Part shown: one piece after another, positions 1 to 32,181 of the stretch
How positions within the stretch are numbered: position 1 is the stretch's first letter
Layout: each line of letters opens with the position of its first letter
From: a virus
IMG/VR virus record: IMGVR_UViG_3300007541_000103
Coordinates: 1 to 32,181 of that record
Reading direction: 5' to 3' (one strand)
DNA length: 32,181 nucleotides
Program-made: the position numbers and the translations under genes
Notes under the pieces: model-generated
The model's input: the letters and a program-made list of their open reading frames with translations, nothing else
Database searches by the model: none
What the model was told of the DNA's origin: nothing

Positions 1-1
1 T

Positions 2-292
2 GATTTTGAAGCGATTAATGATGTAGAATCGCTTCAAAGTGCCATGATCAGTGGTATTAAACGAGCAAAAATGACCATTTTAAACGTATTTTCGCATTGT
101 TTTATACCTCAAGGATGTACTGTCGTAATTTCACTTGCAGAAAGTCATGTTTCTTGCCATACCTGGCCTGAAAATGGATGTTTGGCAGTGGACGTGTACA
201 CATGTGGAGAGGGAAATCCACGTCTAATTGCTCTTGAAATATTAAAATACTTAGATTCTGATTCATATTCAATCCGAGAACTTGAGAGATAG
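2..292 (+). CDS. speD: S-adenosylmethionine decarboxylase proenzyme, 5'-truncated by the window edge
   Basis: This enzyme decarboxylates S-adenosylmethionine to give the aminopropyl donor for spermidine synthesis. The frame is open back to base 2, so the true start lies upstream; the ATG at base 44 is internal. The diagnostic core is visible: LAESH, then HTWPE, then AVDVYTCG. In the bacterial class 1B family the serine of ESH (codon 143-145) is where the proenzyme cleaves itself and becomes the pyruvoyl cofactor. The histidine of HTWPE and the cysteine of TCG are the processing and catalytic residues. All are present, so an active enzyme is plausible. Usual length is about 110-130 residues; 96 are seen here, so only a short N-terminal piece is missing. 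speD is a known auxiliary metabolic gene of marine cyanomyoviruses. No partner polyamine gene is visible. Confidence 0.93.
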   Translation, partial: DFEAINDVESLQSAMISGIKRAKMTILNVFSHCFIPQGCTVVISLAESHVSCHTWPENGCLAVDVYTCGEGNPRLIALEILKYLDSDSYSIRELER

Positions 293-304
293 GTAAATAG
301 TTAC

Positions 305-324
305 AAGGAGATAGCAACCTCCTT
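305..324 (+). terminator. Stem-loop just after speD, possible weak terminator
   Basis: A perfect 6-bp inverted repeat, AAGGAG (305-310) and CTCCTT (319-324), encloses an 8-base loop and lies 13 bases after the speD stop. It is followed by TTATAAAA rather than a clean T-run, so intrinsic termination would be weak. It could instead be an RNA-stabilising hairpin at a transcript 3' end. The left arm resembles a Shine-Dalgarno sequence, but no start codon follows at a suitable distance. Confidence 0.4.
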
Positions 325-334
325 TATAAAAGTT

Positions 335-355
335 CTGTTTTATTCATTAAAACAG
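335..355 (+). promoter_or_regulatory. Hairpin abutting the ribosome binding site of the 365 gene
   Basis: A perfect 8-bp stem, CTGTTTTA (335-342) with TAAAACAG (348-355), encloses the 5-base loop TTCAT. The last two stem bases (AG, 354-355) are the first bases of the AGGAG ribosome binding site at 354-358. Folding could therefore modulate translation of the next gene. It could equally be a second terminator-like element of speD; the stem is AT-rich and only moderately stable. Confidence 0.4.
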
Positions 356-358
356 GAG
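354..358 (+). promoter_or_regulatory. Shine-Dalgarno AGGAG for the 365 gene
   Basis: AGGAG ends six bases before the ATG at 365, an ideal spacing, and fixes that start. Its first two bases are held in the adjoining 8-bp hairpin. Confidence 0.6.
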
Positions 359-364
359 CTAAAC

Positions 365-613
365 ATGTCTAATTTACCAGTTGATAGAGATTCAAACTAT
401 ATGAGACAGATGTGGGGAACAACACATCTAATAACTGATTATTATGAAAACAAAGAGAATAAACCGCGTGTAATACAAGAAATCATGCACGATTCTGCAC
501 CTAAGCATGATTTTAAGAAGCAAGAAGAGCTTCACGAAAAAATAAGAAATGATGAAGACTATGATGATTGGTTCTATGGAACCGAACCTTCTTATGGATC
601 TTCATGGAACTAG
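365..613 (+). CDS. Small acidic protein of unknown function
   Basis: This encodes 82 residues and I do not recognise the family. The ATG is supported by AGGAG six bases upstream. The protein is hydrophilic and charged, with an aromatic Trp/Tyr-rich ending (DDWFYGTEP, then YGSSWN) and a central predicted helix of alternating Lys and Glu residues. There is no signal peptide, membrane segment or cysteine. It sits between speD and the late promoter of gp25, so it is probably the last gene of the unit upstream of the structural block. It could be a phage-specific regulator or a minor virion component; nothing in the sequence decides between these. Confidence 0.7.
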   Translation: MSNLPVDRDSNYMRQMWGTTHLITDYYENKENKPRVIQEIMHDSAPKHDFKKQEELHEKIRNDEDYDDWFYGTEPSYGSSWN

Positions 614-614
614 A

Positions 615-622
615 TATAAATA
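615..622 (+). promoter_or_regulatory. T4-type late promoter TATAAATA upstream of gp25
   Basis: This is an exact match to the late promoter -10 element TATAAATA known from T4 and, in related form, from cyanomyoviruses. It starts one base after the previous stop codon. In T4 the transcript starts about six bases downstream of the element, so the leader to the ATG at 646 would be only about 17 bases. That leader is T-rich and has no Shine-Dalgarno sequence. Confidence 0.8.
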
Positions 623-645
623 ATACAGAATTTTTTCTTTGATAA

Positions 646-1047
646 ATGGATATAAAAAAGATATCCAGGTCATTTAAAGACATTAGTTTATCATTTGAAC
701 CACATCCTGTCACAAAAGATCTGCCAATTATTAGAAATGAAAATGCTATTAAAAGATCTGTAAGAAATCTTACCGAAACAATGTTTACGGAAAGATTCTT
801 TAATTCTTTGATAGGGACTGGAGTCAGATCTACACTATTTGAATTTGTTGATTATGGTAGTGCTTCTTCCATAGAATCTCAAATTATTGCCACATTAAAC
901 AATTATGAACCTAGGATTGAAAATATAATAGTTGAAGTTTTTCCTAGTCCAGATGATAATACCTTTGAAGTGACTGTTATTTTTGATATTAAAGGACAGG
1001 ATTTTCCTACCCAAGAATTTAACTTTTTACTAGAGGCAACAAGGTAA
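646..1047 (+). CDS. 25: Baseplate wedge subunit gp25
   Basis: At 133 residues it matches the roughly 132 residues of T4 gp25, the small wedge protein that joins gp6 and gp53 and helps connect the baseplate to the first sheath ring. Family signatures include the N-terminal DISLSFEPHPVTKD segment, the RSVRNLTET helix, a GTGVRSTLFE turn and the conserved NYEPRI motif followed by beta strands. It is the first gene of the baseplate block, directly behind a TATAAATA late promoter. Its stop is four bases before the gp6 start. No Shine-Dalgarno sequence precedes the ATG. Confidence 0.93.
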   Translation: MDIKKISRSFKDISLSFEPHPVTKDLPIIRNENAIKRSVRNLTETMFTERFFNSLIGTGVRSTLFEFVDYGSASSIESQIIATLNNYEPRIENIIVEVFPSPDDNTFEVTVIFDIKGQDFPTQEFNFLLEATR

Positions 1048-1051
1048 TCAA

Positions 1052-2965
1052 ATGCCTTTTACAAAATTTACAAATTTAGACTTTGATCAGATAAAAACAT
1101 CCATAAAGGATTATATTCGTTCGAACTCAGATTTTACTGATTTTGATTTTGAAGGATCTAATTTATCTGTATTAATCGATATACTTGCATACAACACATA
1201 CATTACAGCATTTAACTCTAATTTAATTGTTAATGAAACTTTTTTAGATTCTGCCTCTCTTAGAGAAAATGTTGTTTCTTTGGCACGAATGGTTGGATAT
1301 ACTCCAAGATCCAGAAAATGTGCAAGGGCCAGAATATCATTTTCAACCGTAGTTCCAAACACCAATTCATCTTTAACCTTAAAATCGGGATTAGTATGTG
1401 TTGGTAGAAATTCTTCATCATCCTTTGTTTTTTCCACTCCAGAAAATATTACAACAACTGTCAATTCTGAAACTGGGGCGGCAAATTATAGTGATATTGA
1501 AATTTATCAAGGAACTTATTTGACGCAAATATTTACCGTTGATGGTTCACTTGACCAAAAATTTATATTAGATAACACATTCATAGATACATCAACGATT
1601 AGAGTTAGAGTTAGGGGTGCCAGTGATAGTGGTGATGGAAGAGAATATCAAAGAGCAGAAAATATTTTAAAAATTACAGGAACTTCTGAAATATACTTAT
1701 TACATGAAGTTCAAGATGAGAAATATGAAATAATATTTGGTGATGGGATATTTGGTAAAAAATTAGAAAACGGATCGGTCATAACCGTTAGTTATATTGT
1801 AACAGATGGAAAGGATGGAAATGGTGCTTCTGAATTTAATTTTGCTGGAGATTTTGTTAATTCTCTGAATGCTACAGTAATTCCATTAGCATCTATAGAT
1901 GTCGTAACTAATATTAGAGCATCTAATGGTGGTGATATTGAACCAGTCGATTCAATTAAATACTTTGCACCAAGATTATACTCATCTCAGTATAGAGCAG
2001 TAACTTCAAGAGATTATGAAGCAATTGTACAAAGTCTTTATCCAAATAGTGAAGCCGTATTTGTAACTGGTGGGGAAGATTTAGATCCACCACAATTTGG
2101 AAACGTTTTCATAAGTGTAAAGCCAGTAAATGGAGACTTTTTGTCAGATTTTGAAAAGAGGAATCTTTTAAGTGGATTAAAATCATATTCGTTGTCGGGA
2201 ATTAATCAACAAATAGTTGATATTAAAATTTTATATGTTGAAGTTGATTCTTTTGTATATTACAATACATCTCAAGTTTCAAATGTTCAAGATTTAAAGA
2301 CCAAAATTATTGATATTTTGTATTCTTATTCAAAATCTTCAAGTGTAAATTCTTTTGGTGGTAGATTTAAATATAGTAAATTGGTTCAAACAATAGATAA
2401 TACAGATTATTCTATAACCTCAAATATTACAAAAGTAAAGATGAGGAGAAATCTGAGAGCATTGGTTGGAGAATTTGCACAGTATGAATTATGCTTTGGG
2501 AATCAATTTCATATTAATCCAGAAGGATATAATATTCGTAGCACAGGTTTTACAGTTTTTGGAGACTCTGATACAGTTTACTTAACTGATATTCCTAATA
2601 AAAATCCTGATGGAACACTTGATGACAGTGGAAAAGGTATATTATCAATAGTTAAACCGATTAGTGAGACAAACGAGACTAAAGTAGTTGTCAAATCTGC
2701 AGGAACTGTTGATTACACTAAAGGTGAAATTATATTAACTACAATTAGAATAGAAGGAACAGAAAAAGAAAATAATGTTATAGAAATTCAAGCTTTTCCA
2801 GAGTCTAATGATGTTATTGCATTAAAAGACATATACTTAGTCTTTGAGGTTTCAAAGAGCACTATAAATATGATTAGAGATACTATTTCTTCTGGTGAAC
2901 AGATATCTGGAGTTGGATTCCAAATTACATCTAGCTATTCTGATGAAAAATTAATACGTTCATAA
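1052..2965 (+). CDS. 6: Baseplate wedge subunit gp6
   Basis: This encodes 637 residues, against about 660 in T4 gp6. gp6 forms the ring of dimers that holds the six baseplate wedges together. The N-terminal half has the conserved region DFDFEGSNLSVLIDILAYNT, then the helical segment with FLDSASLRENVV and RMVGYTPRS, typical of the gp6/gpJ-like family shared by contractile-tail systems. A second conserved stretch, SQYRAVTSRDYEAIV, occurs near residue 320. The C-terminal third is less conserved and beta-rich. It follows gp25 by four bases, with only a weak AAGGT upstream, which suggests coupled translation. Confidence 0.93.
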   Translation: MPFTKFTNLDFDQIKTSIKDYIRSNSDFTDFDFEGSNLSVLIDILAYNTYITAFNSNLIVNETFLDSASLRENVVSLARMVGYTPRSRKCARARISFSTVVPNTNSSLTLKSGLVCVGRNSSSSFVFSTPENITTTVNSETGAANYSDIEIYQGTYLTQIFTVDGSLDQKFILDNTFIDTSTIRVRVRGASDSGDGREYQRAENILKITGTSEIYLLHEVQDEKYEIIFGDGIFGKKLENGSVITVSYIVTDGKDGNGASEFNFAGDFVNSLNATVIPLASIDVVTNIRASNGGDIEPVDSIKYFAPRLYSSQYRAVTSRDYEAIVQSLYPNSEAVFVTGGEDLDPPQFGNVFISVKPVNGDFLSDFEKRNLLSGLKSYSLSGINQQIVDIKILYVEVDSFVYYNTSQVSNVQDLKTKIIDILYSYSKSSSVNSFGGRFKYSKLVQTIDNTDYSITSNITKVKMRRNLRALVGEFAQYELCFGNQFHINPEGYNIRSTGFTVFGDSDTVYLTDIPNKNPDGTLDDSGKGILSIVKPISETNETKVVVKSAGTVDYTKGEIILTTIRIEGTEKENNVIEIQAFPESNDVIALKDIYLVFEVSKSTINMIRDTISSGEQISGVGFQITSSYSDEKLIRS

Positions 2966-3008
2966 TACATTTCAACTAAGAGAAATAAATTTTAAAAAAA
3001 GGGTTAAA

Positions 3009-6000
3009 ATGATTAATACCGGATTTGAACAAAGAGTAAAAATAAATCAAATTATTGAAAATCAACTTCCAGAATTTATACTGGATGAAAGCCCAAAAGC
3101 AGCAGAATTTTTAAAACAATATTACATTTCTCAAGAATTTGTAGGTGGTCCTGTAGATATAGTTGAAAATTTAGATAATTATCGGAGTTTGGATGTTCTA
3201 ACACCAGAAGTTTTAAATGGTGGTACTTCTTTAGAAGAAAATATAACAGAATCATCTTCAACAATTGTAGTAACTACTACCAAAGGATTTCCTAGGCAGT
3301 ATGGATTATTCCAAATTGATAATGAGATAATAACTTATACTGGAATTACTACAAACACTTTTATCAATTGTGTACGGGGATTTAGTGGTATTACATCTTA
3401 TCATTCTTCAGATGATCAAGAAGAACTAGTTTTTTCAAAAAATGAAGCAACTTCTCATACTAAGGGATCTACGGTAAAGAATCTTAGTTCTTTATTTTTA
3501 AAAGAATTTAATAGAAAACTAAAGTATCTTTTAACTCCAGGTCTTGAAGACTATGATTTTATAACTGATTTAAATGTTGGATCTTTTATAAAACATGCAA
3601 AAGATTTTTATGCGGCAAAAGGAACAGAAGATTCTTACCGAATACTATTTCAAATATTATATGGAGTTAACCCTAAGGTAATTGATTTAGAAAGATTTTT
3701 AATTAAACCATCTTCAGCAGAATACTTAAGAAGAGAAGTTTTAATTGTAGAGGTAATTTCTGGAGATCCGAATAATTTAGTTGGACAAACTATATTTGAT
3801 GTTGATAATCCATTTATATTTGGTTCTGTTTCTGAGGTTGAATTATTCCAACGTTTTAGTAAATACTATTATAAACTTAGCTTGTTTATTGGATATGATA
3901 ATAAATCATTAATTACAGGATCTTTTAAAATTACGCCGAAAACAAAAATTATTGAAAATGTATCTACAAATGCCAGTGTAATTACTGTAGATTCTACAAT
4001 AGGATTTGATAATAGTGGAACTTTATTGTGTGATGGTAATATTATAAAATATGAAAATAAAACCATCAATCAATTTTTGGGATGTTCTGGTATTACATCC
4101 GATATAAGATCAAAAACAGATATTATAACTAATAAAACCATTTATGGGTATGAGAACGGAGACATAACCAAAAAAGTAGAGTTAATTGTTAATGGAGTCA
4201 TTAATAATTTAAGCATTGTTACTGATAATGGGTTATCATCTGAAGGTGATAAAATTTATTTAAAAAATATTGGAGAAATTATTAATAATCCAGAAAATAA
4301 TAAAACATATAAACAAATTTTTTCAAATTCTTGGATTTACAATACAAGTTGTAGATTTCAAATTGAAGACATTAATGGTTCCACTTTTGAATTAAAAAGT
4401 TTTTTTGATAAATCCAACATTAAAGTTGGTGATAAAGTTGATATTATGTTTAGGAATTCTGAGACTGTTGCTCATGAAGGTGCGATTGTTTTTTCTGTTA
4501 GTCCACAATTAAGACAATTAACTTTAAATAATATTTCACAATTTTCCCCAAATTCAAGTTTTGAATATGATATAAGAAGAAAAATCAATAAATCATCTGC
4601 TTCTTTAATTCCTTTTAAATACGGTAACGAATCTGTCGTTTCTGATATTCAAAATTTGTACAATGACAATGATGAGTATGCTTATGTTGCTTCTAATTCA
4701 TTTCCTTCCCAAGAAATTACTGATAAACTTTCATCAGCAACTTTGATAGATGCTTCTGTTGGTAGAGTTCAAGGATTTGATTTTGATACATTACAATATT
4801 CAATATTGTCTTTTGCTGAGAATGTTCCTTTTATTACTGGCGATGAGATATATTATTTTCCAGAAAAAAATCCTATTCCAGGTTTATCTGAAGGAAATTA
4901 TTATGTTGAGGTTTTGGAAAATAAGAACCAAATAAGATTATACATATCAAGATCTTTTATAGCATTTAATGACTTTTTAGAGTTTTCTACATTACCTGCA
5001 AATAGTGGGACACACACTTTTATTCTATCCAGTCAAAAAAATAGTTACTTTGAATCGCAAAAATTACTAAGAAAGTTTAATTTAACTAAAAAATTTAATA
5101 AAGATTATGATTTCGGTGATTTTACTGATATTGGTTCAATTGGAATGTTAATAAATGGTGTAGAAATATACAATTATAAAAGTAATGATAAAGTTTATTA
5201 TGGTCCTATTTCTAGATTTAGATTGTTTAATGGTGGAAGTAATTATGATGTTTTAAATCCACCAAAAATAGAAATATCTTCTCCAAGATCTGGAATTGGA
5301 TCAACTGCTTTGGTTCAACCAGTTGTTACCGGATCTTTAGTGGAAGTTGTTGTGGATCCTCAAGACTTTGATATTCGTGGTGTTTTGTCTGCATCTATAG
5401 TTGGTGGGAATGGATCTGGATCAATTTTACAACCTGTTTTAGATACAAAATATAGAGAAATTATTTTTGATGCAAGAAATCTAGATTTTGGTGGTGGTAT
5501 AGATGTTGATGAAGAGACAATCTCTTTTGTTTCTAATCATAATTTAGTCAAAGGTGAACCAATAGTCTATGATTCAAATAAAAACAATGCCATAGGTGTA
5601 GGATCATATAAAGCATCAAATTTAAATCAACTAAAGTATTTGGTAGATGGGGATGTTTACTATCCCGAAATAGTAAATAATACGTCTATAAAGTTATATG
5701 AAAATTTAACAGATTTAAATTCTGGTATTAACACTGTTGGATTTACAACTATTAATAATGCGGGATTCCATAAGTTTAGATTGTTAGAAGGCAAAACAAC
5801 TCTAACAGAACTCAAAGTTATTGATGGTGGATCTAACTATCAAAACAAAAAATTAATAGTTAATCCTTCCGGAATTAAAACTGATTTATCAGTAATAACT
5901 TTCAAAAATCATAATTTTTCAGATGGTGAATTAATTAATTATTCATCATCAGGAAATCCAATATCTGGATTAACAACTTATAATCAATACTATATTTTAA

Positions 6001-9000
6001 AAGTTGATGACGATAGATTTAGATTATCTAAAACTGATAAAGTTTATTTAAATTTTTACACTTCAGTTGGTTCAGCAAGCACACCATCTCAACAAATTTT
6101 TATACCAGACCATAATTTTGAAGATAATCAAAAAATAATTTTTGGTAAAGATTCTATCTCAAATCAAATTTTGGTTAGTAATGCAATAGATTCTTCTCAT
6201 TTTAGCCTTCCATTCGGAGATAATTTACAACAATCTGTTTACGTTATCAAGAAATCTAAGGATCATATTGGTATATCAACAGTTCCAGTTGATTCTAGCA
6301 ATAGTGGATTGTTCATTCATGATTTAGGTTCAAATAATAACAAGTATTATTTTGATTTGGAAACAAAAAATTATAATAAGAGTTTTGATTATCAAAGAAG
6401 AAAATATTTAGATTTTATTGATAGTGGATCTGGACAACATACATTTGAATATCCTCCAATTGAAGTATCCTTAGAGTATTTTCCTATAGGGGTTGGAACT
6501 GATAGAAAATTAATAAATTCAATTAAAACTACTCCTGTAGTAAAAGGAAGTATAACTGGTGTTTACTTATATTATCCAGGATCTGGATATGGATCTGATA
6601 TTTTGAATTTACATCTCAAACCAAACATTTCCGTAAAAAATGGTTCAAATTGCCAACTTAATCCCATCATAATTGATGGCAGCATTATAAATGTTTTAGT
6701 TCAAGATGGGGGCAAGGAATATAATTCACCTCCAGATTTGACTGTAGTTGGTGATGGTATTGGGGCAAAATTAAGAGCAGTAGTTGAAAATGGAAAAGTG
6801 ACGGATGTTATTATTATAAGATCCGGAAGTGGATACTCACCAGAAAAAACTTACATTCAAATTGATACAAGAGGATCTGGTGCAATATTTGATGTTGATG
6901 TTAGAAGTCTTACTATTAATAATAATTTTAGATTTGGTGATAAATTACTGATTAATACTGAAAATGGATTGCAGTATTCTTGGGTTGGGTATTCAACATC
7001 ACTTGCAAATTCTCTTTTTGGTGATGATGGTAAAAAACATTCTCCTATAATTGGATGGGCATATGATGGAAATCCAATATATGGTCCTTATGGATATTCG
7101 GATCCATATTCTACAACTTCTCAAATATCCATAATTAATTCAGGATATAAACTTTATAAGAATCTAGTTGTAGATAGACCAACACAATTTTCTGAAGGAT
7201 TTTTTGTCGAAGATTATTATTTTGATAACTCTGGAGATCTAGATTACAATAATGGAAGATTTTGCGTAACTCCAGATTTTCCAGAAGGAATATATGCTTA
7301 CTTTGCGGGTATTGGTACTAATATTTCTAATCAAATAGTAAGTCAGTTTCCATATTTTATTGGAGAAAAATATAGATCCAAAATAATCGAGCAAAATGTA
7401 GACCAATCATTTGATTTTAACTCTTCAAATTTAATTAGAAATACTTTTCCATATAAAGTTAATGATTTATATGCAAAGTATGATTTTATTGAGGACTCTA
7501 CTCAAGATGTAGATCAATTTAAGCACTCTGCTATTGTAGAAAGTATTAAGAGAGGTAGTGTAAATTCATTAGACATTGTTGATGGTGGTCAATATTATAT
7601 GATTGATGATCAAATCGTATTTGATAATTCAGATACAATGGGATCAGGTGCTTCGGCTGTTGTTTCTTCTATTGAAGGAAACCCTGTGGTTAAATTAGAA
7701 ACAACTAGTATTTTAAGAGAAGATGTATCTTTCCAATGGTCAAATACATCTACTATTATTGGAAAATTTATTCCCGAAGATTATTTTGAAAATGATGCCG
7801 AAATAATAGTTAGTGGATTATCAACTTACGTAGAAGGGTTAACCAATACGTTCAAAATAGGAATTAGCACAGAAATAAAAATACTTACGGACAATGTTTC
7901 TTCCAATCCGAATATATCAGGTATAGTAACTGATATTCATTTAAATATTATACCTAATTTTGTTTCGGTTGGAAGCACAATTCAGGTAAAATCTGAAAAA
8001 ATGAGAGTTTTGAACGTTTTTCCGAAAGATAATGTATTGAGAGTCAAGAGGTCATATAATACAAATAATTACGAAAGAGGAGATTCTGTTTTATTAAAAT
8101 CTCCAATTTTTGAAATAAATCTAAGAACATCAAAATTTAATTCAATAATTAATAATCCAGTATACTTTAATCCAAAATATTCTTTAGGTATTGGAACTAT
8201 ATCTGGGATATCATCTTCAATTTCATACAATGTTGGAAAATTAGAAAAAAATCTTTCTGTCCCTACAAGAAGTATATACTTACCAAATCATTCTTTTGAA
8301 ACTAATCAAAAAGTAACAATACATATACCATCTCCAGGAAATCCATTTTCAGTTTCAAATACTTCTGGTGGAAGTCTATTTAATATTCCTCAAAGTGGAA
8401 CAACTCAAGATGTTTACATTATTAGAAAATCAAAAGATTACATAGGAATAGTTACTTCCGTTGGATTAACAACTACTAGCGAAGGTGTATTTTTTATAGA
8501 CTATGGATCAGATAATTATGAGTATTATTTCCAATCCAACTATGAAACAGTAACTGGAAATCTAAATTATTTAAGAACTCAAGTTTCAGTATCTACTTAT
8601 CACGATCTTACTGTAAATGATAGAATATCTTTAAAGGTTACTCCAAAAAAATCACTTGGAATAGGATCTTCTGAAGAAGTATATCTTAAGTTTGATTCAC
8701 TTCATAATCAAATTTTAATTAATCCAGTAGGATTTAATTCAATTGCAGTAGATTCTAAAGACAAATCTATAGAAGTATCTAATCATGGATTTAAAACTGG
8801 AGAAAAAGTTTTTTATGAGCCATCTTCAGGTGAATTTTGTTTGAGTGGATTATCAACTGGAAATTATTTTGTTTACAGAATTGATGAAGATAATCTAAAG
8901 TTAACTAAAACTCCAATTGATCTGTCATTCAATCCTCCAAATTTTGTAGGAATATCATCTTATAATAGTGGATCTGAACATTATTTTTCATTAGTATCTC

Positions 9001-12000
9001 CAAAAATCAATATTATTGGAGAAAATAATCTGGTATTTAATGTTTCTAATCCATCTCTAGAAGGATATGAAATGAAATTTTATTATGATAATAATTTTTA
9101 TAGGGAATTTGTTTCTATTGCCAGTACAGGTCAGACTTCTGTTAGTGGAGTTGGAACAGTAGGAATTTCTTCAGATGCTACGATTACTTTATCATATACT
9201 AATGATACTCCAAACAATATTTTTTATACATTAGAAAAAAATAATTTAAAAATAAATAGCGATTTAGAAGTTGTTGATTCATTATTAATATCTTATACTG
9301 ATAGCAAATATAATAGTGATTATATTATTTCAGGTCTTGCAAACACTACTTTTACAATTAATCTAAAACAAATTCCAGAATCATTATCTTATGATTCTTC
9401 AGATAATGTAGAAATTAAATATACTACTACCTCAAAAACTGCTAAGGGTAAGATAGATAATTTACGTTTAACTTCTTCTGGATTTAGTTACAAAAAAATA
9501 CCATCCATCAAAGAATACAATACTGAGGATGGAAGAAATTCCGTGGTTATTCCAAAATCTAAAGACGTAGGAAAAATTAATAAGATTAAAATAGTAGATC
9601 CTTCATATAATTTCCCATCAGATAAAACAATTCGCCCAGAAGCATTCATTTCACCATCTATAACATTAACAGATTTTGACTATATTAATAAAGTAGATGT
9701 TATAACTGGAGGATCAAATTATACTTCAGCACCAAATTTAATTTTAATTGAAAGGCAAACTAGAGAAGTTATAAACAAAGGAAGTTTTAGAGTAAACATA
9801 TTAAATTCAAATATAAGAAGTATTGATATTTTAGATAGTCCAAAAGGTTTAAAATCTATTGATCATGAAATATATGCGGTAAATAATAGCAACGGAATTA
9901 AAATTGATACAATTTCATATGATAATGGAACTGTTACGTGTGAATTATTAACACCGATAAGTGGATTCGTATCTCCTCCATTCTCTATTGGTGACAAAAT
10001 TTTTGTTGAAGGAATCACAGGAATTTCTTCAGTTCCGGGATCTGGATTTAATTCAAAAGATTATGGATATCAATTTTTTACCGTCACTAATTATGTAAAT
10101 ACTATTCCTGCAGTTTTAGAATATAGTTTGGTTGGGATTGCTACTAATCCTGGTCAACCAGTCAGCAAACAATCTTCATATTCTCTAATAGTAAATTATA
10201 AAAACTATCCCCAATTTGAAATTTTTCAAGAAAATTCTAAATTTATAGACAATGAAAAATTACTCGTTAAAGATGAATTATCTGATATCTATATTGAAAA
10301 AGATCTTTATATTTTAGATTATGATAAAAATAAGTTAAAAACTTATGGCGAAACAAACCTTTATAAAGGACAAAAAATAAAAGGATTTATATCTGGTTCG
10401 GAAGCAACAATTTTTGATATTAATGAATTTAAATTAAGATTTAATATTGATTATTATTCCGATCAAGAAATTGGTTGGGATTCTGATATTGGATTTTTAA
10501 ATTCTGATTATCAGGTTTTACCTGATAATAATTATTATCAAAATTTATCGTACACTATAAAAAGTCCAATTTCGTATAATGAATTGGTAACTCCAGTTAA
10601 TAATCTTTTACACACAACTGGAATGAAAAATTTTGCAGATTTAGAAATAGTATCCGAATCTAGAACTTCTCTTAATTCATTAGACTCACAATCAATACCT
10701 TTGATTGACGTAGTTAGTGAAAAAAGAGTTGATGATATTAATAATTATGATTTAGCCGTTGATTATGATGTTACAGGAAACATCTCTAAATTTATAAGAT
10801 TTAAGAGTAAAAGATTAACAGATTACATTCAATGTAAAACTAACAGAGTATTGAATGTTGATGATATAAGTACCAGATTTTCAAACAAAGAAGATCTTAG
10901 AAATGGATATGTTGATATATCCGAATTTTATCCTAATGAAGGGTACTCTAGATTTTTAATTCAGATTAGAAATCCAAATCCAAGTCCAATTTATCTTAAT
11001 CAAACTCAAATATCAGAAGTAATAGTATTAACTGATTCTGAAAATATATTTACTTTAGAAAAAACTCATTTATCAAATACGGATACTTCGTTAGGAAGGT
11101 TTGATGGTGATTTTTCTGGTGAAACTGCTGTTTTAAGATTTTTGCCAAGAGATCCAGTTAAAGAAGATTATGATATTAAAGTTTTAAGGACATCTTATAC
11201 GACTAATTTACCAGGTATATCAACTTATAATTTTGGATCAATTAAGTTAACATCATTTATTAGTTCTGTAGGCATTGGTACAACGGTAACTCTAGTTTCT
11301 GAAGATATTGATAATGTAAAATCTCATCATTTGTCAGTTGAGATTATAGATTCTGTTTCAAAAGAGTCTACTTTTGCTGAGTTATATTTAAGTCATGATG
11401 GCACTAATCCAGTTCTTAGTGAATATTTCTTTGATACATCTCAAACTGCATTCTCATCAGCATACATTGGATCATTTACTTCATATATTGAATCTAATGT
11501 TTTGACCTTAAATTATGTAAATGACTCAGACAACCCAGTTTTAGTTCGCACAAATACTGTTGGATTTGCAAATACTTCAAATGGAATCGCAACATTTAGA
11601 TATTCTCAAGATGGACAGATTCCTGATACAGAAAGAACTGCAAAGATATTTTCAAATTATTCTTTAACGTCTTCAAGTGTAAACGAAGTAGCAAGATTTA
11701 ATAGGTTTGACATTTCATCATCCAAATCATTGGTAAGAATTGGATCTGGAAGTACAAATGCAATGCATCAGGTTATGTTAGTTAATGATGGTGCATATTT
11801 TTATACCAAACAATATCCAATATTATCCATAGGAAGTACTACTGGAATAGGAACATTTGGGGCAGTTGTAGATGGAAATGATTTAGTGTTAAATTTCTAT
11901 TCGGACATTCCAGACACCTATGAATTAATATCATTAAACGAAGTTTTTTATCAAGAATTTGATTTCATTACTGATTATAATAATTTAAGATATGGAAGCA

Positions 12001-15000
12001 TTCAACAAAACTTCTCCCTTTCCGAATTTTCTGGATCTGAGGGAATACGAGCTAACAGAAATTTCTTTGATATGCGATATAATGGAGTTCCTATTTTTAG
12101 AAAAGTATTTAATCCATCAAATACATCTGTTGTAAATAAAGAAACTGGTATCATCGTAATTAAAGATCATTTCTTCAGCACTGGAGAAGAATTAGAATAT
12201 ACACCAAATTCTACATTCTTAGGAATAGGAACTTCTAGAATTGGAATTCCAACTTCTTTAATAGGTGGTGTTGACTTTTTAGGGGACTTTATTGTAGGAT
12301 TTTCTACTATAACTGGTGTTGGCAATACCACAGGAATAGAAATCGGACAATCGCTAAGAGGTGAAGAAATAGATTCTTCTACTACTATAGTTGGAGTTGG
12401 ATCAACTTATATTTACTTTACCGGAAATACCGATGGATCTAATTATATTCTTGGAGTTGGAAATACTACAATATTAAGTTTAAACGACTCTGTATTTTCA
12501 TACAAATCATTATCTGGATTTGGTACAATTACGTCTATAGGAATTAATTCCATTACTGTAGAAAATAATACTTCTATAGGTATTGGTTCAACATATTTTA
12601 TAAATCGTAATGTATCTGCGGTCACAGTTTCGCAAGTTTCTACTGCAACAACACACAGGAGAAGTTATTCAGTAGGTTTAACGACTACATTACTACCCAC
12701 ATCGGTTTATGCTGTAAAAGTTAATAATGATTTATTGAGGTTATCTACTAGAAAAGAAGATGCTCTTTCTGGTATATATGTTACCTTTACTAATTCTGGA
12801 GAAGGTAACGCTCATCAACTTGAAATGACAAAGAAAAATGAAAAAACAGTTATTGCTTTAGATGGAATATTACAAAGTCCATTAGCATATACTCCATTGA
12901 GTTATCAGATAGATGGTAATATTGGTGGAAAAGTTTCTATTGGTTCTAGCTATATTTCTCTTTCTGGTATATCTTCTATCAAACCTTTAGATACTATAAA
13001 AATTAATGATGAATATATGAGCATTATTTCTGTTGGATTTGCCACATCAAATAGTGGTCCAATAACAGGAATAGGAAGCACGGCATTAATTTATGTTGAA
13101 CGTGGTTATTTTGGATCAGAAGAGTCTGAACATGAAGATTCAAGTATTGCCAGATTATATTCTGGATCATATAATATTGAAGGAAATTCAATTTATTTTG
13201 GTGGTGTTCCTAGAGGATCTGCTGGGGCAAGTGCTTTTGATTTATCAAACATAAGAAGAATAAAAACATCTTTTAATGGACGTGTATATTTGCGTCAAGA
13301 TTATGAAACTAATTTAATATATGATGATATTTCATATTCCTTTACTGGAATTGGAAGAACATACACTTTGTCATCAAATGGACAGGATGTTACCAATACA
13401 CGAGTAGGTGATGGTATTTTGTTAATAAATCAAGTTTATCAAACACCAACTACACAAAATAATACAAATAATAATTATGAATTTATAGAAAATTCTGGTA
13501 TTAGTAGTGTTGTTTTTAGTGGTATAGAAGATCCAGATACTGACGAAAAAATTGTAAGTTTATCTGACGTAAATCAAAATAATCTTCCTCGTGGAGGAAT
13601 AATAGTATCTTTAGGTTCAACTAATGGTCTTGGTTTCGCACCTTTAGTTGGCGTCAATACTTCTATGGTTACAATTCAAACTGGTACTGGTGGAAGTATT
13701 ACATCTGTTAACTTTAATGTTTCTACGGGAGTTAATACTGTTTTTGGATCTGGATACAGAGGTTTAGTATCTATAGGAATAACAGACTTTAGTGGTACTG
13801 GATATGGTGCAATAGTTAACGCTAATGTTGGTGCAGGTGGATCTCTAACTAAGTTTAATATTATTGATGGTGGATTAAACTATACTAGTCCTGTTGCAAT
13901 TGTTCCTGATCCTTCTTACGAGAACTTACCAGTTGTTGGAGTTTCTAGAGCAGGTATTGGTGCAACTACTGATGTAGGAACTGGTTTACTACTTACATTA
14001 AAGGTTGAAGCAAGTCCATCTTCGGTTGGAATTGGATCTACTTTATTTGAAGTTTCTTCCTTTAAAATTTCTAGATCTGGTTATGGATTTAACGTTGGTG
14101 ACGTAGTCAAACCCGTTGGGTTGGTAACAGATTCAAGATTGTCATCTCCAATAAGTGAATGTGAATTTACAGTTTTAGATGTATTTTATGATTCTTTCTC
14201 ATCATGGCAATTTGGTGAACTCGACTATATTGATGATATAAAAAACTTGCAAAATGGAATAAGAAGACAGTTTCCACTTTATAAAAATGGAAGTCTGTTA
14301 AGTTTTGAAATAGATGTTAATAATGCAGATTCATCAGAAATTGATCTAAATTATGTACTGTTAATATTTGTTAATGGGGTAATTCAAGATCCAAATATTA
14401 ATTATAATTTCCAAGGTGGATCAGTATTTACATTTACTGAAGCACCAGGACCAGAAGATAAAATATCAATTTATTTCTACAGAGGATCTGATACAGATTC
14501 ACTTACAGTAACTGCAAGAGAAACGATTAAAAAAGGAGATACTGTTAAACTTGAGTCTGTTTATTTTGACAAATCTGGACTCAATTCTCAAGATACAAGA
14601 AGAGTATTTTCTATTTCAGGATCTGATATCATAGAAACTGATTTTTATTCTGGTGCTGGAATTGATGAAGAGACTTATAGACCAATAACTTGGTCGAAAC
14701 AAAAAGTTGATAGAGTTGTTAATGGAGATTATATTTTTAAAACTAGAAATAGTTTAGAGTCTCAAGTATATCCTACTGCTAAAATTATAAAATCTTTTGA
14801 TAATAATGATACTGAAATATTTGTTGATGATGTTAGTTTGTTTAATTATGAAGATGATTTTCTTACTATACAGACATTTGGTGCCTTAGTGCTATCAAGT
14901 GAGCAGGAGGTTGTTGCTGCTGCTGCAACTGCAACTGTTTCTATAGCAGGAACTATATCTGATATTACAATAACAGATTATGGTACTGGATATACTCAGA

Positions 15001-15713
15001 ATCAAGTTAACATTAGAATTTCTGCTCCCACTTCTATAGGAGTTGGAATAGGAACAACTGCTTATGCAACAGCACTAGTAGATAATGGTCAAGTTACTTC
15101 TTCTATTTCTATAGTTAATCCTGGGTTTGGATACACATCAGATTCACCACCACAAGTAATTATAGATTCCCCAAATTTAATTAAGGAAAATATTAGTGAT
15201 ATTAATTCAGTTCAAGGTTTTTCTGGAATTGTAACTGGAATAACAACGTCTTTAGGGACTGGTGGAAATCCATTGGCTTTAAAATTCTATTTAAATTCTG
15301 ATGGAAATTATGGTAATCTTAGTATTGGATATCCTTTGATAATTTCGGGAACTAATATTGGTAGTGGATTAACATCCATTGATTCTGACGATTCTACTTC
15401 TGTTGGTATTGGGACAACATATTTAGATAACATCTATTATGTCCATGCACTAACATATTCTTCAACAAATGCAGTTGTAACTACAAATATTCACTCATCA
15501 ACTAACGTTTCTGGTATAGGATCAACAGGAAGTACGGAAAATCCAATAGGTAGATTTTCTTGGGGTAGACTTTATGGATTTAGTAGAACTTCACCAATAT
15601 CAATTTCTCTAGATGGATATACTGTTGATTCTGGATTGAGCACATTCCCAGTTATACAGAGAAGAAATTATGGTTTAAGAAATACTGGATCATTGAGAGA
15701 TAAGTTTGATTAA
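3009..15713 (+). CDS. Giant modular baseplate/virion structural protein in the gp7 position
   Basis: At 4234 residues this covers about 40% of the window. It lies between gp6 and gp8, where T4 has gp7 (about 1030 residues), so gp7-equivalent is a positional inference; I see no clear gp7 sequence motif. Residues 1-250 form an alpha/beta region with a helical LFLKEFNRKLKYLLTPG segment. Most of the rest is repeat modules: at least seven 'N/D-H...G...YY' units (from about residue 588), many G-x-G-Y units (about 736-775, 1184-1299, 3582-3704, 3981-4056), and 'identify-E-x-I-x-Y' style beta units near 95 and 340. A YHYH-like domain spans about 1324-1457. The end (about 4180-4234) has GRFSWGRLYGFSR and the QRRNYGLR tail that I recall from cyanophage structural proteins. 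There is one unbroken frame, no transmembrane segment, and AAGGG five bases before the ATG. It probably forms large peripheral baseplate decorations or host-contact structures. Confidence 0.85.
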   Translation: MINTGFEQRVKINQIIENQLPEFILDESPKAAEFLKQYYISQEFVGGPVDIVENLDNYRSLDVLTPEVLNGGTSLEENITESSSTIVVTTTKGFPRQYGLFQIDNEIITYTGITTNTFINCVRGFSGITSYHSSDDQEELVFSKNEATSHTKGSTVKNLSSLFLKEFNRKLKYLLTPGLEDYDFITDLNVGSFIKHAKDFYAAKGTEDSYRILFQILYGVNPKVIDLERFLIKPSSAEYLRREVLIVEVISGDPNNLVGQTIFDVDNPFIFGSVSEVELFQRFSKYYYKLSLFIGYDNKSLITGSFKITPKTKIIENVSTNASVITVDSTIGFDNSGTLLCDGNIIKYENKTINQFLGCSGITSDIRSKTDIITNKTIYGYENGDITKKVELIVNGVINNLSIVTDNGLSSEGDKIYLKNIGEIINNPENNKTYKQIFSNSWIYNTSCRFQIEDINGSTFELKSFFDKSNIKVGDKVDIMFRNSETVAHEGAIVFSVSPQLRQLTLNNISQFSPNSSFEYDIRRKINKSSASLIPFKYGNESVVSDIQNLYNDNDEYAYVASNSFPSQEITDKLSSATLIDASVGRVQGFDFDTLQYSILSFAENVPFITGDEIYYFPEKNPIPGLSEGNYYVEVLENKNQIRLYISRSFIAFNDFLEFSTLPANSGTHTFILSSQKNSYFESQKLLRKFNLTKKFNKDYDFGDFTDIGSIGMLINGVEIYNYKSNDKVYYGPISRFRLFNGGSNYDVLNPPKIEISSPRSGIGSTALVQPVVTGSLVEVVVDPQDFDIRGVLSASIVGGNGSGSILQPVLDTKYREIIFDARNLDFGGGIDVDEETISFVSNHNLVKGEPIVYDSNKNNAIGVGSYKASNLNQLKYLVDGDVYYPEIVNNTSIKLYENLTDLNSGINTVGFTTINNAGFHKFRLLEGKTTLTELKVIDGGSNYQNKKLIVNPSGIKTDLSVITFKNHNFSDGELINYSSSGNPISGLTTYNQYYILKVDDDRFRLSKTDKVYLNFYTSVGSASTPSQQIFIPDHNFEDNQKIIFGKDSISNQILVSNAIDSSHFSLPFGDNLQQSVYVIKKSKDHIGISTVPVDSSNSGLFIHDLGSNNNKYYFDLETKNYNKSFDYQRRKYLDFIDSGSGQHTFEYPPIEVSLEYFPIGVGTDRKLINSIKTTPVVKGSITGVYLYYPGSGYGSDILNLHLKPNISVKNGSNCQLNPIIIDGSIINVLVQDGGKEYNSPPDLTVVGDGIGAKLRAVVENGKVTDVIIIRSGSGYSPEKTYIQIDTRGSGAIFDVDVRSLTINNNFRFGDKLLINTENGLQYSWVGYSTSLANSLFGDDGKKHSPIIGWAYDGNPIYGPYGYSDPYSTTSQISIINSGYKLYKNLVVDRPTQFSEGFFVEDYYFDNSGDLDYNNGRFCVTPDFPEGIYAYFAGIGTNISNQIVSQFPYFIGEKYRSKIIEQNVDQSFDFNSSNLIRNTFPYKVNDLYAKYDFIEDSTQDVDQFKHSAIVESIKRGSVNSLDIVDGGQYYMIDDQIVFDNSDTMGSGASAVVSSIEGNPVVKLETTSILREDVSFQWSNTSTIIGKFIPEDYFENDAEIIVSGLSTYVEGLTNTFKIGISTEIKILTDNVSSNPNISGIVTDIHLNIIPNFVSVGSTIQVKSEKMRVLNVFPKDNVLRVKRSYNTNNYERGDSVLLKSPIFEINLRTSKFNSIINNPVYFNPKYSLGIGTISGISSSISYNVGKLEKNLSVPTRSIYLPNHSFETNQKVTIHIPSPGNPFSVSNTSGGSLFNIPQSGTTQDVYIIRKSKDYIGIVTSVGLTTTSEGVFFIDYGSDNYEYYFQSNYETVTGNLNYLRTQVSVSTYHDLTVNDRISLKVTPKKSLGIGSSEEVYLKFDSLHNQILINPVGFNSIAVDSKDKSIEVSNHGFKTGEKVFYEPSSGEFCLSGLSTGNYFVYRIDEDNLKLTKTPIDLSFNPPNFVGISSYNSGSEHYFSLVSPKINIIGENNLVFNVSNPSLEGYEMKFYYDNNFYREFVSIASTGQTSVSGVGTVGISSDATITLSYTNDTPNNIFYTLEKNNLKINSDLEVVDSLLISYTDSKYNSDYIISGLANTTFTINLKQIPESLSYDSSDNVEIKYTTTSKTAKGKIDNLRLTSSGFSYKKIPSIKEYNTEDGRNSVVIPKSKDVGKINKIKIVDPSYNFPSDKTIRPEAFISPSITLTDFDYINKVDVITGGSNYTSAPNLILIERQTREVINKGSFRVNILNSNIRSIDILDSPKGLKSIDHEIYAVNNSNGIKIDTISYDNGTVTCELLTPISGFVSPPFSIGDKIFVEGITGISSVPGSGFNSKDYGYQFFTVTNYVNTIPAVLEYSLVGIATNPGQPVSKQSSYSLIVNYKNYPQFEIFQENSKFIDNEKLLVKDELSDIYIEKDLYILDYDKNKLKTYGETNLYKGQKIKGFISGSEATIFDINEFKLRFNIDYYSDQEIGWDSDIGFLNSDYQVLPDNNYYQNLSYTIKSPISYNELVTPVNNLLHTTGMKNFADLEIVSESRTSLNSLDSQSIPLIDVVSEKRVDDINNYDLAVDYDVTGNISKFIRFKSKRLTDYIQCKTNRVLNVDDISTRFSNKEDLRNGYVDISEFYPNEGYSRFLIQIRNPNPSPIYLNQTQISEVIVLTDSENIFTLEKTHLSNTDTSLGRFDGDFSGETAVLRFLPRDPVKEDYDIKVLRTSYTTNLPGISTYNFGSIKLTSFISSVGIGTTVTLVSEDIDNVKSHHLSVEIIDSVSKESTFAELYLSHDGTNPVLSEYFFDTSQTAFSSAYIGSFTSYIESNVLTLNYVNDSDNPVLVRTNTVGFANTSNGIATFRYSQDGQIPDTERTAKIFSNYSLTSSSVNEVARFNRFDISSSKSLVRIGSGSTNAMHQVMLVNDGAYFYTKQYPILSIGSTTGIGTFGAVVDGNDLVLNFYSDIPDTYELISLNEVFYQEFDFITDYNNLRYGSIQQNFSLSEFSGSEGIRANRNFFDMRYNGVPIFRKVFNPSNTSVVNKETGIIVIKDHFFSTGEELEYTPNSTFLGIGTSRIGIPTSLIGGVDFLGDFIVGFSTITGVGNTTGIEIGQSLRGEEIDSSTTIVGVGSTYIYFTGNTDGSNYILGVGNTTILSLNDSVFSYKSLSGFGTITSIGINSITVENNTSIGIGSTYFINRNVSAVTVSQVSTATTHRRSYSVGLTTTLLPTSVYAVKVNNDLLRLSTRKEDALSGIYVTFTNSGEGNAHQLEMTKKNEKTVIALDGILQSPLAYTPLSYQIDGNIGGKVSIGSSYISLSGISSIKPLDTIKINDEYMSIISVGFATSNSGPITGIGSTALIYVERGYFGSEESEHEDSSIARLYSGSYNIEGNSIYFGGVPRGSAGASAFDLSNIRRIKTSFNGRVYLRQDYETNLIYDDISYSFTGIGRTYTLSSNGQDVTNTRVGDGILLINQVYQTPTTQNNTNNNYEFIENSGISSVVFSGIEDPDTDEKIVSLSDVNQNNLPRGGIIVSLGSTNGLGFAPLVGVNTSMVTIQTGTGGSITSVNFNVSTGVNTVFGSGYRGLVSIGITDFSGTGYGAIVNANVGAGGSLTKFNIIDGGLNYTSPVAIVPDPSYENLPVVGVSRAGIGATTDVGTGLLLTLKVEASPSSVGIGSTLFEVSSFKISRSGYGFNVGDVVKPVGLVTDSRLSSPISECEFTVLDVFYDSFSSWQFGELDYIDDIKNLQNGIRRQFPLYKNGSLLSFEIDVNNADSSEIDLNYVLLIFVNGVIQDPNINYNFQGGSVFTFTEAPGPEDKISIYFYRGSDTDSLTVTARETIKKGDTVKLESVYFDKSGLNSQDTRRVFSISGSDIIETDFYSGAGIDEETYRPITWSKQKVDRVVNGDYIFKTRNSLESQVYPTAKIIKSFDNNDTEIFVDDVSLFNYEDDFLTIQTFGALVLSSEQEVVAAAATATVSIAGTISDITITDYGTGYTQNQVNIRISAPTSIGVGIGTTAYATALVDNGQVTSSISIVNPGFGYTSDSPPQVIIDSPNLIKENISDINSVQGFSGIVTGITTSLGTGGNPLALKFYLNSDGNYGNLSIGYPLIISGTNIGSGLTSIDSDDSTSVGIGTTYLDNIYYVHALTYSSTNAVVTTNIHSSTNVSGIGSTGSTENPIGRFSWGRLYGFSRTSPISISLDGYTVDSGLSTFPVIQRRNYGLRNTGSLRDKFD
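6558..6903 (+). repeat. Cluster of G-x-G-Y protein repeats in the giant protein
   Basis: Three consecutive units start PGSGYGSD, DGGKEYNSPPDLTV and SGSGYSPEKTYIQI, at residues about 1184-1299. Each follows a hydrophobic strand of the type V-x-V-x-x-x-G, and each is followed by GIGAKLRA- or GSGAIFD-like strands. The divergence is at DNA level, so this is old protein-level duplication rather than a recent tandem array. Similar units recur in gp8, the DUF4815 protein and gp14. Confidence 0.7.
6978..7380 (+). other. YHYH-like domain inside the giant baseplate protein (residues about 1324-1457)
   Basis: The stretch reads HSPIIGWAYDGNPIYGPYGY (residues 1344-1363), followed by GDLDYNNGRFCVTPDFPEGI, YAYF (1429-1432) and QFPYFIGEKY. 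This order matches the YHYH family of mostly marine and environmental proteins: a Gly-Trp-Ala-x-Asp-Gly-x-Pro-Ile-Tyr-Gly-Pro core, an Asp-Leu-Asp...Asn-Gly-Arg segment and a final FPY. The name-giving tetrapeptide should lie right after PEG-I, and here it is YAYF, so both of its histidines are gone. The family's biochemical function is not established. Confidence 0.75.
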
Positions 15714-15717
15714 TTAG

Positions 15718-15725
15718 TATAAATA
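15718..15725 (+). promoter_or_regulatory. T4-type late promoter TATAAATA upstream of gp8
   Basis: An exact TATAAATA begins five bases after the stop of the giant gene. With T4 spacing the transcript would start near 15731, leaving a leader of about 14 bases before the gp8 ATG at 15745, without a Shine-Dalgarno sequence. It would let gp8 and the next gene be expressed independently of a 12.7-kb upstream transcript. Confidence 0.78.
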
Positions 15726-15744
15726 TATAAAAAACTCTGTTAAT

Positions 15745-17301
15745 ATGGCAGCCATTGTTACGGACCAATTTAGAATATCAAATGCAAGCAATTTTATTGA
15801 TTCTGTAGGAGATACTTCTGCCAATTCTTTTTATATTTTTTTGAGCTTACCAAATCCAACCGCAGTTGGATTTGGTAGAGAAGGTGATTGGGATACAAAT
15901 ACTCCAAATCCAATTGATAGTTTTAATAATTTAAATCACGTTAAAAATACTATTATATGTGGTAAAAAAATTACTTCAGATAATTGCAGAAGATTGATAA
16001 GACGCATTGATTGGGCAAGAGGAACTAGATATGAAATGTATAGGCACGATTATGATATTACAAACCCTTCACCCGTAACTAAATCAACTCGTTTATATGA
16101 TTCAAATTACTACGTTATGAGTAGTAATTATAGTGTTTATATTTGTATAGATAATGGTTCTTCTGGAATTAACACTACAGGAAATGCATCACAAGATGAA
16201 CCACTTTTTACTGATTTAGAACCATCCAAAGCGGGAGAAAGTGGAGATGGTTATTTATGGAAATACTTATTTACTGTTGCTCCTAGTGATATTATAAAAT
16301 TTGATTCTACAGAATACATTTCCGTACCAAATAATTGGGATACTACAAATTATGCACAGATATCTGTAGTTAGGGAGAATGGAGATTCTTCAGTAAATAA
16401 TAATCAAATAAAAAAAGTTTATATAGAAAATCGAGGATTTGGATATTCGGATCCTACAGATCAAGAATTAAATATAGTAGGAGATGGGACAGGTGGAAAA
16501 GTTGTGTTGCAAGTTGAAAATAGTAGAATAGTAGATGTTTCAGTTTCTTCAGGTGGGAAAGGATATACTTATGGAGTGGTAGATTTAGGACCAATAAATC
16601 AAAATGCAACTTCCGATTTTGCAAAGTTAATTCCAATAATTCCACCCTCCAAAGGTCATGGTTATGACCTATATACGGAATTGGGAACAGATAAAATTTT
16701 GATGTATTCTAGATTTGACGATTCGACAAAAGATTTTCCTATAGATACTAAGTTTTGCCAAATTGGAATAATAAAAAATCCCACCTCTATTGGATCTACT
16801 AATACTTTTAATGATGTCCAGTTTACAAATCTTTATGGTATTAAGTTTTCATCAACTTCTGGTTCCTTATTTGTTGGAGACACGATCAGACAATCTTTAG
16901 GTGGAGGTGCTTTTGCTTATGGTTATGTGGCATCATATGATAGTGAAACTAAAGTAGTTAAATATTTTAGAGATCGTTCATTATATTTTAATCAGTCAAC
17001 ATATGATCAAACAGATTATGTTGGAGTATCAACTTTTTCCAGAGTTTTAGATTTTATTTCTACAGTAAATCCAGTTACTTCAAACTTTGGATTTTCTGGA
17101 ACTATTGACACTGGTTTTACTGGAATTAGCACTAATCCTTCAGGATCAAAAATTATAAACCTCGGTGTCCAGTTTACAAATGGGTTATCAAAACCAGAAA
17201 TAAATATAGGATCTGGGGACATCATATATCTAGATAATCGTCCAACGATTACTAGAAATTCTAGACAAAAAGAAGACATTAAAATTATCCTGGAATTTTA
17301 A
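15745..17301 (+). CDS. 8: Baseplate wedge subunit gp8-like
   Basis: This encodes 518 residues, longer than T4 gp8 (about 334), which forms dimers bridging the baseplate wedge. Conserved parts are the start (AAIVTDQFRISNASNFID), the FYIFLSLPNPT strand, the segment RRIDWARGTRYEMYRHDYD, SNYSVYICIDN, and GDGYLWKYLFTVAPSDIIKF. This arrangement is typical of the gp8 wedge proteins of marine T4-like phages. The extra length includes two G-x-G-Y repeats at about residues 226-275 (RGFGYSDPTDQ, GGKGYTYGVVDL) and C-terminal beta-rich sequence. The assignment also rests on its place after gp6 and the gp7-position gene. Its stop is three bases before the next ATG. Confidence 0.88.
   Translation: MAAIVTDQFRISNASNFIDSVGDTSANSFYIFLSLPNPTAVGFGREGDWDTNTPNPIDSFNNLNHVKNTIICGKKITSDNCRRLIRRIDWARGTRYEMYRHDYDITNPSPVTKSTRLYDSNYYVMSSNYSVYICIDNGSSGINTTGNASQDEPLFTDLEPSKAGESGDGYLWKYLFTVAPSDIIKFDSTEYISVPNNWDTTNYAQISVVRENGDSSVNNNQIKKVYIENRGFGYSDPTDQELNIVGDGTGGKVVLQVENSRIVDVSVSSGGKGYTYGVVDLGPINQNATSDFAKLIPIIPPSKGHGYDLYTELGTDKILMYSRFDDSTKDFPIDTKFCQIGIIKNPTSIGSTNTFNDVQFTNLYGIKFSSTSGSLFVGDTIRQSLGGGAFAYGYVASYDSETKVVKYFRDRSLYFNQSTYDQTDYVGVSTFSRVLDFISTVNPVTSNFGFSGTIDTGFTGISTNPSGSKIINLGVQFTNGLSKPEINIGSGDIIYLDNRPTITRNSRQKEDIKIILEF
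16420..16572 (+). repeat. G-x-G-Y repeat pair inside gp8
   Basis: Two units, KKVYIENRGFGYSD and VDVSVSSGGKGYTYG, are separated by a GDGTGGKVVLQV strand. They have the same strand-turn-GxGY-strand layout seen in the giant protein and in gp14. They lie in the part of gp8 that exceeds the T4 length. Confidence 0.65.
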
Positions 17302-17304
17302 AAA

Positions 17305-20300
17305 ATGACTCAAAAAACTAATTTAAACATAAATCCCTATTATGATGATTTTGATGAAAATAATAACTTTTATAGAGTACTATTTAAACCGGGATTTCCA
17401 GTACAATCTAGAGAATTAACGACATTACAATCTATATTACAAAATCAAATTAAAAATTTTGGAAGTCATATATTTAAAGAAGGATCTGTAGTTGTTCCAG
17501 GACACGTAACTTTTGATAATAGATATTATTCGGTAAAAGTACAAGATACGAATTTAGGAGTAGATGTTTCGGTATATGCTGAGTTTTTAGTTGGAAATAA
17601 CATAACAGGAAAAAGTTCAAATATTAAAGCTATTGTAACAAATTATTTACTAGTTTCAGAATCTGAAGGTATTGATTACTTAACTCTATTCGTTAAATAT
17701 TTGGATTCTGGAAACGATAATCAATATGCAACATTTATTAATGATGAAGAATTAATTATTGATGATGATTTAACTTATGGAAATACAACAATACTCTCTG
17801 GTAGTAGCATAGCCAGAGTAATACCAACAGATGCTTGTTTCACTGGGTCTTCTGCTTCTATATCTGAGGGGATATATTTTATTAGAGGAACTTTTGTAAA
17901 TGTTAATAGTGAAACTATTATTTTAGATCCATACTCAAATGTCGGGTCATATAGAGTTGGTTTATCTATTTTAGAAGAAATTATATCGGCAAAAGATGAT
18001 TCTTCTCTTTATGATAATGCTAGGGGATTTTCTAATTTTTCTGCACCCGGTGCAGATAGATTAAAAATATATACTAAATTGGACAAAAAAAACATAGATG
18101 ATTTTGATGATAAGAGCTTTGTAGAGTTACTAAGAATTGATGAAGGAAATATTAAAATCATTGAATCAAAGACAGAATATTCTACAATTAGAGATTATTT
18201 TGCAAAAAGAACTTTTGAAGAATCTGGCAATTATTCTATAGAATCATTTAAATTGAATTTTGTTAATTCGTTAAATGATGGAATATCAAACGACGGATTG
18301 TATTATAATTATCAATCTACAGAATCTGGTTCTACTCCTTCTGATGATTTATTATGTTTAAAGGTATCTCCAGGAAAAGCTTACGTTAGAGGATTTGATG
18401 TAGAGAAAGAATCTGTAACTATTTTAGATGTTCCAAAACCAAGAGATGGGAAGGAAATTACTAATGTTCGAGTTCCATTTGTTTTGGGAAATTATTTGAA
18501 AGTTAATAATGTTAAGGGAATTCCTTACATTGGTGTTGACAATAACACAAATATTATAGAATTATATAATAGAAGAAGTTCTTCTACTTCATCAGGAACT
18601 GGAGATTTAATTGGTAAGGCTAGAGTATATTCTTTTGAATTGAGCGATTCTCCATATGAGGGAAATAAGACTGAGTGGAATCTGAATTTATTTGATATTC
18701 AAACGTATACTAAAATTATAATAAACCAAGAATTGAATTCTGGTCAATGTCCAGTAACTTCTTTTATTAGAGGTCTTAGTAGTGGAGCATCCGGATATGT
18801 AGTTTCAGTATCTGGAACGTCTTTAACTTTAAATCAGACCTCAGGAAATTTTATTGATGGAGAAAAAATATCTATTAATGAATCTGATGATTTTGTAAGA
18901 TCTATAAAAAGTATTCAAGCATATAACTTAAGTGATATTAAATCAGTCTACCAAGATACCAGCAGTATATATTCTTCTTTAGGATTTAATGTAGATTTTG
19001 TCGCAGATACTGTTTTAGCAAGTAGTATTTTGCCATCATTTTCAGTTGCTGATCAACTTACGATTAATACCGCAGGTATAGCATCCTGTTCTGGTAAAAA
19101 TTTTATTGGGATTAGAAGTGATGCGATCATTAGATACAGAAAACCTGGTGATAATTTAGAGACATTTAATAGAATTTCTAATATTTCTTCCGATGGTTTT
19201 ACACTAACATTATCAACTACCACAAACATTACTGGTGTATCTACAGGAACATTACCTACATCAACAATTACTGTTCCATTTAGCATTGGCATACCAAAGA
19301 CAACTGATAATGAAAATCCTGGTTTATATTTACCAATTGGAAATTCCAATATTTATTCAATAAATTTAAATGATTCTGATTTAACAGTTAAAAAACAATT
19401 TACTCAATTATCAACTGATTCTGTAGGATCTCTTTCTTTTAATTTATCATCAGCAGGTATTAGTAGTGGATTTTTTGTCCCTTACGGATCAGATAAATAT
19501 GCAGTTTCATATTCAGACAGTACTTTTGAAACATTAACAAGTGATCAGATTACGTTTAATGATAGTAATACAACAATCACAATAAAAGGTCTCAAAATTA
19601 ACCAATCAAGTAATGTTATTTTAGATTCGACTGTCAAATTATCAAGTGCTAAAAATAAAAATAAAATATATTCTAGATCTAAAAAAATAATAGTAGATAA
19701 AACTTCCTCAGGCGTATCTACATCTACTACAGGTTTAACAACATCTTATTATTATGGATTAAGAGTTGAAGATAATGAAATATCTTTGAATGTTCCAGAT
19801 GTTGCAAAAGTTATTAAGGTATATGAATCTTTAGACATAGAAAATCCTATTTTAGATAAATTAACTTTTATTTCAGATCTTTCACTAAATTCTAATGCAA
19901 TTGTTGGTGAACAAATTATTGGATCATCTACTGGTGCAAGAGCACAAATAATTTCTATACTTTCTGCATCTGAAATAGAAATAGTATATTTAAATCAAGA
20001 TAAGTTTATTGTTGGAGAAACAGTTTTATTTGAAGAATCATCGTTATCTTCTCCTCTTCAGCAAATTACTCAAGGATTTTATCAAGACATTACTTCCAGA
20101 TATTATTTGGATGGCGGACAAAAAGATCAATATTATGATTATTCACGAATAGTTAGAAAGAAAAATACTCCACCCCCTTTCAGAAAATTATTAGTTATTT
20201 TTGATCACTATATTGTGCCATCAAATGACAATGGATATTTTTATACGGTAAATTCGTATGAAGAAAAATATTACGAGAAACAAATTCCATTGTTACAAAA

Positions 20301-23300
20301 TGGAATGAGACTTTGTGATATTTTAGATTTTAGACCAAGAGTAAAAGAGTTTACATCAACTACACAATCTCCTTTTGCTTTTGAAAGTAGAAATTTTGGA
20401 GATTCTGGAAATAATCCAACTGTTGTTTTAAAACCAAAAGAATTAACAACTATTGGATATTCGCATTATTTACCTAGAATTGATAAATTATCATTGGATA
20501 AATTTGGTGAATTTTCATATACTCTTGGCATTTCTGCAGAAGTTCCAAAGGAACCAATTAATTATGATGAAAGTATGGATATTGCTGTTATAGAAATGCC
20601 AGCATATCTTTATAATGTCAATGATATAAAAATTAAACTCATTGATAATAAGAGATACAGTATGAGAGATATAGGAGATTTAGAAGATAGAATAGAAAAT
20701 TTAGAAGTTTTAACTTCTTTATCTCTATTGGAACTAGATACTAAATCTCTTCAAATTCAAGATGCAGATGGTTTAAGTAGATTTAAATCTGGTTTTTTTG
20801 TTGATGACTTTAAAACTGCTAATTTAAGAAATTATCAAGATATAGACTCTAGATTTGATATTGATCCAGAAACTAAAGTATTAACGACTCAGATAGATTT
20901 TGCCTCATTTAAACCAGAATTAGGTTTAAATTCAAGTATTGATGAATCTACTGCAGATTTTTCTGCAAATTTAAATCTGTATGATTCTAATGTAAGAAAA
21001 ACTGGAGATTTAATTACCCTAAATTATAATGAAGTTGGATGGATTGAACAAGCATTTGCAACACGAGTTGAAAATGTTAATCCATTTAATATAATAGATT
21101 GGAGGGGATCAATAGATCTTAATCCACTTACTGATAGTTGGATAAGAACAGTTTATGTTAGTGGCGGAACTAGAAATTTAATAGGTGACAGTGACAGACA
21201 ATATGTTGAAGAAATTAAAGAGTCTAGTGCATCTGATGATTATATTCGGTCTAGAAATGTTGCGTTTTCTGCAGGAGGTTTAAAACCCTTAACCAGATAC
21301 TACTTGTTTTTTGACGGATCATCCAACATAGATTTTATTCCGAAGGGAATAGAAATTTCAATGGTTTCTGGAGCATTTTCTATTGGTGAAACCGTGGAGG
21401 GTTTTGATGGACCAGAAAAATTAATCTCATTTAGATGTGCTCAGCCAAATCATAAACAAGGACCATTTGATGCTCCAACTTCAGTTTTTAACGCAAGTCC
21501 TTATAATAGGGATATTTCAATACCTTCTTCATATTCATCTGCATCAACAATTTTAAATGTTGATACAAATTCTTTGGCAGAAGATTCTTTAACTAAATTT
21601 GGTGGTTATATAAAATCTGGTACATTACTGGTTGGAAAAACTAGTGGAGCTCAGGCAACAGTAACAAATGTTAGATTAGTCACTGATACTTTTGGGGATG
21701 TTGGGGGATGTATTTTCTTTAGAAATCCATTAACAAATCCACCACCACAAATTAGATTTACTACTGGAACAAAAACGGTTAAAATAACATCAAGTCCAAC
21801 TGATGCAAAAGAAATAGTAGGGTCTTTATTAATTAGTAGTGGGGAAACAACTTATCGCACAACGGGAACTGTTGATACGATAAGGCAAACTACTGTTGTT
21901 ATTCGTAGACCTCCCCCACCACCACCACCACCACCGCCACCACCATATTATGCACCATCTGGTGGTGGCGCCCCTGGCGGCGCAGCGGCCGCTGCGCCGG
22001 GTGGTGGTTCAGTTGTTCGTAATACTACTGTAGTAAATGTTGTACAAGTAGTAAATGTAGTAAATGTTGTACAAGTAAAACAACCAAAACCAAAAAAACC
22101 TGATCCACCACCAAGAAGACATGGTGGAAAAGATCCACTGGCACAAACATTTACTGTCGATGAAAGTGGAGCTTTCTTAAGTTCTGTTGATTTATTCTTT
22201 GCTACTAAAGATGAAACGCAAAGAATGTTTGTTGATATTAGAGAAGTTGAATTAGGAACTCCAACAACTAGAATTATTCAAGATTATGCAAGAATCGCAC
22301 TACTACCAGATGACATTGAAACTTCGGATGATGCTTCAGTAGCAACCAGAGTTACTTTCCCATCTCCAGTTTATTTGGAGCCAAATAAAGAATATGCTCT
22401 CGTTTTAACAGCACCATCTTCAGATAAATTTACTGTTTGGGTAGGAAGAATGGGTGAAAAAACTGTAAACTCACAGTTTTTACCTGATGTTGAGAGTGTT
22501 GTAATGACAAAACAATACATTGGTGGTAGTTTATTTAAATCTCAAAATGGTTCAGTATGGACTGCAAGCCAGTTTGAGGACATGAAGTTCAAGCTTTATA
22601 AGTGTAATTTCACTTCTACTAGTGGATCAGTATTTTTCTTCAATCCAGAAGTAGGAGTAAATGATATTACAGGAAATAAACTAATTGAGAATGCTATTAG
22701 AACTATTCCAAGAAAATTAAAAGTAGGAATTCAAAGTTCAACAGTTTTAAATTCTGTTTTGATTCCTGGAACTAAAGTTAGTGAAGGATCTTCTACTGGA
22801 CCTGTTGGTATAATTGAAAGGGTTGGTGGAAAAGTATCAATTTCTGGATTAACCACACTCTCTGTTGGATATGGATATAGTAGTGGAACTTTTTATTCTG
22901 TTGGATTATATCCAGTTATAGGATATGGATCAACAGTTAGAGCTACAGTTTCCTTTAATTCTAGTGGAACTCTTGATTCATTAACGGTTACTGAAGGTGG
23001 AGAAGGTCATGAAATAGGAAATGTATTAGGTATTACTACAAGTGATGTTGAAAAAGGATCTGGAGCATTATTATCAGTTAATTCTATAGATAATATTGAT
23101 ACATTATTCTTAAATAATGTTATTGGAGAGCAGTTTACTTCTGGGCAGGGATTAGTTATATACAACGGTGAAACTAGAGGTTCTGCTTTAAGTACAACAA
23201 TTGTCAATTCTAATCTTTATAACTCATTATACGATGGAAGTGTTTTTAAAATAACAGATTATAATCATGGAATGCATGGAACTAATAATGTTGTTAGATT

Positions 23301-24564
23301 GGCAAATATTAATCCAGATACTATACCAACTACTCTTACATCAAACATAACTTCAGAATCTATTACAATTTCTGTAGCAAGCACTGAAGTATTCTCAACT
23401 TTTGAAGGTATAACAACAACAAGAGGTTATGCAATAGTAAATAATGAAATAATATTCTATAATAATATTGGTTCTGGAACTTTGGGAATAGGAACTAGAG
23501 GAATAGATCAGTCTATAATTAGAAATCATAATTTTGGGGACTTGATATACAAATATGAATTAAACGGAGTATCTTTACATAGAATAAATAAACTTCATGA
23601 TATGTCAGATAGTTATGATTTAGAGTATTTAAAAACTACTGATGACTATTATTTAAGGATTGATAGATCTGAAAGACCATCTGGAGATAATCAACTTAGC
23701 TTTAAATCTGAAAAATCTTCAGGTGGAAATAATATCTCAGCATCTTCAAATATTCAATTTGATTCTATAATTCCAGAAATAGCAACTCTTACTCCCGGTC
23801 CAACATCAAAAATAAAAACAGAAATAAGAACTGTTTCTGGAACTAGTGCGGGATCAAATGGTTCCGAAGTATCATTTATTGATAAAGGATATGAAAGTGT
23901 TGAAATTGATAAAGTTAACAAACTTTCTTCTACAAGATTAATTTGTTCGGATGAAAATCAAACTGAATTTTTAACTGATTTATATAAAAATAAGTCATTT
24001 ACTATGAAAATGAATTTAGAAACTGAGGATACTAATTTGTCTCCAGTAGTTGACTTACAAAATGCATCTATTGTTTTTTCAAGAAATAGATTAAACAATC
24101 CAGTTTCAGATTATTCAACAAATCCTTCTGTTAAAGTAATTGGTGCTGATCCACATGCAGCAGCATATGTATCTAATCAAATTAACTTAAAACAACCAGC
24201 AACTTCATTAAAAGTATTTTTAACTGCTTGTCGAGATGTAAGTGCAGATTTTAGAGTTCTTTACAGAACAATTAAACAAGACTCAAGTGAAATTTATCAA
24301 ACTTATGAACTTTTCCCTGGTTACGATAACTTAATAGATACTAATGGAGATGGAATAGGTGATGTAATAGTGGATCCTTCTAAAAATAGCGGAAGGTCTG
24401 ATGTTTTTGTAAGACCGAGTGGAATTGATGAGTTTTTAGAATATCAGTATAGTGTTGAAAATTTAGATCCTTTTACTGGATTTATTATTAAAATTGTTAT
24501 GAGTGGAACTAATGAAGCTCTTCCACCTAAATTTAAAGATCTTAGAGTAATTGCATTAGCATAA
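17305..24564 (+). CDS. Large virion structural protein with DUF4815-type N-terminal domain
   Basis: This encodes 2419 residues. The N-terminus (NINPYYDDFDENNNFYRVLF, then GFPVQSRELTTLQS) and the later GYFYTVNSY, LDFRPRV and YSMRDIGDLEDRIENLE segments fit the DUF4815 structural proteins of marine myoviruses, found next to gp8 roughly where T4 has gp9/gp10. Residues 1536-1547 are 12 consecutive prolines, followed by a Gly/Ala hinge, a Val/Asn/Gln repeat and a basic KQPKPKKPDPPPRR stretch. DPLAQTFTVDESG at about 1610 opens a second beta-rich region. Near the end, D2345-x-N-x-D-G-x-G-D resembles a calcium-binding EF-hand-type loop. It ends in PKFKDLRVIALA, which I recall as a common terminus of this family. 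It likely projects from the baseplate as a fibre-like or network element. There is no Shine-Dalgarno sequence; the next gene overlaps by one base. Confidence 0.82.
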   Translation: MTQKTNLNINPYYDDFDENNNFYRVLFKPGFPVQSRELTTLQSILQNQIKNFGSHIFKEGSVVVPGHVTFDNRYYSVKVQDTNLGVDVSVYAEFLVGNNITGKSSNIKAIVTNYLLVSESEGIDYLTLFVKYLDSGNDNQYATFINDEELIIDDDLTYGNTTILSGSSIARVIPTDACFTGSSASISEGIYFIRGTFVNVNSETIILDPYSNVGSYRVGLSILEEIISAKDDSSLYDNARGFSNFSAPGADRLKIYTKLDKKNIDDFDDKSFVELLRIDEGNIKIIESKTEYSTIRDYFAKRTFEESGNYSIESFKLNFVNSLNDGISNDGLYYNYQSTESGSTPSDDLLCLKVSPGKAYVRGFDVEKESVTILDVPKPRDGKEITNVRVPFVLGNYLKVNNVKGIPYIGVDNNTNIIELYNRRSSSTSSGTGDLIGKARVYSFELSDSPYEGNKTEWNLNLFDIQTYTKIIINQELNSGQCPVTSFIRGLSSGASGYVVSVSGTSLTLNQTSGNFIDGEKISINESDDFVRSIKSIQAYNLSDIKSVYQDTSSIYSSLGFNVDFVADTVLASSILPSFSVADQLTINTAGIASCSGKNFIGIRSDAIIRYRKPGDNLETFNRISNISSDGFTLTLSTTTNITGVSTGTLPTSTITVPFSIGIPKTTDNENPGLYLPIGNSNIYSINLNDSDLTVKKQFTQLSTDSVGSLSFNLSSAGISSGFFVPYGSDKYAVSYSDSTFETLTSDQITFNDSNTTITIKGLKINQSSNVILDSTVKLSSAKNKNKIYSRSKKIIVDKTSSGVSTSTTGLTTSYYYGLRVEDNEISLNVPDVAKVIKVYESLDIENPILDKLTFISDLSLNSNAIVGEQIIGSSTGARAQIISILSASEIEIVYLNQDKFIVGETVLFEESSLSSPLQQITQGFYQDITSRYYLDGGQKDQYYDYSRIVRKKNTPPPFRKLLVIFDHYIVPSNDNGYFYTVNSYEEKYYEKQIPLLQNGMRLCDILDFRPRVKEFTSTTQSPFAFESRNFGDSGNNPTVVLKPKELTTIGYSHYLPRIDKLSLDKFGEFSYTLGISAEVPKEPINYDESMDIAVIEMPAYLYNVNDIKIKLIDNKRYSMRDIGDLEDRIENLEVLTSLSLLELDTKSLQIQDADGLSRFKSGFFVDDFKTANLRNYQDIDSRFDIDPETKVLTTQIDFASFKPELGLNSSIDESTADFSANLNLYDSNVRKTGDLITLNYNEVGWIEQAFATRVENVNPFNIIDWRGSIDLNPLTDSWIRTVYVSGGTRNLIGDSDRQYVEEIKESSASDDYIRSRNVAFSAGGLKPLTRYYLFFDGSSNIDFIPKGIEISMVSGAFSIGETVEGFDGPEKLISFRCAQPNHKQGPFDAPTSVFNASPYNRDISIPSSYSSASTILNVDTNSLAEDSLTKFGGYIKSGTLLVGKTSGAQATVTNVRLVTDTFGDVGGCIFFRNPLTNPPPQIRFTTGTKTVKITSSPTDAKEIVGSLLISSGETTYRTTGTVDTIRQTTVVIRRPPPPPPPPPPPPYYAPSGGGAPGGAAAAAPGGGSVVRNTTVVNVVQVVNVVNVVQVKQPKPKKPDPPPRRHGGKDPLAQTFTVDESGAFLSSVDLFFATKDETQRMFVDIREVELGTPTTRIIQDYARIALLPDDIETSDDASVATRVTFPSPVYLEPNKEYALVLTAPSSDKFTVWVGRMGEKTVNSQFLPDVESVVMTKQYIGGSLFKSQNGSVWTASQFEDMKFKLYKCNFTSTSGSVFFFNPEVGVNDITGNKLIENAIRTIPRKLKVGIQSSTVLNSVLIPGTKVSEGSSTGPVGIIERVGGKVSISGLTTLSVGYGYSSGTFYSVGLYPVIGYGSTVRATVSFNSSGTLDSLTVTEGGEGHEIGNVLGITTSDVEKGSGALLSVNSIDNIDTLFLNNVIGEQFTSGQGLVIYNGETRGSALSTTIVNSNLYNSLYDGSVFKITDYNHGMHGTNNVVRLANINPDTIPTTLTSNITSESITISVASTEVFSTFEGITTTRGYAIVNNEIIFYNNIGSGTLGIGTRGIDQSIIRNHNFGDLIYKYELNGVSLHRINKLHDMSDSYDLEYLKTTDDYYLRIDRSERPSGDNQLSFKSEKSSGGNNISASSNIQFDSIIPEIATLTPGPTSKIKTEIRTVSGTSAGSNGSEVSFIDKGYESVEIDKVNKLSSTRLICSDENQTEFLTDLYKNKSFTMKMNLETEDTNLSPVVDLQNASIVFSRNRLNNPVSDYSTNPSVKVIGADPHAAAYVSNQINLKQPATSLKVFLTACRDVSADFRVLYRTIKQDSSEIYQTYELFPGYDNLIDTNGDGIGDVIVDPSKNSGRSDVFVRPSGIDEFLEYQYSVENLDPFTGFIIKIVMSGTNEALPPKFKDLRVIALA
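21910..21945 (+). repeat. Proline-codon microsatellite (12 codons, mostly CCA)
   Basis: Twelve successive proline codons run CCT, CCC, six CCA, CCG, three CCA. They encode a polyproline rod directly followed by YYAPSGGG. Runs of CCA can gain or lose units in frame, so rod length could vary between relatives. Confidence 0.9.
21978..21999 (+). repeat. 22-bp perfect palindrome in a GC-rich island
   Basis: The two 11-base arms (21978-21988 and 21989-21999) are exact reverse complements with no spacer. The core GCGGCCGC is a NotI-type octamer. The palindrome lies in frame and encodes Gly-Gly-Ala5-Pro-Gly. Of the 40 bases at 21961-22000, 35 are G or C, in a genome that is otherwise strongly AT-rich. 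Confidence 0.9.
22029..22077 (+). repeat. Direct repeat, 22 bp, 27-bp period
   Basis: An identical 22-base segment occurs at 22029-22050 and 22056-22077. In frame it gives a nine-residue repeat based on VVNVVQ, producing the unusual VVNVVQVVNVVNVVQV stretch between the Gly/Ala hinge and the basic linker. The near-identity of the DNA suggests a recent duplication. Confidence 0.85.
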
Positions 24565-24770
24565 TGATACCAGTAGAAGGACATAAAAATCTCTATCGTG
24601 ATGATAAAACTGGTGCTATAATTAATTGTGATCAACAAGGGTATGTAAATTACGTTTCTCAAAAAAAAGATAGAGAAAAACTTAAAAATGATGTTCAAAA
24701 CTTAAAAAGTGAATTGAGTGAAATTAAACTACTTTTAAAGGAGATCATTAATGGACAGCAAAAAAATTGA
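24564..24770 (+). CDS. Small conserved-looking protein with C-terminal coiled coil
   Basis: This encodes 68 residues. The N-terminal part (IPVEGHKNLYRDDKTGAI, then NCDQQGYVNYV) resembles small proteins I recall from T4-like marine phages at this locus. Residues about 33-62 have a heptad-like Leu/Ile pattern with alternating Lys and Glu, consistent with a coiled coil. The start overlaps the stop of the upstream gene (TAATG), implying coupled translation. Its own 3' end carries the ribosome binding site and first 20 bases of the next gene. The function is unknown; an assembly-helper role is only a guess from size and position. Confidence 0.78.
   Translation: MIPVEGHKNLYRDDKTGAIINCDQQGYVNYVSQKKDREKLKNDVQNLKSELSEIKLLLKEIINGQQKN
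24737..24743 (+). promoter_or_regulatory. Shine-Dalgarno AAAGGAG for the 24751 gene
   Basis: AAAGGAG ends seven bases before the ATG at 24751 and lies inside the preceding coding region. It is one of the strongest ribosome binding sites in the window and supports the short downstream gene as real. Confidence 0.75.
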
Positions 24771-24930
24771 ATTAACTAGTATTGATAAATTATTTGAATA
24801 TGAACGCCAATCTAGACTTATAGATGAATTGCCAGAAGATGATCTAAAAGAGTTTGCAAAGTTATATTGCAAACTCTATTTAAAGCAACAAGAAGTTATA
24901 GCAACTCTTGAAAATTTTAAATTGTCGTAA
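24751..24930 (+). CDS. Small protein of unknown function overlapping the preceding gene
   Basis: This encodes 59 residues beginning MDSKKIELTSIDKLFEYERQ. It overlaps the 68-residue gene by 20 bases in another frame and has a strong AAAGGAG at the right spacing. It is charged and probably all-helical, with an acidic ELPEDDLKEF segment followed by KLYCKLYLKQQEVI, and has a single cysteine. I recall similar short proteins next to the same neighbour in marine T4-like phages but know no function. Its stop is followed by the late promoter at 24940, so it ends the gp8 transcription unit. Confidence 0.75.
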   Translation: MDSKKIELTSIDKLFEYERQSRLIDELPEDDLKEFAKLYCKLYLKQQEVIATLENFKLS

Positions 24931-24939
24931 AACTAAAGA

Positions 24940-24947
24940 TATAAATA
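24940..24947 (+). promoter_or_regulatory. T4-type late promoter TATAAATA upstream of the neck genes
   Basis: An exact TATAAATA begins ten bases after the previous stop. The expected transcript start is near 24953, giving a leader of about 24 bases to the ATG at 24977, again without a Shine-Dalgarno sequence. It would drive the 112-residue gene, gp13, gp14, gp15 and possibly gp16. Confidence 0.8.
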
Positions 24948-24976
24948 CTTTTACAGCATAAAATTTTTTGAAATAA

Positions 24977-25315
24977 ATGGCAGCAGTATATGTAACTAAT
25001 TTAGTAATAAACACATATTCTGATTTTTCTCAAACTTTTTATTTGGGAGATCAAAATACAGACTCTTTGAATCTAGATGGTTATCAAGTTGGATCTCAAA
25101 TGAGAAAACATGCCTCAAGTTCTTCTTTTGTTGGGCTTGGGGCAACCATTGTAAATGCATCTACTGGCCAAATACGTGTTGGGTTATCATCTATTCAAAC
25201 TGGATCTATTAAACCCGGAAGGTATTTGTACGATGTAGTTGTAACAAATCCACAAGGTGTTGTCTCTAAAGTTATTGAAGGTATGATTTTAGTTAGAGAA
25301 GGAATAACTAGGTAA
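24977..25315 (+). CDS. Small virion structural protein, probable beta-sandwich
   Basis: This encodes 112 residues, almost all predicted beta strand. It opens with AAVYVTNLVINTYSDFSQTF and ends with RYLYDVVVTNPQGVVSKVIEG and VREGITR. The layout resembles small Ig-like or BppU-N-terminal-like domains, and I recall this protein being annotated as a virion structural protein just upstream of gp13 in cyanophages. It contains the Gly-Leu-Gly-Ala-Thr turn similar to the GIGST turns of the large baseplate proteins. It lies directly behind a late promoter and seven bases before gp13. The precise location in the virion is not shown by the sequence. Confidence 0.75.
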   Translation: MAAVYVTNLVINTYSDFSQTFYLGDQNTDSLNLDGYQVGSQMRKHASSSSFVGLGATIVNASTGQIRVGLSSIQTGSIKPGRYLYDVVVTNPQGVVSKVIEGMILVREGITR

Positions 25316-25321
25316 AAACTT

Positions 25322-26149
25322 ATGTCTAAACCAGCATCAAGACAACAATTAATAGATTATTGCTTAAGACGCTTAGGAGCACCAGTTCTTGAAGTTAATG
25401 TTGACGATGATCAAATAGATGACTTAGTTGATGATGCTCTTCAGTATTTTAATGAACGACATTTTGATGGTGTCGAAAGAATGTATTTAAAGTATGAAAT
25501 AACACAAAACGATATTGATAGAGGAAAAGCAAAAATTCCAAATGGACCTGGAATAGTAACAACAACAGGTACTTCATCTGGAAACACTTACGATTGGTAT
25601 GAAAGTTCAAATTATATACAAGTTCCAGACTCTGTAATTGGTGTAGAGAAGATATTTAAATTTGATACTAGTTCAATTTCTGGAGGAATGTTTAGTATAA
25701 AATATCAGTTATTTTTAAATGATCTTTATTACTTTAACTCTGTTGAACTTCTCCAATATGCAATGGTAAAATCATATTTGGAAGATATAGACTTTTTACT
25801 TACTACAGACAAACAAGTTCGTTTTAATAAAAGACAAAATAGATTGTATTTGGATGTTGATTGGGGTCAACAACGAGCTGGAAATTATTTAATATTAGAT
25901 TGTTATCGTATATTAGATCCTAATGATTTTACCAAAGTTTATAATGACAGTTTTTTAAAGCAGTATCTAACTGCATTAATTAAGAAGCAATGGGGTCAAA
26001 ATCTTATTAAATTTAGAGGTGTTAAATTACCCGGAGGAATAGAATTAAATGGTAGAGAATTTTATGAAGACGCTCAAAGAGAATTGGATGATTTAAAACA
26101 AAGAATGTCCACAGAATACGAACTTCCACCATATGATTTTATAGGTTAA
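25322..26149 (+). CDS. 13: Neck protein gp13
   Basis: This encodes 275 residues, slightly shorter than T4 gp13 (about 309). gp13 and gp14 form the neck that seals the filled head and accepts the tail. Typical features are the N-terminal helix RQQLIDYCLRRLGAPVLEVN, the acidic DDDQIDDLVDDALQYFNERH stretch, VPDSVIGVEKIF, and the C-terminal GRE(F)YEDAQRELDDLK helix followed by PPYDFIG. The gene is followed after two bases by gp14. AGGT in the upstream stop region is the only ribosome binding hint. Confidence 0.92.
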   Translation: MSKPASRQQLIDYCLRRLGAPVLEVNVDDDQIDDLVDDALQYFNERHFDGVERMYLKYEITQNDIDRGKAKIPNGPGIVTTTGTSSGNTYDWYESSNYIQVPDSVIGVEKIFKFDTSSISGGMFSIKYQLFLNDLYYFNSVELLQYAMVKSYLEDIDFLLTTDKQVRFNKRQNRLYLDVDWGQQRAGNYLILDCYRILDPNDFTKVYNDSFLKQYLTALIKKQWGQNLIKFRGVKLPGGIELNGREFYEDAQRELDDLKQRMSTEYELPPYDFIG

Positions 26150-26151
26150 TT

Positions 26152-27549
26152 ATGGCATTAAATCCATTTTTTTTAAACGGATCACCATCTGAACAAAGAC
26201 TTGTTCAGGACTTGATCAATGAGCAATTGAGAATGTATGGTGTTGAAGTTCTTTATATTCCAAGAAGATTTATTAGAAAAGAGAGTATAATAAGAGAAGT
26301 AACTACTTCTAAATTTGGCGATAATTATGCAATAGAAGCTTATGTTTTAAATTATGATGGTTATTCTGGTGCTGGTGATATTTTAACTAAATTTGGAATG
26401 AGTTTAAGAGATGAACTAACATTAATAATATCAAAAGAACGTTTTGATGATTTTATTTCTCCCTTTATGGCAACCGACACCAGTGGAGAGTTAGAGGTTG
26501 TAAGTAGACCTAGAGAAGGAGATGTAGTTTATTTTCCTTTAGGTAGAAGATTATTTGAAGTTAAATTTGTGGAGCATGAGCAACCATTTTATCAATTGGG
26601 AAAGACTTATGTATATGAACTAAAGTGTGAATTATTCGAATATGAAGATGAAGTTGGTGGATGGGATGAATCTAACCAATCAACAACAGAAATAGACAAT
26701 GTTTTAGAAAATCAAGGATATATAACGTCCTTGAACTTATTTTCTAGTGGAGAATCTCCTACTTTAACTCCAACAATAAGTACAGGATACATCAGAAAAA
26801 TATATTTAAATAATGATGGTTATAATTATACAAAAACTCCAACTGTAGCAATATCTTCTGCACCATCTGGAGGAACTAATGCAACTGCAATTGCCCTAAC
26901 AAGGTGCATAGCTGGATCTTGTTCCATTAAAGAAATTTTAATTACAAACGCTGGTGCTGGATATACAACTATCCCAACAATAACTATAACTGGTGGAAAT
27001 GGTGTAGGTGCTGCAGCAACTTGTGAAATAGTTCAAGATTACTATGGAATTCAAAGTGTATCTATAGCATCATCTGGATCCGGATATTCTAAATCTCCAG
27101 TGATAACTTTTTCTTCTCCTAGTGCAGGAATTGCTATAACTGCTACAGGAAAAGTTATAGTTTCACCAAGTGGAAATATATCAAATGTTTATATTTCTGA
27201 TGCTGGAATAGGATACACTGCACAACCAACAATAACTGTTCAAGATCCTCCACTCATTACAGGTATTGGAACGTATACCTTCAATGAAATTGTTAAGGGT
27301 CAAACTTCAAATACTAAAGCTAGAGTCAAAACCTGGAATAAAGATACCTATATATTAAAAGTAGGAATAACAACGGGATCGTTTATTCCTGGAGAAATTA
27401 TAGTAGGAACATCTTCTTCGGCAATTTATTCAATGAAGTCATCTTCCAGTGGTACATTGATAGATAATTATGAACAAAATGATGAATTTGAAAGTGAAGC
27501 AATTAAAATACTAGATTTTTCAGAATCAAATCCATTCGGTAATTACTAA
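26152..27549 (+). CDS. 14: Neck protein gp14 with a large repeat insertion
   Basis: This encodes 465 residues, far longer than T4 gp14 (about 256). The N-terminal part (residues 1 to about 175: NPFFLNGSPSEQRLVQDLIN, VLYIPRRFIRKE, GRRLFEVKFVEHEQPFYQLG) and the end (NDEFESEAIKILDFSESNPFG) are clear gp14. Between them, at about 212-366, sit four G-x-G-Y-type repeats like those of the baseplate proteins, then an S-x-T-K-A-R-V module with GSFIPGEIIVG. The insertion probably loops out from the neck without breaking the core fold. The stop overlaps the gp15 ATG by one base. Confidence 0.9.
   Translation: MALNPFFLNGSPSEQRLVQDLINEQLRMYGVEVLYIPRRFIRKESIIREVTTSKFGDNYAIEAYVLNYDGYSGAGDILTKFGMSLRDELTLIISKERFDDFISPFMATDTSGELEVVSRPREGDVVYFPLGRRLFEVKFVEHEQPFYQLGKTYVYELKCELFEYEDEVGGWDESNQSTTEIDNVLENQGYITSLNLFSSGESPTLTPTISTGYIRKIYLNNDGYNYTKTPTVAISSAPSGGTNATAIALTRCIAGSCSIKEILITNAGAGYTTIPTITITGGNGVGAAATCEIVQDYYGIQSVSIASSGSGYSKSPVITFSSPSAGIAITATGKVIVSPSGNISNVYISDAGIGYTAQPTITVQDPPLITGIGTYTFNEIVKGQTSNTKARVKTWNKDTYILKVGITTGSFIPGEIIVGTSSSAIYSMKSSSSGTLIDNYEQNDEFESEAIKILDFSESNPFGNY
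26785..27250 (+). repeat. Four G-x-G-Y repeats inserted in gp14
   Basis: The units read DGYNYTKTPTVAI, GAGYTTIPTITITGG, GSGYSKSPVITF and GIGYTAQPTITV, spaced 40-50 residues apart. Each is preceded by a strand such as KEILITN or SVSIASS. They are the best-preserved examples of this repeat in the window. Confidence 0.85.
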
Positions 27550-28346
27550 TGCTAGGAACTTATTACTATCACCAAATTATAAGAAAAACTATTATTTCTT
27601 TTGGAAATTTGTTTAATCAAATATACATCCAACATAAAGATGGTGATGATGATGTATATTCTGAAATGAGGGTTCCTTTGACATATGGTCCAACTCAAAA
27701 GTTTTTAGCACGTTTAGAGCAACAAGCAGATTTGAATAAACCAGTTGCAATAACTTTGCCAAGAATGTCTTTTGAGATGACAACCATACAGTATGATACT
27801 ACCAGGAAAACTGGAATAACACAAACTTTTAAAGCACTAGAAGGAAATAATTTAAAAAAAGTTTTTCTACCAGTTCCATATAACATTGGATTTGAATTAA
27901 GTATTTTATGTAAACTAAATGATGATGCCCTACAAATAATTGAACAGATTTTACCAAATTTTCAACCTGGATTTACTATTTCAGTAGACTTAGTCGACTC
28001 TATTGGGGAAAAAAGAGATATTCCAGTAGTTTTAGATAATATTTCTTTACAAGATGATTATGAGGGTGATTTTTCAACTAGAAGAGCTTTGATTTACACC
28101 CTTTCATTTACTGCAAAGACGTACCTATTTGGTCCTGTATCAGAGTCTACAGAAGGATTAATTCGTAAAGTTCAAGTGGATGTTCATGCAGGAACCGATA
28201 GAAACGTATCAAAACGTGAAATGAGATATACCGTCACTCCAGATCCTATTGATGCCGATCCAGATGATGATTTTGGATTTAGTGAAACTTTTGAATACTT
28301 TGGAGACTCTAAATCATATAGTCCAACTCAACAAATTGATTTATAA
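27549..28346 (+). CDS. 15: Tail completion / sheath stabiliser gp15
   Basis: This encodes 265 residues (T4 gp15 is about 272). gp15 caps the tail tube and sheath and joins the tail to the neck. Family motifs include GTYYYHQIIRKTIISFGNLF, VPLTYGPTQKFLAR, LPRMSFEMTTIQYD, and the later FEYTLSFTAK-type stretch, here RRALIYTLSFTAKTYLFGPV. The ATG overlaps the gp14 stop (TAATG). The C-terminal tail is acidic and Ser-rich. The protein shows no insertion, in contrast to gp14. Confidence 0.93.
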   Translation: MLGTYYYHQIIRKTIISFGNLFNQIYIQHKDGDDDVYSEMRVPLTYGPTQKFLARLEQQADLNKPVAITLPRMSFEMTTIQYDTTRKTGITQTFKALEGNNLKKVFLPVPYNIGFELSILCKLNDDALQIIEQILPNFQPGFTISVDLVDSIGEKRDIPVVLDNISLQDDYEGDFSTRRALIYTLSFTAKTYLFGPVSESTEGLIRKVQVDVHAGTDRNVSKREMRYTVTPDPIDADPDDDFGFSETFEYFGDSKSYSPTQQIDL

Positions 28347-28361
28347 TTATAAATTAATCTT

Positions 28362-28790
28362 ATGAAAAATTATGATTCTATAGATAAGTCATTAAATGTC
28401 TCAAGTAATATTGTACATAGTGATGGAGAAAATAATCCTAGTGTTGAAATTGTAAATCCTAGTTTACAAGAGTCTAATGACATTAAAAAAGACTATGAAT
28501 ATACTAGAGCAAATTTATATTCATTGATAGAAAAGGGACAAGAGGCCATTGATGGAATCATGGAACTTGCTATTGATGGGGGAAGTCCAAGAGCATATGA
28601 AGTCGCTGGTCAATTGATAAAAAATGTGGCAGATACTACTGATAAATTAATTGATTTGCAAAAAAAATTAAAGGATGTTGCAGAAGAATCTCCAAAAACA
28701 ACTAATGTTACCAATAACGCACTATTCGTTGGATCTACTGCAGAATTGTCCAAATTACTAAAGCAAGGTTTTCTAAATAATAAAGAGTAA
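28362..28790 (+). CDS. 16: Terminase small subunit gp16
   Basis: This encodes 142 residues (T4 gp16 is about 164). gp16 regulates DNA recognition and cutting by the large terminase gp17 during head filling. The central helical pair is visible: YEYTRANLYSLIEKGQEAID, MELAIDGGSPRAYEV, then a coiled-coil-like VADTTDKLIDLQKKLK helix. The end (NNALFVGSTAELSKLLKQ) matches the C-terminal motif I recall for the family. The large terminase gene does not follow directly in this window. Confidence 0.88.
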   Translation: MKNYDSIDKSLNVSSNIVHSDGENNPSVEIVNPSLQESNDIKKDYEYTRANLYSLIEKGQEAIDGIMELAIDGGSPRAYEVAGQLIKNVADTTDKLIDLQKKLKDVAEESPKTTNVTNNALFVGSTAELSKLLKQGFLNNKE

Positions 28791-28802
28791 ACTAATAGTT
28801 TA

Positions 28803-31475
28803 ATGGGTTGGTCAGAAAAGTATAAAAAATCTATTGATTGCGACAATCCTAAAGGGTTTTCTCAGAGAGCTCACTGCCAAGGACGTAAAAAGAACGTGAA
28901 AGAAGGTACAGATGGAATCGGTGCGAAGTCCAAAAATTATAATTTAAAAAAATGGTTTGATGATGGTGGTTGGGTTCAAACAGGTGGCAAATATGATGGA
29001 AAACCATGTGCTAAACAACCAGGTCAAACTACAAAACCATTTTGTCGAGATCCTGATGATCGCAAAAATATGAGTAAAAAGGAAAGAAATAAAAGATCTG
29101 CTAAAAAACGTAGAGAAGATCCAAATCCCAACAGAGAAGGAAAAGCAAAGATGGTTACAACTGAAAGTAGCAATCCATTAATGACTGATATGCCAAAACC
29201 ACAAGCAGCATATGAGAAACTTGCAACAGATTTGGCAACAGATTTGAAGAAACAAGCAACTCTTAGAGATGCAAAAAATGCTCGTATCAAACAACAAGCA
29301 TCTCAAAGTAAAATGTCAGAAGAAAAAGATGCATGTTATCGCAAGGTAAAAAGTAGATATAAAATTTGGCCAAGTGCTTATGCCTCTGGAGCACTCGTAA
29401 AGTGTAGGAAAGTAGGCGCAGACAATTGGGGAAATAAAAAAGAAGACTATAACTTTTCAAACTGGAGAGATGATTTTAAGGCAACTGAAATTGAAACTAT
29501 AGATTTAATAAAACCAGATCCAATTAAAATTATTGAAAAGAAGGAAGATCCATGTTGGGATGGTTATAAACAAGAAGGTATGAAAAAGAAAGGTAAAAAA
29601 ATGGTTCCAAATTGTGTTCCAGAAGAAGTAGAAGTTCAGAGATATTGCCCAAAATGTAAAAAAGAAGAAACTCGTAGTGAGTGTAAGTTTGGACCAAAGT
29701 ACTGGGATTTATATTCTACACCAGTTTCTTTAAGTTCAGATGCTTATGATCCTAATGATCCCCATCCAGCAAATGAAGAAAAAGATCATGAGTACTCAAT
29801 GGCACGTTCAGAAATTTCTACAATTATTAATGCAGCAAAAAGACTGAAAAAGAAAATGGGAAAAGGTGAGGGTAATATTGAAGCATGGGTTCAATCAAAA
29901 ATTACTAAAGCAGCAGATTATCTTGACAGTGCTGCGGATTATGTTGATAGTGGTGAGATGAAAAATGAGAGTATTTACAATGAGCAAAAATTATCAAAAA
30001 CTATCACTGCAAAAGGTGAAGGTGGATCTCCATATGAACCATATAATAAACCAAAAGGTCCTTCTCAACCAACTCAACCACCAGGAGGTTTTGATAAATT
30101 TAGAGAAAAATATGGAATTCCCAAAAAACCTTCTCTTCAAATTGCACACTATATCCAAGACAATGATCTCGTAGATGAGCAAGTAAAACCTATTGAAGGA
30201 CCTTATGATAAATTTGATAGATTGGTAAATGCTTCCCGCATACCATCATCTACTAAAAGTAAAGTAGAAATATTAAAGAAAGCTGCAAGAATTTATCCAA
30301 AAGTTACAAAAATTGAAGATTCTTATGAATCAAGAGATGATTTAATTGAATATTCAAATTGGAGAGAAGATTTTAAATTACTAGATTTAGAGAATGAAGT
30401 TCTTGATGAAAACCTAGTTAGATTAGGTAGTAAGTTAGCATCTAAAGTAATTAAAGCAGTAGGAAAAACGCAAGTTAGAAAATCTCTTCCGCCATTAAAA
30501 TTAAAAAATCTTTCTCCATCAAGAAGAAAGGAGGTTATGCATCAGGCACAAAAAAGAGTTTTATCTTACAAACCAGGTCAAACGGACAAAGTTGCAAATA
30601 AAAAACATGCTGCATCAGTTTTAAATACAAAGTATGGGGCAAGACAAGATATTTTGTCTAAGGGAGGAACTCCTAAAGAAGCTGCTTCGCAAAGCAGATC
30701 TTCGTTAGGACCTGGAGATAATACTGCAAAAGATTTTAATATTAAAAGAAGTGGTAGAGGTAGAAAAGGTTTTCATGGACCAGAAACCGACAGGGGTAAA
30801 GGAAATAAAGCAGCAAGAAGAGCAGGAGAACCAGTATTAGACACTGGAGATAAAAAACTTCATTATCGCCCAACAAGAACTCAAAGTATTGAGAGATCAA
30901 GGCAAAATAGACAGAGAAGATCTGTAGAGAGAAGATTAAATAATTTATTGAATAAAAAAAATACTAAAGATAATACACAAATGAAATCTATAGAGAAAAG
31001 ATTGAATAATTTGCTAGATACAAATTTTGAACAATTTTCTAATTGGAGATCAGACTTTGGATTAAATGAGCAAAGTGCTTATGGGCCACAAAAAGGTGGT
31101 TGGAAAATAGGTCAACCAGTTGGTCAACACTTGGCACAAAAAAGCACATCTCAAAAAAGCACATCTCAAAAAATTAAAGATGCTGGTGCTAAATATGGAA
31201 AAAAGGTATTTGAAGAAGATTGGCAAAAAGTAAATCGTCAAGACAAGACTGATGGTTTAAGTCAAGCAGCAGTTGATGCTTATCGCCGTGAGAATCCAGG
31301 TTCAAAACTACAAACTGCGGTAACTGAAAAGAAACCAAAAGGAAAAAGAGCAAAGCGTCGTGCTAACTTTTGCCGACGTATGAAAGGGATGAAGTCTGAA
31401 TTGACTTCAGCAAAAACTGCAAGAGATCCCGATTCAAGAATTAATAAAGCATTACGCCGTTGGAGGTGCAACTAA
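28803..31475 (+). CDS. Large basic mosaic protein with repeated FSNWR motifs, probable internal virion/prohead protein
   Basis: This encodes 890 residues rich in Lys and Arg. Recognisable blocks, in order, are GWSEKYKKSIDCDNPKGFSQ at the start; KNYNLKKWFDDGGWVQTGGK; ACYRKVKSRYKIWPSAYASG near 177; CWDGYKQEGMKKKGKKMVPN near 245; a three-Cys CPKCKKEE...EC segment (282-294); and a helical HEYSMARSE...KGEGNIEAWVQSKITKAAD region near 329-388. The C-terminal block (about 826-890) has RRENPGSKLQTAV, FCRRMKGMK and TARDPDSRINKALRRWRC. I recall similar blocks, in varying order, in marine phage proteins of unknown function. FSNWR-type motifs occur at 218, 517 and 745. The composition suggests DNA or scaffold contact inside the head; no enzyme motif is seen. 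Confidence 0.75.
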   Translation: MGWSEKYKKSIDCDNPKGFSQRAHCQGRKKNVKEGTDGIGAKSKNYNLKKWFDDGGWVQTGGKYDGKPCAKQPGQTTKPFCRDPDDRKNMSKKERNKRSAKKRREDPNPNREGKAKMVTTESSNPLMTDMPKPQAAYEKLATDLATDLKKQATLRDAKNARIKQQASQSKMSEEKDACYRKVKSRYKIWPSAYASGALVKCRKVGADNWGNKKEDYNFSNWRDDFKATEIETIDLIKPDPIKIIEKKEDPCWDGYKQEGMKKKGKKMVPNCVPEEVEVQRYCPKCKKEETRSECKFGPKYWDLYSTPVSLSSDAYDPNDPHPANEEKDHEYSMARSEISTIINAAKRLKKKMGKGEGNIEAWVQSKITKAADYLDSAADYVDSGEMKNESIYNEQKLSKTITAKGEGGSPYEPYNKPKGPSQPTQPPGGFDKFREKYGIPKKPSLQIAHYIQDNDLVDEQVKPIEGPYDKFDRLVNASRIPSSTKSKVEILKKAARIYPKVTKIEDSYESRDDLIEYSNWREDFKLLDLENEVLDENLVRLGSKLASKVIKAVGKTQVRKSLPPLKLKNLSPSRRKEVMHQAQKRVLSYKPGQTDKVANKKHAASVLNTKYGARQDILSKGGTPKEAASQSRSSLGPGDNTAKDFNIKRSGRGRKGFHGPETDRGKGNKAARRAGEPVLDTGDKKLHYRPTRTQSIERSRQNRQRRSVERRLNNLLNKKNTKDNTQMKSIEKRLNNLLDTNFEQFSNWRSDFGLNEQSAYGPQKGGWKIGQPVGQHLAQKSTSQKSTSQKIKDAGAKYGKKVFEEDWQKVNRQDKTDGLSQAAVDAYRRENPGSKLQTAVTEKKPKGKRAKRRANFCRRMKGMKSELTSAKTARDPDSRINKALRRWRCN
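30921..31020 (+). repeat. Duplicated S-[VI]-E-x-R-L-N-N-L-L unit
   Basis: Residues 707-716 and 729-738 of the basic protein carry the same SVERRLNNLL / SIEKRLNNLL helix, 22 residues (66 bases) apart. The second copy lies six residues before the third FSNWR motif. The DNA copies differ mainly at synonymous positions. Confidence 0.75.
31137..31166 (+). repeat. Tandem 15-bp repeat in the basic protein gene
   Basis: CAAAAAAGCACATCT occurs twice in tandem, followed by a partial third copy (CAAAAAA). It encodes QKSTSQKSTSQK. It is an in-frame, recent duplication that could vary in copy number. Confidence 0.85.
31462..31466 (+). promoter_or_regulatory. Shine-Dalgarno GGAGG that fixes the start at 31475
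   Basis: GGAGG ends eight bases before the ATG at 31475 and lies in the last codons of the basic protein. A longer reading from a TTG at 31460 would start on top of this site, so the ATG at 31475 is the better start. Confidence 0.8.
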
Positions 31476-31792
31476 TGAAAAATCAACTATCAGAAAACAT
31501 TACCATTCAAGGAGATTTCAATGGAACTCTTAATGTAGGATCTCCACAACCAGAACTGCAAAAAGTTGGTGAAAGTTACACCGCCGATGTAATGTGGAGA
31601 GGAAATCTATACAGAATGGATTTAACTTCCATATCCGCACCAACAAGAGAATCTCTTGGTGAGGATATTCAGAGTGAATATCCAGGTGCAGTTGTTCATA
31701 ACATTTATCCAGCGAATGTGTCATCAAATAGTACTCTTAGAATAACGGGCGTAAAAAGATATCAACCAGAAAGATTAACTTGGGGTGAATAA
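31475..31792 (+). CDS. Protein of unknown function, 105 residues
   Basis: Starting at the ATG that overlaps the previous stop (TAATG), it encodes MKNQLSENITIQGDFNGTLN onward. Further segments are ESYTADVMWRGNLYRMDLTS, SEYPGAVVHNIYP and a final ITGVKRYQPERLTWGE. I recall short proteins of this kind in cyanophage structural blocks but know no function. The fold appears mixed beta/alpha with no membrane segment. It overlaps both neighbours by one base, so it is translationally coupled to the basic protein upstream and the structural protein downstream. Confidence 0.78.
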   Translation: MKNQLSENITIQGDFNGTLNVGSPQPELQKVGESYTADVMWRGNLYRMDLTSISAPTRESLGEDIQSEYPGAVVHNIYPANVSSNSTLRITGVKRYQPERLTWGE

Positions 31793-32181
31793 TGGCTCAG
31801 TGGAATAAAAATCAACAAGATTATTTAAATCAAGAGAGAACTCTCTTTGAAGTTTTCATGTGTGCTGATAGATACGGCAACATCGGTAACTGTGGTGTTG
31901 CTGGTACTGGGGCTGTAGGGGGAGATGCTTTTGGGAGGATGAGAATATCTCAACCTCTTACTCTATTTGATAGTTCTCACAGGTATAGAGACAATAATCT
32001 TTGGGAAAGTTTGATTGTAGGCACTGGTTCTACAGTTGGATTTGCAACAACTCAAGGTTTAATCAATATTGGTATTGGAACTACTGCTGGTTGCTCTGCA
32101 ATTAGAGAAACTACAAAAGTATTCTCATATCAACCAGGCAAATCTTTGCTTGTTTTAAATACATTTGTTCCTGCCACACCA
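31792..32181 (+). CDS. Virion structural protein, 3' end beyond the window
   Basis: The first 130 codons are open to the window edge, beginning MAQWNKNQQDYLNQERTLFE. The segment DAFGRMRISQPLTLFDSSHRY near residue 45 is a motif I recall from structural proteins of marine T4-like phages. It is followed by Gly/Thr-rich strands with GTGSTVGFATTQG and NIGIGTTAG, the same GIGT-type turns as in the baseplate proteins. The ATG overlaps the previous stop by one base. It is probably a tail or capsid-associated protein; the fragment is too short to say which. Confidence 0.75.
   Translation, partial: MAQWNKNQQDYLNQERTLFEVFMCADRYGNIGNCGVAGTGAVGGDAFGRMRISQPLTLFDSSHRYRDNNLWESLIVGTGSTVGFATTQGLINIGIGTTAGCSAIRETTKVFSYQPGKSLLVLNTFVPATP

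Follow-up and report, generated by a model that had tools for sequence, protein, structure and literature searches.

Identity and setting of the gene

The place and role of many cyanophage virion proteins are not known, and the locus described here raises the question of whether a long basic protein encoded next to the small terminase gene is cargo of the phage head, cut into pieces as the head matures. The window, meaning the whole 32,181-nucleotide stretch analyzed (IMG/VR record IMGVR_UViG_3300007541_000103), comes from a T4-like cyanophage-type genome and contains baseplate wedge genes, gp13, gp14, gp15, and gp16; the 32-kb fragment does not include gp21. The gene and its neighbors are as follows (a slash within a sequence marks the putative cut after Glu).

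28362 to 28790, plus strand: gp16, small terminase, given for context (phrog_445; E value, 1.5e-52)
28803 to 31475, plus strand: 890-aa mosaic basic protein of the T4-GC0119 family, between gp16 and the phrog_1742 gene (phrog_727 and phrog_3477 matches; synteny)
31239 to 31463, plus strand: DUF6321 (PF19846), a C-terminal basic module at residues 813 to 887 (Pfam E value, 2.5e-12, above the cut-off)
31475 to 31792, plus strand: phrog_1742 gene, probable start ATG 31475 (TAATG overlap), N terminus MKNQLSE/N

The gene lies directly 3' of gp16, its relatives are syntenic, and the window ends before gp17. Its product matches phrog_727 (E value, 5.4e-85) and phrog_3477 (E value, 3e-37) and is a member of the T4-GC0119 cyanophage structural proteins (phrog_727/phrog_3477, DUF6321), with which it has the gp16-gp17 interval and modules in common. 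The T4-GC0119 label is found at the syntenic position in S-SM2 and S-P4, annotated in the latter as a structural protein, and S-SRM01 carries a homologue of the window gene at the same position. A total of 467 phage records, cyanophages in nearly every case, contain relatives. ATG 31475, rather than TTG 31460, is most likely the start of the overlapping phrog_1742 gene, whose MKNQLSE/N is a shortened form of the MKSFQQFLSE/S leader of its relatives.

No enzymatic domain was recognized in the protein, for which Pfam returned DUF6321 only and a PDB sequence search nothing useful, and AlphaFold predictions of two regions were of low confidence (pLDDT, 57 and 58; pTM, 0.25 and 0.36). A literature search with the motif string described below yielded a single unrelated paper and one with DUF6321 no paper; function or processing of GC0119 or phrog_727 is not described in the literature searched.

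Homologues have been found in virions. ORF29 of S-SCSM1, a homologue of the window protein, is labeled a virion protein and is listed in the virion proteome of that phage (PMC9602691), and S-SCSM1 ORF92, a member of the second family described below (FSNWRNDLREVM), is likewise labeled a virion protein. ORF137 of S-CREM2, a positional and DUF6321 homologue, was represented by 4 peptides with 4.1% coverage (PMC10665884), a low coverage that is compatible with processing.

Motif copies and L/I-x-E sites in the window protein

The original prediction, made from the sequence alone, was that of a polyprotein-like internal head protein with three [FY]SNWRxDF motifs, LDE and LNE sites after the second and third of them, and a strong basic charge. 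The motifs were confirmed at residues 218 to 225, 517 to 524, and 745 to 752, and a search of all six frames found none elsewhere in the window; the two sites read VLDE/N (E536) and GLNE/Q (E756), and the protein has a pI of 9.8 and a net charge of +74. The motifs, sites, and modules upstream of DUF6321 are listed in order.

29325 to 29450, plus strand: KDACYxKVK..WPSAYASGALVKCRKVGA..NWG module, near-invariant in 12 aligned homologues
29454 to 29477, plus strand: FSNWRDDF, motif 1, class A, followed by KATEIETIDLIKPDP (motif search)
29529 to 29537, plus strand: IIE site (E245), 20 residues after motif 1, preceding the CWDGY module
29553 to 29618, plus strand: CWDGY..PNCV module (sequence, recurrence in relatives)
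29640 to 29708, plus strand: RYCPKCKKEETRSEC..YWD module (sequence; recurs in relatives)
30342 to 30350, plus strand: LIE site (E516), immediately before motif 2
30351 to 30374, plus strand: YSNWREDF, motif 2 (motif search)
30402 to 30410, plus strand: LDE site (E536), behind motif 2
31035 to 31058, plus strand: FSNWRSDF, motif 3 (motif search)
31062 to 31070, plus strand: LNE site (E756), behind motif 3; directly joined to DUF6321 in relatives (GLSE/DWQ)

The complete set of [LI]xE sites in the 890 residues consists of E245, E516, E536, and E756, each beside a motif; LIE/YSNWR (E516) and IIE/KKEDPCWDGY (E245) are additions to those predicted originally, and no LxE directly follows motif 1. 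All four sites fall between positions -4 and +25 of a motif, a zone that takes up 12.5% of the chain (probability by chance, about 2e-4, with the zone chosen post hoc). Cuts at E516 and E536 would release an acidic 20-aa peptide (net charge, -5) containing motif 2, and the other predicted pieces are residues 1 to 245 (+22), 246 to 516 (+2), 537 to 756 (+33), and 757 to 890 (+22). The Cys pairs of the RYCPKCKKEETRSEC..YWD module possibly bind metal. At 31071 to 31220, about 49 residues of the window protein separate GLNE from the EEDWQ of DUF6321 and have no counterpart in relatives, which join the two directly.

The motif in related phages

IMG/VR was scanned with a DNA pattern for [FY]SNWRx[DE][FL], of which LxE was not a part, and at least 120 stretches were retrieved. 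The motif occurs in at least 120 related ORFs, and nearly all of the matches listed are long modular ORFs of two families, the first being GC0119 and the second adjoining a virion cytidylyltransferase gene. Across 11 cyanophage genomes, complete or nearly so, a related pattern was found 0 to 2 times in each; seven of the eight matches lie in one or the other family and the eighth, in S-SCSM2R at 152749 (L193), lies in an ORF that ends in DUF6321. The original prediction had proposed a search for the motif and L-x-E sites in other proteins, and wherever this could be checked the motif was restricted to cargo families of the virion type.

When the pattern was run with CGN codons for Arg or AGY codons for Ser, most matches were chance ones in unrelated frames, which represents the background level. 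Among the matches listed, the motif serines are almost all encoded by TCN, while AGY accounts for 25% of the serine codons in the same ORFs. The retrieval pattern itself favors TCN, and the codon argument therefore leans on the separate AGY-Ser scan, in which no genuine motif copy was found; together, the TCN bias and the empty AGY scan suggest common descent of the cassette from one DNA segment.

The tie between the motif and L/I-x-E was examined in 68 dereplicated occurrences with divergent downstream sequence among the matches listed (24 of class A and 44 others). In 39 of the 44 non-class-A occurrences, [LI]xE stood 0 to 3 residues from the motif end, compared with 6.0 ± 2.0 in shuffled sequences (maximum of 12 in 500 shuffles). 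In these same listed occurrences, neither [LI]xD (6 versus 4.0 ± 1.9 shuffled) nor [LI]..E was enriched over shuffles, and [LI]x[KR] was found 0 times versus 7.7. The tie was present in each family separately (43/56 and 12/13 of the matches listed), and control anchors in the same listed proteins had [LI]xE at a frequency of about 10% (15/153 for other W and 3/27 for other R-x-[DE]-[FLM]). The second residue after the motif-final Leu was Glu in 29 of the listed matches and Asp in 1; so rare a replacement of Glu by Asp is in keeping with a protease rather than with acidity alone. The Trp-to-Glu distance peaks at 6 residues (30/74 of the matches listed), and given this tie the motif is better written S[NDS]WRx[DE]L-x-E. 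Class A, a second form of the motif (FSNWRDDFKATEYEF...; FSNWRDDFKATEYEFIDIIKPEP), includes motif 1 and had an adjacent [LI]xE in 0 of 24 listed occurrences. A displaced LxE at W+16 to W+32 in class A (21/33 of the matches listed versus 6.3) was not counted, because ExL and LxxE were likewise enriched.

Among the matches listed, LxE also stands at the starts of modules beyond the motif and is rare within most modules. The last 8 residues before CWxGY contained [LI]xE in 38 of 57 dereplicated relatives listed (6.2 ± 2.4 shuffled), as did 13 of 39 before DACY modules (2.8 ± 1.5) and 6 of 14 before YCPKC modules (1.1 ± 1.0). Three module types in these matches contained no internal LxE, against expectations of 12.0, 9.0, and 2.4, counts that are not independent since the module bodies are related sequences. 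Within one DUF6321 subtype, LNE was seen 12 times among the matches listed versus 6.1 expected, and thus not every LxE need be cut. Overall, the L/I-x-E sites occupy conserved, non-random places, as expected of a gp21 substrate.

Comparison with T4 targeting sequences and other systems

The T4 protease gp21 cuts after L/I-x-E, and in the targeting sequence of IPIII residues 4 and 7 serve targeting and residues 8 and 10 processing, which is blocked by Asp at position 10 (PMC9026906). T4 ipII and ipIII start with MKTYQEFIAE/A, and the Tyr-to-Glu spacing of the ipIII sequence is the same as the commonest Trp-to-Glu spacing of the cassette, 6. IPI, IPII, IPIII, and Alt, which carry gp21-cut N-terminal targeting sequences, are likewise basic virion proteins with L/I-x-E and an aromatic residue six before Glu, and their genes adjoin others with the same type of leader, as is the case here. 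Family 2 proteins start with MRTWKEVIAE/A, MKTWKEIITE, or NDISRVYLEQIAE, the neighboring cytidylyltransferases with MKSFFQFLSE/A, and phrog_1742 proteins with MKSFQQFLSE/S. In gp23 of S-SM2 and S-SRM01 (MIAE/QPTN and FLSE/ASPT), by visual comparison, LxE stands where the T4 cut lies.

The window protein itself has no N-terminal capsid targeting sequence, since it starts with MGWSEKYKKS and has no [LI]xE before residue 243; the lack of this defining feature accounts for its not having been filed as a T4 internal protein. In contrast to the T4 internal proteins, to which no sequence homology was detected, the signal here is internal and present in up to three copies, with modules before or after it. 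At P1-3, the T4 targeting sequence has Phe and the cyanophage cassette Asp or Glu, and the cassette has a Trp-Arg core. Despite these differences, the window protein probably works like the T4 internal proteins.

Several LxE sites per chain are also found in the T4 core proteins gp22 and gp67, which gp21 cuts into several fragments, but in the relatives the acidic scaffold protein gp22 has a gene of its own, whereas the window protein is basic and modular. The inner-body proteins of phiKZ-type phages are DNA-associated, abundantly processed head cargo (PMC9026906), but they are cut at S/A-x-E, and both this cleavage motif and the phage group differ from those of the window protein. Polyvalent proteins (Iyer et al. 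2017, cited in PMC7824862), as summarized in the citing article, are multi-module proteins thought to be injected with the DNA; the window protein is likewise multi-module, but compared with that summary its modules are much smaller and no catalytic domains were recognized in them.

Proposed processing and alternative explanations

We consider it fairly probable that the window protein is a polyprotein carried as cargo inside the head of a T4-like cyanophage and cut by gp21 at the cassette sites. Basic, often Cys-bearing modules would be joined by acidic linkers with gp21-type L/I-x-E sites, and SNWRx[DE]L-x-E would be a recurring linker cassette whose layout (aromatic residue at P1-6, Leu or Ile at P1-2, Glu at P1) resembles a T4 targeting sequence. 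During prohead maturation, gp21 would cut these linker sites and yield basic modules of about 15 to 31 kDa, which would remain with the DNA once it is packaged and might leave the head along with it at ejection. Cutting, motif-driven head targeting, and DNA association of the window protein are what we infer. Much of the originally predicted polyprotein has held up: the protein is basic, modular, and virion associated, gp21-type LxE sites go with both the motif and the starts of modules, the motif has the spacing of a T4 targeting sequence, and neighbors have N-terminal targeting sequences, while the lack of an adjacent LxE at motif 1 counts against it. A polyprotein of the gp21 type, with putative cleavage, is thus well supported by sequence, and FSNWR is a plausible candidate for a head-targeting tag.

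A broader reading, which we put forward tentatively, is that SNWRx[DE]L-x-E may be an internal, repeatable targeting-plus-cleavage cassette, disseminated as a module of DNA through the cargo genes of T4-like cyanophages and building head-packaged polyproteins that the prohead protease would cut into separate basic peptides. Should the cassette be a marker of head cargo and of cleavage sites, the head interior would become the assigned location of a marine virus protein family that is large, abundant, and unexplained, exact peptide ends would be predicted that can be searched for in existing mass spectrometry data, and a T4 targeting signal would be workable inside a chain and reusable.

Alternatively, SNWRx[DE]LxE could be a binding motif for the scaffold core, the portal, or gp21 that recruits the protein into the prohead, with LxE as an uncut amphipathic-helix contact. 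Conservation extends beyond LxE, class A keeps FSNWR without an adjacent LxE, and in T4 the residues for targeting can be separated from those for processing (PMC9026906), all of which suits binding; we nevertheless regard this as unlikely, since among the matches listed LxE is fixed before motif-free modules such as CWxGY, the spacing behind the motif varies between W+6 and W+9, and Asp is no substitute for Glu. It is more improbable still that the motif is merely a spreading linker segment, multiplied by recombination in a fast-evolving basic protein, with a function limited to joining modules. The high mosaicism of the family and the TCN-coded serines, which point to descent from one DNA segment, agree with such spread, but the motif core and LxE remain fixed while the flanks diverge below 50 to 60% identity, and the motif is kept by two gene families at separate loci.

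Virion association, mosaic small modules, and cargo-type neighbors, such as the virion cytidylyltransferase beside family 2, would also be expected of an ejected multi-domain anti-host factor, comparable to polyvalent proteins, in which processing is incidental. The outcome of the Pfam and PDB searches, without any enzymatic domain, argues against this explanation, to which we give little credence; it is, however, compatible with the cargo polyprotein explanation, and the two are not mutually exclusive.

Additional observations

The virion cytidylyltransferases (NMNAT-like) of three cyanophage stretches (L053, 6848 to 8029; L176, 38819 to 40048; L180, 3020 to 4246) start with MKSFxxFLxEA, likely a T4-type capsid targeting sequence. 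A different protein of 676 aa, encoded beside psbA (L152, 2 to 2032) and without a phrog or phage match, has the motif as its C-terminal tail and ends in NEQFSNWRDELTDA before the stop codon. The family 2 ORF stops immediately after the motif, at eleven consecutive T (GFSNWRDEMGGNFFF before the stop codon), in L083 (minus strand) and in L188 (DSL-LC02, OR032571, near 117149, also minus strand); in both phages coding continues in the +1 frame after this T tract, which is probably a conserved transcriptional-slippage or frameshift site.
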